From NCBI GenBank assembly GCA_016125225.1, contig WGME01000007.1, forward strand, positions 124,001 to 188,000: a DNA stretch of 64,000 bases, read 5' to 3'. The notes beneath the pieces are model-generated. The model made no database searches. It had not been told where the DNA came from and worked only from the letters and a program-made list of their open reading frames with translations. Position 1 is the first letter of the stretch. Each line of letters opens with the position of its first letter. Shown here in pieces: positions 1 to 64,000 of this stretch. Position numbers and translations under genes: made by a program. This stretch comes from a bacterium. GTDB lineage: Bacteria; Planctomycetota; Planctomycetia; Planctomycetales; Planctomycetaceae.

Positions 1-186
1 CTTTGATACTTCGCGGGCCATCAATTCCCGCTGTCAAGATGCTGGAATTCTAATGGATTTCGCACGTCTGCGGAAAGTCTGATCAGCCGTGCTGCTCAGT
101 TCTTGAGCAGACTTTCCTCGGGGGCACGGGTTTCCTTCGACAGAGCCGAAAGAGCCTACGCAGGTGGATTTCTTTGTGCAGAGCCT
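1..186. other. left edge, no gene called; small hairpin
   Basis: No complete gene is visible. Two forward frames run in from the edge and stop at about 53 and 90, so the 3' end of an upstream forward gene may lie here, but too little is present to name it. A 7-bp perfect hairpin (arms 92-98 and 104-110, 5-nt loop) is followed on the forward strand by ACTTTCC. It could be a weak terminator for that gene. Confidence 0.3.
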
Positions 187-1803
187 CTATTTTGACGGAT
201 TCGAAGGAGATGCTGGGGCTGGAACGGTATCTTGCAGTGCCCAAAGAAGTTCCGTACAGACCTCCACGGGGGATTCCGCTCGCGACACTGCCGACGAGAC
301 GGCGATCCGTGCGGCTCCGGACCGTTTCGCCTGCGGAACAGTCTCTGGCGTTATGCCGCCAATCGCGAACCAGGGCAATTCGATCTCGGCGGCGACTTCG
401 GCGATGTAGTCCAGCCCTGGAAACGATTCGAAGGTTTTCGTCGGCGTCGGAAAGGTGGGGCCGACACCCAGGTAATCGGCACCGTCGAGTACGGCCTGCC
501 GTGCTTGATCGATGGCGTGTGTGGAAACACCAATCAACATATTGGGGCCGACGATGCGACGCACATCCGCAACCGAAAGCTCTTCCTGGCCGACATGCAC
601 ACCGTCGGCACCCACGATGGCCGCAATGTCAGGGCGATCGTTAATAATCAGCAAGGCCCCGGCCTCTTGCGTCCAGCGGCGTATTCGTCGGCAATGCTCG
701 ACCAGTTCCCGGTCGCACATCGATTTTTCGCGGATCTGAAACATCTGCACCCCGGCTTCGTAGGCCCCGCGCAGCACGTGTCCTACTCCTGCGGGACATT
801 GTGATTCAGTCAGTAAGACATACAGTAATTGCGAGGCCAGCCGTTCCCGCGCGCGAAGAGTCTGCAAGACAGCCTTTTCAATGGTGTAACTTTGATACCG
901 CAGGCGTTCAAAGTGATGGGCCACGCCACCGGCGAGAATTTTCGTGTATTCCTCAAGCGTGCGCAACGCTTCCTGAGTCCGCTTGAACGCGGCGATCAGC
1001 ACGTCATAGACGTCGTTGCGCTGATATTCGGTCGCCGTTTCAATCGAAACTCCCACATCACCCTGGGTGTCTCGCGCAGCCGCTAGTTCCTCGGGAGCAA
1101 AGTGCGTTAGTGTCTGTTGGAGATCGTGTCGCAGTTGCTTCAACTCACGAGAGAGAAACCCGTCGTTCTGGGTGAAGCGGACGAAGTCTTCCACGACTCG
1201 CAGACCTTCGCGACTCCGATTGGCGGCAGCATCAATGACGCGGAAGATCTCGGCACGATTGAGCGGCAATCGTTCGCGCAGTTCCACCTGATATTCCGAG
1301 GGGACCTGCACGGCATCTGTCGATTCGGGCACGTCGTCCGATCGTTCGGTCTCATTCACTTCCGGGAAACAGCCCGCAACGACATCGGCCCATGGACTCA
1401 GACTGTGTTTCATGGCCCACAACAAGTGTTCGGTCGTCGCCTCGTCAACTCCGTCGAGCTTTCGTGCCACATGCAAGGCTTCATTGGCCAGCGTCAGAAG
1501 GAGTTCTGTGACCTGAGTGGAAGCGGCTGGGATCGCGGCCGTCTCCGAGTCAATCGCCTCCAATGTCATTGTTGCCAATTCCGGGTCGGTCGATTCCAGG
1601 TCTGACAAGGTGAGTCCGGCGGATTCCATGCGGGCACCGGCCCGTCCCTCATCAACCAGCAGAGCCCAGAACAAGTGGTGCAGGTCGGTCTCGGAGGCAG
1701 ACCGTTTTCGAGTGACAGCCGCAGCTCGTTGCCAGGCCCGTTGGGCTCCAGGAGTCCAGCAGGTTGGCTGGAACAATTCATGGTGAAAATCGGTCATGGG
1801 CAA
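187..1803 (-). CDS. thiE: Clp_N-like / ThiD2 / thiamine-phosphate synthase (ThiE) fusion
   Basis: 538-aa cytosolic protein with three modules. Residues about 15-145 resemble a Clp N-terminal repeat (helical, with an LHHLFWALL stretch and a second EHLLWAM stretch). Residues about 180-315 match the ThiD2 domain known fused to ThiE in cyanobacteria and others (NRAEIFRVIDAAANRSREGL), a family reported to phosphorylate HMP-P. Residues about 325-530 are ThiE: QIREK at 356-360, IINDRPDIAAIVGADGVHVG around 386-405, GPTFPTPTKT at 448-457 and the phosphate-binding AIGGI. ThiE joins HMP-PP and thiazole phosphate into thiamine phosphate, so the fusion would cover two consecutive steps. Start at 1803, with a second ATG two codons later. 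It is divergent from clpC. The ThiD2-ThiE assignment is firm; the Clp_N-like call rests on pattern only. No TPP riboswitch was recognised upstream. Confidence 0.88.
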   Translation of the reverse strand: MPMTDFHHELFQPTCWTPGAQRAWQRAAAVTRKRSASETDLHHLFWALLVDEGRAGARMESAGLTLSDLESTDPELATMTLEAIDSETAAIPAASTQVTELLLTLANEALHVARKLDGVDEATTEHLLWAMKHSLSPWADVVAGCFPEVNETERSDDVPESTDAVQVPSEYQVELRERLPLNRAEIFRVIDAAANRSREGLRVVEDFVRFTQNDGFLSRELKQLRHDLQQTLTHFAPEELAAARDTQGDVGVSIETATEYQRNDVYDVLIAAFKRTQEALRTLEEYTKILAGGVAHHFERLRYQSYTIEKAVLQTLRARERLASQLLYVLLTESQCPAGVGHVLRGAYEAGVQMFQIREKSMCDRELVEHCRRIRRWTQEAGALLIINDRPDIAAIVGADGVHVGQEELSVADVRRIVGPNMLIGVSTHAIDQARQAVLDGADYLGVGPTFPTPTKTFESFPGLDYIAEVAAEIELPWFAIGGITPETVPQAKRSGAARIAVSSAVSRAESPVEVCTELLWALQDTVPAPASPSNPSK

Positions 1804-2390
1804 ACCGGGCTACTCGAAAGTTGCGAATTGATTCGACTGCCATCTTCGGTCGAAGCCCGTGCAAACTGCAACTCTGGCAGAAGAGCGGGAACAGGAAACC
1901 CTTCCCCGGAATTGAAAATCACATCAGCGGCATGCCAATTCGGCATGGGCCTCTCCAATCGATTCCGTTGCGATCAACTGAACCGGCTCATCCCCTCCTT
2001 GCCCAAATGCGTGTCCACCACTAGAATCCCGTTACGGCTTCAACTGATTCCGCTTGCAAGACTTAGAAAGAATTGCCGGATTTCGGCGGACGGGAACGGC
2101 GGATCGGTTATAACGGTCGTAGGAAGTGTCACGGGAAGGAACGGAACGGTCCGGTAAAGGGTAACTGCCGCCCCGGCAAAGAATCGAACTTGCGGAGTTC
2201 AATTTTCCCCGGAATGACAGTTGCTGATCGTGGACATGGGCTATCTTCCCTACAGGAAAAGCAACGGCAAAGATCAGAGACATCATAAGAGCGGCGGTCA
2301 ATCGACCGTGGGACTCGGTGGCGGAAAGGGAGCTTCCGTCAGACTGGATGAATAACGGCTGACGAACAGCCGCACTTTGGAGGGGCTTTT
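1804..2390. other. divergent intergenic region, thiE/clpC promoters
   Basis: About 590 bp between two divergent genes, presumably holding both promoters. No tRNA, riboswitch or CIRCE-like repeat was recognised. A reverse frame at 2032-2301 begins with TTG and a hydrophobic stretch that looks a little like a signal peptide, but its remainder is low-content and it lacks a clear ribosome binding site, so it was not called. A Shine-Dalgarno GGAGGGG sits just before the clpC ATG. Confidence 0.5.
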
Positions 2391-4916
2391 ATGTACGAGC
2401 GATTTACCGATCGCGCACGCAAAGTCATGCAACTGGCCAATCAAGAGGCCCAGCGGTTCAACCACGAATACATCGGTACCGAGCACATTCTGCTCGGTCT
2501 CGTCAAAGAAGGCTCCGGTGTTGCCGCCAATGTTCTGAAAAATCTCGACGTCGATCTCCGCAAGATCCGTCTGGAAGTTGAGAAGATTGTCCAATCGGGA
2601 CCGGACATGGTCACCATGGGCAAGCTGCCGCAAACTCCGCGGGCCAAAAAGGTCATCGAATATGCCATGGAAGAGGCTCGCAACCTCAACCATAACTACG
2701 TCGGCACCGAACACCTGCTGCTCGGCCTGATCCGCGAGCAGGAAGGGGTTGCCGCTCAGGTTCTGATGAACCTTGGCCTCAAGCTCGAAGATGTCCGTGA
2801 AGAAGTTCTCAACCTGCTCGGTCATGGAGCGGAAGGAGCCGAAGGGACCTCGGAACGCGGCGGTTCTTCCGGCGGTCAGACCAAGTCGAATAAGAGCAAG
2901 ACTCCGGCCCTCGACAGCTTCGGCCGCGACCTGACCGAACTCGCCCGTCAAGGGAAGCTCGACCCGGTTATCGGACGTGAAAACGAAATCGAACGCGTCG
3001 TGCAGATCCTCTGCCGCCGCCAGAAGAACAACCCGGTCCTGCTCGGGGAAGCCGGTGTCGGCAAAACCGCCATCGTCGAAGGCTTTGCCCAGATGGTGGT
3101 CGACGGCAGCGTGCCGGAACTGCTCCGTGACAAGCGCATCGTAGTGCTCGATCTCGCCATGATGGTCGCCGGTACCAAGTACCGCGGCCAGTTCGAAGAA
3201 CGCATCAAAGCGGTGATGAACGAAGTGAAGCGGGCTCGCAACACCATTCTGTTCATCGACGAATTGCATACCCTAGTTGGTGCCGGTGGCGCGGAAGGGG
3301 CGATCGATGCCTCGAACGTGCTGAAGCCCGCCCTCAGCCGTGGCGAATTGCAGTGCATCGGTGCGACCACGCTCGACGAGTACCGCAAGTACATTGAAAA
3401 AGATGGTGCCTTGGAACGCCGGTTCCAGACCGTGGTCGTCGAACCGCCATCGGCTTCGCAAACCGTGGAAATCCTCAAGGGTCTGCGCGAACGGTACGAG
3501 CAACATCACCGCGTGCAGATCACTGACGATGCCCTCGAAAAGGCTGTCGAACTTTCGACCCGCTACATCACGGCCCGTTGCCTGCCGGATAAGGCCATCG
3601 ATGTCATCGATGAATCGGGCGCTCGCGTACGTCTCAAGTCCATGGTCCGGCCGCCCGACCTGAAGCACCTCGAAGAGGAAATCGAACGGCTTAACCAGCA
3701 GAAGGAAGAAGCCGTTGCGAACCAGGACTTCGAACGGGCAGCCTCACTGCGCGACTCCGCCGACAAGGTGAAACGCAAGAAGGAAAGCCTGACGAAAGAC
3801 TGGCGCGACAAGTCGAAGGAAACCGATGGCGTGGTCGATGCCGAAGTCATCGCCGAAGTCGTGTCCAAGATGACTGGCATTCCGCTCACGCGGTTGTCGA
3901 GCGAAGATGCGGTCCGTCTGCTGAAAATGGAAGGCGAATTGCATCGTCGCGTGGTCAGCCAGGAGGAGGCGATCAAGCAGGTCGCCAAGGCCGTGCGTCG
4001 CAGCCGCAGCGGTTTGAAAGATCCCAAGCGGCCGATCGGGGTCTTCCTGTTTGCTGGTCCCACCGGGGTCGGTAAGACATTGACTGCCAAGACCCTCGCT
4101 GAGTTCATGTTCGGCGAACAGGACGCGCTCATTCAGATCGACATGAGCGAGTATATGGAGAAGCACAACGTCAGCCGGTTGATCGGGGCTCCCCCGGGAT
4201 ATGTCGGTTACGAAGAAGGCGGTCAGTTGACCGAGAAGATTCGTCGCCGACCGTATGCCGTGGTGTTGCTCGACGAAATCGAGAAGGCCCACCCCGATGT
4301 CTTCAACATGCTGTTGCAGATCATGGAAGAAGGCCATTTGACCGACAGCTTCGGCCGCAAGGTCGACTTCAAGAACACGATCCTCATCATGACGACGAAC
4401 ATCGGAGCCTCGGCGATCAGCCAGGGCGACCTGTTCGGCTTCACGAAGCGCGATGAAGACACCAGCTACGACCGCATGAAAGAGCGGTTGATGCAGGAAA
4501 TTGAACGCGAGTTCAAACCGGAATTCATCGGCCGTCTCGATGAAGTTGTGGTCTTCCGTCAGCTGACTCGCGAAAACCTCAAGCAGATCGTCGACATCGA
4601 AATGACCAAGGTGGTCGAACGGTTGGGCGAAAAGGGTTACAAGCTGGTCCTCAGCGACGAAGCCCGCGAGTTCATCATCGAAAAAGGTGGAGCTGTGGAG
4701 TACGGTGCTCGTCCGCTGCGTCGGGCCGTCGAGAACTTCATCGAAGACCCGCTGTCGGAAAATCTCCTGCAGGGGATCTTCCAGGGTTACAACACCATCA
4801 ATGTTTCCGTGAAGGACGTGGGCGATAAGAAGCAGTTGGACTTCACCCCCGCGAATACCGAACCGGAAGGGGAACTGGTCGCGGCTGGCTCGTCGGAAGA
4901 ATCTCCAGCGTCGTAA
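2391..4916 (+). CDS. clpC: ATP-dependent Clp protease ATPase subunit ClpC
   Basis: 841-aa AAA+ unfoldase that feeds substrates to the ClpP peptidase. Domain order is complete: two Clp_N repeats (about 1-145, [12 protein letters not shown] and [12 protein letters not shown]), first ATPase module with Walker A GEAGVGKT and Walker B ILFIDELH, a UVR-type middle segment around 420-455 ([18 protein letters not shown]), a second ATPase module with Walker A GPTGVGKT and [11 protein letters not shown], and the C-terminal D2-small domain. The UVR motif and the length separate ClpC from ClpA, ClpB and ClpX. The start is fixed by GGAGGGG ahead of the ATG. It stands alone and is followed by a clear terminator. 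No McsA/McsB or CtsR gene is nearby. Confidence 0.97.
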
Positions 4917-4946
4917 GTCGGCGAGACCATCGCTGTGAAAACAAGT

Positions 4947-4985
4947 CAGCCCGGTGACATCTACGATGTTGCCGGGCTGTTTTTG
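4947..4985 (+). terminator. Rho-independent terminator of clpC
   Basis: Perfect 8-bp GC-rich stem CAGCCCGG (4947-4954) / CCGGGCTG (4972-4979) followed by a T-run, 31 nt after the clpC stop codon. Confidence 0.88.
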
Positions 4986-5031
4986 TTGATGGTTCGAGTG
5001 ACGAAAGCGATCAGAAAATACAAGCCGAGTC

Positions 5032-6726
5032 TCACGGTGCCTGCGGTCGGTCGCGTTCGTGATCGACGATGCACAGGAAGCCGAAGGGCTCCGCCGATTC
5101 GTTCCGCAACTGATGCACTTCGAGAGGCGGGACATAGGCGATGTCGAAGGCATTCACCGGCAGAGTTTCCTGCGGCAGCTTCAGGACACCCGCCCCACGG
5201 ACGCCGATAATGACATGGGTATGCCCATGCTTTTCCAGGCTCGAATAACCACCGGGGGCGATCTCGAAGTACCGCACATCAAAGGCCGTCTGTTCGCCAT
5301 GCATACCAATCAACTCGGTCCGCGACACTCCGGCAAAGGGCAAGCTGCCATTGAGTTTGTAAGCCGTTGCGCTGCGGCCATCCCAGGCGAAGCCCGCTTG
5401 AAACGCCAACCGGGTCAGCACGTTCGGCGTGGTTGACGGGCGACCGGAACTCGCCGGAAGTTCGCAGGCGGAGACGAAACCTGTCGGCTGCGGTGGCTGG
5501 GTGACGGTCCCAGAGAACTGCTGCTCAATCCGTTCGCGAAATCGCCGAGTACTTTCCGCCAGACTCTGCGAGTCACTCAGCAGTGCCCCGCCGATCAGCA
5601 GAATCGCATCGGCTCCATAGGCGGACGACATTTCATCAATGCGGTCGAAAGACATGCCACCGGCTGGTGTTGGCCAACTTGGTTTAAGGCCCGGAGTTGG
5701 TTCGGTTGCTGCCTGTGCAATGGCACGGCATTCCTCGGGGGTGAAAGTGAACCGTCCGCCATGATTCGGAAAGATCGTGGCATCACAGCCAATCAGCCGC
5801 AGGAATTGCCCGAGCAGCACGGCCGGGTCAACACCGTGATCTGCATCATGAAAGAAACAGCCGGTGAGTGAGGGGTGGGCCATCCAGAACAGCGGGTACC
5901 GGCGTGTCAGATCATGGGTGGTATCGAATCCCAACAGCATGGGCGCGATCAACGCAGCTGCAATGCCCCGTTGCAACAGAAATTCGACATACCGATCGAG
6001 TTGCCGAAGCGGTGCGGAAAGATTCGGGGCATACAGGCAACGGCGACCGGTGTGCTGCTCGGCTCGTTCCACGGCTTGCTGGCAGGCATCGACCCGGGCA
6101 CCGAATGCCTCGAAGGTGTCATCGACCAGATTGTGATCATCTTTCACAAAGTCGCCGCCACCCATCGCAAACTGATAGGCCAGCTCCGCGAGCTCTTCGT
6201 TGCTTGAACCGCGTGGTTTCAGAGCGGTTCCGAGCAATGGTCGCTGAAAAACGCCGAGTTGTGATCGTAGCCCCTCTATGCCATACCGCGGTCCTGCAAA
6301 CTGAACCAGGGACTGTGGCGAAAAGTCGAGGCGAGTCAGGCGAATATGCCGTTTCAGAGAGATGTTGCCGAACAGCAGATTCCAAAGCTGTCCCACATGG
6401 GTTCCCGCCAGATGGGCCGGATATTGAATCTGCACCAGTTGATGCGCGGGGCTAGAAGGGTCTGCAGAGACTGAAACAATTTGCCCCACTAACTGGGCGC
6501 TATTCGGGGCTGCTGCGAGCAGGTCTTCGGGAACCTCGACCGTTTGTTCTAAGGCGATCTGGCGAGCCAGTGTTGCAGCCTCCGACTCCGTGCAACGGAG
6601 CCGATAAGTCGCCAGTACAGTATCCTCAGCGTCGAATTTGATGTTCAAGGCAGACTCAGAATCCATGGGGATCAATGGCCGGACCGGCGACGCGACCAAA
6701 GGTGCGGTGGGAAGATCGGTCGTCAC
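5032..6726 (-). CDS. RuBisCO-like protein fused to a C-terminal cupin domain
   Basis: 564-aa protein. Residues about 30-410 form a RuBisCO large-subunit-type N domain and barrel: GTALKPRG (K170, matching Rubisco Lys175), the metal-site segment FVKDDHN (K195, D197, H198, matching carbamylated Lys201, Asp203 and Glu204), and the phosphate-site glycines near PAGGMSF and LLIGGALL. The Glu204 position is His and loop-6 differs from true Rubisco, so this is a form IV RuBisCO-like protein, probably an enolase, isomerase or decarboxylase on a sugar-type substrate rather than a CO2-fixing enzyme. Residues about 445-560 form a cupin: a KHGHTH metal motif at 499-504 and VPPLEVHQL near 532-540. Methionine 21 is an alternative start. 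It is a single gene, with neither methionine-salvage genes nor phosphoribulokinase nearby. The substrate is not inferable. Confidence 0.87.
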   Translation of the reverse strand: MTTDLPTAPLVASPVRPLIPMDSESALNIKFDAEDTVLATYRLRCTESEAATLARQIALEQTVEVPEDLLAAAPNSAQLVGQIVSVSADPSSPAHQLVQIQYPAHLAGTHVGQLWNLLFGNISLKRHIRLTRLDFSPQSLVQFAGPRYGIEGLRSQLGVFQRPLLGTALKPRGSSNEELAELAYQFAMGGGDFVKDDHNLVDDTFEAFGARVDACQQAVERAEQHTGRRCLYAPNLSAPLRQLDRYVEFLLQRGIAAALIAPMLLGFDTTHDLTRRYPLFWMAHPSLTGCFFHDADHGVDPAVLLGQFLRLIGCDATIFPNHGGRFTFTPEECRAIAQAATEPTPGLKPSWPTPAGGMSFDRIDEMSSAYGADAILLIGGALLSDSQSLAESTRRFRERIEQQFSGTVTQPPQPTGFVSACELPASSGRPSTTPNVLTRLAFQAGFAWDGRSATAYKLNGSLPFAGVSRTELIGMHGEQTAFDVRYFEIAPGGYSSLEKHGHTHVIIGVRGAGVLKLPQETLPVNAFDIAYVPPLEVHQLRNESAEPFGFLCIVDHERDRPQAP

Positions 6727-7138
6727 AGTTCACCGTCGCGACGTCTCTGGAGAAATTTCGTTCACCACGACAGTCACTGAATCGCATTGAGGCTGGCCCC
6801 ACCCCAACACGCGGTTACCTGCAACCTTCAGGGTTTTCATGGCCCTGAACCGGCATTGTAAACGAGGACTGCGCGAGCAACCAGCGGAGAGCCGAAAGTC
6901 GGTCGTCTTCGCGATCTGGCGCGGATCTATCGGTGATAACCCCTCCGGCAAAAGATCACTCAAGAATTCTGGCAAAACTCTAGCGATCAGTCTGAGTTTG
7001 TCGTTATATTTCGCATGGTAACATCGGTACAATCGTGCATGCGGGCGACCGCACTCGTGCTGCGCTCTCACTTTTCAGCAAGCATCCGGCACGTTTGGGC
7101 CGATGATGCCCCTGTCCATCACTACAGAGCGCGAAACC
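6727..7138. other. intergenic region upstream of the ACP operon and the RLP gene
   Basis: About 410 bp between divergent genes. A weak sigma70-like arrangement (TTGTCG, 15 nt, TAACAT) is present near 6999-7025 but is not convincing. No RNA gene or repeat was recognised, and reading frames here look like chance openings. Confidence 0.4.
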
Positions 7139-7384
7139 ATGTCAGTAGCCACCACCGATGATCTTCTCGATAAACTCTCAGAGTGTCTGATGGTTGATCG
7201 AAATAAATTATCTCTGGACACCAAGGCGGAAGACATCGATATCTGGGACTCGATGGGAGTCGTGGAAATCGTCTTCATGCTGCAACGGGAATACGGCGTC
7301 AGCCTCTCTCCCGACGACGCGTACAAAATTACCTCGGTGCAGGCCGTCGTCGATATTTTGCGTGATGCCAGGAAGCTGGCATGA
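7139..7384 (+). CDS. acyl carrier protein
   Basis: 81-aa ACP. The phosphopantetheine attachment site is WDSMG (Ser38) at the start of helix II, followed by VVEIVFMLQREYGV, and the fold length is normal. The ATG at 7139 gives a standard ACP length; an ATG at 7103 would add 12 residues. Its last codons overlap the next gene's start by 4 nt (ATGA), so it is almost certainly translated together with a KAS III-like enzyme and a condensation-type acyltransferase. That setting suggests a dedicated carrier for a specialised lipid or natural product rather than the housekeeping AcpP, though the end product cannot be read from sequence. Confidence 0.88.
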   Translation: MSVATTDDLLDKLSECLMVDRNKLSLDTKAEDIDIWDSMGVVEIVFMLQREYGVSLSPDDAYKITSVQAVVDILRDARKLA

Positions 7385-8394
7385 CCGTGTACTTGCACGC
7401 GGTGACGATGTCTTTGCCCGAGCGTGTCCAGTCCAACGAAGAACTTTGCGAGGGCATTGAAGGCTGGACGGCGGAGAAGATTGTCGCCAAAACGGGCATG
7501 CGCTGTCGGCGCATTGCCCGGCCGGATGAAACCGCGGCCGATCTTGCCGTGCAGGCCGCCGAGCAACTGTTCGCGGAAACCGGTATCTCGCGAGACTCGA
7601 TCGATGCTCTCGTCTTCTGCACGCAATCGCCCGACCATTTCGTGCCCGCGACGGCTTGTTTCATCCAGGACCGTTTGAAGCTGCCGACCACCTGCGCAGC
7701 GTTCGATTTCAACCAAGGCTGTTCCGGCTATCCGTATGGGTTGATGATCTCGCGCGGTTTGATTGAATCGGGAGCGGCTCAGCGCGTGCTGTTTCTCACT
7801 GGTGAAACCTATTCGAAGTATTGCAATCCGAAGGAATTGGCGACGGCCAGTTTGTTCGGCGATGGTGGTGCCGCCACGCTGTTGTCGAATGATCCAGACA
7901 ATGCCCTCGCGATGATTGGTGATGCCCGCTGCGGGACCGATGGCAATGGAGCCAAGCATCTGTTGTGTGCCGGGGGTGGCTGGCGACATCCCGAACCTTC
8001 GCCGGAACATCCTCGCGCGATCTACATGAACGGTGCCGCGATTGCCAGCTTCGCGGCGGGAACCGTCAAAGCGGGAATCGATCGCCTCCTGGCGGTGGCC
8101 AGGAAAGAATGGTCCGACATCGATCTGTTTCTGTTCCATCAGGCCAATCCTGGGTTCATCCGTCGTCTGACAATGGCATTGCATCTGCCTTTGGAAAAAG
8201 TCCCCATCGATCTGGATGATGTGGGGAACACCGGTAGCGTCACCATCCCGCAGCTGATGCGCCGCATGTGCGATCGGGGTGAACTGAAGGCGGGCATGAA
8301 ATGCGTGATTGCCGGGTTTGGCACCGGGTTTTCCTGGGGCATGACCTACGCCGAGTGGCTGCGTGATACGACACCCATTGGAAATCGTGAATGA
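7381..8394 (+). CDS. 3-oxoacyl-ACP synthase III family protein (FabH-like)
   Basis: 337-aa thiolase-fold condensing enzyme. The Cys-His-Asn triad is intact: NQGCSGYPYG (C114), LFHQAN (H253) and VGNTGSVTIP (N283). KAS III enzymes join an acyl-CoA or acyl starter to malonyl-ACP, or transfer acyl groups. It overlaps the ACP gene by 4 nt at its start and the next acyltransferase by 4 nt at its end, so the three form one translational unit. No fabD, fabG or fabF copy lies beside it, which points to a specialised role rather than primary fatty-acid synthesis. The exact chemistry, condensation or plain acyl transfer, cannot be decided. Confidence 0.9.
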   Translation: MTVYLHAVTMSLPERVQSNEELCEGIEGWTAEKIVAKTGMRCRRIARPDETAADLAVQAAEQLFAETGISRDSIDALVFCTQSPDHFVPATACFIQDRLKLPTTCAAFDFNQGCSGYPYGLMISRGLIESGAAQRVLFLTGETYSKYCNPKELATASLFGDGGAATLLSNDPDNALAMIGDARCGTDGNGAKHLLCAGGGWRHPEPSPEHPRAIYMNGAAIASFAAGTVKAGIDRLLAVARKEWSDIDLFLFHQANPGFIRRLTMALHLPLEKVPIDLDDVGNTGSVTIPQLMRRMCDRGELKAGMKCVIAGFGTGFSWGMTYAEWLRDTTPIGNRE

Positions 8395-9710
8395 CGAGTG
8401 GCGGTGAGTCTCCGTTGGCTGGACCGCACGGTACGGAACTGACCGCCTACGAGCAGTTCCTTCAGACATTGCACGACAAGTTTCCCGGCGCGGGCATCTT
8501 TACCGCCATCCTGCGATTTCGCGGGGGAATTGACCGCGAGTTTCTGGCTCGCCTGTTTCGGGCGGTCCAGCAGCGACATCCCTTGCTGCGAGCGGCGATT
8601 GTCACTCGCCAGGGACGCACCGTCTACGATGTCGCCACGGAACCGCCTGAAATCCCGATCGACTGGGTCGCCACTGATGATCAGGATCTGTGGAAGACCG
8701 AGGCGGTGCGACGCGCGCGGATTCCGTTTGATGTCACTCGCCCGCCATTTCTCCGGGCAACGGTGCTGTCTTGCCCGCAACACCAATGGTTCGATTTGCT
8801 GATCACAATGCACCACGTCATCGCCGATGGCCGTGCGGTGGCCAGTCTGTTGCAGGATCTGCAAGCGGCTTCCGCAATGACCGAGTCCGCTGCCGCGGCC
8901 TTGCCCGTGCAGCAGTGGATCAAGCCGCACATCACGGGAAAACGGGGCACCCTCCGAGAGGCCATTCGCCGCTTTCGAGAGCAGCGAGCCATCCAACGTC
9001 AACTCCGTGCGATCCCGCGCGTCGAATTTCGCAAGCTGGTTCCGTCAATCGTCAGTTGTCATCGGGAAGTCCTGTCACAAGCCGATACCACGCAATTGCG
9101 GGGAGGCTGCCGGTTGGCCGAGGCATCGCTGTATGGTGCGATGGCCGCCGCAACATTGAAAGTGCTTGCGACCGATCCGCAACAACAGGGGTTTCGGTTT
9201 CGCGTCGATTCCCCGATTGATTTTCGCATGACGTGCGAACCGCCCTTGAGTTTCGACCAGGTCGGCTGCTACGTCTGGATTCTGGGATATCAAATTGCGC
9301 GGCCCGAAGAGATACCGTTCTGGGAGTTAGCACGGACCTGCCGGCAAAAGCTGGATGCGGAATGGAAATCGGGGTCTTTCCAACGCACATGGCGGTGGTT
9401 GCCGTGGTTATTGCCGCTCTACAAAATGCGGAGGACCACGCGCAAAAAGCTGGAATCGGGCATCGTTTCTATCAACGACATGGGGGCCGTGCGGCCCGTG
9501 AAAGCGGCTGCCAACATGCAGCTTGAAGAACTGGGTTGGTACTCGAACCGTGAGCACACGGTCGCCACGTTTGTGGTGAATGCCGTGATGCTGGATGGTC
9601 GTTTGAATCTCACGTTTGCCAGTCCGTGTCACACTTCCGATCAACTCGCGAAGCTGGCCTCCGCAGTAGCCGAGCAACTGCGATCCGCTGCGAAGTCAGA
9701 AGCTCACTGA
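8391..9710 (+). CDS. condensation-domain / PapA-like acyltransferase
   Basis: 439-aa protein of the chloramphenicol-acetyltransferase-like superfamily (NRPS condensation domains, PapA, wax ester synthases). The catalytic motif is MHHVIADG (H141, H142, D146, G147), preceded by a typical N-terminal half with QQRHPLLRAAI. A second-half DFR segment (SPIDFRMTC) fits the family's structural motif. Such enzymes esterify or amidate an acceptor with an acyl group carried on a thioester, which would here be supplied by the adjacent ACP and KAS III protein. The start overlaps the previous stop by 4 nt and the gene ends flush against the convergent transporter. The acceptor is unknown. Confidence 0.82.
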   Translation: MTSGGESPLAGPHGTELTAYEQFLQTLHDKFPGAGIFTAILRFRGGIDREFLARLFRAVQQRHPLLRAAIVTRQGRTVYDVATEPPEIPIDWVATDDQDLWKTEAVRRARIPFDVTRPPFLRATVLSCPQHQWFDLLITMHHVIADGRAVASLLQDLQAASAMTESAAAALPVQQWIKPHITGKRGTLREAIRRFREQRAIQRQLRAIPRVEFRKLVPSIVSCHREVLSQADTTQLRGGCRLAEASLYGAMAAATLKVLATDPQQQGFRFRVDSPIDFRMTCEPPLSFDQVGCYVWILGYQIARPEEIPFWELARTCRQKLDAEWKSGSFQRTWRWLPWLLPLYKMRRTTRKKLESGIVSINDMGAVRPVKAAANMQLEELGWYSNREHTVATFVVNAVMLDGRLNLTFASPCHTSDQLAKLASAVAEQLRSAAKSEAH

Positions 9711-11168
9711 TTACGCCGTGGCCTCATCGACAGCTTCCTGGTCCGGGGGCGAATCGCTTTCCTGCAGGTAGGTCTTGCCACGATACGTCGCGACGACCAC
9801 CAGAAACCCGAACGCCGCAACCAGCATGAGTCCGGTAAAGAACCAGTAGTAACTGGCGCCTGGAAGTTTGGACGTGCCGTCTGGGTTCTGAATCACCTGG
9901 TTGACCAGGGATACGAGCAGATTTCCCGCCGTGACCGACAGCAAATACAAAGACATGATAAACGACTTCAAGCGGTTCGGTGATTGTGTGTAAGAAAACT
10001 CTAGGCAGGTTATCGAAACCAGAATTTCGGAAGCGGTGAGCCCAACATAGGCCAGCAATTGCCAGCCGATGTTGGCACGCAATCCCTGTTCGATCTGTTC
10101 GCCAATAATCACTTCAATGTCGACACCGCGTTCTTGCGATTGTTGCTGTGCGATCACGTCAAATGGTTCGAGTTGAGCTTCAATCGCTCCCGTGATTCCA
10201 AAGCCGAACACCATGACAAAAAAACCGATGGCCATCCTTCGCAAGGGCGTCATGGTCAGCACACGATCGAGCAGGGGATAGACGACATAGCTGAATAGCG
10301 GAATCATGATCAACACGAGGATGGGATTTGCGGCCTGAATCTGCGAAGAGTTCCATTCAATGCCCAACCAGCTGCGGTCCATCTTTTCGGCCTGCAACAC
10401 CCAGGCTGAGGCGGTCTGATCGAACAGACACCAGAAGATTGCCACAAACGCATAGATCGGCAGTAGCCTCAGAATCGCCGATATCCCCTCACCACTGAGT
10501 GTTTCTTTGAGGAACTGTTGGCCACCCGGCGGAATATGCACGAACCGGTTGCGACCCAGCCAGAAGAGCAAGGTGGCAATTCCCATCAATATTCCGGGAA
10601 CGCCGAAGGCCACATGATGCCCATACCACTCCAGCAAAACCGGGGTCAGTAACGTAGAGATAAAAGCTCCGAGATTGATGGAAAAATAGAACCAACTGAA
10701 TACCCGACTCAGCAGATTCTGATTATGACTTCCAAACTGATCGCCCACATGGGCGGACACACACGGCTTGATGCCACCGGCTCCGATGGCAATCAGACTC
10801 AATCCCAGTAACAGCCCTTCACGTCCCGGCACCACGGCAAGCAGCAGGTGTCCGACGCAATAGACAATGGACAGCCCCAGAATGGTGCGGTACTTGCCCA
10901 GAAACACATCTGACAGCAGCGCACCAAGAATCGGAAAGAAATAGGCCGAGGCAACAAATAGATGCACGGCCGACTTGGCATCTTCATCCGACAACGTGGC
11001 CGGCTCGCCGTTCCAGCCCAGCAGCACTTTGGTCATGTAGATCGTCAGGATCGCCTTCATCCCATAGAAGCTGAACCGTTCGGCCGCCTCATTCCCGACA
11101 ATAAATGGGATGCCCGGTGGCATGGTGGAGCGGGCTTCCGGGGCGGTGCGATAGTGCGGCGATGACAT
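9711..11168 (-). CDS. POT/PTR2 family proton-dependent peptide transporter
   Basis: About 485-aa integral membrane protein of the proton-coupled oligopeptide transporter family, with about 12-14 hydrophobic segments. The signature NEAAERFSFYG (ExxERFxxYG) in helix 1 is intact, and GLSLIAIGAGGIKPCVSAH matches the family's second signature. It imports di- or tripeptides, or related solutes, with protons. The ATG at 11168 was chosen because the helix-1 signature then lies 25-30 residues in, as usual; an ATG at 11201 would add 11 residues. It is convergent with the ACP operon with no gap, so a role in exporting that operon's product is only a possibility. Confidence 0.9.
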   Translation of the reverse strand: MSSPHYRTAPEARSTMPPGIPFIVGNEAAERFSFYGMKAILTIYMTKVLLGWNGEPATLSDEDAKSAVHLFVASAYFFPILGALLSDVFLGKYRTILGLSIVYCVGHLLLAVVPGREGLLLGLSLIAIGAGGIKPCVSAHVGDQFGSHNQNLLSRVFSWFYFSINLGAFISTLLTPVLLEWYGHHVAFGVPGILMGIATLLFWLGRNRFVHIPPGGQQFLKETLSGEGISAILRLLPIYAFVAIFWCLFDQTASAWVLQAEKMDRSWLGIEWNSSQIQAANPILVLIMIPLFSYVVYPLLDRVLTMTPLRRMAIGFFVMVFGFGITGAIEAQLEPFDVIAQQQSQERGVDIEVIIGEQIEQGLRANIGWQLLAYVGLTASEILVSITCLEFSYTQSPNRLKSFIMSLYLLSVTAGNLLVSLVNQVIQNPDGTSKLPGASYYWFFTGLMLVAAFGFLVVVATYRGKTYLQESDSPPDQEAVDEATA

Positions 11169-11298
11169 GAACAGAACCTTGTGTTCTCCGCGGACCAGCA
11201 TCGAGCGAGATTTTCGCCGCCGTCAGAGTTGGCTAAACTACCGAATCTGGGAACTCGTCTTAGCCGAATCTCGCCGTGACTGCAATAAGGGCCGTCGA

Positions 11299-12225
11299 AT
11301 GAATCGTTCAACCACACGCTGGTACCTCGCGAGTTTAGGTCTGATAGGGTTGATCGGCTGTCAGCAGGCGACCCCGCCGGTCTCCCCCGCGAATGATGCC
11401 GTCACGGTGGTGACCGAGTCACCCACCAACGCTTCACCGTCTTCGATGGAAACGGCAGCACAGGAAGCTCCCAAGCGACGGTATGGCCCGGTGCAGTTGG
11501 GATCATCGTCGAGTGGCACATCAACCACGGAAGCCACGAGTGCGGCCGGGGCATCGGAAGACGTTGTCGCGGCGCTCCAACCCCTGCAGGTTCTGCTCGG
11601 CAAATGGACGGGCAACGCTCGCAAAGCCGCCCAGCTTCACGAGCAAGAGTGGATCTGGGATTTTCAAACCGATCCCGCTCACCCGGCTCTGACCCTGGCG
11701 GCGGAGAAGGGCACCTACATCCGCTCGGGTCGGCTCAGTTACGATCCCGGCTCAAAGGAGTTTTCGTTCCAGATGACCACACCGGAAGGTGTCGAACGGA
11801 AGCTCATCGGCGAATTCACCGAACCCGTGGAAGATGTCGCCGGTGACGACAAGAAGTTGCAGCGGACTTACAAGCTCACGTTGCAGGAACCATCATCGGC
11901 AGAGTCGAACGAGCAATGGCAGGTGGCGTTTCACCAACTGGAAAACAACCGCTATCTGGTCGAAATCGATCGCCGCCGAGGCAGCGGCCCTTATCAGCGG
12001 GTCGATACCATTCACTCACAGCGGGAAGGAACATCCTTCGCCCTCAGCGACTCCGACTATGGGGACAAGACCTGCATTATTTCGCAGGGCCTGGGGACCA
12101 TTACGGTGAGCTATCAGGGCAAGTCGTACTATGTCTGTTGCACCGGCTGCAAAGCCGCCTTTGAAGACGACCCTGCGAAGTGGATCGCCAAATGGGAAGC
12201 CAAGCAGAAAGAGATGAAACAGTAA
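11299..12225 (+). CDS. lipoprotein with C-terminal YHS-like Cys domain
   Basis: 308-aa predicted lipoprotein: an N-terminal signal with lipobox LIGC, a Ser/Thr/Ala-rich linker, a central beta-rich domain (about 90-240) that recalls DUF1579-type folds (LLGKWTGNARK), and a C-terminal segment GKSYYVCCTGCKAAFEDD resembling YHS/TRASH-type metal-binding modules. The cysteines may bind a metal. The ATG at 11299 was chosen because the signal peptide begins there; upstream in-frame ATGs would bury it. Function unknown; a role in metal sensing or binding in the periplasm is inference. Confidence 0.75.
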   Translation: MNRSTTRWYLASLGLIGLIGCQQATPPVSPANDAVTVVTESPTNASPSSMETAAQEAPKRRYGPVQLGSSSSGTSTTEATSAAGASEDVVAALQPLQVLLGKWTGNARKAAQLHEQEWIWDFQTDPAHPALTLAAEKGTYIRSGRLSYDPGSKEFSFQMTTPEGVERKLIGEFTEPVEDVAGDDKKLQRTYKLTLQEPSSAESNEQWQVAFHQLENNRYLVEIDRRRGSGPYQRVDTIHSQREGTSFALSDSDYGDKTCIISQGLGTITVSYQGKSYYVCCTGCKAAFEDDPAKWIAKWEAKQKEMKQ

Positions 12226-12246
12226 CGGTGGAAAAATCCGTTCCTG

Positions 12247-12642
12247 TTAGGCAGTCACCTTTGGCACCGGCAGCACCTTGAGGTGATCCAGGACAATTCG
12301 TCGCAGCATTCGCGGGCTGATCGGCTTGGCCAGTACCCGTGCATACCGGACATCGAGCACATCATCCAGCGGACGGCTAGTCAGTCCGATCACACGTACG
12401 TGCGGTTCTTCGGCCAGAAGGCCTCCGGGCATCCACAACCGGGCGAGTTGTTCCTCGGGCAGATCCAGATCGATGATCAGAATTTGCGGGCGAACCCGAT
12501 CAAATTGCTCGATCAGCGCAGGGACCGACGAAGCCGTCCAGACGTCCAGATCGGAGCGCATCAGGTGTAATGCCAATGCGCGGGTGAGATGGGCTTCCGT
12601 TGCGCACACAATTACATGAGGAACCATCGGTACGTCTCCCAT
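12247..12642 (-). CDS. stand-alone response-regulator receiver-like protein
   Basis: 131-aa CheY-like fold without an output domain. The phosphoacceptor region is IIDLDLP (D58), the switch Thr/Ser is in GLTSR and the conserved Lys is in LAKPI. The N-terminal acidic pair that binds Mg2+ is reduced to a single Glu (CATEAH), so phosphorylation may be weak or absent. No histidine kinase is adjacent. It may act as a scaffold or phosphate shuttle. The ATG at 12642 is used; a second ATG lies 5 codons in. Confidence 0.72.
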   Translation of the reverse strand: MGDVPMVPHVIVCATEAHLTRALALHLMRSDLDVWTASSVPALIEQFDRVRPQILIIDLDLPEEQLARLWMPGGLLAEEPHVRVIGLTSRPLDDVLDVRYARVLAKPISPRMLRRIVLDHLKVLPVPKVTA

Positions 12643-12863
12643 GGCAGGGAAGAGCCGCTCATTCGATTTCCAGGCCCTTCTGGTTGCATGTCGTCAAAAG
12701 TCAACACGCAAACCTAGGTCACAAATGATGACGCGTCCAATGGCGCTGAGATTCCACGCGATGACCGAGGGAGTTCATTCTCTTTGCCCGGATCTGTGGT
12801 TAGAATCGGTTGTAGCGGCCGGTGGGATGCCGCGTTTTTTCATCGAGGAAAGTGCAGGAAGGC

Positions 12864-13469
12864 ATGCTGGGCGCTCATTTGAACCCCGCCGATTATCTCC
12901 GGCGGTGCAGTCAGGTTTTCGACACGCTCGATCTGAAGCAGACCGAGGCGTTGGCCGACGATATTTTCGCGGCTTATGAACAGGGCAAATTTGTCTTCAT
13001 CTGTGGCAATGGGGGCAGCGGCTCGAATTCCTCGCACTTTTGTGAAGACCTGGGCAAGAGTACGCTGGATCGCAAAGACTTCACCAACGACGCTGTCAAA
13101 CGACTGAAAGTTCTCAGTCTGACCGACAATACCCCCTATATTCTGGCCTGGGGTAATGACGAAGGTTTTGATCGCGTCTTCGTCGAGCAACTGAAGAATT
13201 TTGCATCGCCCGGCGATGTGCTGATCGCCATCAGTGGCAGCGGCAACAGTCCCAATATTCTGAACGCCGTCGAATGGGCCAACCGCAAGGAACTGACAAC
13301 CTGGGGCATCACCGGCTATTCGGGCGGCAAGTTGCAGGGGCTGGCCCAGAAGAATCTGCATGTGCCGCTGGACGACATGGGGCTGGTGGAATGTGTTCAC
13401 CTCGTGCTGTTCCACTGGATTCTGAACGACATTCACGGCCGGATTAACAAAGTCGGTCGTTACGCGTGA
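12864..13469 (+). CDS. SIS-domain sugar isomerase (GmhA-like)
   Basis: 201-aa SIS-domain protein closest in pattern to phosphoheptose isomerase: [20 protein letters not shown] near residues 48-67 and [11 protein letters not shown] in the middle, both phosphosugar-binding loops. GmhA converts sedoheptulose-7-P to heptose-7-P for heptosylated surface polysaccharides. The ATG at 12864 is preceded by GCAGGAAGG, a good binding site. It heads a forward run with RmlC, a histidine phosphatase and MurD, which supports a cell-envelope sugar role. GmhB and HldE are not in the window, so the isomerase specificity is uncertain. Confidence 0.83.
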
Positions 13470-13519
13470 CGAATTAGGAATGTCGAGTTGTCCGGTCGAG
13501 ATGGAGTGAGAGACGTTTG

Positions 13520-14083
13520 ATGCAGGTGCAGACCACGCCTTTGGCCGGATTGGTTGTGATCGAACCACGGGTCTTCGCCGACTCGCGCGGGTTCTTTCTG
13601 GAAGCGTTTCATGCGGAGCGATATGCCGAACTTGGGCTACCGGTTCACTGGGTGCAGGACAACCTCTCGCGCTCGGTCAAAGGGACGCTCCGTGGTCTGC
13701 ACTACCAGCGGCAGCATCCGCAAGGCAAGCTCGTGTATGTCACACGCGGTGTCGTCTGGGATGTCGCCGTCGATGTGCGGAAACCTTCTCCCACATTCGG
13801 GCAATGGTTTGCTGTCGAACTGAGTGATGAGAATCATCGGCAGATGTATATTCCGCCGGGCTTTGCTCATGGGTTCTGTGTCCTGAGTGACACGGCCGAC
13901 TTCGCTTACAAATGCACCGATAAGTACCGCCCCGACGATGAACGTACGATACTCTGGAACGATGCCGACCTGGCTATCTCCTGGCCCGAGATCGAACCAC
14001 GGATTCTGTCAGCGAAAGACGAACGTGGTCTGCCTTTGGCGCAGGCGGATGTCTACACTGAGATGCTGGCCGCCGCCCCATAG
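13520..14083 (+). CDS. rfbC: dTDP-4-dehydrorhamnose 3,5-epimerase
   Basis: 187-aa cupin-fold epimerase, the third step of dTDP-L-rhamnose synthesis. Diagnostic segments are present: RGLHYQ (catalytic His), the PPGFAHGFCVLSD strand pair, and YKCTDKY with the catalytic Tyr region. Length is standard. The ATG at 13520 is directly preceded by an in-frame TTG. It lies 50 bp after the SIS gene and 20 bp before the histidine phosphatase. RmlA, B and D are not seen nearby, so the other steps are encoded elsewhere. Confidence 0.93.
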   Translation: MQVQTTPLAGLVVIEPRVFADSRGFFLEAFHAERYAELGLPVHWVQDNLSRSVKGTLRGLHYQRQHPQGKLVYVTRGVVWDVAVDVRKPSPTFGQWFAVELSDENHRQMYIPPGFAHGFCVLSDTADFAYKCTDKYRPDDERTILWNDADLAISWPEIEPRILSAKDERGLPLAQADVYTEMLAAAP

Positions 14084-14103
14084 TTTTACAGGCAAGGACG
14101 CCC

Positions 14104-14778
14104 ATGACCGAATTTGCTGCCACCCCGCTGCGTGAAGCCCCTCCGCCAGGCGTGACACGGTTGTTTCTCATCCGGCATGGATCGACCGGCCCGAATGAGC
14201 GCCGCCCTTTTGTACTGCAGGGCTGCGAGATCAATGGCCCGTTGACGCCGCTGGGTGAGCAACAATCGCAAGCGGTTGGCCGGGCTTTGTCCGAATTTCA
14301 GATTCACGCGGTTTATGCCAGTTCGCTGATGCGGGCAATGCAGACGGCGGAATTCATTGCCGCTCCACATCAACTCCCGGTCGTCCCCGTCCATGATCTG
14401 CGGGAATGTAGCGTCGGTCGTTGGGAAGGGAAATCGTGGGAGCAGATTCAGGCGGAAGATCCGGACGGGCATACCCATTTCTTCTCGAACCCAGTCGATC
14501 ATCCGCATCCGGGCGGCGAATCTTACACCGATGTCTTGAACCGGGCCAAACCGGCCATCACCAGCCTTCTCGAAAAACATGCCGGGCAGAACGTGGTGAT
14601 TGTGGCCCATAACCTGGTGAACCGGGTCTTCCTTGCAGAGTTGGTGGGCATCGATCTCAAGCATGCCCGCAAATTGCGGCAAATGAACTGTTGCATCAAT
14701 TTGTTACATCACCATCAGGGAACGACCGAACTGGTGACGTTGAATTCGGTGCTGCACCATCACACGCTGGGGACATGA
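14104..14778 (+). CDS. histidine phosphatase family protein (phosphoglycerate-mutase fold)
   Basis: 224-aa protein of the branch-1 histidine phosphatase superfamily. The catalytic LIRHGST motif is at about residue 22, followed by TPLGEQQSQAVGRAL, the acid in HDLRECSVG and the second His in IVAHNLVNR. Substrates in this family range from sugar phosphates to alpha-ribazole phosphate and cannot be told from sequence. It sits between rfbC and murD in one forward run; its stop overlaps an in-frame ATG of murD (ATGA), so coupling is likely. Confidence 0.88.
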   Translation: MTEFAATPLREAPPPGVTRLFLIRHGSTGPNERRPFVLQGCEINGPLTPLGEQQSQAVGRALSEFQIHAVYASSLMRAMQTAEFIAAPHQLPVVPVHDLRECSVGRWEGKSWEQIQAEDPDGHTHFFSNPVDHPHPGGESYTDVLNRAKPAITSLLEKHAGQNVVIVAHNLVNRVFLAELVGIDLKHARKLRQMNCCINLLHHHQGTTELVTLNSVLHHHTLGT

Positions 14779-14807
14779 ACGGCGGCGGTCAGTGGAAAGG
14801 ATCGGCC

Positions 14808-16205
14808 ATGCGGAATGATCACCCCGTGGGCGATTACGCCGGACGCCGTGTTACCGTGTTCGGCCTGGGAACCTTTGGCGGCGGCGTGGGAGCCGTCCGG
14901 TTTCTCGCGGAACGTGGTGCCATCGTCACCGTGACCGATCGCCGAACCCCCGATCAACTGCAGGAATCTTGCCAGCAATTGGAGGATGTGCCGGTCGCCT
15001 GCTGGCGATTGGGGGAGCATCGCGAAGAAGACTTTACGACGGCCGATCTGGTGGTGGTCAATCCAGCCATCCGTCGCGATCATCATCTCCTTCAATTATG
15101 TCTCGACAATGGCATCCCGCTCACCAGCGAGATGAATCTTTTCTGGCAGCATAATCCCGCGCCGGTGATTGCGGTGACGGGGAGCAATGGCAAATCGACC
15201 ACGACGGCTTTGATTCATTCGCTCATGCAAACGGGTACGCGGCGGTGCTGGCTCGGAGGCAATCTCGGTCGGAGTCTGTTGCCCGAAGTCGACACGATCT
15301 CCGCGAAGGACTGGGTGATCCTGGAACTCAGCAGTTTTCAACTCGCCGATTTGAACCGTCTGGAAGTCAGTCCGCATGTCGCGGTGGTGACCAATTTCAG
15401 CCCCAATCATCTCGACTGGCATACGGATTTCGACGATTATCGCCAGGCGAAGCAATCGATCTTGAGATGGCAATCTGCGAGCGATCTGGCGGTGCTCAAT
15501 GCTGCTGATGCCGATGTTGCGGCGTGGACGACATCGGCACGGACGCTCTGGTTTTCGCTGGATGATCATGGCCGGGATGGGTGCTATCAACACGATCGCA
15601 TGGGCATTTGGAGAGATCGCCAGCAAGAAATGGCCGTTGCTTTACGTGACTGGTTGCCATTACCAGGCGAGCACAATCTGCAGAACGCCATGGCGGCTAC
15701 CTGCGTCGCATTAGCTCTTGGACAAACGCTGGAGCAAGTTGAGACCGGCCTTCGCAGTTATGTGCCGCTACCGCATCGTTTGCAATGTGTTGGCGAAAAC
15801 GGTGGCCGTCGGTTCTTTAACGATTCGCTGGCCACGACGCCGGAATCAACGATCGTCGCACTCACCGCGTTCGATCAGCCCATTGTGCTTCTTGCCGGTG
15901 GATATGATAAGCACGTTGATCTAATGGCCATGGCTCAGGCCATCGCCACCAAGACCAAGGCCGTCATCTTGATGGGGCAGACCGCGGAGAAACTGGAAGC
16001 GTTGATCCGCCAGACGCCGGGTTGCACAACCCGCATTTCCCGGGGACATGCCGATTTCCGTGCCGCATTTCAGGCGGCTCTCGAACATTCGTTGCCGGGG
16101 GACGTGGTGCTGCTATCACCGGGGTGTGCCAGTTACGACTGGTTCCGTAACTTCGCCGATCGTGGAGATCAATTCACTCAGATGGTTCAGCAGTTATCGG
16201 CATAG
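14808..16205 (+). CDS. murD: UDP-N-acetylmuramoyl-L-alanine--D-glutamate ligase
   Basis: About 465-aa Mur ligase that adds D-Glu to UDP-MurNAc-L-Ala in the cytoplasm. Visible features: N-terminal Rossmann segment (VTVFGLGTFGGG), ATP loop TGSNGKSTTT, the LELSSFQL and NFSPNHLDWH motifs typical of MurD, and the C-terminal LLSPGCASYDWFRNF. The ATG at 14808 has a GGAAAGGA binding site and matches the usual N-terminus; an in-frame ATG at 14775 overlapping the previous stop is a real alternative. It is separated from the usual mra/dcw cluster, with no ftsW, murG or murC beside it. Its presence is consistent with reports that planctomycetes make peptidoglycan. Confidence 0.93.
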   Translation: MRNDHPVGDYAGRRVTVFGLGTFGGGVGAVRFLAERGAIVTVTDRRTPDQLQESCQQLEDVPVACWRLGEHREEDFTTADLVVVNPAIRRDHHLLQLCLDNGIPLTSEMNLFWQHNPAPVIAVTGSNGKSTTTALIHSLMQTGTRRCWLGGNLGRSLLPEVDTISAKDWVILELSSFQLADLNRLEVSPHVAVVTNFSPNHLDWHTDFDDYRQAKQSILRWQSASDLAVLNAADADVAAWTTSARTLWFSLDDHGRDGCYQHDRMGIWRDRQQEMAVALRDWLPLPGEHNLQNAMAATCVALALGQTLEQVETGLRSYVPLPHRLQCVGENGGRRFFNDSLATTPESTIVALTAFDQPIVLLAGGYDKHVDLMAMAQAIATKTKAVILMGQTAEKLEALIRQTPGCTTRISRGHADFRAAFQAALEHSLPGDVVLLSPGCASYDWFRNFADRGDQFTQMVQQLSA

Positions 16206-16211
16206 AAACGG

Positions 16212-17321
16212 TTAACGAATGGTTGCCGATTGCTTTGTGAGTCGCGCCAACCGAACCGGATCGGGTTCTGAAGGCCGGTCGGGGATTTTGACCATCGGCG
16301 AACCCGACTCATCTTGAGTGAGCACGATGGGCGGGTCTGAAAGATCTTCCACGTAGAACTTGGCGCTCGGGAAGATGTCGGCCGGGTAGGTGAAGTTGGG
16401 CAGTGTCGCCAGTGCTAAGCAATGACCCGCGCCAGCCGCACTCTCCAGCATCCCCCCGACCCAACAGGGAACACCAGCCGCCTGACAGCGGTCGTGCATG
16501 TGCCTGGCGATCGTCAGTCCCCCCACGCGGCCCGGCTTGATGTTCACATAACGGCAGGAACCGAGTTTCAATGCCTGCTCTAACCCATCGAGACTCGTCA
16601 GGCTTTCATCGAGACAGATGGGCGTTTGCATCCGCCGCTGGAGTTCCGCATGGTCGACCAGGTCATCATGTCGGAGCGGCTGCTCGATCATGGCCAGACC
16701 TTGGGTATCGAGCCAGTCGAACAGTTCGCGATCACTCAATCGGTAACCACTGTTGCAGTCAATGTGTGTCACTAGATCAGGAAAGGTCGACCGCACCGCT
16801 GAGAGCATCTCGCGATCCCAGCCGGGACGGAATTTCAATTTGATGCGGCGAAACCGTTGTGCGGCGGCCTGACCAACGGCGGAGATCAGGTCATCGATGT
16901 GGTCCATCACTCCAAAATCAGCCCCCACCGAAACCGTGTCGCAGGTTCCTCCCAACAGGCGATGTAAGGGTACGTCGGTCCGTTGCGATTCGAGACTCCA
17001 CCAGGCCGTATCGAGTGCCGCTTTGGCAAACGGGTTTCCTTTGAAGAGTTTCAGACGCTGCTGCAGATCCTCACCCGAAGTGATGTCATGCCCGATGATG
17101 GTGGGAGCCAACCAGTCGCGGCAGACTGCAAACACGCCGCCGGCCCATTCGGGGCTGTAGCACGGCGCGGCAAACGGGCTGGCTTCTCCCCAACCATAGA
17201 GGGAACCACTCGACATGCAACAGAGGACCGATTCCACGGCCGCGTCTTCACCATAGGCGGTCCGCCACGGATAAATCAGTGGCATCGCCACATGGTACAA
17301 GTCAATCCGGTCAATTCGCAT
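16212..17321 (-). CDS. menC: o-succinylbenzoate synthase-like enolase superfamily enzyme (MenC-like)
   Basis: 369-aa member of the muconate-lactonising/MenC subgroup. Catalytic pattern is complete: KLKFR (KxK lysine), HIDCNSG, MIEQPL and CLDESL for Mg2+ ligands, and NIKPGRVGG for the second lysine. MenC dehydrates SHCHC to o-succinylbenzoate in menaquinone synthesis; close relatives racemise N-succinyl amino acids, so specificity is not certain. The ATG at 17321 fits the family start; a GTG at 17336 overlaps the stop of the preceding Hsp70-like gene (GTGA). No other men genes are seen. Confidence 0.85.
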   Translation of the reverse strand: MRIDRIDLYHVAMPLIYPWRTAYGEDAAVESVLCCMSSGSLYGWGEASPFAAPCYSPEWAGGVFAVCRDWLAPTIIGHDITSGEDLQQRLKLFKGNPFAKAALDTAWWSLESQRTDVPLHRLLGGTCDTVSVGADFGVMDHIDDLISAVGQAAAQRFRRIKLKFRPGWDREMLSAVRSTFPDLVTHIDCNSGYRLSDRELFDWLDTQGLAMIEQPLRHDDLVDHAELQRRMQTPICLDESLTSLDGLEQALKLGSCRYVNIKPGRVGGLTIARHMHDRCQAAGVPCWVGGMLESAAGAGHCLALATLPNFTYPADIFPSAKFYVEDLSDPPIVLTQDESGSPMVKIPDRPSEPDPVRLARLTKQSATIR

Positions 17322-17332
17322 CGCTGGAGATT

Positions 17333-19315
17333 TCACTCTTCGTTAGTGAAGCGGAAGAATTCCTCGCGGCCGGGTTCATCCGATTTGGATTTGGATGCGG
17401 CCTGTGGAGATTTTGTTCCGCTGGCAGGCTTGGACTTAGTGTGGGAAGCCGTTGCCGGTGAGCCTGTCGGCTTTTTGGTGGTCTTTGGGCCTGCCTCGGT
17501 CGCCATGCTCCGCGAGGATGTCGAACGCACGGGTTTGGGGGGACAGGCGGGGCAACGACCTCGGGCATCAAGCGGTTCGCCGCAATCATTACAAAGTGGA
17601 ATCGGGGCTTCCGAGGAATCGAGGTCGTCATGAGAATTGCTCAGTGGACGAACGACTTTGGGGCCAGTCGCCACCGGGACCGAAACCGGGTTGTCCGCTG
17701 ACGATAACGGCTCAACCTTGACCGGAGAAAACACAGGTTTCGCGGGAGTTACCGCCCCCGTAATTACCGAGACATCCTCGTTTTTTCCCTCTGAAATGGC
17801 ACTGACCAGCAGGTTCTCCGGGCGGACAATCGTGGTTTGTGCTGTCTGCCCGGTTTGGAGGACTTTCGCAGAAACATGTACGGTAGCCTGTTCGTCATAC
17901 CGGATGGTGACCTCGATTACCGAGCCTTCTGGCAGATCGGCGGGAAGTGGTTCAACGAGGCACGCTCCCAGTTCAACAAACTGACTGTCCGCAGCCGTCC
18001 CACTTTCAACGACATACAAATGGGCCCGCTTCTGATTTGCCACCACCGTTCCGACGGTTTGCTTGGCTTCTGTGGGCAACTGGGTATTCGCGGGGATCAG
18101 GTAATGAGGCACTCGCTGCTTCGATTCCATGTCTCGGACCAGAATGCCCAACGCCCGAGCGTTGGCACTCTGCTGTTTGAACTGGCGCAGCCGAGCGGCG
18201 GCGGTCTCGCTCAGAATCGATTTGGCAAACGCATTGTTCGTGAGCAACATACCGGCATAGTACGTCGCGCCATGAGCAATCGACTGATCGGGAGACAGCG
18301 ACGAGTTGAGCGTTCGCCCGCTCAGGGACTTCAACATACTGCGGATCATCGGCATGCGTGACGACCCGCCGGTGGTCAGCACGACATCGACATGCGCCCA
18401 ACCCATTTTGTTGTCTTTGAGCAGCGCACGGGTGAGGTCCTGGGTACGGTCAACGAGGGGTTTTGCGATGCGTTCGAACTGTTCGACCTCAATCTGATAC
18501 GTCTTGCGATGTCCTGCGTGGGCACAGGTGAGGGCCGCTTTTGGACGGACCGACAGGCTACGTTTGACCTGCTCGATCTCCATCGACAGCGCTTGTCGGC
18601 TTTCTCGATCCTTGAGCGGGTCAACCTGAAATTCTTTCTGGAACTGCTTGGCGATAGATCTCTCTAATGCAGCGTTCCAGTCGAGACCGCCGAGGTTCAA
18701 GTCGCCACCACTGGCGATCACACGGACGGAGTTCTGTTCGTACTTCACCAGCGACAGATCAAACGTGCCGCCGCCGAGGTCGACAACCATGATCGTCTGG
18801 GCTGTTGCCAGTTCCGTAAACCAGATGCCCTCCTTGCCCAGTACAAAACAGAGCGCGGCTGCGACAGGTTCATTGATCACATCGACATGCTTGAGTCCGG
18901 CTCGTTTACCGGCATCAATCGTGGCCTGACGTTGTCGATCACTGAATTGTGCAGGAACGGTGATCACTGCCCGTTCAATCGCGCCGATGCGCTCGCGAGC
19001 ATCACTGAGCAGTTGCTTTAGAATGTACGTCGATATGTCAGTGGGTGAGTAACTGCGGCCTCCGACCTGAAACCGATGTTGCGGGTCGCCCATGTAACGT
19101 TTGGCGTGCATCACGACACGGTCGGGAGAGCGAATGGAATTCCGCAGGGCTTCGGTTCCCACGATCACCTGATCGTGGTCGAACATGACGACGGACGGGG
19201 TGCTCAATTCCCCATCGTGATTGGGAATCGTCACGGGTTCGCCGTGTTCGTTCAGGTAGGCAATGCAGGAATAGGTGGTCCCCAGGTCGATGCCCACGGC
19301 ATGTGTCGGCAACAT
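17333..19315 (-). CDS. Hsp70 (DnaK-like) protein with C-terminal zinc-ribbon-like tail
   Basis: 660-aa chaperone-type ATPase. The nucleotide-binding domain is complete (GIDLGTTYSCIAYL at the N-terminus, DLGGGTFDLS, TTGGSSRMPMI), and a substrate-binding beta domain follows. The C-terminal half diverges from housekeeping DnaK: instead of a full helical lid there is a Pro/Ser/Thr-rich stretch with a four-Cys zinc-ribbon-like patch, CNDCGEPLDARGRCPAC, and a Lys/Ser-rich end. This is therefore a paralogue, not the main dnaK, and grpE and dnaJ are not beside it. The menC-like gene follows with overlap or a very short gap. Client and regulation unknown. Confidence 0.86.
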   Translation of the reverse strand: MLPTHAVGIDLGTTYSCIAYLNEHGEPVTIPNHDGELSTPSVVMFDHDQVIVGTEALRNSIRSPDRVVMHAKRYMGDPQHRFQVGGRSYSPTDISTYILKQLLSDARERIGAIERAVITVPAQFSDRQRQATIDAGKRAGLKHVDVINEPVAAALCFVLGKEGIWFTELATAQTIMVVDLGGGTFDLSLVKYEQNSVRVIASGGDLNLGGLDWNAALERSIAKQFQKEFQVDPLKDRESRQALSMEIEQVKRSLSVRPKAALTCAHAGHRKTYQIEVEQFERIAKPLVDRTQDLTRALLKDNKMGWAHVDVVLTTGGSSRMPMIRSMLKSLSGRTLNSSLSPDQSIAHGATYYAGMLLTNNAFAKSILSETAAARLRQFKQQSANARALGILVRDMESKQRVPHYLIPANTQLPTEAKQTVGTVVANQKRAHLYVVESGTAADSQFVELGACLVEPLPADLPEGSVIEVTIRYDEQATVHVSAKVLQTGQTAQTTIVRPENLLVSAISEGKNEDVSVITGAVTPAKPVFSPVKVEPLSSADNPVSVPVATGPKVVRPLSNSHDDLDSSEAPIPLCNDCGEPLDARGRCPACPPKPVRSTSSRSMATEAGPKTTKKPTGSPATASHTKSKPASGTKSPQAASKSKSDEPGREEFFRFTNEE

Positions 19316-19561
19316 AATGCGCGAGTTCCCTTAGATGCGGGGGACGGAGTCCGATTTACGACAGGAGATGTTCTCACTACTTATGCTAACAGGGAGGTAG
19401 CAACGCCACCACTGGGAAGTTTTCCACGATTTTTGTGTAAGAGGCCCGGTTCCGATGAGTAATCCTGTCAACAGTGAGGGAACGATGGCAGAAATCAGCA
19501 AGCTGCCAAACCCTCTGGGAAAACAGTTCACAATACTCATAAACCGAACGAGGAACAGAAA
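19316..19561. promoter_or_regulatory. divergent promoter region, Hsp70-like / SDR
   Basis: 246 bp between divergent genes; presumably both promoters. No heat-shock CIRCE inverted repeat (TTAGCACTC-type) is visible. A GAGGAACAG site precedes the SDR start. Confidence 0.45.
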
Positions 19562-20314
19562 ATGTCGCAGAAACTGGCAGGCAAGGTCGCTGTTGTTACC
19601 GGGGCTTCAAAAGGAATTGGGGCGGAAATCGCACGACAATTAGCCGCCGCGGGTGCCGCCGTGGTCGTAAACTATTCCAGCAGTCGCAGCGGAGCCGACA
19701 AAGTCGTGGCCGACATTCAACAGGCAGGAGGCCGGGCCGTTGCGGTACAGGCCAACCTGTCGAATCCGGAAGAGATCCCGGCGTTATTTGTGGCGGCAAA
19801 GTCGAACTTTGGTCGCTTAGACATCCTGGTCAACAATGCCGGTATTTACGAGTTTGGTGCTTTGGCCGAAATCACTCCCGAACACTTTCACAAGCAGTTC
19901 AACCTGAATGTTCTCGGATTGTTGCTGGCGACTCAGGAAGCCGTGAAACTCTTTGGCGACAAAGGCGGCAGCGTAATCAACATCAGCTCCGTTGTGGCCA
20001 CACTGGCACCTCCCGCGACTTCGGCTTACAGCGCCACCAAAGCGGCGGTGAACGCCATCACCCGATCTCTCGCCCAGGAATTGGGGCCGCAAAAGATCCG
20101 CGTGAATGCTATCGCCCCTGGAATGGTGGAAACCGAGGGAACGCATGGCGCTGGAATCATCGAAAGTGATTTCCGGAAACAGATCGAATCTCAAACACCG
20201 CTCGGACGCATCGGTCAGACCCAGGACATCGCTCCCGCCGTAGTCTTCCTCGCCTCCGATGATGCCGCGTGGACGACCGGCGAAACGTTATACATTTCCG
20301 GCGGCATGCGATAA
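19562..20314 (+). CDS. SDR family oxidoreductase (FabG-like)
   Basis: 250-aa classical short-chain dehydrogenase. It has the NAD(P) loop TGASKGIGAEIARQL at about 13, NNAG, INISSVV with the catalytic Ser, and YSATKAA with Tyr and Lys. The C-terminal region with GGMR is typical. An arginine-poor, serine-rich stretch NYSSSRSGADKVV after beta-2 favours NADP. It may be 3-oxoacyl-ACP reductase or a sugar or alcohol dehydrogenase; sequence cannot distinguish. A GAGGAACAG site precedes the ATG. Single gene, divergent from the Hsp70-like gene. Confidence 0.92.
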   Translation: MSQKLAGKVAVVTGASKGIGAEIARQLAAAGAAVVVNYSSSRSGADKVVADIQQAGGRAVAVQANLSNPEEIPALFVAAKSNFGRLDILVNNAGIYEFGALAEITPEHFHKQFNLNVLGLLLATQEAVKLFGDKGGSVINISSVVATLAPPATSAYSATKAAVNAITRSLAQELGPQKIRVNAIAPGMVETEGTHGAGIIESDFRKQIESQTPLGRIGQTQDIAPAVVFLASDDAAWTTGETLYISGGMR

Positions 20315-20338
20315 TCGCACACAATTCCGATCACCAGC

Positions 20339-21115
20339 TCACAGCGAAATCACATACTCATGACCCGGATCGACAACGATCACGGGTCGTTGAGTTTGAT
20401 GGGACAAGACCTCGTGACTCATGGTCACCTGATGTTGCGGCTTCAGATGCACAAAGTAGACCGGAATGTCCTCTCGTCCCAGCTTTTCCAACTCAGCGAA
20501 AGCCATCGCGGGGGTCAGGTGTTTGGTCTTCTCTGCCAGCCAGGCCATGCGATTGGGAAAACTGGCTTCAAGGAACACGGCCTTTAATCGCGGATGTTGC
20601 CGGCACAGTTCCCAAATACGGGTGGTTGGTGACGTATCCGAAATCAATGCGATCGCGACCTGACCATCGTCGATCAGAAAGCCGAACGTGGGAATGAGGT
20701 GATCGAGGTCGACCGGTGTGATTGTCAGTCCCGCGATTTCCACGGGCTGTTCGGGCTTCAGGATTTCCGGATAGTAAAACGGTGCTTCGGATGCCGCGAC
20801 TCGCTCCAGATTTGGCCAGAGCGAGTCATTCAGGATGTGGCGTTGGAGGAAATCCCAGGTTGAGGAACTCGCATAAATGCGCGGGGCTTGCAGCGAGGGT
20901 TCGAACACATTGTCGAGCCAGATGGGCAGGGTAGCGATGTGATCGAGATGGGCGTGCGACAGCAGGAGATGTGACACACCTTGTTGCACGGAAATCGGAG
21001 ACTGCAGTCCCAGGCTCCCCGCATCAATCGCGATTGTCTCGTTGATCAGGTAGGACATGCAGAACTGATAGCCCGTGGGGTCTCCCACCGTTGACCCCAG
21101 GAGTTGGATTCGCAT
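20339..21115 (-). CDS. metallo-beta-lactamase-fold phosphodiesterase (class II cAMP-PDE-like)
   Basis: 258-aa MBL-fold protein with the metal motif LSHAHLDHI near residue 52 and IALISDTSPTTRI (third ligand). The N-terminal MRIQLLGSTVGDPTGYQF resembles the start of class II 3',5'-cyclic-nucleotide phosphodiesterases and RNase Z relatives, and FVHLKPQH supplies the C-terminal His. Likely hydrolyses a phosphodiester; cAMP is a candidate only. The ATG at 21115 is preceded by AAGG and fits the domain start; an upstream ATG would add 27 poorly conserved residues. It is convergent with the SDR gene. Confidence 0.8.
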   Translation of the reverse strand: MRIQLLGSTVGDPTGYQFCMSYLINETIAIDAGSLGLQSPISVQQGVSHLLLSHAHLDHIATLPIWLDNVFEPSLQAPRIYASSSTWDFLQRHILNDSLWPNLERVAASEAPFYYPEILKPEQPVEIAGLTITPVDLDHLIPTFGFLIDDGQVAIALISDTSPTTRIWELCRQHPRLKAVFLEASFPNRMAWLAEKTKHLTPAMAFAELEKLGREDIPVYFVHLKPQHQVTMSHEVLSHQTQRPVIVVDPGHEYVISL

Positions 21116-21567
21116 GTCGCTGCCTTGTCTGATTTTCCAATCAGGTCGAACTTCTAACAGATCGGCCCGTCTCTGTATGAAAACCCCGCAATCCAATCGG
21201 ATCTGAAGATCTTCATGCGATTGTGATGCCGAGGCGTCACAATTCGAAAAATCGCCGTGGGTGGCTGTCTGCCGATTGTGTCATGCCGTATTGAGTTTGC
21301 ACAACAGCAGTTATTTACTGTCAGGATTTGTTGCTGACGACTTTCCGGGACCGCCCGACATTCCGGGTATTCCCGGTGTCATTGTTGCCTTCGACACCGT
21401 GCCGGATGTGCCGTTTTTGCCGCAGACTGCGACAACCTGTTGTAGAATGCCGAGGTTGAAGCCTTGCAGAGCTCGAATCTTGGATTCGGAGCGGGTTACG
21501 TAGAGTGTGAGGCGTTTTGATCGCGCCGTGGCTGCAGGAACTATCGAAATCGCCCGCTGACCAGATG
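21116..21567. other. intergenic region with hairpin and doubtful ORF
   Basis: About 450 bp between the esterase stop and the MBL start, both on the reverse strand. It contains an interrupted hairpin (21471-21492, one bulge) and short CCGGG-rich repeats near 21346-21380. A doubtful reverse ORF (next entry) fills much of it. Confidence 0.4.
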
Positions 21568-21571
21568 TCAT
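21311..21571 (-). CDS. doubtful small hypothetical protein coupled to the esterase gene
   Basis: 86-codon frame whose ATG overlaps the esterase stop by 4 nt (ATGA), the same coupling arrangement used by real operon partners in this window. The product has no recognisable domain, begins with a basic stretch and ends in a Gly/Pro/Ser-rich tail (PGIPGMSGGPGKSSATNPD). There is no signal peptide. It could be a chance frame; only the overlap argues for it. Confidence 0.25.
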   Translation of the reverse strand: MTSGQRAISIVPAATARSKRLTLYVTRSESKIRALQGFNLGILQQVVAVCGKNGTSGTVSKATMTPGIPGMSGGPGKSSATNPDSK

Positions 21572-23592
21572 TTGCTTCGCTCAATCCTGAGGACCGTGGG
21601 TTCACTGGTGATGACAAGTGCGGGGATCGTCATACAACCCGAGTGATCGGCCTGGGCTTGCCCACGGGTTTTACCATACGTCCACTCAAACGCCATCTGG
21701 GGTTCAATCCGCATCTTCTGCAGGCGGCGCAGACTGACATCTGCCGTGGCTGTCGTTAGGATTGTGAAGGTCGTTTTCAGTTCCTCGGAGTTGACAAGGT
21801 AAAGTTCCATCTCCAGGGAGCTGTCGGTCTCTTGCGCTGTCTTCCAGCGGAAAAACGCATTGATCTGGCCGGATTTGGTGCTGTCGATGTGATCTGGCCA
21901 CGGTAGCTCATCATTCGTCGAGGCGTTGGTAAAGACCGGGTAGGCTTCATTCTTGCGGATGCTCAACCAGTCGAAAGAATTGATGAGGTCATTCACCTTC
22001 AAAATGTTGGCGTGATTGTTGGCGTGCCCAAAAGGGCCCCAGTACATCATGAGCGGGTACTTGCGGTCGTTCATCGCGGCGGCGAATGCGGCGTGACCTT
22101 TGGACCAACGATCATTCTGTGCCGAGTAATCAATGACGATCGGTGGGTCGGGCAGCGTGACACCCGTGGGCACATGGCTGGGGGGGAAAAACATTCGGCT
22201 GGAGACGTGCTCCACTCCGGCTGGAACATTCGCCTTGATGGCGGCAAAGACGTCGCCATGACGAATCCCCAGACCAAGCGTGCCACTGCCCCCCATCGAG
22301 TTCCCGCAAAGATAGATGCGGTTCTCGTCGATGCCATAAGCCTCTGCCACCCATTCAATCGTGTCCAACAGCCGTTTTTCAGTGGGGCTGACATCGCTAC
22401 CTTTGTACTTTTCAATCCCCCACCACCAGTCACCCTTGTTGGCCCGGCAGTCGAGGTAGAGTGCGAAGAAGTCTTCCGGGGCATGGTAAATGTCGTGGTT
22501 GCCCACGGTTTTTGTGCAGTCCAGGCAGGAGTAGACATTGTGACCGGCGGAATGCAGCACGACATACAGCGGGGCATGTGCACGCGGTTGTGTCGGATGC
22601 AGCACCAGAAACGCATCGCGCTGCGGTTCGGCATAGCCCCATGAGTCTTTGGCTTCGTGTTGAAATGTGTCGAGTTGCCGCCCGGTGAATTCCGAGACGC
22701 TTTGTTTCTCGGGCGTCCATGTCGCCGCCTGAGCTGACTGCAGACTGGCTAGCCATTGCAGTGACTGCGTTTGCCAGGCATCCCACATGGGGCCTTTGTA
22801 GCCGTTTAAGCCGTGGCCGCCCGAGGGAAGCTCAAGATACTGTGATGGTATTTTGTGCTTTTGCAGGGCGGCATAGAGTGCCCGGCTGTTCTCGGGAGGA
22901 ACAGGTTTGTCATCGAGTGCGTGGGCCAGAAACATGGGCGGTGTGTTGTCGGCAACCTGCAGTTCATTCGAATAGAGTTCCTGCAGTTCAGCGGAGGGAT
23001 TGGGGCCGAGCAGATTCGCTTTGGAACCGCCGTGAGTCGCTTCCCCCATGGTGACCACCGGGTAAACCAGAATCGCGAAGTCCGGACGACAACTGACACG
23101 ATCGATCGCATCAGAAGCATCGGGATTGCCGCTGTCAAAATGTGTGGCGGCCGTGGATGCGAGATGCCCGCCCGCTGAGAAACCCATGATGCCGATCTTG
23201 TCGGGATCAATATTCCAGTCCTTCGCATGAGCTCGGACCGTACGAAGAGCCCGCTGTGCATCCAGCAGCGGCACCGCGTGTCGTCCTTTGGGAAGGCGAT
23301 ATTCCAGCACCACGCCGGTGATGCCGTGCTCATTCAGCCATGCTGCGATTCCGTGACCTTCCGGGCCAACCACCAATCCGCCATATCCGCCCCCCGGGCA
23401 AATCACAATCGCGGTTCCGTTTGGCTGTTCCGGTTGATGAACCGTGATGAACGCATTGGCATGCGGCGAGTCTTCGAGTGCTCCATTTCCGACGGGAGCC
23501 GGTCCCTTCCAAAGCGGCGTTCGCTCTGTCGGCGCCGCGGCAAAACTAGATGAAGCGACAAATAACAGGAACAGCGAAAGAAGTCGGTTCAT
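21568..23592 (-). CDS. secreted tandem alpha/beta-hydrolase (esterase) fusion
   Basis: 674-aa exported protein with an 18-20-residue signal peptide (MNRLLSLFLLFVASSSFAAA) and two alpha/beta-hydrolase domains. Domain 1 (about 30-290) is BD-FAE / acetyl-xylan-esterase-like with nucleophile GFSAGGH (S139) and oxyanion-type PGGGYGG. Domain 2 (about 310-660) resembles feruloyl-esterase or PHB-depolymerase-like enzymes with nucleophile GNSMGGSG. Both would cleave ester side groups from plant or algal polysaccharides, so the fusion may de-decorate the polymer at two kinds of bond. Single gene; the downstream frame is doubtful. Exact substrates are inference from family. Confidence 0.85.
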   Translation of the reverse strand: MNRLLSLFLLFVASSSFAAAPTERTPLWKGPAPVGNGALEDSPHANAFITVHQPEQPNGTAIVICPGGGYGGLVVGPEGHGIAAWLNEHGITGVVLEYRLPKGRHAVPLLDAQRALRTVRAHAKDWNIDPDKIGIMGFSAGGHLASTAATHFDSGNPDASDAIDRVSCRPDFAILVYPVVTMGEATHGGSKANLLGPNPSAELQELYSNELQVADNTPPMFLAHALDDKPVPPENSRALYAALQKHKIPSQYLELPSGGHGLNGYKGPMWDAWQTQSLQWLASLQSAQAATWTPEKQSVSEFTGRQLDTFQHEAKDSWGYAEPQRDAFLVLHPTQPRAHAPLYVVLHSAGHNVYSCLDCTKTVGNHDIYHAPEDFFALYLDCRANKGDWWWGIEKYKGSDVSPTEKRLLDTIEWVAEAYGIDENRIYLCGNSMGGSGTLGLGIRHGDVFAAIKANVPAGVEHVSSRMFFPPSHVPTGVTLPDPPIVIDYSAQNDRWSKGHAAFAAAMNDRKYPLMMYWGPFGHANNHANILKVNDLINSFDWLSIRKNEAYPVFTNASTNDELPWPDHIDSTKSGQINAFFRWKTAQETDSSLEMELYLVNSEELKTTFTILTTATADVSLRRLQKMRIEPQMAFEWTYGKTRGQAQADHSGCMTIPALVITSEPTVLRIERSK

Positions 23593-23869
23593 GGTGAGGT
23601 CCAGAATATTTGTTGCCGGCGACGTTCATTGAGAGGTGGAGATAGTATCCACTTCCTCACCGTTGCGATCAACCACGCCCCACATTTGCCTGGGATGCCT
23701 CGGCTGACCAAAGGTGGCCCCGATTGTTCCCACGCATTGATCGTGACGAAGGTCCTGCTACGATGGCCTGTCGGTCATTGGGTTGGATCGGGATACCTTG
23801 TCCATTTGATCTCCCCTGAGTGAGTAGAACTTGGAGGAGATGGCATTGTTGATTGTGGAGTGCGACATC

Positions 23870-25057
23870 ATGGAACCAGCTTGGCAGAAAACATCCTTCA
23901 CACGTCGGCAATGGCTGGTTGGTTCAGCGGCGCTTGTCGCCAGTGCCTCTTTGTCGCGTGTTGCGGTGGCGGCTGACCCCATCGTTCAGATCGAAGACGT
24001 CCGCGTCATCAGTTGGAAGCCGCCGCTCTATCATGGTTGGCCAACCCTCGCCCGCCGCAAAAATGGCGAACTACTGCTCGTTTTCTCGGGTGGTCGTGAG
24101 ACGCATGTTTGCCCATTCGGTCGCGTGGAAATGATGCGATCGCAAGACAACGGCGTCACCTGGCGGTGGCCGCAGGTGTTGATGGATGGCCCTATCGACG
24201 ACCGCGATGCCGGCGTGCTGGAAACGGAACGTGGCACCATTCTCGTCACCACCTTCACCTCTCTGGCTTACGAGCCGATTCTGAAGAAAGCGGAAGGCAT
24301 CGCTGCCGGTCAACCTGGCGCGTGGGACCCACATCTTCTACAAGAATGGCAAGCCGTGCATGGGCGGATGACGGCGGAACAACGCGAACGGGAACTTGGC
24401 TGCTACATGCTCCGCAGCGAAGATGGCGGGGTGACCTGGAAAGGTCGCCAACGAGTCCCCGTTAACAGTCCGCATGGCCCGATCCAACTCCGAGATGGCC
24501 GGTTGTTGTACTGCGGTGCTGAACTCTGGACGCCGCAGCGGAAAGTCTCCGTTTGCGAATCGACCGATGATGGTGTGAGCTGGCAGCGACTGGCCGAGAT
24601 TCCCACACGCGAAGGCGATGACTACTTGCAGTATCACGAACTGCACGCCGTCGAAGCAACGAATGGCACTATCATCTGCCACATCCGTAATCACAACACC
24701 GCGAACAAACACGAAACCTTGCAGTGCGAATCGACCGATGGCGGAAAAACCTGGACGACGCCCCATTCCATCGGCGTCTGGGGGTACCCCTCTCACTTGT
24801 TGCGATTGAAAGGTGGCCGGTTACTGATGAGCTACGGTCATCGCCGGGCACCTCTGGGCAATCAGGTCCGGATCAGCGACGATCAAGGAAAGACGTGGTC
24901 GCCTGCGCTGATCATCAACGGCGACGCCACTTCGAGCGATATGGGCTACCCTTCCACGGTCGAATGCGATGATGGCACGCTGGTGACGGTGTGGTATGAA
25001 AAGCTCGCTGACTCTCCCCTCGCACAATTGCGACAAGCCCGCTGGCGGTTAGGTTGA
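23870..25057 (+). CDS. Tat-exported sialidase-like (BNR repeat) protein
   Basis: 395-aa six-bladed propeller of the sialidase superfamily. Five Asp-box motifs are visible: SQDNGVTW, SEDGGVTW, STDDGVSW, STDGGKTW and SDDQGKTW. The N-terminus carries a twin-arginine-type signal (FTRRQWLVGSAAL). The ATG at 23870 puts the RR motif about 11 residues in and has GGAG upstream; earlier in-frame TTG and ATG codons exist at 23831 and 23840. Planctomycetes hold many such exo-sialidase-like proteins for degrading marine or host glycans. The catalytic Arg triad was not mapped, so true sialidase activity is unproven. Confidence 0.85.
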   Translation: MEPAWQKTSFTRRQWLVGSAALVASASLSRVAVAADPIVQIEDVRVISWKPPLYHGWPTLARRKNGELLLVFSGGRETHVCPFGRVEMMRSQDNGVTWRWPQVLMDGPIDDRDAGVLETERGTILVTTFTSLAYEPILKKAEGIAAGQPGAWDPHLLQEWQAVHGRMTAEQRERELGCYMLRSEDGGVTWKGRQRVPVNSPHGPIQLRDGRLLYCGAELWTPQRKVSVCESTDDGVSWQRLAEIPTREGDDYLQYHELHAVEATNGTIICHIRNHNTANKHETLQCESTDGGKTWTTPHSIGVWGYPSHLLRLKGGRLLMSYGHRRAPLGNQVRISDDQGKTWSPALIINGDATSSDMGYPSTVECDDGTLVTVWYEKLADSPLAQLRQARWRLG

Positions 25058-25867
25058 GAGGATCTCAACGGTTTCACCTAACTCGGCGAGTAGTTCCTCG
25101 GCACGTTGTCGAATGCGAGACTTTTGCACCTGGGTCATTGGCCAGAGTTGCCCCCAGGTCATCATCATGGCCCCCCAGACCGTCGGCCGCCAATCGTCGC
25201 GGTTTTCGTCGTATTGCAGATAGCCCGTTGCCTCTTGCTTGCGATAGCTGTCGACGAGCACACTGTGGATGTATTGCATCAGGTCGCCGTCATGCTGGTC
25301 GTAGAGGGAAATCAGCTTCCGGGCACGCGGAGCATGCTGCTTGACCAACTTCTGGTGCAGTCGGTCGAGCTGGGTGATGCTTTTGACCATTGGAAAGCGG
25401 AAACTGAGCTCATTCGGCAGATCGGGAAACGCATTGAGTTGAGATGTGTTGTTGGTCTGAATCAGCGATACTTTGGTGTCGTCAAAGCGGGTGAGAAATT
25501 CCGTATAAAAGGTGTTGATGCCCACGTTTGGTTGCTCACTCACACCAAAGATCATGCTTACCAGGGCCGCATCCTGTCGCTGCGGATGAATCCAGAGTTG
25601 AACGAGGGCCACCACATTGGGCATGGGGTTGGGCAAGGCGAGACAGGGGTGGCCTTCGTAGCCCAGAGTGGAGAGATCGCGGCTTGTTTCCCGCAGGTAT
25701 TTCGTCACTCGTTTCGGCAAAGCCCGGCTCATATCGAGCGGCACAATATCAGGATGGCCATTCATCCGCTGAGTGCAGTAAATGAGCCAGGGAACCAGGA
25801 GATAGAAGGCCGGAATCAGCAAGATCACCGCAGGCAACCAACGGAGGGCCGACTCCAGATCACTCAT
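25049..25867 (-). CDS. membrane-anchored protein of unknown function
   Basis: 272-aa protein with one N-terminal transmembrane helix (about 11-32, AVILLIPAFYLLVPWLIY) and a soluble mixed alpha/beta remainder. No catalytic motif was recognised. A GGAG 8 nt ahead of the ATG at 25867 fixes the start. It overlaps the convergent sialidase-like gene by 9 bp. Function unknown. Confidence 0.78.
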   Translation of the reverse strand: MSDLESALRWLPAVILLIPAFYLLVPWLIYCTQRMNGHPDIVPLDMSRALPKRVTKYLRETSRDLSTLGYEGHPCLALPNPMPNVVALVQLWIHPQRQDAALVSMIFGVSEQPNVGINTFYTEFLTRFDDTKVSLIQTNNTSQLNAFPDLPNELSFRFPMVKSITQLDRLHQKLVKQHAPRARKLISLYDQHDGDLMQYIHSVLVDSYRKQEATGYLQYDENRDDWRPTVWGAMMMTWGQLWPMTQVQKSRIRQRAEELLAELGETVEILST

Positions 25868-26029
25868 CGTTATGCTCCGGTGAAGATCGAGATGGGACGG
25901 GCGAGGTGATAACCTCAACATCGTCGTTCTTGACTCAATCTGCCGCAAGCAAGAATGTCAGATTCTGCGATTCTCAACTGAGATTTCAGCTCCCTAATGG
26001 AATACCCGTGTAGATGACAGAGTTTGCCA

Positions 26030-27244
26030 TTACTCTTCAATCCGATAGATCGCTTCGTCAGTCCGCAGATACAAAGCATGGTCGGCTACGGACAGCGACG
26101 ACAACGTTCGTCCGGGGAGTTCGTTCACCGCGAGTTCCTGGTAAGTCTTACCCGGAGCGATGACCTTGGTGAGACCGGTTTCATTGGTGATGTAGATCTT
26201 ACCGTCAGCGAACAGGGGGGAAGCGGAACAATCACCGCCGAGGCGTTCCTGCCAATGTTGTTCGCCACTTTGAGCATCGAGACAGGTGATAATACCATTA
26301 TCACTGACGATATAGATCTCTTCACCCACAATCAGCGGCGAGGAATTCCGTGGGGCGCCCTTGGTCATCTTCCAGGCAACGGCGGTGTCATCGAGATCAC
26401 CCATCAGCCCCAGTTTGAGCGCATACAGAGTGGGTGTGTTGTACCCCGAACTGACAAAGGTCAGGCCAAAGCCAGTCACGGGGCGAGGAACATTAGAGTA
26501 ACCCTCGGGATAACGGAACCGCCAGATCTCTTTGCCAGTCTTCGGTTCATAGGCGATGGTCCATTCGCCTCCCACGCTGATGAGCTGCGGCGAGCCGTTG
26601 ACGTCCACCAGCGTCGGCGTGGAATAGGCCATGCTGGCCTCGCCACGGAGTTGCTTCCAGACCGGTTCGCCAGTCTCGGTGTTAAGGGCGACGACGTACT
26701 GCGTGTCGGTGCCATCGCAATTGATGATCAGGCGATCTTCGAAGAGGACTGGAGAACCGCCGGGACCATGCCGATGTTCGTATTCCAGTTCCGTCTTCCA
26801 GACGATCTCCCCCTCAGTGGTCACACACGCGGTGCCATGCTTGCCAAAATGCACGAAGACCCGATCGTCGCGAATCACGGGCGTGGGTGATGCGTGACTG
26901 TTTTTCTTGTGGACTTTGCCGGGATCGTCTTTATGCAAGACTTCGATATCTTTCTCGATCTGGCCGGTTTCGCGATTCAGTCGCAAGGCCCGCAAAGAAT
27001 GGCCGTCATCCACCGCTGTGGTGATCCAGAGTTGCGGGCCTTTGATTGAAGCGGACGACCAGCCGAGGCCGGGGATGGCCGTTTTCCAGGTGATATGCTC
27101 AGTTTCACTCCACGTGGTCGGTAAACCCGTCGCCGTGGAATGCCCCTGTTGCCCTGGTCCACGGAACTCGGTCCAGTCTTCCGCACCGGCTACGGTGACC
27201 AGGCAGGCGGCCCACATTAACCCCATATACCCACGCCACATCAT
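26030..27244 (-). CDS. secreted PQQ-like beta-propeller protein
   Basis: About 404-aa exported protein: signal peptide (WAACLVTVAGA) followed by repeating propeller blades of the PQQ/BamB type (WKTAIPGLGWSS, ITCLDAQSGEQHWQERL, VVALNTETGEPVWKQL). The FRGPGQQGHS start after the signal is typical of a large planctomycete family of unknown function. No PQQ-binding dehydrogenase active site was recognised, so it is probably a binding or scaffold protein. The first of two adjacent ATGs (27244) was chosen because the signal peptide begins there. The frame stays open further upstream but without signal-like content. Confidence 0.82.
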   Translation of the reverse strand: MMWRGYMGLMWAACLVTVAGAEDWTEFRGPGQQGHSTATGLPTTWSETEHITWKTAIPGLGWSSASIKGPQLWITTAVDDGHSLRALRLNRETGQIEKDIEVLHKDDPGKVHKKNSHASPTPVIRDDRVFVHFGKHGTACVTTEGEIVWKTELEYEHRHGPGGSPVLFEDRLIINCDGTDTQYVVALNTETGEPVWKQLRGEASMAYSTPTLVDVNGSPQLISVGGEWTIAYEPKTGKEIWRFRYPEGYSNVPRPVTGFGLTFVSSGYNTPTLYALKLGLMGDLDDTAVAWKMTKGAPRNSSPLIVGEEIYIVSDNGIITCLDAQSGEQHWQERLGGDCSASPLFADGKIYITNETGLTKVIAPGKTYQELAVNELPGRTLSSLSVADHALYLRTDEAIYRIEE

Positions 27245-27483
27245 ACAAGCTTTCTGACCCGAAGAAAAAAACGAGCGCGGCCGGTGGATTATCATGCCGA
27301 ATCGCTGAACCAATTCCCAGCATGACACGAGAAAGACATTCACTGGAAGTTCATCGAATCTGCTGGCAGTCCACTCTGCACGGGCCACATCAGCAAATCC
27401 TCTTGGCAATTTTGCATCGATCTTCTAGAGTGACGTCGCTGGCGCCGCACACGCAAAACCTGAGCTTTGATTGTTCACTTATC

Positions 27484-27930
27484 ATGCGTCTCGACACTGG
27501 AGCGGAAGCGCTGCAACTGGCAACCAGCCCCGTGATTTTGATTTCGGCGTGCGGGTTACTGCTCTTATCGATGACGAATCGCCTGGGTCGGGCGATCGAT
27601 CGAGCTCATGTCTTGATTCGTGAGCAGAACGATCGCAACATAGAACAGATCGCCATCATCGTCAAGCGCGCCCGTTACATACGGACGGCGATTCTGTTTA
27701 CCACCATCTGCATCCTCTTGAATTCGATCCTGGTGCTGGCGCTGTTTATCTCCGTGCATCTGGCGGTGAATATCGCCGGGCTGGTGGTGCTGCTTTTTTC
27801 TTTCGGACTCATCAGCCTGACGACCGCCCTGATGTCCTTCATGAAAGACATCTTCAGCGCGTTGCGGGCCTTGGATATCGAGATCCAGCACGCCAGTCCT
27901 CCCCTGGCAGATGCGGTTGGACAAACCTGA
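27484..27930 (+). CDS. DUF2721 family membrane protein
   Basis: 148-aa inner-membrane protein with about three hydrophobic segments. The family hallmark LLSMTNRLGRAIDRAH near residue 30 is clear. DUF2721 proteins have no known function. The ATG at 27484 gives the usual N-terminus of the family. Single gene between divergent and convergent neighbours; a 240-bp gap upstream holds its promoter. Confidence 0.85.
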   Translation: MRLDTGAEALQLATSPVILISACGLLLLSMTNRLGRAIDRAHVLIREQNDRNIEQIAIIVKRARYIRTAILFTTICILLNSILVLALFISVHLAVNIAGLVVLLFSFGLISLTTALMSFMKDIFSALRALDIEIQHASPPLADAVGQT

Positions 27931-27942
27931 GAGTTCTCCCGG

Positions 27943-28788
27943 TCATTGCAGCTCGTTCGCTGCTAGCTTTGGCCGGAACACCGATTGCTTGGTGTGCTGC
28001 AACTCGCTTTCTTCACGCAGAAACTCGCTTGTCGTTGCCAGTGGATGGCTTTCAACAAGGATAGCCTGACTCCAGAGCGATCGCGCCAAGGCGATGGCGA
28101 CCAGCATCTGAAACGGCTGCAGGCAGCGCTGGTAAAACATCAAATAAAAGAGAATCTCTGGCTGTGGACTCAGCGTCTGAGGTTCCATTCCCCCGAGTAA
28201 TGTAGAAACGCAACCGCCTACCCCGCCAGCGGCGATAATGGGCCAGATCTTTAGCCGATGATGGGCAGGCTTCCATTCCCTCATCCATAACTGCAGCAGT
28301 GCTGCTCCGAACATCCCCAGCAGACACCAGCCGAAGTATCCGCCCAGATTATTTCCTGGCGGCTGAATCAGTATCGGATAGGCAGTCAAATAGGGTGGCA
28401 CGAGCAGTTGCCAAAGGACGAAACCCAAAATCTGGCAGCCGCCAGAGACAGGGATCGCCAACAGACTCACGAGCCAGTTTCGGCCGCGCCAGCGCGACAA
28501 GGGTAACAACACCACCAAACCAAACCATAAGCCTGGGGTCACCAGATGCGAAATCTCCAGGAAGTTTGGCCACGAAGCAATCTTCAGGGGGACAAAGACC
28601 AATTGGTGGATCATCAACCAGCAGGAACTCAGGGTTGCAGACAACGTCCCCAGTAGACCGAAAAACAGGGCACCACGGAGTTCGCGCACCCAGGCTCGCT
28701 CATCTTGCAACGGGGGCGGACATCCCGGCTTGAACCACCACCGCCACGGTTGTGCCCAGACGCGAAAGCTTAAAGCGGGCTCCTTCAT
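27943..28788 (-). CDS. polytopic membrane protein of unknown function
   Basis: 281-aa protein with roughly five to six hydrophobic segments and a polar N-terminal 35 residues rich in Trp, Arg and Pro. No family was recognised. The start at 28788 is backed by GGAGAAG 7 nt upstream. Its ATG overlaps the first ATG of the divergent cyclophilin frame. Confidence 0.78.
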   Translation of the reverse strand: MKEPALSFRVWAQPWRWWFKPGCPPPLQDERAWVRELRGALFFGLLGTLSATLSSCWLMIHQLVFVPLKIASWPNFLEISHLVTPGLWFGLVVLLPLSRWRGRNWLVSLLAIPVSGGCQILGFVLWQLLVPPYLTAYPILIQPPGNNLGGYFGWCLLGMFGAALLQLWMREWKPAHHRLKIWPIIAAGGVGGCVSTLLGGMEPQTLSPQPEILFYLMFYQRCLQPFQMLVAIALARSLWSQAILVESHPLATTSEFLREESELQHTKQSVFRPKLAANELQ

Positions 28789-29440
28789 GGACAGCTTCTC
28801 CGTGCTTCGCTCCCTCGATCAAGCAGCGCGGACTGGTGAGTCGGATTCTCTCCGGTTACAGTACGGAAAACAACCAAGTCTTCAACCCGAAAGTGAGACG
28901 CTCGTGTCTGCCAATCGCCGTGCGGAAGTCGATGCTGCTTTGAAAGATGTCGATTTCTCCAAGAACACCTACCAGGTTCAGTTCGATACGACTCTGGGGC
29001 CGATCGTCATGGATCTCTATCCGGAGATCGCCCCGGGACACTGCCAGAACATTATCGGCCTGGCCAAAATCGGCTATTACGATGGCATCATCTTCCATCG
29101 GGTCATTCCCGGCTTTGTCGCTCAGGTCGGTTGCCCGCGTGGCAACGGAACCGGCGGCCCCGGTTACACGATCAAAGCCGAATTCAACAAAACGCCGCAC
29201 GAAGCCGGAACGCTGTCGATGGCCCGCACCAGCGATCCGCATTCAGCCGGTTCGCAAGTCTTTCTGTGTCTCGATCGCGTGCCCCATCTTGATAACCAGT
29301 ACACGGTCTTCGGTAAGACCGCCGACAAGGCCAGCCTGGATGTGCTGCTCAAGATCGGAGCCGTTGATACCGACCGTAACGACAAGCCTCTGAAGGACGT
29401 CAAAATTACCAAGGGAACGGTCCTGGTCACCCCCAAATAA
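28787..29440 (+). CDS. peptidyl-prolyl cis-trans isomerase (cyclophilin)
   Basis: Cyclophilin-type PPIase of about 165 core residues, catalysing proline isomerisation. Core motifs are present: VQFDTTLGPIVMDLYPEIAP, FHRVIPGFVAQVGCPRGNGT, GTLSMART and SGSQ-like AGSQVFLCLD. No signal peptide, so it is probably cytosolic. The start is uncertain: the ATG at 28787 overlaps the start of the divergent membrane protein, and the first about 55 residues are not cyclophilin. GTG at 28904 or TTG at 28940 would give a shorter protein that begins closer to the fold and leaves room for a promoter. A strong terminator follows. Confidence 0.86.
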   Translation: MDSFSVLRSLDQAARTGESDSLRLQYGKQPSLQPESETLVSANRRAEVDAALKDVDFSKNTYQVQFDTTLGPIVMDLYPEIAPGHCQNIIGLAKIGYYDGIIFHRVIPGFVAQVGCPRGNGTGGPGYTIKAEFNKTPHEAGTLSMARTSDPHSAGSQVFLCLDRVPHLDNQYTVFGKTADKASLDVLLKIGAVDTDRNDKPLKDVKITKGTVLVTPK

Positions 29441-29454
29441 GTGTCAACGAAAGC

Positions 29455-29985
29455 TCAGCGCGATTCGAAGCCCAGGGACAACTGTCCCTGGGCTTTGTCT
29501 TTGATCACGGCTCGAACTTCGTCACCCAGGTGGATGTTGCCGCCTCGCAGAACCTTCGCCGTAATGCCCCCGTGGCCGCGCATGGCATTGAGACCACCCG
29601 GCCCGAGGTTCGTTTCCATCCGCGAACAGGGATCGCAGGGACCGCTGTATTCCAAAAGGCAGTCTGCGATCTGAAACTGCTTGCCTTTGAGCGCCAGTAG
29701 ATTGATGCCCGAAACGACAAGATTGCGTCGCAGCAATTCGGGTGGAACGGCTTCGCGATGCAGGAATCCCGAGACGGCCGCGAGATGTTCGAATTGAATC
29801 AATGTGACCTGCCGTTTGATCCCCGGCCGCCGTTTGGCATGATGATCTCCGGCGAGGCCATGGTCGATTAGCAATTCCGCAACTTCGACAGCGAGTAGCT
29901 CAGCCAAAGGCCGCGGACTCAGCCCGATCCACTCCAAGCGACCGATTTGCGGTAGAATGTCTAAACGCTCGGCGACCGTCTGCAT
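29455..29985 (-). CDS. MOSC domain protein
   Basis: 176-aa protein with a MOSC (molybdenum cofactor sulfurase C-terminal) domain: RRNLVVSGINLLALKGKQF, the Cys in GPCDPC and the GHGGITAKVLRGGNIHLGD core. MOSC proteins deliver sulfur or bind reducible Mo-cofactor sites (YiiM, mARC relatives). AAAGGA precedes the ATG at 29985. The last codons run through the terminator hairpin of the convergent cyclophilin gene. A partner enzyme is not adjacent, so the exact role is unknown. Confidence 0.87.
   Translation of the reverse strand: MQTVAERLDILPQIGRLEWIGLSPRPLAELLAVEVAELLIDHGLAGDHHAKRRPGIKRQVTLIQFEHLAAVSGFLHREAVPPELLRRNLVVSGINLLALKGKQFQIADCLLEYSGPCDPCSRMETNLGPGGLNAMRGHGGITAKVLRGGNIHLGDEVRAVIKDKAQGQLSLGFESR
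29468..29501 (+). terminator. strong terminator of the cyclophilin gene, inside the MOSC 3' end
   Basis: Nearly perfect 13-bp stem (arms 29468-29480 and 29483-29495, very short loop) followed by TTGTCTTTG on the forward strand, 28 nt after the cyclophilin stop. The same bases encode the last residues of the convergent MOSC protein. Confidence 0.8.
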
Positions 29986-30015
29986 CGCAAGATCCTTTGA
30001 TAGTGGTTGACCATC

Positions 30016-30798
30016 ATGCCGCAGTTTCTCACGGGAATGGAAGTCCGCAATGCCTGCCGGGAAGGGAGTTGGACAGGTCCGACATGCGGACTCGCTCCCG
30101 GGTTCGCGCAAGCCAATCTGGTGATTTTGCCCGCTGACTGGGCCTTCGATTTCCTATTGTTCTGTCAGCGGAATCCTCAGCCCTGCCCGCTGATCGAAGT
30201 CACCTCGCCCGGCGTGTGGTCACCCGCGCTGACGACACCGACAGCCGATCTGCGAAGCGATTTGCCGGGCTATCGTGTCTGGCGGCATGGGGAACTGGTT
30301 GAAGAACCGGCCGACATTCATCACCTCTGGCGGGACGACCTCGTCTCCTTCCTGATTGGATGTTCTTTTACGTTCGAGCATGCCTTATTAGCCGCTGGGT
30401 TGCCGGTGCGGCATCTGGAGTTGAACCGGAACGTGCCCATGTTTCGGACCAACATACCCTGTCAGCCCGGCGGTCGCTTTTCGGGTCCGCTGGTAGTTTC
30501 CATGCGGCCGTTCCAACCAGCCGATGCGATTCGTGCTGTGCAGGTCTCGGCGAGTTTCCCGGGATCACATGGAGCGCCGGTGCATCTGGGGTTCCCGGAA
30601 CAAATCGGGATTCATGACATCGCACATCCAGATTATGGCGACGCCGTCCCCGTGCACGACAACGAATTGCCGCTCTTCTGGGCCTGCGGAGTGACACCTC
30701 AGGCTGTATTGCAACAAGCACGGCCGCCATTCGCGATCACTCATCGCCCGGGGTGTATGTTCGTCACCGATCTGGCCGAACAGCGAACCGTCGGCTAG
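30016..30798 (+). CDS. DUF1445 / UPF0317 putative hydro-lyase (D-glutamate-cyclase-like)
   Basis: 260-aa member of the DUF1445 family. Diagnostic segments are present: [35 protein letters not shown], and the Cys/Pro-rich GCMFVTDL near the end. The mammalian DGLUCY protein, a D-glutamate cyclase, carries the same domain, so a similar cyclase or lyase chemistry is plausible; bacterial substrates remain unproven. The ATG at 30016 follows an in-frame TTG; no strong binding site. Forward gene divergent from MOSC and just upstream of a Uma2 gene. Confidence 0.85.
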
Positions 30799-30842
30799 AC
30801 TGGGGTGTGGATCAATTTCCTGGACTTCAGAGTCACCGCATT

Positions 30843-31454
30843 ATGGTCGCGACTCTCCCATCTGTCACGATGACTTCCCCACCTTGGCCGATCTATAGGC
30901 TGAGTGTTGAAACTTATGAACGCATGGTTGCCACCGGAGCTTTTAACGAGGACGATCCCGTCGAACTTCTGGAAGGCTATCTGGTTCCCAAAATGCCCAA
31001 AAATCCACTTCATGATAGTTCGGTCGATTTGTTGCAGAATTTGCTTCTGCAACTTGTCCGAAGTGGGTGGTATGTGCGAACCCAGAATGTCCTGTCGACA
31101 GACGACAGCATGCCGGAACCCGACCTTGCCGTGGTGCGGGGCATGCCAGCCATGTATCGAACACAACATCCCTGCGGTCGAGATGTGGGCTTAGTGATTG
31201 AAGTGGCCGACACCTCAATTCGCCGTGATCGCCACAAGGCGGAGATTTATGCGCGAGCCGGTGTCCCCGAGTACTGGGTGGTAAATCTGGAAGAATGGCA
31301 ACTCGAACGGATGACGGAACCCCAACCGACCGGCCACTATCAGGCGACGACAATATTCCAAGCCCATCAGCAGGTTCCCTTGCAACTCGATGGGCAGCCT
31401 TTGGGCCACCTGGATCTCCGGGAGTTGTTAACGCCACCGACGGACCCACACTAA
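30843..31454 (+). CDS. Uma2 family (DUF820) restriction-endonuclease-fold protein
   Basis: 203-aa Uma2/DUF820 protein of the PD-(D/E)xK nuclease superfamily, abundant in cyanobacteria and planctomycetes. The active-site pattern is intact: PEPDLAVV (Asp), VIEVADTS (Glu-x-x) with K in HKAEIYARAGVPEYWVV. Role unknown; such proteins often occur in many copies and may be linked to mobile or stress functions. The ATG at 30843 aligns with the family start. It begins 44 bp after the DUF1445 gene and precedes TreY. Confidence 0.88.
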   Translation: MVATLPSVTMTSPPWPIYRLSVETYERMVATGAFNEDDPVELLEGYLVPKMPKNPLHDSSVDLLQNLLLQLVRSGWYVRTQNVLSTDDSMPEPDLAVVRGMPAMYRTQHPCGRDVGLVIEVADTSIRRDRHKAEIYARAGVPEYWVVNLEEWQLERMTEPQPTGHYQATTIFQAHQQVPLQLDGQPLGHLDLRELLTPPTDPH

Positions 31455-31539
31455 CCCAGTACGGTATTTCATAGCCCGCATCACCCACTCTGCTGCAGAT
31501 CCTCCCCCCTGGCAGGTCACTGCAGTATTGGGAGGACCA

Positions 31540-34500
31540 TTGAACGAACCAGCGACTATCGACCACAACAATTCTACTCCGCTCAACACTGTGCAGATTG
31601 ACCGCATTCTGGCCAATGTGGTGCGACAGATTGAGACCACGCGGTGGCCCTCGGCGACGTATCGCGTACAGTTTAATAGTCGATGTCGCTTTGAAGCCGT
31701 GACACCATTTGTTGCCTATCTGCACGAACTTGGCATCAGCGATCTTTATTCGGCTCCGTTTCTCGCCGCACGCCCCGGCAGTCCGCATGGCTACGACATT
31801 GTGAACCATGCCGAGATCAACCCGGAAATTGGCACGCTGGACGACTTGCGAAAACTCCGCAAGGAGTTACGGCAGCGAGACATGGGACTGATTGCCGATG
31901 TAGTGCCGAATCATATGGCCGCAGCTCCAGTCCTCAATCACTGGTGGCAGGATGTGCTGGAAAACGGACCAAGTTCGGTCTTTGCCAATTACTTTGATAT
32001 CGATTGGATGCCGCTGAAGCCCGACCTGGCGCACAAGGTTCTGCTGCCGGTTCTGGGAGATCAGTATGGGATTGTGCTGGAAGCGGGACAGCTTAAGGTT
32101 CTCTATGAGGAAGGTGCGTTTTGGCTCACCTATTTTGAGCATCGCTTCCCGATTGCTCCGCGGACCTACGGCACGATTTTGTCGTTTGGTTACGAAGAAT
32201 TCGAACAACGCTTGGGCAATGAACATAGAGTGGTTCTGGAGCTGTTCAGCATTTTGACGGCGATTCGCCACCTTCCACCCCGCACGGAAACGGATGAAGA
32301 TCGTCTGGCCGAGCGGCGGCGGATGAAAGAAATCATCAAGCGACAACTGCACGATCTGGTTGCTGGGTCGACAGAAGTTGCCGACTTCATCGCCGCGAGC
32401 CTTGAGCATTTGAATGGTCAGGCGGCTGAGGCCCGCAGCTTCGACCGATTAGATGAACTCCTGCAGGATCAGGCCTACCGATTGTCGTACTGGCGAGTCG
32501 CTTCCGATGAGATCAACTATCGCCGCTTCTTTGATATCAATGATCTCGCGGCGCTGTGCACGGAATCTCCGCCGGTGTTTGCCGAGATGCATCGGCTTTT
32601 GTTCGAACTGCTCGACGACGATTTGATCACTGGACTACGGATTGATCATCCCGACGGACTGTACGATCCATGGCGGTATTTCTGCCAGTTGCAGGAAGCC
32701 CATTTTCTGCGTCTCTGTCGACGAGCTTCCTCGGCCAGTCACGGACCCGATTCCGAAAAGGTCGAACAGCGGTTGCTGGAACTCTGGAATGAGCTGGCGT
32801 TGATTCCCGGATCGCAACTGGCACGGCCCTTGTTTGTGGTGGTCGAAAAAATCCTCGCACCGGATGAAGGACTGCAGGAAACCTGGCCGGTGCATGGGAC
32901 CGTGGGCTATGAAGTCCTGAATCGCATCAATGGCGTGTTTGTCGATGCCGCGGGCCAACGACCGCTCACCGCTTACTATGAACGTTTCATCGGTGAGTCG
33001 ATCGATTTCGATGAGTTGGCCTACTTCTGTAAGCGGCTAATCGTCCGAATGAGTATGGCCAGCGAATTGAATGTGCTGGGGGATCGTCTCGATCGCATCT
33101 CGGAACGGAACCGTCGCACCCGGGATTTTACGTTAAGCAGCATCACCCGCGCACTGCAGGAAGTGGTGGCCCATTTCAGTGTTTATCGGACTTATGTCCT
33201 GCCAGACCGTGTGCTCGACCATGATGTGCACTACATCGAACGGGCTGTAGCGCGGGCGAAACGTCGCAATCCGGCCATGAGCAGTCTCATCTTTGATTTT
33301 GTCCGCGATGTGCTGTTGTTGCGGTATCAGGACCGAAGTAATGCCGAGGAACGGCAGGCGCTGGCGAATTTCACCGGAAAGTTCCAGCAGTTAACAGGGC
33401 CGATTATGGCCAAGGCGGTCGAAGATACCGCCTTCTACCGCTTCAATCGGTTGGTCGCCTTGAATGAAGTGGGTGGCGAACCGCAGGAGTTTGGGACCTC
33501 CGTGGCCCACTTCCATCAGTTTCAACAATCGCGACTGCCCCGCTTAAGTCATTCTCTCGTCGGTTCCTCGACGCACGATACGAAGCGCAGCGAAGATGTT
33601 CGTGCCCGGATCAACGTCTTGAGTGAAGTCCCGAAACTCTGGCGGGAGAAAGTGCAGTCCTGGAGCCGGCTGCATCGTCGCTGGAAACGAGAAGTCGATG
33701 GCAGCGAAGCCCCGAGCCGCAATGCCGAGTATCTGTTCTATCAGACACTCCTCGGCATCTGGCCGGATGAGCTCCCCACTGGCGAACAAAAGGCCAAGCT
33801 ACTCACCCGCATGCAGCAATACATGCTGAAGGTGGAACGCGAAGCGAAGCAGCACACCAGCTGGATCAGCCCCAATGAGGCTTACGAACACGCACTGCTG
33901 CAGTTCATCGAAGACGTGTTTACAGCGGACCGGCGGCGACCATTTCTCACGGACCTGCACGAGTTCGCTACGACAATTGCCGAGCATGGCCGTTGGAATT
34001 CACTCTCGCAGACATTGCTGAAGATGGCTTCGCCTGGTGTGCCCGACTTCTATCAGGGAAGCGAAACGTGGACCCTGACGCTGGTCGATCCTGATAATCG
34101 CCAGCCAGTCGATTTCGCAGCCCTGGCGGCACGACTGCAGGGACTGCGAGTCGCTCTCTCGGAGACGGTTCCCGGAAGTTCGGCTGACACGATCTGGCAA
34201 CTCTGGTCAACGCTCACAGAGCCCCCTGCTGCGGCTGCGGAGTTCCATCGACAACTGCTCGAAACACGACGAGACGGCAGCATTAAGCTGTATCTCACCT
34301 GGATGACCTTGCAACTCCGCAGGCAATGGCCTGACCTGTTCACGCATGGGGATTATGTGCCCTTGGAAACCACGGGCCAATTTGCCGATTGTGTAATCGC
34401 TTTCGCTCGTCGTACCTCGTCGAGCGTGGCGGTGATTGTCGTCCCGCGATGTACGGTCCGTGTGGCTGGTTGGGGAGGTCCGCCGCCCTTGGGACCATTG

Positions 34501-34692
34501 TGGCAAGATACCCGTGTGTTGTTGCCATCTGACTGGTCGTCGCCGCTGTCTTCGGACGGAGTCCTGCGTGATCTCTACACACGTAAGAGCTGGTCGAGTT
34601 CTGATGTGCCCGATGACGAGCGACAGGGACTCCTAGTGGCAGATCTGTTGAGCGATTATCCGTTCGCTCTGGGAATGTCGGTGATGACGTAA
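31540..34692 (+). CDS. treY: malto-oligosyltrehalose synthase
   Basis: About 1050-aa GH13 enzyme that isomerises the reducing end of maltodextrins to a trehalosyl unit, in the TreY/TreZ trehalose route. Family motifs include YRVQFNSRCRFEAVTPFV, GLIADVVPNHMA (conserved region I), GLRIDHPDGLYDP (region II with the nucleophile Asp), STHDTKRSEDVRARI (region IV) and PGVPDFYQGSE. A TTG at 31540 preceded by GGGAGGACCA is the best start; no suitable ATG is near. The protein is longer than the usual 720-970 aa. TreZ is not adjacent. Confidence 0.9.
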   Translation: MNEPATIDHNNSTPLNTVQIDRILANVVRQIETTRWPSATYRVQFNSRCRFEAVTPFVAYLHELGISDLYSAPFLAARPGSPHGYDIVNHAEINPEIGTLDDLRKLRKELRQRDMGLIADVVPNHMAAAPVLNHWWQDVLENGPSSVFANYFDIDWMPLKPDLAHKVLLPVLGDQYGIVLEAGQLKVLYEEGAFWLTYFEHRFPIAPRTYGTILSFGYEEFEQRLGNEHRVVLELFSILTAIRHLPPRTETDEDRLAERRRMKEIIKRQLHDLVAGSTEVADFIAASLEHLNGQAAEARSFDRLDELLQDQAYRLSYWRVASDEINYRRFFDINDLAALCTESPPVFAEMHRLLFELLDDDLITGLRIDHPDGLYDPWRYFCQLQEAHFLRLCRRASSASHGPDSEKVEQRLLELWNELALIPGSQLARPLFVVVEKILAPDEGLQETWPVHGTVGYEVLNRINGVFVDAAGQRPLTAYYERFIGESIDFDELAYFCKRLIVRMSMASELNVLGDRLDRISERNRRTRDFTLSSITRALQEVVAHFSVYRTYVLPDRVLDHDVHYIERAVARAKRRNPAMSSLIFDFVRDVLLLRYQDRSNAEERQALANFTGKFQQLTGPIMAKAVEDTAFYRFNRLVALNEVGGEPQEFGTSVAHFHQFQQSRLPRLSHSLVGSSTHDTKRSEDVRARINVLSEVPKLWREKVQSWSRLHRRWKREVDGSEAPSRNAEYLFYQTLLGIWPDELPTGEQKAKLLTRMQQYMLKVEREAKQHTSWISPNEAYEHALLQFIEDVFTADRRRPFLTDLHEFATTIAEHGRWNSLSQTLLKMASPGVPDFYQGSETWTLTLVDPDNRQPVDFAALAARLQGLRVALSETVPGSSADTIWQLWSTLTEPPAAAAEFHRQLLETRRDGSIKLYLTWMTLQLRRQWPDLFTHGDYVPLETTGQFADCVIAFARRTSSSVAVIVVPRCTVRVAGWGGPPPLGPLWQDTRVLLPSDWSSPLSSDGVLRDLYTRKSWSSSDVPDDERQGLLVADLLSDYPFALGMSVMT

Positions 34693-34729
34693 CGCGAGTA
34701 GTTGGTCGACTCGTGGCCGGTTCGCAATC

Positions 34730-37700
34730 TCAGTGACCTTCTGCGGGGGAGTCGGCCGGTGGCGGCAGTTCTGTCGCCGCTGGTGTCGTGATGGCGGGTG
34801 TTACGGGTGGTGGTGCGATCGTCGTACCGTGCCCCCCGAGCCAACGGATGACATAGAAGAAGACGGGTGTCAGCAGCACGCCAAATAGCGTGACACCCAG
34901 CATGCCGCTGAAGACCGCAATGCCCAGCGTGCTGCGCATCTCGGCCCCTGCCCCCTCAGCGCGAACCAGGGGCACCACACCGAGAATGAATGCGAACGAC
35001 GTCATCAGAATCGGACGCAGTCGTAGCTGGCAGGCTTCCACGGTGGCGTTAAAAAGTGACTGACCTTCGTCCTGCAGTTGCTTGGCATATTCCACGATGA
35101 GAATCGCGTTCTTCGCAGCCAGCCCCACCAGCACCACGAGGCCAATCTGCACGAAGATATTGTTATCGAGACCCGTCAGCCACACGCCAATCATCGCCGC
35201 AAGAATACAAAGCGGCACGATCAGAATAATTGCCAGCGGTAACGCCCAGCTTTCATACTGAGCCGACAACACGAGGAAGACAAACAACACGGCGAGGGGG
35301 AAGATGATCTTCGTCAGCAAGTCCTGGCTGGCGAGAATCTGTTGAAACGTCAACTCGGTCCATTCGATCCCCATGGTTTCCGGCAGCGAGCGGTTCGACA
35401 ATTCGTTGAGAATGGAGACAGCCTGGCCGGTGCTTGTCCCGGGCGCGGTAGCCCCGGTGATTTCGGCGGACGGATACAATTTGTATCGATTCACAATGGC
35501 CGGGCCGCTGGTTAGGCGAACATTGATCAGCGTTTGCAGGGGAACGCGTTGGCCCTGATCGGTCCGCACCTGCAATTTGCCAATGTCTTCCACGTGCATG
35601 CGGAACCGGGGGTCGGCCTGCACATTGACCTGCCAACTGCGGTTCTGAAAGGTGAAGTCGTTGACATACGCAGCCCCCAGATATGCCTGCAACGTGGTGT
35701 AGATTTCCTGCAACGGCACACCGATGGCGCGGGCTTTTTCCCGATCGATATCCACGAACACCTGGGGTTGTGTCACGCTGAACGTGGAAAACAGACCGAC
35801 CAGTCGCGGATCGCGCAGTCCTTCCTCACGCAGGCTCTGCACACTTCCCTGGAGTGCCCGCAAACCGGCTCCGCGGCGGTCTTCCACCTGCAACTTGAAG
35901 CCCCCGGTGCTGCCAATCCCGTCGACAGGTGGTGCACCGAACACCGCGATTTGAGCCTCGGGGAATTCGCTGAACGCCTTTCGCAGCTGCTGGGTGACAG
36001 CTCGGGCCGACAACGTGGCATTGCCAGTGCGTTCCTCAAAAGGTTCCAGGATGACGAACATGCCACCCGCATTGCTCAAATTCGTACCGAGGATGGGAGA
36101 ATACCCCGCCAGATCGAGCGTGTGGGCGACGCCGGGAACTTTCCGCGAAGTGGTGCTCATCTTCCGAATCAGGGCATCGGTCCGCTCCAGGCTGGCACCA
36201 TCGGGCAATTGAGCATTGACGACGAGGTAACCTTTATCTTGTTCGGGAATGAATCCCTGTGGGATGGTGACAGAACTCCAATAAGTAGCGCCGAGCAATC
36301 CCACATAGACCACCAACATGATAATCGCGGTCCGCAACACACCGCGTACCACCAGCCCATAGCCTTTCGTGAGCACGCCGAAGACGCGGTTGAAGACATC
36401 AAAGAAGGCGATCAGGATGCGGTTCACAATCCCAAAGGCAAACCAACCCCCGATGCCACCGAGCGCAAATAATACGATCCGCAGCCCCCATAACTCCGCC
36501 GAAACCGCATCACTGCTGGCGTGACCATGACCGCCTGCGGACGCTTCCAGACCAAACATCGGAGCCAGCCACGGCGTCAGGAAGCGGTACGCCAGATAGC
36601 CTGCCAGTAGCACGACACCCCATCTGGGCAGGGCTTCACGATGATCGTCCGGCCCCCCCGCATGATGCGGCTTGATAAGCGTTACCGCGCGGGCCGGGGC
36701 CATCGTCATCGCATTAATGGCTGAGATGATGGTGGAAGTCGCAATCGTCAACGCGAACTGTTTGTAGAACTGACCGGTGATTCCCGCAATAAACGCGGTG
36801 GGTATGAACACGGAACTCAGCACGAGGGTAATTGCGATCACCGGGCCGGTAATTTCGTCCATGGCTTTAATGACGGCTTCGCGGGGAGCGAGACCTTTCG
36901 ACATCCAGCGTTCAATGTTCTCGACCACCACGATGGCGTCGTCGACCACAATCCCGATCGCCAGCACCAGCCCGAACAACGACAGGTTATTCAGCGAAAA
37001 TCCCATCAGCGCCATGACGGCGAATGTGCCGATGAGGGAGACGGGGACATCGATCATCGGCATCAACGTGGCTCGCCAGTCCTGCAGGAAGACGATCACC
37101 ACGACGAAGACCAGAATAAATGCTTCGATAAGCGTGTGGTAAACGCTGGCAATCGACTCTTCCACGAAGACGGTCGTATCGTAATGGATACGATACTCCA
37201 CGCCTTCAGGGAATTTGGCCTTCAGTTCTTCCAGCTTGGCACGAATGGCCGTGGCCGTTTGCAAGGCGTTTGAGCCGGGTAGTTGAAAGACCGCGAGTGC
37301 CACGCTCGGCTGACCATCGAGATAGGTATTCACATCGTAATTTTTGGCGCCGAGTTCCACCCCTTCACCGACGACATGTCCCTGATCGTCCATGGTTGGA
37401 TCGCGCACGACATCGCGCAGGTAAACCAGTTGGCCGCGCTCCCCACGCTTGAGAATGATGTCCGCAAATTGCCCCGGATCGACGAGACGCCCCTGCGTAT
37501 TGATGGCGAGTTGAAAGGGAATCTCGGTGTTTTGAGAGATGGGGGGCTGCCCGATTCGACCAGCGGCCACCTGTACATTCTGCTCGCTGATTGCCCGAAG
37601 CACATCGCTGGCCGTCATGTCGCGGGCGGCGAGTTTTTCCGGGTCCAGCCAGATCCGCATGCTGTAATCGCGCGGCCCCAGAAAAGTCACATCGCCGACA

Positions 37701-38215
37701 CCCTTAATACGGGCGAGGTCGTCTTTCACATTCAAGGCGGCGAAGTTGCTGAGGTAGAGTTGATCGTAGCGATTGTCTGGCGAGATGAGATTGACCGCGA
37801 GCAGAATACTGGGCGATTTCTTTTTGGTTGTAACACCGATCTTCTTGACCTCTTCGGGAAGCTTGGCCTGAGCCACGCTCACGCGGTTCTGGACCAGCAC
37901 CTGGGCCATATCGAGATTTGTGCCCAGTTCAAACGTGACATCGAGAATCATCTGGCCGTCGTTGGTGCACCGCGACGCCATGTACAACATGCGTTCGACA
38001 CCATTGACTTCCAACTCGATGGGAGTCGCCACGGTCTCTGAGACGGTGATGGCATTGGCCCCCGGATAACTGGCGGTCACCTGCACTACCGGCGGAGCGA
38101 CTTCCGGATATTGAGCGATGGGTAACTGCGTCAGGGCCACCAGCCCGATGATGACAATGACCACCGAGAGTACCGTGGCGAAAATTGGCCGATCGACAAA
38201 GAACCGTGCAAACAT
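34730..38215 (-). CDS. RND (HAE1) multidrug efflux permease
   Basis: 1161-aa AcrB/MexB-type inner-membrane pump driven by protons. Architecture is complete: TM1, first periplasmic porter half, helices with the proton-relay pair GIVVDDAIVVVENI (two Asp), a second porter half, and the relay Lys in AAKNAILIVEYA. An insertion of about 120 residues rich in His and Gly (near GGHGHASSD) between TM6 and the second half is larger than in AcrB. The adaptor gene lies directly upstream on the same strand (60 bp), so pump and adaptor form one operon. An outer-membrane factor is not seen here. Substrates are not inferable. Confidence 0.94.
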   Translation of the reverse strand: MFARFFVDRPIFATVLSVVIVIIGLVALTQLPIAQYPEVAPPVVQVTASYPGANAITVSETVATPIELEVNGVERMLYMASRCTNDGQMILDVTFELGTNLDMAQVLVQNRVSVAQAKLPEEVKKIGVTTKKKSPSILLAVNLISPDNRYDQLYLSNFAALNVKDDLARIKGVGDVTFLGPRDYSMRIWLDPEKLAARDMTASDVLRAISEQNVQVAAGRIGQPPISQNTEIPFQLAINTQGRLVDPGQFADIILKRGERGQLVYLRDVVRDPTMDDQGHVVGEGVELGAKNYDVNTYLDGQPSVALAVFQLPGSNALQTATAIRAKLEELKAKFPEGVEYRIHYDTTVFVEESIASVYHTLIEAFILVFVVVIVFLQDWRATLMPMIDVPVSLIGTFAVMALMGFSLNNLSLFGLVLAIGIVVDDAIVVVENIERWMSKGLAPREAVIKAMDEITGPVIAITLVLSSVFIPTAFIAGITGQFYKQFALTIATSTIISAINAMTMAPARAVTLIKPHHAGGPDDHREALPRWGVVLLAGYLAYRFLTPWLAPMFGLEASAGGHGHASSDAVSAELWGLRIVLFALGGIGGWFAFGIVNRILIAFFDVFNRVFGVLTKGYGLVVRGVLRTAIIMLVVYVGLLGATYWSSVTIPQGFIPEQDKGYLVVNAQLPDGASLERTDALIRKMSTTSRKVPGVAHTLDLAGYSPILGTNLSNAGGMFVILEPFEERTGNATLSARAVTQQLRKAFSEFPEAQIAVFGAPPVDGIGSTGGFKLQVEDRRGAGLRALQGSVQSLREEGLRDPRLVGLFSTFSVTQPQVFVDIDREKARAIGVPLQEIYTTLQAYLGAAYVNDFTFQNRSWQVNVQADPRFRMHVEDIGKLQVRTDQGQRVPLQTLINVRLTSGPAIVNRYKLYPSAEITGATAPGTSTGQAVSILNELSNRSLPETMGIEWTELTFQQILASQDLLTKIIFPLAVLFVFLVLSAQYESWALPLAIILIVPLCILAAMIGVWLTGLDNNIFVQIGLVVLVGLAAKNAILIVEYAKQLQDEGQSLFNATVEACQLRLRPILMTSFAFILGVVPLVRAEGAGAEMRSTLGIAVFSGMLGVTLFGVLLTPVFFYVIRWLGGHGTTIAPPPVTPAITTPAATELPPPADSPAEGH

Positions 38216-38274
38216 GGAACGCCATTCACTCGGGAAGGGAGATGATGCGCAAGATCAGACCAGCGGCCAAACCA

Positions 38275-39495
38275 TCATCGCGATGCCGTGGAATCGGGCG
38301 CTGCCTTCCGCTGCATGGGTTGGCCCGCCGCGTCAAACGGTTCCACGGGATAGTTCACACGAGCACGCTGTAATCCTTCGACAATCACCTGATCGTCGGG
38401 TTGCAACGTGCTGTCTTCAGTGCGGCCAGGGAGGATCACGCGTTGGCCGTCGTCGAGTAATTTTCCGAGCGTCAGGGTTTTACGATAGACGACATTATCC
38501 GAGTTCAAACACAACACATAACGTTGGCTCTGATCACTGAGAATGGCCTCATCGGGGATCAGCACAGAAGCCTTGGGAGTTCCCATCGGCACGCGCACCC
38601 GCACCCGGCTGCCGGGGATATAGATCATCTCTTTATTTTCGACCTGGCCCCGCAATTCATAGGTGCCCGTGGTGCTGTCGATTCGATTCTCAGAAAAATC
38701 GAGGATGCCCTGATGTGGATATCCCGTGTCGGTCTCGAGGCCAAATTCGAACGGCAGCCGCGACTCAATCAGCGATTGTTGATCGAGCTTTGCTCGCCGT
38801 GCCACATCGCTGTTCCGGTATTCCAGCACCGTCCGCTCATCCACATAGAAGTAAACGAAGATCGGATCGATGGCGACTATGGTTGTCAGTAGCGGGTCGG
38901 TCCCACCCGCGTTGACGAGGTTCCCTACATCCAGCATCGCCCGGCTGATCTTGCCTTTGAGCGGAGACGTAATCCGCGAATAATTCAAATCGAGTTCTTT
39001 GCGCGTGATGTCTTCCTTCGCGGAGACCACTTGAGCTTCCCAGGTTTTTCGCGTGGCTACGGCTTTCTGCAGGTCGGCTTTGGTGTTGATCTTCTTTTCA
39101 AACAGATCCTGTTCGCGAGCTTCTTCGGCAGCAGCAAATTCGAGCTGAGCTTCCGCGACCGCCAGCTCACTCTTGGCCACTTCCACGTCGGCGGCGAACG
39201 GCCTCGGATCGAGTTCAAAGAGCAACTGATCCTTCTCGACGATCTGGCCATCCTGAAAATGGATCTTCTGAATGTGTCCCCGCACACGCGAGCGGATCTC
39301 GACATTCTGCGACGGCATCATCCAGCCGTTGTATTCGCGGTAGTCCACAACATCACGTGACTCGGGATGTTGGACGGTGACCCGCGGCGCGGCCGCTTTC
39401 ACGGGTTCAGGTGCGGTTTCACAGCCGGATAGCCCCACGCAGGCCGCTAGACAAAAACATGTGAGTCTCCAGAACACCTGAGATCGAATCGTCAT
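38275..39495 (-). CDS. RND efflux adaptor (membrane fusion) lipoprotein
   Basis: 406-aa periplasmic adaptor of the AcrA/MexA type. Lipobox LSGC at about residue 20; barrel-sandwich segments (VEIRSRVRGHIQKIHFQDGQIVEK and KGKISRAMLDVGNLVNAG), a helical hairpin (ELAVAEAQLEFAAAEEAREQ) and the beta-barrel domain. The ATG at 39495 has GAGAGGCG upstream and puts the lipobox in the right place; an earlier ATG at 39534 would add 13 residues. It is expressed first in the operon with the RND permease. Confidence 0.92.
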   Translation of the reverse strand: MTIRSQVFWRLTCFCLAACVGLSGCETAPEPVKAAAPRVTVQHPESRDVVDYREYNGWMMPSQNVEIRSRVRGHIQKIHFQDGQIVEKDQLLFELDPRPFAADVEVAKSELAVAEAQLEFAAAEEAREQDLFEKKINTKADLQKAVATRKTWEAQVVSAKEDITRKELDLNYSRITSPLKGKISRAMLDVGNLVNAGGTDPLLTTIVAIDPIFVYFYVDERTVLEYRNSDVARRAKLDQQSLIESRLPFEFGLETDTGYPHQGILDFSENRIDSTTGTYELRGQVENKEMIYIPGSRVRVRVPMGTPKASVLIPDEAILSDQSQRYVLCLNSDNVVYRKTLTLGKLLDDGQRVILPGRTEDSTLQPDDQVIVEGLQRARVNYPVEPFDAAGQPMQRKAAPDSTASR

Positions 39496-39652
39496 AACGC
39501 CTCTCGCTTGAGTGTGTCTTGAGCCTGTGGCCATAACACGAAAGTGCGATCAGTTATAACGTCATGCGATCCAAAAATCTGCCAGTGACGGGCTTATGCC
39601 AGTACCGTGGCAGGCCGACACCATTGTCCGAGAAGGTTATTTCATAAATGCA

Positions 39653-39681
39653 AACTGCCCTCTGTGTGACAGAGGGCAGTT
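39653..39681 (-). terminator. perfect hairpin downstream of the HtrA gene
   Basis: Perfect 13-bp stem (arms 39653-39665 and 39669-39681) with a 3-nt loop. On the reverse strand it lies 43 nt after the HtrA stop and is followed by a T-rich stretch (TGCATTTATG), so it probably terminates that transcript. The T-run is weak. Confidence 0.65.
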
Positions 39682-39723
39682 GTGACTATGAAAAACTGGC
39701 TGGATGACAGCCAACCGTAGTGG

Positions 39724-41124
39724 TTAGCGAGTCGCGGTCGTATTGTTCGGCGTGTTGCTGTTCACGAGTTGGATATAACCGTAGAGCGTTTCGCGACCGC
39801 GGATCACGAAGAACTTGAGCGAGTTCTGTCCAGACGGCAGGTTCTGATTCAGAATCCAGGTCACGTTTTCTGACGACAGCGTTTCCCAGTCTCGCAGACC
39901 GACAAGGATGTCGTCCTTACGGATTCCGTTAAGAGCTGCCGGGCTTGTGCCCCGAACATCCGTAATCAGAAGCCCGCCACGATATTTCGGCGGAATTGTG
40001 CTCACGCGTTCTGTGGGCAGTGGAGCGAGCCGCACGCCCAATGCATTCCAGAAGCGTTCTGATTCTGAGTTATCGTTGTTGGCCCGGGCAATGAACTCGG
40101 TATTCATGCGGGAGCGACCACCGACATACGGGGCCACGGCGAATGAGAGCGCCTCGGTCTTTTCGCCACGCCGCACGGTGACCTCAAGGAGTTCTCCCAC
40201 GGGACGACCCAGCAGTGCCAGTTCCCAGTCGGCCGCATCCACGATCAGGCGATCACCGACCTTGGTCACGATATCGCCTTGCAACATTCCAGCTTTCGCT
40301 GCCGGGCTATCCGAGGCCAGACCGGCCACATGCAGTTCCCGCTTGCTGCCTTGCTTCACGTCCTTGGTTTCGAGACCGTGGAACGTTTGATTCAGTTGTT
40401 CGATGCTCATCATGCGGGCGATCACACGGCGGGCATCGTCGATGGGAATCGCAAATCCAATGCGCTGAGCACCGGCACGGATGGCAACGTTGATGCCGAC
40501 CACTTCCCCATTCATATTCAACAACGGTCCGCCGCTGTTACCGGGATTGATGCTGGCATCGGTCTGAATCAGGTTGCGGTACGACTGGGTTTCATTCACC
40601 TCGACATCGCGAGACAAGGCACTCACAATGCCGGACGTCACGGTGCTTTGGTAGCCAAAGGCATTACCGACGGCGATCACCGGTTCCGCAAGCATAAGAT
40701 CCGAAGATGTCCCGGCCGGCATGACGGGGAGTTGCCGAGTCGCATCGACCTTGATGATCGCCAGATCGTGTTCGCGATCGGTGGCAATGACGGAAGCCGT
40801 GTAGGTGGCACCATCATCGAGAGACGCCTTGATCAACTCGACATCGGCGACCACGTGATAGTTGGTCACGATGTAACCACGGGTGTCGATGACAATGCCC
40901 GTGCCCATCCCGTTCACTTTACGGGGCTTGGCATTGCCCGATCCAAAGACCGCATCGCGATCGATAGCGGACTTCTCGGTGTTGATGTTGACGACTGACG
41001 GTGAGGCTCGTTTCACGGCACGCACGATCGCGGTTTCACGCAGATCGTCAGCCGCAGCAAGCCAGGTTGTAGACGACAACCAAACCGTACAGCACAGTCC
41101 AAAGGCAAGTAGCCGGTGTGTCAT
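39724..41124 (-). CDS. HtrA/DegP-type trypsin-like serine protease with PDZ domains
   Basis: 466-aa periplasmic quality-control protease. Signal peptide (LLAFGLCCTVWLSSTTWLAAA), protease domain with H90 in TNYHVVADV, D120 in EHDLAIIK and S197 in NPGNSGGPLL, then two PDZ domains (about 255-345 and 385-460, GLASDSPAAKAGMLQGD and GTSPAALNGIRKDD). The ATG at 41124 begins the signal peptide; a longer in-frame opening upstream lacks one. It degrades or folds damaged exported proteins under stress. A strong hairpin follows the gene. Confidence 0.93.
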   Translation of the reverse strand: MTHRLLAFGLCCTVWLSSTTWLAAADDLRETAIVRAVKRASPSVVNINTEKSAIDRDAVFGSGNAKPRKVNGMGTGIVIDTRGYIVTNYHVVADVELIKASLDDGATYTASVIATDREHDLAIIKVDATRQLPVMPAGTSSDLMLAEPVIAVGNAFGYQSTVTSGIVSALSRDVEVNETQSYRNLIQTDASINPGNSGGPLLNMNGEVVGINVAIRAGAQRIGFAIPIDDARRVIARMMSIEQLNQTFHGLETKDVKQGSKRELHVAGLASDSPAAKAGMLQGDIVTKVGDRLIVDAADWELALLGRPVGELLEVTVRRGEKTEALSFAVAPYVGGRSRMNTEFIARANNDNSESERFWNALGVRLAPLPTERVSTIPPKYRGGLLITDVRGTSPAALNGIRKDDILVGLRDWETLSSENVTWILNQNLPSGQNSLKFFVIRGRETLYGYIQLVNSNTPNNTTATR

Positions 41125-41496
41125 AGGAAGGTCTGCTCGTGTACCGCTGTTGACAAAACTCAGGTGGGTCCGTCCTTTACGTAGCGATGCAGCGTCGCTC
41201 GGAGCACTCGGCATCCTGCCCTCCGTAAGCGTCAGCATCGGCGCGGGTCGTTGTGGTGCTTGAAAGCAGGTCGCCGGTTGCGGAGTAACTTGCCTAATCG
41301 GCGACAGGTAAAACCGGAAGGGTGCGTAAATCTGGTAGACTCTGCGTTCAGTCGACCGACGAACTCGATGAATTCGGTTTGCAGTCAGATTTCGGTATGA
41401 TCAGCCCGCACCAAAAGCCACGGCTATTTGGGGGCCGCGAGCCATGTCACAATGGTGATGAGGTGGCCGCAAACTCTGTTGCACCAAGGGAATACG
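41125..41496. other. divergent intergenic region, HtrA / TPR gene
   Basis: 372 bp of divergent spacing, presumably the two promoters. No RNA gene, riboswitch or repeat was recognised, and small overlapping frames here look like chance. Confidence 0.4.
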
Positions 41497-41808
41497 ATGA
41501 AATCGCCGCGTCGAGTCAAAATTGAAGCCCTGCTGGCCGACGATCCCGGCGATGTTTTCCTGCATTATGCGTTAGCTACCGAACTTTTGAAGGAGAAAGA
41601 GTTCGCCACTGCCGACTCGAAGTTCGCACAGATTCATACTGAGTTCCCCGATTATGTTCCGGCCTGGTTTCAGCATGCCCAGGCCCTCGCGGAACAAGCA
41701 CGAACGAACGAGGCCCGACAGATCGGCGAGTTAGGATTGGCCACCGCCCGGCGAGTTGGTGATACGCATGCCGCCGGGGAAATCGCCGGGTTCCTCGAAT
41801 TGCTGTGA
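41497..41808 (+). CDS. small tetratricopeptide-repeat protein
   Basis: 103-aa helical protein with one to two TPR units: HYALATELLKEKEFATADSK and WFQHAQALAEQARTNEARQI. TPRs bind protein partners. AAGGGAATACG precedes the ATG at 41497. Single small gene; no partner suggested by context. Confidence 0.83.
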   Translation: MKSPRRVKIEALLADDPGDVFLHYALATELLKEKEFATADSKFAQIHTEFPDYVPAWFQHAQALAEQARTNEARQIGELGLATARRVGDTHAAGEIAGFLELL

Positions 41809-42003
41809 GCGAGCGTCGCGATGGGCAGTGAGGATTCTCCCGTTCAGAAGTTATTCTGATATCTGCTTGGTTGTAGACCCCTCTTGCGTCAGAACCAGCA
41901 CTCGTGGGATAAACAGTGACGGGGCTCAGCGGCCGCATTCACGAACTGTGGCCTGAAGGTTTGAGCCGTGCTTTTTCCCTTCGTGACTTGCACAGGAATT
42001 CCG

Positions 42004-43203
42004 ATGAGGCCGCATAACGGATGGTGCCTGGCCGCTGCGATGGCGGCGTTCTGTTTCACGGGATTTCCTCTTTTCGCGGAATCGCCAACCGTTACGGAGT
42101 CAGCCGTCCGAGTGTTCGTTCCTCAGATTGTCGCCGCCGATGTGCGACCACATATTGAATACCTCGCTGGTGACGATCTCCACGGCCGCTCGGGAGCCGA
42201 TGCCAAAATCGCTGCGGCTTACCTTGTGGATCATTTCCGCCAACATGAACTGAAGCCTTTGTTCGGCGACCGCTATGACCAGCTGATCCCCGGACTTGGC
42301 CACACCACTGAAAATCCGATCTTCGTCGGCCGCAACATTGGCGGCTGGATTGAAGGCAGTGATCCGGAGCTGAAGAAAGAATTCGTGGTCATCGGCGTGC
42401 ATTACGATCATCTCGGAGAGCGGGATGGTGAAGTGTTTGCTGGAGCCGACGACAACGCCTCCGGGGTCGCCATGATGCTGGAACTGGCCGAACAGATTGC
42501 GAAGCAGCCGACCAAACCGAAACGGAGCGTGGTCTTCATCGGCTTCGATCTGGAAGAGCACATGCTGTGGGGGTCGCGGTGGTTTGCGGCTCATCCCCCC
42601 TGGCCATTGGAGCAGGTCAAACTGTTCATCACGGCCGATATGATCAGCCGGTCACTCGGTGACTTGCCGTTGCCGGCTGTCTTTGTGCTGGGCAGCGAAC
42701 ATGCCCCGCAACTCAAACGGTGTCTGGACGAAGTCGGACATCCTGAAGGACTGGAGATTGCCCGGTTGGGGATCGATCTGGTCGGCACCCGCAGTGACTA
42801 CGGCCCGTTCCGTGATCGTGAAGTGCCATTCCTCTTCTTCTCGACCGGCGAACATCCCGACTATCACACCCCCCGCGATCGCCCGGAAAGAGCCGATTTT
42901 GACAAAGCAGCCCGAGTTTCCAGCCTGGTACTGGAGATCGTGACATGTGTCGCCAATACCAATGATCCGCCGGTGTGGTCCCAGGCCGTCACGGGCGATC
43001 TCGATGAGCCAAAAGCCCTCGAACGCATCACGACATTATTACTGGAGGCCGATGACAACGGGCGGTTGACCGACATCCAACGATATATGGTGAGCACGGT
43101 TCGCGGTCGCTGCCGCAAGATACTCGCCGCCGGCCAGATGACCGCAGACGACCGCGTGTGGTTGGTCCGCATGGCTCAGTTGCTGTTATTGTCCGTCTTC
43201 TAA
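42004..43203 (+). CDS. exported M28 family zinc aminopeptidase
   Basis: 399-aa secreted metallopeptidase. Signal peptide (CLAAAMAAFCFTGFPLFA) then an M28 core with the metal ligands visible: GVHYDHLGE (H133), FAGADDNASG (bridging Asp near 149) and FDLEEHMLWGS (Glu base and ligand near 184-185). Probably trims N-terminal amino acids from peptides in the periplasm or outside. The ATG at 42004 was preferred over a GTG at 41968 because the signal peptide starts there. A C-terminal helical tail of about 60 residues follows the peptidase fold. Confidence 0.88.
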   Translation: MRPHNGWCLAAAMAAFCFTGFPLFAESPTVTESAVRVFVPQIVAADVRPHIEYLAGDDLHGRSGADAKIAAAYLVDHFRQHELKPLFGDRYDQLIPGLGHTTENPIFVGRNIGGWIEGSDPELKKEFVVIGVHYDHLGERDGEVFAGADDNASGVAMMLELAEQIAKQPTKPKRSVVFIGFDLEEHMLWGSRWFAAHPPWPLEQVKLFITADMISRSLGDLPLPAVFVLGSEHAPQLKRCLDEVGHPEGLEIARLGIDLVGTRSDYGPFRDREVPFLFFSTGEHPDYHTPRDRPERADFDKAARVSSLVLEIVTCVANTNDPPVWSQAVTGDLDEPKALERITTLLLEADDNGRLTDIQRYMVSTVRGRCRKILAAGQMTADDRVWLVRMAQLLLLSVF

Positions 43204-43211
43204 GATAAAGC

Positions 43212-43229
43212 CGCCACCGCCGTGTGGCG
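43212..43229 (+). terminator. small hairpin after the M28 peptidase gene
   Basis: Six-bp GC stem CGCCAC/GTGGCG with a 6-nt loop, 9 nt after the peptidase stop. No clear T-run; weak terminator candidate. Confidence 0.35.
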
Positions 43230-43245
43230 AGCATTTCGCAAACCA

Positions 43246-43319
43246 ACCAGCCCGCAGCGCCAGCAAGGGCAGAGAAAGCATCATGAGAATTCGAGCCCTT
43301 GCTGGCGCAGCGGGCTGGT
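43246..43319. repeat. 25-bp inverted repeat (palindromic intergenic element)
   Basis: Arms 43246-43270 and 43295-43319 are complementary at 24 of 25 positions, separated by a 24-nt loop containing a CATGAGAATTC stretch. Arms carry CCAGCCCGC and GCGCCAGCAAGGGC. I recall this family of hairpin as common between genes in planctomycetes, but could not verify copy number; no second copy was seen in the window. Confidence 0.85.
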
Positions 43320-43352
43320 AAACTACAAGATCGTGAACTGAGGCATCCCAGC

Positions 43353-43751
43353 ATGATCCCCACTCGATGGAAACCGGTGGTCATCGGAGCCATGATTGGT
43401 CTGCTCTGCGGGGTGATCGCATTTGACCTGCTCAATACCTTGCTGTGTGCGGGTGCGAGGGAGCGATTATTGGAACGGCAGATCGCACTGGAATCGACGC
43501 AGTTGTTTCTGTACCGGGACGGATTACGAGCCACATACTGGCCGGTCACAGCCCTCAGCGGAGCAACCGTCTGCGGTGTGTTCGGGTATGCCACCACCGC
43601 CAAAGGATATCACTGGCTACTGGCGTGTGGCCTTGGTTTGGGCATCGCCGCCAGCACGATAGTAATCGTAACCAATTATCTGAAAATAGATTACGGTGAG
43701 TTTCTCGCCTCGGTCGAACCCACGACAGAGAATGCGTTGTCCGCTGACTGA
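43353..43751 (+). CDS. small membrane protein of unknown function
   Basis: 132-aa protein with about three hydrophobic segments (VVIGAMIGLLCGVIAF, VTALSGATVCGVFGYA, LACGLGLGIAASTIVIV). No family recognised. The ATG at 43353 lies just beyond the inverted repeat; a longer frame would start inside the repeat. Confidence 0.65.
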   Translation: MIPTRWKPVVIGAMIGLLCGVIAFDLLNTLLCAGARERLLERQIALESTQLFLYRDGLRATYWPVTALSGATVCGVFGYATTAKGYHWLLACGLGLGIAASTIVIVTNYLKIDYGEFLASVEPTTENALSAD

Positions 43752-43848
43752 TTCTCCTTGGGCAGAAACTTGTTTTAACAACTGTTGTTGATACAATCTT
43801 TTGGTCGATACTCGTTCGGGCACACCTTTTCCTCGGGAGCGGACGCAC

Positions 43849-45114
43849 ATGACAAAAACCTTCGAAACCGATGTCATCGTGATTGGCGGCGGACCAGCGG
43901 GGTCGACCGCGGCGACCCTCATCGCTCAGCGGGGGCATCACGTCACCCTGTTTGAGCGCGACCATTTCCCGCGGTTTCACATCGGCGAGTCGCTCATTCC
44001 GCAAACCTACTGGGTGCTCAAGCGGCTCAATATGCTCGAAAAGATGAAGTCGAGTCACTTCATCAAGAAGTACAGCGTGCAGTTCGTCACCGACAAGGGC
44101 AAACTTTCCGAGCCGTTCTATTTCTGTGATCACAAGCCGCACGAGTCATCGCAAACCTGGCAGGTGCGCCGCAGCGAGTTCGATCATCTGATGATGGAGA
44201 ATGCCCGCGAGCACGGCGTGCAGGTTCATGAGGGAGCCCGCGTACTCGATATCCTCTTCGAAGGCGATCGCGCCTGCGGGGTGATTGTGCAGCGAGAGGG
44301 GGACAGCGAACCGGTGGAAATTCGTGCCCAGGTGGTGGTCGATGCCAGCGGCCAACAATCGCTGCTGCTCGGCAAACTCGGCCTGCGGGAATGGGACCCG
44401 GAACTGAAGAAAGCCGGACTGTGGACCTACTGGAAGGGGGCGTATCGTGATACCGGTCACGATGAAGGTGCCACCATCGTGATGCAGATTCAGGGCAAGC
44501 AGGGCTGGTTCTGGTACATTCCACTGCACGATGATGTTGTCTCTGTCGGTGTGGTCGGCGCACACGAATACCTCTTCAAGAATCGCAGCTCGACGGACTT
44601 CGAAACGATCTATTTTGAAGAAGTCGCCAAGTGCCCCGGCCTGCAGCCACGGATCGCCAATGCCGAACGTTTCGATATCTTTCGCGCTCAGAAAGAGTAC
44701 TCCTATCGCTCGAAGAAGGCCGCGGGGGATGGCTGGGTAATGATTGGTGATGCCTACGGATTCCTCGATCCACTCTATTCTTCGGGTGTTCTGCTGGCAC
44801 TCACTTCCGGTCAGATGGCCGCTGACGCCATCGCAGACGGTCTCGCTGTCGGAGACACATCGGCCGCACAACTCGGGCGCTGGGAACCGGGGTACATTGC
44901 GGGGATGGACCGTATGCGGCGATTAGTGCTGGAGTTCTATAACGGCTTCAGCTTCGGCCGCTTCATCCGCAAGCATCCGCACCTCAAGGGTTATGTCACG
45001 GATGTGCTCATCGGCGACATCTTCAAGGACGATGTGGATGTGCTGTGGCCGTTGATGGACGAACTGCGTGCCGAACTGGAAGCCGCGGCTTCTGCGGCAT
45101 CAATGGTGGAGTGA
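43849..45114 (+). CDS. flavin-dependent halogenase-like oxidoreductase
   Basis: 421-aa FAD-binding protein. GGGPAGST forms the dinucleotide loop, FPRFHIGESLIP is the family segment shared by PltA-type halogenases and related enzymes, K73 lies near the position of the catalytic lysine, and WFWYIP at 220-225 matches the WxWxIP motif that marks flavin-dependent halogenases. VMIGDAYGFLDPLYSSGV is the second FAD segment. It could halogenate a phenolic or pyrrole group, often on a carrier protein, or be a non-halogenating relative such as a geranylgeranyl-reductase-like enzyme. GGAG precedes the ATG at 43849. No biosynthetic partner is adjacent. Confidence 0.85.
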   Translation: MTKTFETDVIVIGGGPAGSTAATLIAQRGHHVTLFERDHFPRFHIGESLIPQTYWVLKRLNMLEKMKSSHFIKKYSVQFVTDKGKLSEPFYFCDHKPHESSQTWQVRRSEFDHLMMENAREHGVQVHEGARVLDILFEGDRACGVIVQREGDSEPVEIRAQVVVDASGQQSLLLGKLGLREWDPELKKAGLWTYWKGAYRDTGHDEGATIVMQIQGKQGWFWYIPLHDDVVSVGVVGAHEYLFKNRSSTDFETIYFEEVAKCPGLQPRIANAERFDIFRAQKEYSYRSKKAAGDGWVMIGDAYGFLDPLYSSGVLLALTSGQMAADAIADGLAVGDTSAAQLGRWEPGYIAGMDRMRRLVLEFYNGFSFGRFIRKHPHLKGYVTDVLIGDIFKDDVDVLWPLMDELRAELEAAASAASMVE

Positions 45115-45122
45115 AGACATGC

Positions 45123-45146
45123 CCGCCACTCGGCGGTGGCGGATTT
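45123..45146. terminator. hairpin between convergent genes
   Basis: Seven-bp GC-rich stem CCGCCAC (45123-45129) / GTGGCGG (45136-45142) followed by ATTTG, lying between two convergent stop codons. It may serve both directions. Confidence 0.5.
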
Positions 45147-45153
45147 GAATTCG

Positions 45154-46290
45154 TCACATCGCGCGGCGTTTACGCCGTCCACCGATGAAGCTGTCGACCA
45201 CCATATTTCCGAGATCACCGGCGTTGCAGTAGGCAGCGACGCCGCCGGTTACTTTGGCCATTTGTTCGACGAAGTTCACGAGGCCCATATAGAAATAGTC
45301 TTCCACCAGGGCAAAGCTGGAAATGTGAATACCCTCGCCGGCACAACGTTTGGCTTCAGCGAGAGTGACGTTCGCGGTCTTTTCGCAGGGAGGGTAGATC
45401 AGCATCACGTCCCGGCCTTCGACATGGGCTGTCGGTTCGCCGTCGGTGATGCAAATGATCTGGCGGTTCATCTGCGGTTGCCGACGGAGCACCCGCCGTG
45501 CGAATTGCAGTCCGGCATGAATGTTCGTGAAGTGCTGGGGAACAAAGCCGGGCGGCTGATCTAGATTGATCTTCATGCGCACGCGCGGTTCGAAAATGCT
45601 GACGGGTTTGGGAGCCGAGTTGATCAGTTCCCGTTCGGTCAATGGTGAGGCGAAGGAGTAGAACCCGATCACCTGAATGAAGTCGCCCTGATACTTGCCT
45701 CGCACCAATGCCTGTAGGGCCAACGCAACTTTTTTCGCCGAGCCATACTTGCCATAGCGAGTCATGCTGCCAGACATGTCGAGCAACACGACGGTGGCAC
45801 ACGAAGTCTGGTATTCGGTTTCATGGACCACGAGATCATCATGCGTGATGCGAATCGGCGGTCCGTCCTGTTGCCGGGCCAGTGCATTTCTTAGCGTCTC
45901 GTGCATGTTCAAATTGGAGACCGGGTCGCCATACTGGTACGGTTTCGATTCCTCATGCACCGTCTGTCCGACCCCACGGTGATCGGTTTCGTGTTTGCCG
46001 AGAATGTCTTTGCGGCGGACATCGAACAGTTCTTCCAATGCCTTGTTCTCGACCCGCTTCATACCCTTGGGAGTGACGACGTACTTGCCCTCTGCATCCT
46101 TTTCGATGTACCCCTGCTTCAGAAGTTGTTCGATGAGGTCGGGATGTTCCTCTTCCCACATCTGCACCGATTCCATCACCTCGTCGCCATATTGCATGAG
46201 GTATTCGCTGAGTTTGTCGAAGACCTCGTCGGCCGATTGGGGCGTGAAGCTCTGCGAGCCGTCCCACTTCGAATATTCGTACGCCGCCAT
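45154..46290 (-). CDS. VWA domain protein
   Basis: 378-aa soluble protein with a C-terminal von Willebrand factor A domain; the MIDAS motif LLDMSGSMTRYGK is near residue 180, with a Thr at FTNIHAG and Asp in ICITDGEPT. The N-terminal 150 residues are charged and helical with no recognised domain. Such VWA proteins often work with AAA+ ATPases of the MoxR type, but none is adjacent. Role unknown. Confidence 0.83.
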   Translation of the reverse strand: MAAYEYSKWDGSQSFTPQSADEVFDKLSEYLMQYGDEVMESVQMWEEEHPDLIEQLLKQGYIEKDAEGKYVVTPKGMKRVENKALEELFDVRRKDILGKHETDHRGVGQTVHEESKPYQYGDPVSNLNMHETLRNALARQQDGPPIRITHDDLVVHETEYQTSCATVVLLDMSGSMTRYGKYGSAKKVALALQALVRGKYQGDFIQVIGFYSFASPLTERELINSAPKPVSIFEPRVRMKINLDQPPGFVPQHFTNIHAGLQFARRVLRRQPQMNRQIICITDGEPTAHVEGRDVMLIYPPCEKTANVTLAEAKRCAGEGIHISSFALVEDYFYMGLVNFVEQMAKVTGGVAAYCNAGDLGNMVVDSFIGGRRKRRAM

Positions 46291-46426
46291 CGGTCACCTC
46301 GTTGATTTTCCGGAATGCCCCAGTTTGATTGTAGAGCGCTCGTGTGGGTTTCCAAGTGTCGTCGGCCACGCGTTGACCCAAGCGCTGGGGACTGCGATAC
46401 TTGAATGAGAGAAGATTTCGCTGAAA

Positions 46427-47509
46427 TTGACCGTGGCACTGCATCTTCCTTCGGGGCTTGCTGTTTTGATGAATCGACTGGCTGCCGAGACTCTGGACTG
46501 TTTGGCAAGCGGCGCGGAAGGAGCGAATCAGTCGGCCGCATGGCCTGTGGCCTCTCTGAATGCCGTGCAGCAAGCCGGCGCGATGCGCTGGTCGATTCCC
46601 GTGGAATACGGCGGATTGTCGTCCCCGGTGACGGATCTGTTTCATGGTCACGAACAGATCGCCGCCGCGTGCCTGACCACGGCGTTCATCCTGAGTCAAC
46701 GAGAATCAGCGATCCGTCAACTAATCAAAGGTCCGCAGCCTCTGCGAGAACGCTATCTGCCGGGGTTAGCGGCGAATCAACTCTTCGCGACTGTCGGATT
46801 GTCGCAGTTGACCACATCGCGTCAGCACGGTGGACCCGCGTTGCTAGCGACAGCCCAATCCGATGGTCGTTACCTGCTACAGGGAGAGATACCGTGGGTC
46901 ACAGGCGCGGATCAGGCCGATGTGATCATCGTTGGTGCCACCTTGGATGATGGTGCCCAATTGCTGTTCGCGCTGCCGACGTCTTCTCCCGGCATCAGTT
47001 TTTCACCACCCTTGCCTCTGGCTGCATTGACCGGGTCACGCACCAGTGTGGTGCATTGCGACGAAGTAATCGTCGAACCCGATTGGATTCTGGCAGGACC
47101 GACGGAGCGGGTGTTGGGATCGGGTGGCGGTGGGGGACTGGAAACGTCGAATCTCGCTTTGGGATTGGCTACAGCTGCGACGAGTTTCTTGGAGCAAGAG
47201 ATGCTCGCCCGCGACGATGTGCGTGCCGTCGCCGCCCATTTCCGAGCAGTAGTGAAGGATGCCCGCAGCCAGCTTCACTCGCTGATCGAATCATCCCCTG
47301 CCCCCGAGGCGACATTAGGAGTGCGTGAAGAGTGCACGCGGCTGGCGTTGCGCGTTAGTCAGACGAGTTTGCTGGTCGCCAAAGGGGCTGGGTTTGTCAG
47401 CCCGCATCCGGCACAGCGGTGGTGTCAGCAGGCGCTCTTTTTCCTGGTCTGGTCGTGCCCGCGTCCTGTCGTAACCGGGGTGTTGAACGGCTTGTTGTGT
47501 GCTGACTGA
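46427..47509 (+). CDS. acyl-CoA dehydrogenase-like flavoprotein
   Basis: 360-aa protein with the acyl-CoA dehydrogenase architecture: helical N-domain (WSIPVEYGGLSSPVTDL), middle beta-domain with a flavin-contact segment (FATVGLSQLTTS), and a helical C-domain ending near SPHPAQRWCQQALFFLVWSC. It is slightly short and the usual C-terminal GGxGY region is altered, so a true dehydrogenase is not certain; it may be a flavin-dependent monooxygenase-type relative. The start is a TTG at 46427 or an ATG at 46469. Single gene. Confidence 0.72.
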   Translation: MTVALHLPSGLAVLMNRLAAETLDCLASGAEGANQSAAWPVASLNAVQQAGAMRWSIPVEYGGLSSPVTDLFHGHEQIAAACLTTAFILSQRESAIRQLIKGPQPLRERYLPGLAANQLFATVGLSQLTTSRQHGGPALLATAQSDGRYLLQGEIPWVTGADQADVIIVGATLDDGAQLLFALPTSSPGISFSPPLPLAALTGSRTSVVHCDEVIVEPDWILAGPTERVLGSGGGGGLETSNLALGLATAATSFLEQEMLARDDVRAVAAHFRAVVKDARSQLHSLIESSPAPEATLGVREECTRLALRVSQTSLLVAKGAGFVSPHPAQRWCQQALFFLVWSCPRPVVTGVLNGLLCAD

Positions 47510-47634
47510 TCGTCACACGTCGCCGGCATCCCGATCTATTCGCCGTAAATTGCCTGATCGCTACCCAGCAGGCACGGTGGTTGGTAGGCTGACGTCGCGT
47601 TGATGTGGCCTTCTTCACAGGATGTGTGTGGGTG

Positions 47635-49194
47635 ATGGGTAGTTTGTCGGTTCTCGATTACATCGTCGTCCTGCTGTACCTGGCGGTGACGTTGTTTATC
47701 GGGGTTTGGGTGAGCCGATATATTCAGACCGGGCGGGAATTTTTTCTCGCCGGGCGTACCCTGCCATGGTGGGCTGTGGGCGTCTCTCTTGTCGCCACCG
47801 ATATCGGCGGTACCGATATCATCGGCGTCGGCGGCGCGGCCTATCGGTATGGGCTCGCTGTCGGCAATTTCGAGTGGATCGGCTGTGTCCCCGCGATGAT
47901 TGTGGGGGCCTTCGTCTTCATCCCCCATTTCTGGCGGTCGGGAGTCACAACGATCCCCGAGTTTCTGGAAAAGCGGTTCGATGTCAGCGTGCGGACCGCC
48001 GTCGCCATCTGCTGGCTGCTGTTCATGGCCTGCAACATTGGAGTGATGCTGCTGGCTTCCGCGAAGCTGATGGAAGCCTTAGCTGGCTGGCCGGTGGCCT
48101 GGACGATTGTTGGCATCGCGATTTTGGTTGGGTTTTATACCTTTTCTGGTGGCTTGGCTGCCGTTGTTTACACCGATGCCCTTCAGGGCTTGCTGATGAT
48201 CGCCGGTTGCGGACTGGTGGTCGGTTTGGGGCTATATGAACTCGGTGGCATTACCGGATTGCGAGATGCCGTGGTCGCCGCCGGTGCCGAATCGGCTCAG
48301 GTCACCGTGAACACGAAAGAGCATTTCCGCCTGGTGTTGCCGGTCGATACCACATCGCCATTTCCGTGGACAGGGATTCTCTTCGGCCTGGCCTTCATCA
48401 CCAGTCCTGCGTACTGGATCGGCAATCAGGCGATTGTCCAGCGAGCCTTGGGAGCACGGTCGGAATTTGAGGCGAAGGCGTCGTATGTCTGGGGAGCGTT
48501 GCTGAAGAATCTGATTCCGTTCATTATCGTCATCCCGGGGATGATCGCGCTCGCCAAATTTCCGAATCTCGCCGATGCCGACCAGGCATTGCCCAAGTTG
48601 ATTGGCAGTTTGATGCCTGCCGGAGGCAAAGGGATTTTCCTCGCCGCCTTCATGGCCGCAATGATGTCCAGCGTGGATTCTTACCTGAATTCCGCGACGA
48701 CCATTTTTACTAACGACATCTATCTGCGATTCCTGCGGCCTACCGCTGATGAACGTCGCCTGCTGTTTGTCGGACGTACCATCACGGTGCTGCTCTCGAT
48801 CTGGGGTATCTTTTTTGCTTTCCTGCTCAGCCAATCCGATGCCGGAATTTATGCGATCTTTCAGACGTTGATGTCGTTCTTCAATGGGCCAGCCTTCGCC
48901 GTTCTGCTCGCGGGACTTGTTACCCGCGGCGTGAACCGGTATGGGGCATTATCAGGTTTTCTCATCGGCGTGCTGACGGCGGTTTCGCTGTATTTGCTGA
49001 ACAATCCCACGGTGTGTGAATATCTAAAGTCGAAGCCGTTGTTTCAGATTTCTGATCCGTTTCTGTACTACTCGATCTGGGCGTTTCTTGCGACCTGGGT
49101 CGTGATGCTGGTGGTCAGCTACTGGACCGAATCAGAGCCGTCTGAAAAGCTGGCCATGTCATTGCGTGCAACGCGAGCGGAGGCTGCGACATGA
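47635..49194 (+). CDS. sodium:solute symporter (SSS family)
   Basis: 519-aa integral membrane protein with about 13-14 hydrophobic segments. Sodium symporter signature is visible: REFFLAGRTLPWWAVGVSLVATDIGGTD near the N-terminus and PAYWIGNQAIVQRALGA in the middle. It imports a sugar, amino acid or similar solute with sodium. ATG at 47635 gives a family-like start; a GTG at 47605 would add ten residues. Its stop overlaps the next small gene by 4 nt, so the two are coupled. Confidence 0.9.
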   Translation: MGSLSVLDYIVVLLYLAVTLFIGVWVSRYIQTGREFFLAGRTLPWWAVGVSLVATDIGGTDIIGVGGAAYRYGLAVGNFEWIGCVPAMIVGAFVFIPHFWRSGVTTIPEFLEKRFDVSVRTAVAICWLLFMACNIGVMLLASAKLMEALAGWPVAWTIVGIAILVGFYTFSGGLAAVVYTDALQGLLMIAGCGLVVGLGLYELGGITGLRDAVVAAGAESAQVTVNTKEHFRLVLPVDTTSPFPWTGILFGLAFITSPAYWIGNQAIVQRALGARSEFEAKASYVWGALLKNLIPFIIVIPGMIALAKFPNLADADQALPKLIGSLMPAGGKGIFLAAFMAAMMSSVDSYLNSATTIFTNDIYLRFLRPTADERRLLFVGRTITVLLSIWGIFFAFLLSQSDAGIYAIFQTLMSFFNGPAFAVLLAGLVTRGVNRYGALSGFLIGVLTAVSLYLLNNPTVCEYLKSKPLFQISDPFLYYSIWAFLATWVVMLVVSYWTESEPSEKLAMSLRATRAEAAT

Positions 49195-49424
49195 ATCCGC
49201 TGCACGGATTGGGTGACTTGTTGCGTTCGTCGTTTCAGATGATACCGCTGGGGTTCGTCCGCGTGGTCTTCGTGGCGATTCCTCTGCTGCTCATGGCTTG
49301 GGTGCTGCGATTGCCCTCGATCCAAACCACTCCCCCCGGTCGTAGTGGCCGCTGGGATGAAGACCTGCGCATTTGGGCCTGGGTGGCACTCGCCGCACAG
49401 GTGCTGATTTACTGCCTGTTCTGA
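49191..49424 (+). CDS. small membrane protein coupled to the symporter
   Basis: 77-aa protein with two hydrophobic segments (FVRVVFVAIPLLLMAWVL and IWAWVALAAQVLIYCLF). ATGA overlap with the symporter stop. It is probably an accessory subunit. It overlaps the convergent hpnC by 16 bp. Confidence 0.75.
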   Translation: MNPLHGLGDLLRSSFQMIPLGFVRVVFVAIPLLLMAWVLRLPSIQTTPPGRSGRWDEDLRIWAWVALAAQVLIYCLF

Positions 49425-50377
49425 TCGCCGGGCTTGCCATTGGTCGAAGACCGGGGAGTGACGAGCCGCCACATGGCACGCGACATCGCCCCACATAAAA
49501 GGCCAATGGCGTCCCACTTCGTGACCACCGGCCGCTGTTCCCACACGCGGTAATCAATCCCGTCGATCCGATCGAGAATTTTGAGTCCCCCTTGGGCGAA
49601 CAGATCGATGTCGACCTGCAGCCGCCCCGGCAACTCGCCAATCAGTGGTTGACCCTGGCGTAACCATTCCCGAGCACGTTCGACTTCAAACCGCAGCAGT
49701 TCAATGAATTGTGGAGAGCTGGCTCTCTGATCGAAATCGGCTCGTGTAACGCCAAATCGTTCGTAATCTTCGCGCGGCAGATATATCCGGCCGATGTTGT
49801 AATCACGGGCTACGTCCTGCCAGAAGTTGGCGAGTTGCAAACCCGTGCAGATGGAATCCGACCACGCAAAATTCTGTTCCGACACACACCGGCACAAATA
49901 GAGCACGATCCGTCCGACCGGGTCGGCACTGCGGCGGCAGTAGTCGCGGAGCTGGTCGAACGTGTCGTATTCACGCACCGTCTGATCCTGCTCGAACGCC
50001 GAGATCAGGTCGGCAAACGGTTCTCGCGGTATCTTGAACTCGTTGATTGTCGATCGCAAGGCCACAAACACGGGATGCGATGTCTCGCCCAGGTAACATC
50101 GGTCAAGTTCAGTGCGCCACCAAGCCAGTAGATCGAGAGATTTTGCTGTGTCGCCGACTTCATCACCCAGATCGTCAGCCCAGCGGCAATAGGCATAGAC
50201 GTTATAGAAGTGCTGATGCAGCCCCTTGGGCAATAGCCACGACACTAGTGGGAAGTTTTCGTAATGCGATGTGGCCAACTGGCGGCAATAGGCTTCCGCA
50301 GTGGAGAGGGAGACCGGAGCGGTTAAGTCGCACGTTGGTCCCCAGTGCTGTAGTTCCGTTAAAAATGCAGTCGACAT
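49409..50377 (-). CDS. hpnC: squalene/phytoene synthase family protein, HpnC-like
   Basis: 322-aa head-to-head prenyl synthase fold. Both Asp-rich motifs are present: ADDLGDE near residue 67 and FWQDVARDYNIGRIYLP. The length and motif spacing match HpnC, which makes hydroxysqualene from farnesyl-PP derived presqualene-PP in the bacterial three-step squalene route (HpnC, HpnD, HpnE). Squalene feeds hopanoids and sterols in planctomycetes. HpnD and HpnE are not adjacent. It starts 9 nt after a frameshifted antitoxin-like gene on the same strand. Confidence 0.83.
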   Translation of the reverse strand: MSTAFLTELQHWGPTCDLTAPVSLSTAEAYCRQLATSHYENFPLVSWLLPKGLHQHFYNVYAYCRWADDLGDEVGDTAKSLDLLAWWRTELDRCYLGETSHPVFVALRSTINEFKIPREPFADLISAFEQDQTVREYDTFDQLRDYCRRSADPVGRIVLYLCRCVSEQNFAWSDSICTGLQLANFWQDVARDYNIGRIYLPREDYERFGVTRADFDQRASSPQFIELLRFEVERAREWLRQGQPLIGELPGRLQVDIDLFAQGGLKILDRIDGIDYRVWEQRPVVTKWDAIGLLCGAMSRAMWRLVTPRSSTNGKPGDQNRQ

Positions 50378-50386
50378 GCTACTCGA

Positions 50387-50589
50387 TCAGAGTGTCTTTT
50401 TGAGGGTTTCCCAGTCCGTGCTGTGAGCCATTCCCTCGGCAACCCGACGGTCCATTTCCGCGATAAATTCTTCGACCTCGTCGTAGTCGTCCTCTGGCAG
50501 TGTTGCCACCAACTCATCGATCAGACGTCGTCGGTCCGCTTCCGGCAGTTTTTTTCCTGATCGAACAATTCATCAAGTCCTGCCGACAT
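50387..50589 (-). pseudogene. frameshifted addiction-module antitoxin-like gene (possible programmed -1 frameshift)
   Basis: Read with a -1 shift at 50548-50554 the region encodes about 67 residues: MSAGLDELFDQEKK, then LPEADRRRLIDELVATL and FIAEMDRRVAEGMAHSTDWE. This matches the small acidic 'addiction module component' family of type II antitoxins (TIGR02574-like). Without the shift, the frame from the ATG at 50589 stops after 22 codons. The shift point is an in-phase A_AAA_AAC heptamer, a canonical slippery sequence, so it is either a sequencing or replication slip in a run of seven A, or true frameshifting. No ParE/RelE toxin is adjacent; hpnC follows 9 nt downstream. Confidence 0.7.
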
Positions 50590-50683
50590 ATTGGCTCCTG
50601 ATCGCATGGCCACCTGCTTCGTTCCCCGTCTCTCTCGGATTATACTGTTGCCGAGCAACGTCCGTCATCCCGAAGTGAACATC

Positions 50684-52132
50684 ATGTCCGTACCGCAAGT
50701 GGCGATTGTCGGCCGACCAAATGTCGGCAAAAGCTCCCTCATGAATTGGCTCGCTCATAAGCGAATCTCGATCGTGGACCCCATGGCTGGTGTCACCCGC
50801 GATCGCGTCACGTATCTAATGCACCACGGCGAACGGTACTTTGAATTGATCGATACCGGCGGGATTGGCATTGTCGATGTCGATGAGCTGAACGAGGAAA
50901 TTCACCATCAGATTCAGATCGCCATCGAAGACGCCGATGTGATTCTGTTCGTTGTGGATGGTTCACAGGGTATTTCGTCGCTCGATCGGCAGGTGAGCCA
51001 GAAACTGCGCAAGATCGACAAACCGAAGTTGCTGATCGTCAACAAATGCGATTCGCCCAAGTTGGATCGCGAAGTCGCCGAGTTTTTTGCTCTCGCTGAT
51101 GTGCCGATGGTGATCACCAGCGTGATTGGCAATCGCAATCAGGCCGATTTGCTGCAGGCGATCGTCGAAATCCTGCCACCGGCGGATGAGGATGAAGCCG
51201 ATGCCGGGGCGCGGATGGAAGACGAACCCGACATGAAGGTCGCGATTGTCGGCCGCCGTAATGTCGGCAAGAGCACGTTTATCAACCAGTTGGCCGAGAC
51301 AGAGCGTTGCATTGTCAGTGAGATTCCCGGTACCACCCGCGACAGCATCGATGTGCGGTTTGAACTCGATGGCAAAGCCTTCGTCGCGATTGATACCCCC
51401 GGTGTGCGAAAGCGGAAAAGTCTTGCGAACAGCGTGGAATGGTACGGTCTCGCACGGGCCAAACGCAGCATCCGTCGGGCCGATGTCGTGCTGATGTTCT
51501 TCGACTGCACGCAGAAAATCAGCCGGGTCGACAAGCAACTCGTCTCGGAGATTGAAGACGAGTACAAGCCCTGCATTTTCGTGGTCAATAAATGGGATCT
51601 CGCGACCGACGACACGGCGACCGGCGAATGGGCCGAATATTTGTTCAAGACGTTTGGCAACATGCGGCATACACCGGTGGCGGTCATCACCGGGCAGACC
51701 GGTCGCAACGTGAAAAAGCTGATCAACCTGGCCCAGTCGATCTTCAAGCAGGCCCGGTTCCGAGTTCCCACCGGGGAACTGAACCGGCTCGTGAAAGCCG
51801 CTGTGCAGAACTGGCCGCCGCCGATGCGGGCCAACCGCAATCCTCGGATTCTCTACACAACACAGGTCTCCACCGAGCCGCCGACGCTGGTGATGAAAGT
51901 CAACGATCCAGACATTTTCGATGATTCGTGGTTACGGTACCTGTTGGGTTTCATCCGCGAGGAACTGCCGATCAAAGAAGTGCCCATCAAGCTGATTCTG
52001 CGATCTCGTGACGACAAGTCGCCGATGAAGTTCCGCAAAGCCGAAGCCGAAGTGCTCGCCGAACTGGCTGCCCTGGAAGAGGCCGAAGCCGATGCCGCCA
52101 CCGTGGCCGAAAGCGAATGGGATGATGAATAG
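50684..52132 (+). CDS. der: ribosome-assembly GTPase Der (EngA)
   Basis: 482-aa protein with two tandem GTPase domains and a KH-like C-terminal domain, needed for 50S subunit maturation. Domain 1 has GRPNVGKSS and NKCD, domain 2 has GRRNVGKST, DTPG and NKWD. The ATG at 50684 begins just before the first P-loop, as in the family; an earlier in-frame ATG at 50591 would add 31 residues. A C-terminal acidic tail (EEAEADAAT) is slightly extended. Confidence 0.96.
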   Translation: MSVPQVAIVGRPNVGKSSLMNWLAHKRISIVDPMAGVTRDRVTYLMHHGERYFELIDTGGIGIVDVDELNEEIHHQIQIAIEDADVILFVVDGSQGISSLDRQVSQKLRKIDKPKLLIVNKCDSPKLDREVAEFFALADVPMVITSVIGNRNQADLLQAIVEILPPADEDEADAGARMEDEPDMKVAIVGRRNVGKSTFINQLAETERCIVSEIPGTTRDSIDVRFELDGKAFVAIDTPGVRKRKSLANSVEWYGLARAKRSIRRADVVLMFFDCTQKISRVDKQLVSEIEDEYKPCIFVVNKWDLATDDTATGEWAEYLFKTFGNMRHTPVAVITGQTGRNVKKLINLAQSIFKQARFRVPTGELNRLVKAAVQNWPPPMRANRNPRILYTTQVSTEPPTLVMKVNDPDIFDDSWLRYLLGFIREELPIKEVPIKLILRSRDDKSPMKFRKAEAEVLAELAALEEAEADAATVAESEWDDE

Positions 52133-52334
52133 TTGCAGGGTTTTGACGGCAAGGGCTTCAACCAGCCATTTTCCTGAGATCGCCCGCATGACGGGGTAGA
52201 AAACTTACAGGCTGTCGGGGCATTGGGACGAGTTCCGGACTCGCAATCCCTGTGATTCCGTGGCCATACTACAGTGTTGAACTATTGCGGTGCCGTTGTT
52301 CTAAATGGCGTTCTGCCAACGAGGAGACCCTCCC

Positions 52335-53627
52335 ATGACAAAACTCTCACGTCGGTCCTTTGTGAAAACGTCGGTGGCGGCGGGCTTGTTCTCGGGTCTG
52401 TCAGCCAAGAGTTACCGAGCGACATTTGCCGCCGAGGCCCCCAGTGAACGGATTCGCGTGGGCATGATCGGGGTCGGCAACCAGGGCGGCCCCAAAAACA
52501 ACATGAAGTACTTCCTGAAGAACATCGTCGCCCTGTGCGATCTGGATCAGAATTATCTGGCCGAAGCGTCGGCGTTCCTCAGCAAGGAATCCCGTCCTGC
52601 GGCCATGATGACCGACGACTATCGCCGTCTGCTCGATGCCAAGGATATCGATGCCGTCGTGGTGACCGTGCCCGATCAATGGCATGCCTTGATGACCATT
52701 GAAGCCTGTCAGGCGGGCAAAGATGTCTATTGCGAAAAACCGCTGACTCTGGTGATCAACGAAGGCCAGCCGATGATCGCCGCGGCTCGAAAGTATGAAC
52801 GGGTCGTGCAAACCGGCACGATGCAGCGCAGCGGAGCCGAATTCCAACTGGCCGTGAAACTGGTACAGGAAGGGCTGCTGGGCAAGATTACAGCCGTGAA
52901 TGTCACGCTGCCGGGGCCGAACTGGATTGACCGAGCAGGGAAACCTGTCGCGGACAGCGCACCGCCGAGCGGTTTCGACTTTAACCGCTGGCTGGGACCG
53001 GCGCCGTTACGGGCCTACAACAAAAACCGGGTCCATTACCTCTTCCGCTTTTTCTGGGACTACAGCGGCGGTCAACAGACCAATTTTGGTGCCCATCATC
53101 TCGATATTGCCCAATGGGGTCTCGGGATGGATAACAGTGGCCCGGTCAGCGTTCAGGGATCGGCGGTCTATAATCCTGATGGCTGGTACGAAACGCCCGA
53201 CTCAACAAAGATTGAGTACACCTATGCCAACGGCGTCGTTCTCACCTGCCGACAGGTGCCCGGCGCGAAAAGCAAGGAGCAGGGGACCGAGTTCATTGGA
53301 GAGAAGGGGCGGTTGTTCGTGTACCGTGGTGGCCTGACCGTCGATCCACCGGAGTTATTAAAGGGCATTGAACTGCCCAAGATCGTCAATTCGGCAGCGA
53401 ATATCGACCACGTCAATAACTTCTTCGATTGCATCAAGTCGCGCGAGAAACCCGTGGCCGACATCAGCATCGGCCATCGGTCGGCTACGGTGTGTCACTT
53501 GGGGAACATTGCCATCCGCACGCAGAAGAAAATCACTTGGGACCCGCAAGCTGAAACCATTGTGGGGGATGCAGAAGCGGCCCGCTGGATGACCAAGGAA
53601 TACCGCAAGCCCTGGACATTGGGTTAA
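52335..53627 (+). CDS. Tat-exported Gfo/Idh/MocA family oxidoreductase
   Basis: 430-aa NAD(P)-dependent sugar-type dehydrogenase with a twin-arginine signal (LSRRSFVKTSVAAGLFSG). The Rossmann loop IGVGNQGG, EKPLTL with the catalytic Lys, and TNFGAHHLDIAQWGLGMD with the metal or catalytic His are visible. This exported subfamily is highly expanded in planctomycetes and may process sugars in the periplasm with a bound cofactor. GAGGAGACC precedes the ATG at 52335. Confidence 0.92.
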   Translation: MTKLSRRSFVKTSVAAGLFSGLSAKSYRATFAAEAPSERIRVGMIGVGNQGGPKNNMKYFLKNIVALCDLDQNYLAEASAFLSKESRPAAMMTDDYRRLLDAKDIDAVVVTVPDQWHALMTIEACQAGKDVYCEKPLTLVINEGQPMIAAARKYERVVQTGTMQRSGAEFQLAVKLVQEGLLGKITAVNVTLPGPNWIDRAGKPVADSAPPSGFDFNRWLGPAPLRAYNKNRVHYLFRFFWDYSGGQQTNFGAHHLDIAQWGLGMDNSGPVSVQGSAVYNPDGWYETPDSTKIEYTYANGVVLTCRQVPGAKSKEQGTEFIGEKGRLFVYRGGLTVDPPELLKGIELPKIVNSAANIDHVNNFFDCIKSREKPVADISIGHRSATVCHLGNIAIRTQKKITWDPQAETIVGDAEAARWMTKEYRKPWTLG

Positions 53628-53672
53628 GCCAGGCACGTCGGAAGTTTGAGTCGCCAGCACAATCCACGTGGC

Positions 53673-55448
53673 TCAGGCTTCCACCACGACGAGCATTTCC
53701 CGAGGCATGGCCTGGCAGGCAAGGATGTATCCCTGCGTTTCTTCCGCGGGAGACAAGGCGTCGCGGCTTTCCATATGGACTCTGCCGGTCGTGCAGCGGA
53801 TCTTGCATTGACCGCAGATGCCGCTACGGCATTCCCAGCTGAGGCTGACTCCGGCAGACTCCGCCGCATCCAGAATGGAATCGGTCGCGGTGATTTCGAT
53901 CGATTCTCCCGAGCGGCTGAACGTGACGGTTGCCGAAGCGATCGTTGCATTTGCCATGTCTGCTCTTGAAGAGGCGCCCGACACCTCCGTCTCGGCGGCT
54001 GTCGCCGCCGGTGAGACGAACTCCTCAGTCGCAATGTGCTCTGGTGGAACTCCTGCTATTAACAATTGTTCGCAGGTGGCATCCATCATGGGATCGGGGC
54101 CGCAGAGAAAGATCGGTGCCGTGACGAGGTGTGGGCCCAGGCGTTTCAGGCTGTCCTGCGAGAGGTAGCCCGACTCGGCATGCCAATTCGTGAGGAGCTT
54201 ATCCGTTGAGTGAGCGGGCAGTTCCTTGCTGTAATGATTCCAGACGTGCAGGTTCGCAAACCGCTCGGCCAGTTGCTGCAATTCCTGGTGGAAGATGTAG
54301 TCGCGCGGTGTGCGAATGACATTGATGAAGTCGATACGCCCAGTCCAGTTCCGATCGGTCAGGTATCTCAGGATCGACATCAACGGAGTGATGCCGACAC
54401 CACCGCTGATGAGTATCACGGCGTCAGCCGATTGGCCGTCGAAATGAAACTTGCCAGCCGGGGCGGCAATTTTCAGGCGATTTCCAGGTTGCAGATGATC
54501 GTGCAGGTACTGTGACACGAGCCCAGCCGGGTTCCGCTTGATGGTTAACTCGACATAGCTTCGTTGTGTGGGGGCAGAGGCAATGGTGTAGCTGCGTCGG
54601 ACCGGCTTGCCATCGATCGTTAATGACAACGTGAGATACTGTCCCGGCAGGTGCAGAAACGGGATCTCCGCCTGTTCGGGATGTGTCAGCCGGAACGTTT
54701 TGACGTCGTGGGTCTCCTGAACGATCTGGCTGACGACAAGTTCGCCTTGAAAGAACGCGGCTTTTTGCGGTGGCGACTTCGTTACCGGTTTCCGCGAAGA
54801 CTTGTCCTTCTTGTCGAGCAAGTGCTTGATGGGGCGATACGCCAAGAGGGGAGTCAGCACGATGGCAAACGCGACAGGCTGGCGGATATCACTTTTCACC
54901 TGCATATAAAAATGGACGACGGCCAGTATTGCCACGACATATGTCAGGCGGTGGAGCAATTTCCAGCGCGCGGCCCCGAGTTGGCGAATCATGCCATTGG
55001 TGCTGGTCACCGCCAGAGGCAACATCAACATCAAGGCGATGAAACCGACGAGGAGAAATCGTCGTTTGGCGATTTCGTCGAAGGTGCTGGGCAAACTTCC
55101 CAGGCGATCAAATCCGAAGTAAATGCCGAAATGAAGAGCTGCATAGACAAAGGCATAGACCCCCAAAGCCCGGCGATAGGCAATGAGAGAATTCCAGCCT
55201 GTGGCGGACCGTAAGGGAGTGATGATGAGTGACAGGAACAGAAAGACCAACGAGAGCAACCCCGTGATGTGGATCGCCACATTGACCGCATTGGCTCCGA
55301 GTTGCCCGTGCCACGCATCCCAGGCCAGAATCAACGCCGGCACCGCGCCGTTCAAGATGGCCAGGTTGCGATAAAACGAGAGATTCATAAAGTTGTCCGT
55401 AGCAGAGTCGTCCCACCGAAAGTGGCTCTTGAGCGTGAAGCGTTCCAT
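53673..55448 (-). CDS. msrQ: MsrQ-like haem membrane protein fused to flavin reductase and 2Fe-2S ferredoxin
   Basis: 591-aa three-part protein. Residues about 20-215 are a multi-helix haem b domain of the ferric-reductase-like/MsrQ type with His in ALHFGIYFGF and LLHRLTYVVAILAVVHF. Residues about 235-485 are an FAD/NAD(P)H reductase (RRSYTIAS, ISGGVGITPLMSIL, FLCGPDPMMDA). Residues about 500-591 are a plant-type ferredoxin with C540, C545, C548 and C578. It would pass electrons from NAD(P)H through FAD and the iron-sulfur centre to haem and on to MsrP. Classical MsrQ has only the membrane domain, so the fusion makes the chain self-contained. Start at 55448; an ATG at 55388 is a shorter alternative. 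It follows msrP by 52 bp. Confidence 0.87.
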   Translation of the reverse strand: MERFTLKSHFRWDDSATDNFMNLSFYRNLAILNGAVPALILAWDAWHGQLGANAVNVAIHITGLLSLVFLFLSLIITPLRSATGWNSLIAYRRALGVYAFVYAALHFGIYFGFDRLGSLPSTFDEIAKRRFLLVGFIALMLMLPLAVTSTNGMIRQLGAARWKLLHRLTYVVAILAVVHFYMQVKSDIRQPVAFAIVLTPLLAYRPIKHLLDKKDKSSRKPVTKSPPQKAAFFQGELVVSQIVQETHDVKTFRLTHPEQAEIPFLHLPGQYLTLSLTIDGKPVRRSYTIASAPTQRSYVELTIKRNPAGLVSQYLHDHLQPGNRLKIAAPAGKFHFDGQSADAVILISGGVGITPLMSILRYLTDRNWTGRIDFINVIRTPRDYIFHQELQQLAERFANLHVWNHYSKELPAHSTDKLLTNWHAESGYLSQDSLKRLGPHLVTAPIFLCGPDPMMDATCEQLLIAGVPPEHIATEEFVSPAATAAETEVSGASSRADMANATIASATVTFSRSGESIEITATDSILDAAESAGVSLSWECRSGICGQCKIRCTTGRVHMESRDALSPAEETQGYILACQAMPREMLVVVEA

Positions 55449-55500
55449 TCAGACAAGTCGCGAAACCTGATGGTCCTTCCGAGATCGGCTGCTGTGTCGA

Positions 55501-56499
55501 TTAGAAGTTGATGGAGAGATCTTCTCCGTCATAGAGCGCCGCGACATGGCTTTCATATCCATTGAACATCAGCGTCCGCCGGCGACCACTTTCGCCGATG
55601 CGTTGTTCCGTCGCCTGACTCCAGCGGGGATGCGGCACTTCCGGATTCACATTCGCATAGAATCCATATTCGTACTCGGAATAACGATTCCAACTGGTGG
55701 GGGGCTGCTCGGCCGTGACGGTAATACGGACAATCGACTTGATGCCTTTGAAACCGTACTTCCAGGGAATGACCAATCGCACGGGAGCACCATCCTGCGG
55801 CGGTAGTTCTTCCCCGTACAACCCCATGGCCAGCAATGTCAGCGGATTCTGCGCCTCATCCAATCGGAGGCCTTCAACATACGGCCAGTCCAGCACCCGG
55901 GTGTTCTGCCCCGGCATGCGGAGCGGGTCGTACAGGGTCTGGAAGGCCACATATTTAGCAATCGGCATTGGACGGACAACATCCAGCAAAGCCGCCAGGG
56001 GAATTCCGTTCCAGGGAATTACCATCGACCAGGCTTCCACGCACCGCATCCGGTAGATGCGTTCTTCGAGGGGCGCAAGCTGACGCAGGTCATCCATGCT
56101 CAGCGTTTGCGGTGACTCCACCAACCCATCAACAGTGATGCTCCATCCCGTTGTATCAAACCCCTCCGCCATCGCCGCGACGGCGGTTTTATTCGTGGTG
56201 AATTCGTAGAAGTTGTTGTAGGTCACAATGTCTTGCCGGGGCGTTAAATCGTCTTCAACCAGATAACCCTTGGCGACGAGATCGGCCTCGTTGACCGCTG
56301 CGTGCTCGACTCCATCCAGTCGACGCCCCGCCTTAACCACCTTCGGAATCGGATTGAACGCTCGATAGACTCCGTAGGTGGCCATGACCGAGCCCGCTGT
56401 CACTGCCGTCTTCAGCCATGTCCGTCGGTTCAGATACAGCGATTGCGGGGTCACTTCCGCTTCGATGTCACGACCCGAGAATTCCATTTTCGTATTCAT
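55501..56499 (-). CDS. msrP: protein-methionine-sulfoxide reductase catalytic subunit MsrP
   Basis: 332-aa periplasmic molybdopterin enzyme of the YedY/MsrP type, which reduces methionine sulfoxide in exported proteins. Tat signal [13 protein letters not shown], Mo-binding Cys153 in [16 protein letters not shown], and the C-terminal [14 protein letters not shown] segment are visible. The ATG at 56499 is used since the signal follows within 25 residues; a longer upstream opening is unlikely. It is transcribed with MsrQ downstream and a Met-rich lipoprotein upstream. Confidence 0.92.
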
Positions 56500-56706
56500 G
56501 ATCGCTCTTAGCCTGCGGAAACAACGGAGAACTTCAGACCTGCAGTGGTCCTGCGGTGACGAACTTCTACGACCTGAAATAGCACACGACTTCGAAGCAC
56601 CCACTCAGTACCGCTACCATCTCGATTTTGCCGCGAACCATAGCAGAAAACTCACACGGGGCCATCCGGGATTTTCGAGCGACAGGCAGCCTCGCCTCCG
56701 TTGGAG

Positions 56707-57039
56707 TTACTTCTTATCGGAAGTGGCGGCATCGTCCATTTTTGGTGCCATCGGCATTTTAGCGTCTGAACCGGTTGTGGTCATCGCTGGTTTCTCCATC
56801 ATCGCGTCGTTCGTCATGCCCTCCTTGGACATCGACATCTCCTGCATGCCGTGATCCGTCATGGAACCACCGGCCATGCCATCCTGCTGCATGGTTGTGC
56901 CATCCATCGTCGTTTCCGTCATCATCTCCGCATTTGTGCCAGAATTGGTCATCATTTTCTGCGGCGCTTGTGAGCAGGCCGCCAGGGTGAAGAGGGACAG
57001 GCTTGAAAGCAGAATCGCGGTTGGCAAGGGCTTTTTCAT
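56707..57039 (-). CDS. methionine-rich lipoprotein (MrpX-like)
   Basis: 110-aa protein with a lipobox LAAC (Cys22). The mature 89 residues hold 18 Met (about 20%), with little else apart from Thr, Gly, Asp and Ser: MTETTMDGTTM and MQEMSMSKEGM. No enzymatic motif. A GGAG sits 6 nt ahead of the ATG at 57039. In Azospira a Met-rich periplasmic protein (MrpX) scavenges hypochlorite and is repaired by the YedY/MsrP system; composition and position next to msrPQ make the same job likely here, but sequence similarity to MrpX was not checked. Confidence 0.85.
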   Translation of the reverse strand: MKKPLPTAILLSSLSLFTLAACSQAPQKMMTNSGTNAEMMTETTMDGTTMQQDGMAGGSMTDHGMQEMSMSKEGMTNDAMMEKPAMTTTGSDAKMPMAPKMDDAATSDKK

Positions 57040-57271
57040 CGAAATCTCCAGGTTGATTGATATCGCAGGGGACAGTTTGTCACCGTACATTTGACGGCGG
57101 AACTGTCTCTTGAGATGCCGGATACAGGCACTTCGTTACCGTTCCGCATCGTGCGCTCGGGAGATTTCGATAATTGTCCGAGAAACACGTGGATATCGCG
57201 GTCAATCGTCCTGGAAAATGCCCACGCGAATTAGCTGGCATGGGGCTGACGAAGTTTAGTACCAGAGACTG
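57040..57271. promoter_or_regulatory. upstream region of the methionine-sulfoxide repair locus
   Basis: 232 bp ahead of the Met-rich lipoprotein gene. An inverted repeat GACAGTT (57071-57077) / AACTGTC (57101-57107) lies about 30-70 bp from the start codon. A reverse-strand GGAAC (57145-57141) with TGTATC 14 nt further on recalls the -35 core of ECF sigma promoters but is only suggestive. Confidence 0.35.
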
Positions 57272-60200
57272 TCAGCGAGCCGCGGGGGCTTGGGCTGCGT
57301 CTCTTAATACCGGCAGATCGACAGCTCGCAATAATCCGAAGCAGAAGAGTTCCGGACATTGGTCATACGTCCGACTTTCCGCAATGACCTGCTTCAGTGA
57401 TTCCAAAGGCCGGTGTTCGGTGACGCGGTAATTCATCGTCGGCTGTAGTCCTTGCATGATGAGACCAATCGCGGAAGACCTGGGGCCATCCGTGATCAGT
57501 TCCAAAGTCTGAACCGCATGGCGCTGTTGCCACCATTGTGCAACCGCCTGCAGTTGCCCGGTTTGGACGCCAAGCGGACGCTCCGCGACGGTGGCCACCA
57601 TCAAGGCCCAGAGGTAGGCATGATGCGGCATGGCACATTCGCCGAAATAAAACAGGTCGACAGCCAGCACGCGATGCCCCTCTTGCAGTAGCTGCTCGAT
57701 ACGCGCCTCCGTCGACTTTCGTCCGTCGTCGCTGATGACCAGGGCCAGCTTCTGCGAATCGGCCCGTGCGAATTCCGTCGCGGGGATCGTCCAGTCCTGT
57801 CCGATCTGCAGTTGCCATTGAGTGGTGGTTAGCCCATCACGCGTGGTTTGCTGGACCTCATTGGCAGTGATGGCGCCGGTAATCGGCCGCACCACACCCT
57901 GCAGGCGCTGCGCCAACTCTTGACGCCAGGCCAGTGTCTCGGAAGCGACCGTGGGTTTCGGTGTGACTTCCGGGAGACTTTGAGCGAGATGTGTCGCGAC
58001 TGCATGAAAATCGAGGTTCACCGTGGGGAGTGGTACGGACAGCGTTTCCCGAGACTGAATTTCGTCCTGCAATGGTTGTTCGATAGTGGCGAAGCGGGAT
58101 TCGTCACCATCGAACCATTGGTCGCGAAGCATGCAGTACAACGCCTGACGATTGTCGAGCAGAAAGTTGTGCGTTCCCGGATCGCTATTCACATGGGTCC
58201 GGAGCCGTTGCGGCACTCCCAACAGGTCATACACGGGCGTCGCGGCTTCCTGTAACGGGGCCAACGCATGCCCGGAGGCGAAGCAGCATTGATCTTTTTC
58301 ATTGAATGTCAGCAGAGCTGCACGCGGGGCCAGCAATGTGGTTAACGTGGCATAGTCGGCGACGGAACCCAAATCCGTCGGGGTCTGTTCGGAATCGCCA
58401 AGGTCGGTGTAGTTATCGATCCGCGTCAGGAAACTTGAATAGCCCGCAACGGGGTTGCACAGGGTCACACGAGGGTCGAGTGAACTGAAGAAAATGGTTT
58501 GCCAACCACCGCCGGAAAGCCCGGCGACTCCCACTCGGGTTTCGTCCGCCTGCTCGAGCGACAAGAGATAATCGATACCGCGCGACATCGACAGGAAGAA
58601 GGGGGCCACGCCGCTGGCTCCGCACAGATCGAGTTGGTTCATGCGGGCATGCGAAAACCCCGCCGTGCCCAACTGACCCATCCCGAACCATTCCAGATTG
58701 AGCGACATCACACCCTGCCGGGCCAGATGAATGCAGCGGGCCTGCTTGTAGTCCGCCGCCTTGCCTGCCGAATCGTGACCATTCACATTCAGGAAGACAG
58801 GCACCTTGCCGGAGATGTTCTGCGGCACATACAGCAACGCGGGAATCCACATGTCGGGCAAGACTTCCAACCGTAGTTTGCGAATCTGATAACCCGGACC
58901 GGCTTCCAGCGTTTCCAGTTCTTCGACCTTCCCGGGCGTGTCGCGCCAATCAGCCGCAGGGCCTCGGAAGACGACTTTCTCTAAGGTTTCCTGTCGCTTG
59001 GCCTCGGCCCAATGTGTCCATTCCTGGGCATCGGTCATTTTGGGAGGTAACGAAACCCGACTGCGGGTGAACCGCTGGACTTCTTTCATGGATTGTTCGG
59101 GGAGCAAGATTGGCTGCGTGAGGGCCGCGGCGATCTGTTCCGCGACTGCCGATGGCTCTTGTAAGACATCTGATCCCAGTCCGAACTTGGCGGGCAGGGG
59201 CAGGTTGGCCCAGGTGAAATCCTCTCCAAAGCGAAGTTGCCAGCGGCCTGCCAGCTTCAATGCTTGATCGCCGGATCGCAGTTCTGGCGGCATAGACAAG
59301 ACGTGCGCATTTGGCTTCGCGATCAGTCGCAGCACCAGCAGATTCACCTCGTCGCCGGGAAACAGATTGCCGGGAATTGAGAACGTCGTGCTGCCATCAG
59401 AGACGCTCGCCTCCAGCTTTGTGCCATTGATCCAGGCCTGGGCATCGGCTGCGGAAACCTGCAGTTGGAGATCCTTACCTGGGAGTGATGGCGAAGGGAC
59501 TCGCACGGAACAGCGGCACCAGACCGGTTGCGAAGCCGTCAGCGGGGCAATCTCTGTCACCGGGTTTGTGATCGCGGTGGTGATCCACTCCGGCGGTGTG
59601 GTTAATGTCTTAGCATCTGTGGCCGCGAGCGCGAAAATGTCACGGTCCCGGCGCTGATCAAATCGGGGTCGAAACGTTTCGCCGCCAAGAATCTGGTCGC
59701 TGGTGATGGTCGGGCAGATGAACCGCTCCACATGCGCGACGACGAGATCGTTCCCCGTAAAGTGATCGACATACGGCCAACGCTGCGGGTTGTACATGCA
59801 ATCGGTCAGATCGCGGACCAGCACCACGTCTTTGCCGTTGCGGGCCAGTTGTCGCAAACCGAAGGGCCGTCCCAGCACACACATATTGGTGTGCACTCCA
59901 ACCAGCATGACGTGCTGGATGCCACGGGATTCGAGAATGTTCCAGACTTCATCGCCGCGATCGCTGATGAAATCGACTTGGTCGTCGATCGTGATGCCCG
60001 GATGCTCCGCCTGCCAGGGCAGTGCAGGATTGCGGCCAGCGGCGGAGAGTTCGGCTGCCCATTTCGCGTGTTCCTCGGGGTTGTCATCGTCACCGCCATC
60101 CGATTGATCGATGGGATAAACGGCTTGCTCTTCTGCCGGAATCCGCGAGCACCAATAGGGAATGTCGCGCGGAAGATTCTTTGCGACGGATGCGGACATC

Positions 60201-60550
60201 GCCCGAGTTCGAGCCGGATGATTCTGGTAAGCCGCCATACAATCGCTGGGGGCGTGGATAATCGTCGCACCCTGTTCGCGGGTCGCTTTGAGCAGGGCGT
60301 CCATGCGTGGCACAAATTCTTCCATGCGCCGCACCGCGTTGATGCTGTGGTGCTTGTCCCAAACGTCACAGACAATGACGGCAGTCTGGGCGGCTGGCCA
60401 TTTTTCTGATGCCATGTGACGCTGCATCTGGCCGGTCTTCGCATCAGTCGAGACGGTCCGGGGATGCAGAGAAAAGTCCTGGCCGTTTCCTGTCTGAGCA
60501 GGTCCGAGCAACCAGAGCATGACAAGCAGAGTGGTGTAACAGGTACGCAT
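57272..60550 (-). CDS. secreted isochorismatase-like / acetyl-xylan-esterase-like fusion
   Basis: 1092-aa exported protein with a signal peptide (CYTTLLVMLWLLGPAQTGNGQ). Residues about 50-285 form a cysteine hydrolase of the isochorismatase fold: VIVCDVWDKHH (D62) and GVHTNMCVLGRPFG (C224). A beta-rich linker region spans about 300-470. Residues about 490-900 are an alpha/beta-hydrolase of the acetyl-xylan-esterase type with nucleophile VAGLSGGGWQT, and a further hydrolase-like region follows (ALVISDDGRKSTEARI). The catalytic lysine of the isochorismatase domain was not found with certainty, so the first domain may be inactive or use another residue. Substrates unknown. Confidence 0.83.
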   Translation of the reverse strand: MRTCYTTLLVMLWLLGPAQTGNGQDFSLHPRTVSTDAKTGQMQRHMASEKWPAAQTAVIVCDVWDKHHSINAVRRMEEFVPRMDALLKATREQGATIIHAPSDCMAAYQNHPARTRAMSASVAKNLPRDIPYWCSRIPAEEQAVYPIDQSDGGDDDNPEEHAKWAAELSAAGRNPALPWQAEHPGITIDDQVDFISDRGDEVWNILESRGIQHVMLVGVHTNMCVLGRPFGLRQLARNGKDVVLVRDLTDCMYNPQRWPYVDHFTGNDLVVAHVERFICPTITSDQILGGETFRPRFDQRRDRDIFALAATDAKTLTTPPEWITTAITNPVTEIAPLTASQPVWCRCSVRVPSPSLPGKDLQLQVSAADAQAWINGTKLEASVSDGSTTFSIPGNLFPGDEVNLLVLRLIAKPNAHVLSMPPELRSGDQALKLAGRWQLRFGEDFTWANLPLPAKFGLGSDVLQEPSAVAEQIAAALTQPILLPEQSMKEVQRFTRSRVSLPPKMTDAQEWTHWAEAKRQETLEKVVFRGPAADWRDTPGKVEELETLEAGPGYQIRKLRLEVLPDMWIPALLYVPQNISGKVPVFLNVNGHDSAGKAADYKQARCIHLARQGVMSLNLEWFGMGQLGTAGFSHARMNQLDLCGASGVAPFFLSMSRGIDYLLSLEQADETRVGVAGLSGGGWQTIFFSSLDPRVTLCNPVAGYSSFLTRIDNYTDLGDSEQTPTDLGSVADYATLTTLLAPRAALLTFNEKDQCCFASGHALAPLQEAATPVYDLLGVPQRLRTHVNSDPGTHNFLLDNRQALYCMLRDQWFDGDESRFATIEQPLQDEIQSRETLSVPLPTVNLDFHAVATHLAQSLPEVTPKPTVASETLAWRQELAQRLQGVVRPITGAITANEVQQTTRDGLTTTQWQLQIGQDWTIPATEFARADSQKLALVISDDGRKSTEARIEQLLQEGHRVLAVDLFYFGECAMPHHAYLWALMVATVAERPLGVQTGQLQAVAQWWQQRHAVQTLELITDGPRSSAIGLIMQGLQPTMNYRVTEHRPLESLKQVIAESRTYDQCPELFCFGLLRAVDLPVLRDAAQAPAAR

Positions 60551-60878
60551 GAAGATTTGTCTCAGGGCTCAAACGGAGAGATTTGAACGCGGGGGCGTGT
60601 TGATTCTCTCATGGCGGCGTGAGAGACACAATCGAAGGCACCGTGACATCGACAAGTGACTTTGTCCGCGCGTCATGCAGGGCCAGTTGCGTGATTGGCA
60701 GACTTTGTCCAGAAGACAATGGTCTCCACGTCTGACGGCCATTCAATTTCACTCTATGGAACGGGGTTGTCTGTGGAAGAAAGATGACGTTCGACGGTTA
60801 CCGTTGCGGTGCCGTTTGACGATATGATGCCGCATCAACCTGTGGCATGAAGATGTGTTTTCCTCGTGTGGCAGGGTG
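60551..60878. other. intergenic region between divergent genes
   Basis: 328 bp between the giant fusion and the MFS gene, presumably holding both promoters. No repeat, RNA gene or clear promoter core was recognised. Confidence 0.4.
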
Positions 60879-62177
60879 ATGACCGAAAACTCAGGAGCCT
60901 TCATGGACGTCGGCCATGTGCACGATCCGTATCTCGCTTTTCGCTACCTGCCCTTTCGCCTGTTTGCGGCGAGCTACTGGCTGGCCATCATCGGCAGTCA
61001 GATCTTAGCGGCGACTGTTCAATGGGATGTTTATCAGCAGACCAAAGATCCCATGTCCATTGGTCTGGTGGGATTGGTCGGAGCGATCCCCGTTATTCTG
61101 CTGGCCCTGCCCGCAGGGCATGTGGCCGACCGTTTTAGTCGTAAGCGTGTGTTGCTGCTCACGCAAGTTCCGCTAACGCTGGCACCGGCCTGCCTGGGAT
61201 GCCTGCATTGGGGTTCCACTCATGGAGTATCTCTGCCTGTGACGTTTACGGTCTTAACCGTCAATGCCATCGCCCTGACATTTGCGCGGCCCGCCCGTGC
61301 TGCGATCTTACCCAACCTGGTCCCACGGCATGTTTATCCCAATGCCTTTGCCTGGTTGAGCAGTCTATTTGAAACGGCGGCCTGGGTAGGACCGGCTATC
61401 GCTGGTGGACTGATCGTCTTCGGCGTCGCCTGGTCCTATCTGACGTCAGGATTGTGTTTGCTGTGTTGCTTTGGCATCACCTGGTTCCTGCCGATGGATA
61501 CTCCTGGCGAATCCACGTCACGCGAAGCCGGTTGGCAGGCACTCTCCGCTGGGCTGCGATTCGTGTTTGAAACACCCCTGCTGATTGCTTCTATGACACT
61601 CGATCTGCTCGCCGTGCTGCTGGGCGGAGCCACCTATTTGATGCCCGTGTTTGCAGAACGATTGCAAGCGGGGGCAGTGGGATATGGCTGGATGCGAGCG
61701 GCACCCGCTATCGGGGCGTGTGCGATGGCGTTGTTTCAGGCTCATCGACCGCCACATACACGGGCCGGACGTACGCTGTTAACGGCCGTGGCGATGTTTG
61801 GGGTCGCGACGATTGTCTTTGGGCTCTCACAAAACTACTGGTTGAGCCTGGCAATGCTGGTGCTAATTGGGGCCAGCGATAATATCAGCGTGATCATCCG
61901 TCAGACGGTCATCCAGTCGCTAACGCCAGATGCCATGCGCGGGCGCGTTTCCGCTGTGAATCAGGTTTTCATTGGGGCCAGCAATGAACTCGGGGGACTC
62001 GAATCCGGCGTGACGGCTAAACTGCTCGGTCCGGTGTTGTCTGTGGTGGCAGGTGGCATCGGCACTTTGGTGGTGGTACTGGGTGTGGCCTGTCGCTGGC
62101 CGGCAATCCGGCAACTGGGTTCATTACAAGACTTGGAACCCGTCGCCATTTCGCCCCAGGTCTCCAAGACGGAATGA
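60879..62177 (+). CDS. MFS transporter (DHA3 / EntS-like)
   Basis: 432-aa major facilitator with about 12 hydrophobic segments. The loop-2-3 motif GHVADRFSRKRVLLL is intact. Overall pattern, including PARAAILPNLVP and the region TPDAMRGRVSAVNQVF, matches the EntS-like/macrolide-exporter DHA3 group. An efflux role is likely; substrate unknown. GGCAGGGTG precedes the ATG at 60879; a GTG at 60855 is an alternative. Confidence 0.9.
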   Translation: MTENSGAFMDVGHVHDPYLAFRYLPFRLFAASYWLAIIGSQILAATVQWDVYQQTKDPMSIGLVGLVGAIPVILLALPAGHVADRFSRKRVLLLTQVPLTLAPACLGCLHWGSTHGVSLPVTFTVLTVNAIALTFARPARAAILPNLVPRHVYPNAFAWLSSLFETAAWVGPAIAGGLIVFGVAWSYLTSGLCLLCCFGITWFLPMDTPGESTSREAGWQALSAGLRFVFETPLLIASMTLDLLAVLLGGATYLMPVFAERLQAGAVGYGWMRAAPAIGACAMALFQAHRPPHTRAGRTLLTAVAMFGVATIVFGLSQNYWLSLAMLVLIGASDNISVIIRQTVIQSLTPDAMRGRVSAVNQVFIGASNELGGLESGVTAKLLGPVLSVVAGGIGTLVVVLGVACRWPAIRQLGSLQDLEPVAISPQVSKTE

Positions 62178-62205
62178 TCACTGTTTGATAGTGGCCGTTG
62201 AAATC

Positions 62206-63681
62206 CTAGGGCCGCAGCCCCTTGACGATCATGGGTTTTGTGCCACCAAAGCCGACGTTGGCTTCAGATTCGCACTGCACCGTGTTGCCATCAAAGCTGA
62301 GCTGCAAGGTGATGGTGAAGGGCGTTTCGTAAAAGCACAACTTGGCGGTTAACTGGTTGGTGTCAGTCCAGCCACCGGCGGCCGCCATCGGTTGCGTTTC
62401 GAAGTCGGCCCAGGCAGCAGTGCCAGTTTGCCAGCGGCCTTTTCCAAGGGGAATCGATTGTGCGACGCCGTTGCGGGTGATCGTGAGCAGTGCACAGTCT
62501 TGCTCACTGGTTCCTGGTTGCAGCGTCAAGGCTTCCAGACGCATGTCGTTCTTTTCGAACGTGTAAGCTTTGCCGAAGACGTCCGGCGGAGATGCGGTGT
62601 TGGCGGGTGTCGGTAACGATAAGGCCTTCAACTGTCGAAGAAGCTTGGCCTGTGCTTCCGGATTGGGTGGTAAGGCATCCGACTCGAATGCCGGCAGGAG
62701 TTTGTTCCAAACCAGGTTCAGCACGGCCTGCATGTCCTTCAAGCCACTTGTGATCGCAATCACGGCGTCTTGTTCGGGTAGCACCAGACAATACTGGCCG
62801 AACGCCCCGTCGCCACGGTACGCACCATGCCGGCAGCGCCAGAACTGATAGCCGTACCCCTGATCCCAATCACTCTGCGGATTGCTGCCATTGGAAGTTT
62901 GCCGACTGGTGGCGGCGTCGATCCATTCTGCCGGGACAAGTTGTTGTCCCTGCCACTGACCCCGTTGCAGGTAAAGCTGACCAAAGCTGGCGATGTCTTC
63001 GGTACGAATACTCAGGCCATAGCCCCCGGTCGAAATTCCTTGCGGACTTTGCAGCCACGTCGGCTGCGTGATTCCCAAGGGTTCGAATAACCGCGGACGC
63101 AGATAATCCAGCACCGTTTCCCCAGTGGCTTTCTGCACCATCGCCGAGGCCATGTAGGTCGCAGAGGTGTTGTAGAGAAAGTGCGTGCCGGGTTTGAAGG
63201 GGACGGGATGGGCGAGAAACGCCTGCGTCCACACTCCATCAACCGGACGCGGGGGCTCGGTCTGTTGTCCGGTGTTCATCCGCAGCAGATCACGTAACCG
63301 CATGGCTTTGAGAAAACCACTCGGATTTTCGGGAGCCGCATCGGGAAAGAACTTCAGCACTTCGTCATCGAGACTCAGCTTGCCCTCCGCAATTGCCAGA
63401 CCCACCGCTGTCGAAGTGAAGCTCTTGCTCAAGGAATAGAGCGAATGATTGGCCTCCGCGTGGTAGGGAGCCCACCAGCCTTCAGCGATGACATGACCAT
63501 GACGGACCACCATGACGCTGTGTAATGCATCGAGCTTCTGATCTGCGTCGGCGACAAATCTGGCGATGGCAGACGAAGCTACGCCTTGTTCTTCCGGGGT
63601 ACTCCGTGGCAACCCTGCTGTGGCAACGAGAGAGGGAGAGAGCACGATCAATAAAGTCATGGTGCGAATGAAGGTCGGCAT
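62206..63681 (-). CDS. exported serine hydrolase (class C beta-lactamase fold)
   Basis: 491-aa secreted protein: signal peptide (TMTLLIVLSPSLVATA), then a beta-lactamase/DD-peptidase fold with SLSKSFTS (SxxK) and YNTSATYMAS (second motif). The family includes esterases, peptidases and true beta-lactamases; drug hydrolysis is not indicated. A C-terminal beta-rich domain of about 120 residues follows. The ATG at 63681 begins the signal peptide; an earlier ATG at 63765 gives an unlikely N-terminus. Convergent with the MFS gene. Confidence 0.86.
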   Translation of the reverse strand: MPTFIRTMTLLIVLSPSLVATAGLPRSTPEEQGVASSAIARFVADADQKLDALHSVMVVRHGHVIAEGWWAPYHAEANHSLYSLSKSFTSTAVGLAIAEGKLSLDDEVLKFFPDAAPENPSGFLKAMRLRDLLRMNTGQQTEPPRPVDGVWTQAFLAHPVPFKPGTHFLYNTSATYMASAMVQKATGETVLDYLRPRLFEPLGITQPTWLQSPQGISTGGYGLSIRTEDIASFGQLYLQRGQWQGQQLVPAEWIDAATSRQTSNGSNPQSDWDQGYGYQFWRCRHGAYRGDGAFGQYCLVLPEQDAVIAITSGLKDMQAVLNLVWNKLLPAFESDALPPNPEAQAKLLRQLKALSLPTPANTASPPDVFGKAYTFEKNDMRLEALTLQPGTSEQDCALLTITRNGVAQSIPLGKGRWQTGTAAWADFETQPMAAAGGWTDTNQLTAKLCFYETPFTITLQLSFDGNTVQCESEANVGFGGTKPMIVKGLRP

Positions 63682-63946
63682 GGCGAACGGCACTCCCAAG
63701 TACATCGAGCAAATGGCGAGATTATGGTGTTCATCGGTCAGACGCTTCGGCGAAGCTATCGCCAACCGCGCGAATACTCAAGCAGAGCGGATCAGCAATC
63801 TTGTTAGGCGAACCAGTGCTGAGAATTCTAGTTTCTGCTGATGCCAGAATCTGGTAAGTTGAAGGTCTGCAAAGGGCAGAGTCCACCGCGTCCTCTGCCT
63901 GCTCCATGAAAAGACAACCGCTGGTCACTTTGCATTCGGGTCTGCC
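63682..63946. other. intergenic region near the right edge
   Basis: 265 bp between the serine hydrolase and a probable new forward gene. Nothing recognised; reverse frames here look like chance. Confidence 0.4.
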
Positions 63947-64000
63947 ATGACGGTCCTTGCTCGCCGATGTCTTCCCGTGCTTTGGCTTGTTGCCACGCAT
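63947..64000 (+). CDS. start of a probable exported protein, cut by the window edge
   Basis: ATG at 63947 opens a frame MTVLARRCLPVLWLVATH that runs off the edge. Basic residues followed by a hydrophobic run look like a signal peptide. Only 18 codons are present, so it is a suggestion. Confidence 0.35.
   Translation, partial: MTVLARRCLPVLWLVATH

Follow-up and report, generated by a model that had tools for sequence, protein, structure and literature searches.

A planctomycete gene trio encodes a Met-rich lipoprotein, the methionine sulfoxide reductase MsrP and an MsrQ fused to reductase and ferredoxin domains of its own, and we consider a periplasmic methionine redox cycle the best, and a likely, explanation of it. 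In such a cycle, the lipoprotein would be exported and lipid-tethered, presenting many exposed Met side chains on a chain that is probably unfolded. These would be converted to Met sulfoxide by hypochlorous acid or some other strong oxidant, in place of the Met of essential envelope proteins, and Tat-exported MsrP would return the sulfoxides to Met. The electrons for this repair would reach MsrP from the haem that the MsrQ domain holds in the membrane, a domain that cytosolic NAD(P)H would supply through FAD inside one polypeptide; the ferredoxin domain may be an extra or alternative relay. We infer the uptake of hypochlorite by the lipoprotein and its recharge by MsrP from the sequence and by analogy with the systems described in the available text of PMC8315932, PMC4623255 and PMC5748585. 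If correct, planctomycetes join the few bacteria for which a protein antioxidant that is sacrificed and then recharged has been proposed.

Organization of the locus

The three genes lie at positions 53673-57039 of the 64-kb stretch of DNA analysed here (the window), all on the minus strand, in the order Met-rich lipoprotein, MsrP, fused MsrQ. Their common strand and positions, and a count of 18 Met among the 89 mature residues of the lipoprotein, had been given in an initial annotation of this DNA and are confirmed. The two genes flanking the trio are GFO/IDH and isochorismatase/esterase-like, and neither is a SigF/NrsF-type regulator, an ECF sigma or an anti-sigma gene; a more distant regulator would be compatible with this. 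A gap of 207 bases separates the lipoprotein gene from the probable msrP start, and promoters and terminators are predicted at the trio no better than in shuffled sequence. Because of this gap and these predictions, we speak of a putative operon, whose genes would be co-transcribed. A possible chlorine or chlorite context was sought in the genome through PF06778, which has two matches (164.3 and 45.1 bits); these are uninformative about chlorite because the family, as we understand it, also includes HemQ.

MsrP and the fused MsrQ

The msrP gene (55501-56499, minus strand) begins at a probable ATG at 56499, within a longer frame with a GTG start (55501-56604). Its product, a molybdopterin methionine sulfoxide reductase, scores 439.8 bits against NF003767 (cut-off 207) and aligns to the solved relative 1xdq with E 1.4e-94. 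Two motifs are present, NRRTWLK, a twin-arginine stretch that we take to be the Tat signal, and RMRCVEAW, whose Cys is presumably the Mo ligand. In a tree, the MsrP proteins of the 22 loci with a fused MsrQ that are described below form one clade (97/91), beside proteobacterial MsrP. The window protein is a true MsrP and is predicted to reduce Met sulfoxide.

The fused MsrQ is encoded at 53673-55388 (minus strand), where the probable ATG at 55388, chosen by comparison with relatives, gives 571 aa; the open frame as a whole (53673-55448) gives 591 aa. Residues 21-209 match NF003831, the MsrQ family, at 160.9 bits against a cut-off of 130, so that both MsrP and MsrQ, as identified in the initial annotation, stand above curated equivalog cut-offs. 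PF01794 is matched as well, and beyond the MsrQ domain PF00970, PF00175 and PF00111, each above its cut-off, mark a reductase unit for FAD and NAD(P)H, followed at the C-terminus by a [2Fe-2S] ferredoxin. This is therefore not the stand-alone form of MsrQ, a membrane protein of about 210 aa, but a fusion of 571-591 aa.

The residues that such an electron path would need are well conserved. His91, His151 and His164 of E. coli MsrQ, which we take to serve the haem, are found in all 25 aligned rows (23 planctomycete fusions, one Sinorhizobium sequence and E. coli) and correspond to H106, H166 and H179 of the window frame. The FAD and NAD patterns occur in 22 of the 23 fusions, with close variants in the other one (L073), and the four Cys of the [2Fe-2S] cluster are recognized by pattern in 17 fusions and by eye in 5 more; the last fusion, L070, is truncated by a contig end. 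A haem role of the three His of MsrQ is described in the available text of PMC3591440. From these conserved domains follows, as a supported prediction, the NAD(P)H-to-haem path that the initial annotation had proposed. An AlphaFold model of the fusion, built on four sequences, has a mean pLDDT of 55, too poor to judge the electron path. The fused protein bears on the question of whether MsrQ takes its electrons from the quinone pool or from a Fre-type flavin reductase. Since its predicted NAD(P)H route is part of the same chain, two purified proteins would suffice to test whether NAD(P)H drives Met repair.

The Met-rich lipoprotein

The lipoprotein gene (56707-57039, minus strand) runs from an ATG at 57039, with GGAG a few bases 5' of it, to a stop that ends at 56707, and encodes 110 aa, the proposed sacrificial oxidant scavenger. 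The signal peptide closes with the lipobox LAAC and identifies a bacterial lipoprotein by sequence pattern rather than by a trained signal-peptide predictor; lipidation and location are thus predictions. Counted from the Cys, the mature protein has 89 aa, 18 of them Met (20.2%), with MM and MxM pairs and without any Leu, Ile, Val, Phe, Trp, Tyr or Arg, and is probably disordered. Like MrpX and BcrX, it is a small, Met-rich protein encoded with msrP and msrQ and predicted to be exported. It is the sole match of its genome to TIGR02953 (penta_MxKDx) at E <= 1, a weak one whose 31.4 bits fall short of the cut-off of 41 for this pentapeptide MXKDX family.

Could so odd a frame arise by chance? No other frame of the window passes the Met-rich filter. 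The control loci, 617,146 bases in all, hold 186 lipobox frames, of which not one is as much as 15% Met and a single one attains 10% (39 aa, with the look of a chance frame). Because the frame is unique in the window by this filter, the control frames are Met-poor and the arrangement recurs in other genera, it is not due to chance.

Distribution among planctomycetes

The initial annotation had suggested searching for the trio in other planctomycetes. Planctomycete loci in which msrP adjoins a fused msrQ number 22 (a locus was counted if MsrP was in view, and in all of them it lies directly upstream); 13 of them have a Met-rich lipoprotein gene upstream on the same strand, and these 13 span 7 of 12 genera or unplaced lineages. 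One more locus has an unrelated Met-rich frame in the upstream position. No Met-rich gene was found upstream on the same strand in the other 8; 7 of these have none within 5 kb on either strand, as far as the contig reaches, and L160 has a gene for a 257-aa Met-rich protein 3 kb away on the opposite strand. Because of these eight loci, MsrP-MsrQ evidently exists without the Met-rich lipoprotein. The two other genomes of the window's own genus (one 99% complete, one 64%) have no MsrP match at E <= 1e-10; the survey covered MsrP matches in the family no weaker than E 1e-95. Loss of the Met-rich gene from beside msrP in relatives, which the initial annotation would have counted against its reading, is thus not the general outcome, and the reading comes through this comparison for the most part.

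As a control, we consider 52 planctomycete MsrP-like loci without a fused MsrQ, none of which shows the Met-rich lipoprotein, although 2 of them start no more than 260 bases from msrP, too close to have shown it. The difference between 13 of 22 and 0 of 52 has a Fisher p of 4.8e-9, a value that ignores the kinship of the loci. On the tree, presence and absence of the Met-rich gene require at least four gains or losses, and the 22 loci offer a comparative set in which a single MsrP tree displays where the Met store is present and where it is absent.

Between genera the lipoproteins are hardly alike. What is kept is the lipobox (VSGC, VVGC or VAGC in 12 of 12 relatives), the Met content (16.5-26.8% of the mature chain), the scarcity of His (0-1 per chain) and the position; Met spacing varies. 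L167 and L168 alone contain aromatics and further Cys, and in these two the chain was counted from an earlier lipobox match (the regular expression hit AVSC first, and VSGC was read by eye). This pattern fits a sacrificial, regenerable Met store, as judged from sequence, and chains that keep their Met content while losing sequence identity look like the product of selection on composition. Against TIGR02953, one of 7 relatives gives a weak match (25.8 bits) and 6 give none. Used as a finder, the same model picks out 12 of 392 genomes at E <= 0.01, none above cut-off, and misses two genomes that have the gene (G274 and G315); lipoproteins were therefore counted by frame inspection.

Alternative explanations

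The strongest competitor to the redox cycle, though still improbable, is that the lipoprotein is a Cu(I)-binding buffer whose Met ligands are kept reduced by MsrPQ. Met can serve as a ligand of Cu(I), MM and MxM pairs occur in the chain, and E. coli msrPQ is copper-induced, with MsrPQ restoring the copper chaperone CusF (available text of PMC9302797). However, the mature chains have at most one His, their Met spacing differs between genera, and no recognized copper-related family is found among neighbours recurring in at least two genera around fused loci, a weak point given that the clusters were judged by eye on the first 100 residues and that some real genes, including most lipoprotein genes, were lost in frame picking.

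We give a small chance to the possibility that the gene encodes a low-complexity surface lipoprotein with no tie to the ordinary envelope repair system that happens to be encoded next to it. Its upstream absence from 8 of the fused loci and its almost unconserved sequence would then be expected; the restriction to fused loci as opposed to controls, the spread over genera and the Met content maintained as sequence changes argue otherwise. Hardly more can be said for a sensor or regulatory switch, in which oxidation of the Met-rich chain would release an envelope-stress signal instead of serving as a bulk sink, and which we rate slightly lower still. At one fused locus, L170, msrP is indeed immediately preceded by an ECF sigma factor gene (PF04542, 41.9 bits) and a short frame containing Cys, but this locus has no Met-rich gene, the chains share no common motif for a partner to read, and the window trio has no regulator gene on either flank. 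That the fused MsrQ is mainly an oxidase or ferric reductase with MsrP as a side partner is least credible of all: the FRD-FNR plan is common to bacterial NOX proteins (PMC5676040, in part) and some MsrQ-like clusters resemble iron reductases (PMC8238504, in part), but the MsrQ domain exceeds the MsrQ equivalog cut-off, MsrP adjoins every counted copy (the count itself required MsrP in view), and the sole fused copy without MsrP in view (L171) begins 212 bases from a contig end.

Returning to the methionine redox cycle, we tentatively propose a more specific form of it, on balance doubtful: an envelope "redox capacitor" made of unfolded Met chains on lipid tethers, with selection acting on their composition and not on their sequence. 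To these chains some genomes would add, or in their place use, an unrelated exported protein of about 250 aa (21-26% Met), and recharge would come from cytosolic NAD(P)H through one FAD/haem/[2Fe-2S] polypeptide. If true, this would be a branch of MsrPQ that draws on NAD(P)H directly and independently of the quinone pool, in defence of the outer envelope.

Relation to known systems

The published systems, described here from the available portions of the cited papers, share parts of this design. MrpX-YedY1-YedZ of Azospira suillum (SigF/NrsF regulon) is described as periplasmic methionine cycling in which a Met-rich peptide scavenges hypochlorite and so detoxifies it (PMC4623255, PMC5748585), and the window trio likewise joins a Met-rich protein to MsrP and MsrQ homologues. 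Azospira YedZ draws electrons from quinones, according to a figure legend (PMC5748585), whereas the window MsrQ bears FAD/NAD(P)H and ferredoxin domains of its own, and no sigma or anti-sigma gene adjoins the window trio; the window Met-rich protein is a predicted lipoprotein, which may be a further difference. In Brucella melitensis, BcrXQP unites a Met-rich MXKDX-repeat protein with MsrQ and MsrP homologues in one cotranscribed operon, which is HOCl-induced, contributes to HOCl resistance, adjoins its ECF sigma gene (BcrS-AbcS) and is presented as a homologue of E. coli MsrQP (PMC8315932). The window too has a Met-rich protein gene together with msrP and msrQ, but no adjacent ECF sigma gene, and its protein falls under the MXKDX family cut-off.

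E. coli MsrP-MsrQ are the same enzymes, from which the window differs by the reductase and ferredoxin domains fused to MsrQ; Fre is separate from MsrQ and is not known to have a ferredoxin domain. This FNR-family protein hands NADPH electrons to MsrQ (PMC5676040, PMC11031084). The annotated neighbours of E. coli msrPQ are hiuH, hprRS and zinT, with no Met-rich gene annotated.

The initial annotation called the trio a distinct version of the MrpX/YedY arrangement, which is a fair description, except that the fusion by itself is not new, because MsrQ-like proteins with NAD-binding domains have already been published from other gene clusters: a ferric-reductase domain (FRD) with an NAD-binding domain is reported as PF00175 in 1437 clusters (PMC8238504), and FRD with ferredoxin/Fer2 is a listed domain model (PMC3591440). 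The former clusters are defined by FMN-binding or ApbE genes, and the available text describes no MsrP or Met-rich partner in them. The sacrificial Met store is likewise already published for MrpX and BcrXQP. What is apparently new is the combination, in planctomycetes, of a predicted lipid anchor, Met stores that vary, and a partner of MsrP that would itself take in NAD(P)H electrons; our literature search, which left most subscription papers outside, found no title or abstract opening on a Met-rich lipoprotein with a fused MsrQ.

Plasmid records and weak matches

A relative's Met-rich lipoprotein has no match in plasmid records, perhaps through masking of simple sequence. Plasmid MsrP matches in Azospirillum and Shewanella (among the first 3 of 40 listed, 488 records) have a separate MsrQ, with no Met-rich gene annotated beside it in an incomplete plasmid gene table. 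A Sinorhizobium record, unannotated there, has as its only Met-rich frame one of 61 aa on the opposite strand, and this frame overlaps the MsrQ match. With the fused MsrQ as query, no full-length match is found in plasmid records, and 2 of 791 cover at least 80% of it; the best among 25 listed matches is a Legionella FAD-binding oxidoreductase (81% coverage, 37% identity). Within the phylum, two weak matches that stand outside the counts, G031 (with an internal stop) and G268, reach into the MsrQ part.

A methionine-rich lipoprotein, MsrP and a reductase-bearing MsrQ in one locus

The minus strand of the window carries, between 57039 and 53673 and in this order, the lipoprotein gene, msrP and the fused msrQ. 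A GGAG stretch stands 5' of the lipoprotein's ATG, and the 110-residue product has a signal peptide ending in LAAC; its mature chain contains 18 Met among 89 residues and one His, and lacks Leu, Ile, Val, Phe, Trp, Tyr and Arg altogether. MsrP scores 439.8 bits (equivalog cut-off 207), and its closest solved structure is 1xdq (E 1.4e-94). The first third of the fusion is MsrQ (160.9 bits, cut-off 130), followed by a FAD-binding, then a NAD-binding, then a [2Fe-2S] ferredoxin domain. Frames, family scores and domains bear out the initial annotation, which had described a Met-rich lipoprotein beside MsrP and an MsrQ with its own electron-entry domains. Upstream of the lipoprotein gene on the same strand (57272-60550) is a gene for a 1092-aa protein, isochorismatase-like in its N-terminal part and, just below cut-off, acetyl-xylan-esterase-like in the other.

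The His residues matching positions 91, 151 and 164 of E. coli MsrQ are present in all 25 rows of an alignment of 23 planctomycete fusions, E. coli MsrQ and one Sinorhizobium MsrQ. FAD and NAD patterns match 22 of the 23 fusions, with close variants in the fusion of locus L073. A looser ferredoxin pattern also matches 22 of 23, and a stricter one that requires the fourth Cys matches 17; this Cys is visible by eye in five of the six that the stricter pattern misses, and the sixth (L070) is truncated by the contig end. In its key residues, these patterns show the fusion to be intact, and a putative electron route from NAD(P)H through FAD and haem to MsrP can be read directly from its domains. 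Structure prediction of the fusion (mean pLDDT 55) is too weak to help.

Distribution of the trio

With the fusion as query, a search of 392 genomes from the phylum gives matches at E <= 1e-130 that include the MsrQ part in five genomes. Some match at E <= 1e-20 occurs in 87, mostly in the reductase part alone, and two of the weak matches (genomes G031 and G268) extend into the MsrQ part. Within the family (170 genomes), matches at E <= 1e-95 occur at 20 places in 19 genomes. Counting also L003 and L005 (from genome contigs) and L070 (from the phylum search), and counting L004, whose contig is as long as contig C92 of genome G445, only once, we arrive at 22 loci in which msrP directly adjoins a fused msrQ. 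One more fused copy, the 23rd (L171, G484 C123) and the second such gene of the genome bearing L160, is omitted: the 212 bases that precede it, up to the contig end, show no msrP.

Absence of the Met-rich gene beside msrP in relatives had been named beforehand as a result that would refute the initial annotation, which passes this test in most relatives, though not in all. Thirteen of the 22 loci (the window, L003, L068, L069, L161-L168 and L173) have a same-strand Met-rich lipobox frame upstream, and they represent seven of 12 genera or unplaced lineages (L003 and L005 being unplaced). Eight (L005, L070, L073, L159, L160, L169, L170 and L172) have no such upstream Met-rich frame, and in all of these but L160 both strands are free of one out to 5 kb, contig permitting. 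In L174, a 216-residue frame with 47 Met takes the lipoprotein's place; it sits at the very start of the contig, whose edge hides its 5' end as well as any lipoprotein gene farther out. The mature lipoproteins contain 16.5-26.8% Met and 0-1 His and, compared by eye and unaligned, are alike inside a genus and hardly so across genera. The two other genomes of the window's genus (99% and 64% complete) give no MsrP match.

As controls we take 57 regions around planctomycete MsrP-type matches, minus one (its genome's second molybdopterin oxidoreductase) and four fused loci. In the resulting 52, no MsrQ domain matches at E <= 1e-3 out to 6 kb, and none has a Met-rich lipoprotein, with L115 and L122 uninformative as their sequence begins within 260 bases of msrP. 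These 617,146 bases contain 186 lipobox frames, of which a single one reaches 10% Met and not one is as high as 15%. Within 5 kb, eight frames have 10-13% Met; none of them starts with a signal peptide plus lipobox (by eye) or lies less than 1 kb from msrP, and they have the look of chance frames. The fused locus L163 has a similar chance-like frame (61 aa) on its downstream side. Fisher's test on 13 of 22 versus 0 of 52 gives 4.8e-9, which overstates the case because the loci share kinship.

In a tree of 77 MsrP proteins (leaving out the duplicate L004 and the fragment L122), those of the 22 fused loci form a single clade (97/91) adjoining four proteobacterial MsrP (support for their grouping, 86/57). 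Fifty of the 51 other planctomycete MsrP-like proteins lie across a supported branch from this clade, the exception being L087 on a long branch. On this tree, the Met-rich label must have changed four times or more, by gain or loss. The 52 loci L071-L123 (without L073), all over the cut-off of the MsrP family model NF003767 and without an MsrQ-domain match within 6 kb, make up a separate group with one long-branch exception; the model may be applying the name MsrP to a different enzyme there.

Proposed function and comparison with known systems

Across loci, Met content, export and closeness to msrP seem to be conserved, and sequence does not. Judging from composition, the lipoprotein chain is probably disordered, and a Met-rich, lipid-tethered chain of this kind would be suited to act as a sacrificial oxidant trap, which MsrP and its electron supply would reset once oxidised. 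A sacrificial Met store reset by MsrP, as the initial annotation had proposed, is the best available and most likely reading of the window locus, in which we infer the oxidant, the oxidation and the repair. The main rival is that the lipoprotein buffers copper, and E. coli MsrPQ is likewise described as copper-induced (PMC9302797); however, we recognise by eye no copper-related family among the recurrent neighbours, a weak test because the frame-picking step dropped some real genes.

For a Met store reset by MsrP, the same logic of trap and reset is published for Azospira, as described in PMC4623255 and PMC5748585, and the Brucella BcrXQP operon is described as cotranscribed, HOCl-induced and adding to HOCl resistance (PMC8315932). 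In the Azospira model as depicted in one paper (PMC5748585), YedZ is fed by quinones, and in E. coli the separate reductase Fre can also serve MsrQ (PMC5676040, PMC11031084), whereas here the reductase is built into MsrQ and brings a ferredoxin domain along. Flavinylation clusters already provide examples of MsrQ-like proteins that carry NAD-binding domains (PMC8238504), and FRD-Fer2 fusions were listed in 2013 (PMC3591440); what appears new is therefore the combination of a fused MsrQ, MsrP and a Met store in lipoprotein form, the comparison outside planctomycetes being with plasmid records.

Neighbouring genes and a second Met-rich class

Five loci from two genera encode a DUF1223 protein immediately upstream of msrP. 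In four of these loci (L164, L165, L167 and L168) its gene sits between the lipoprotein gene and msrP; the fifth is L160. The assignment is by Pfam for L160 (197.6 bits) and L167 (183.5) and by sequence clustering for L164, L165 and L168. Its SEGCSSCP stretch looks thioredoxin-like, and our guess is a periplasmic thiol-redox helper. The window genome has a DUF1223 protein over cut-off elsewhere, on contig C32.

A second Met-rich class (about 250 aa, 21-26% Met, with an export signal by eye wherever the start is visible) occurs in three of the 170 family genomes, all less than 90% complete. Two members have msrP and a fused msrQ nearby. One, in L160, is a protein of 257 aa (55 Met) encoded on the opposite strand about 3 kb upstream of msrP; the other is the frame just upstream of msrP in L174. 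The third (L179, 4892-5641; 66 Met in 249 aa) adjoins a two-component system (by eye) on an 8-kb contig without msrP. Between roughly 1.0 and 0.1 kb before msrP, L170 encodes an ECF sigma factor and then, directly upstream of msrP, an 82-aa Cys-containing frame without a Pfam match, an arrangement reminiscent of sigma/anti-sigma control in proteobacterial systems.
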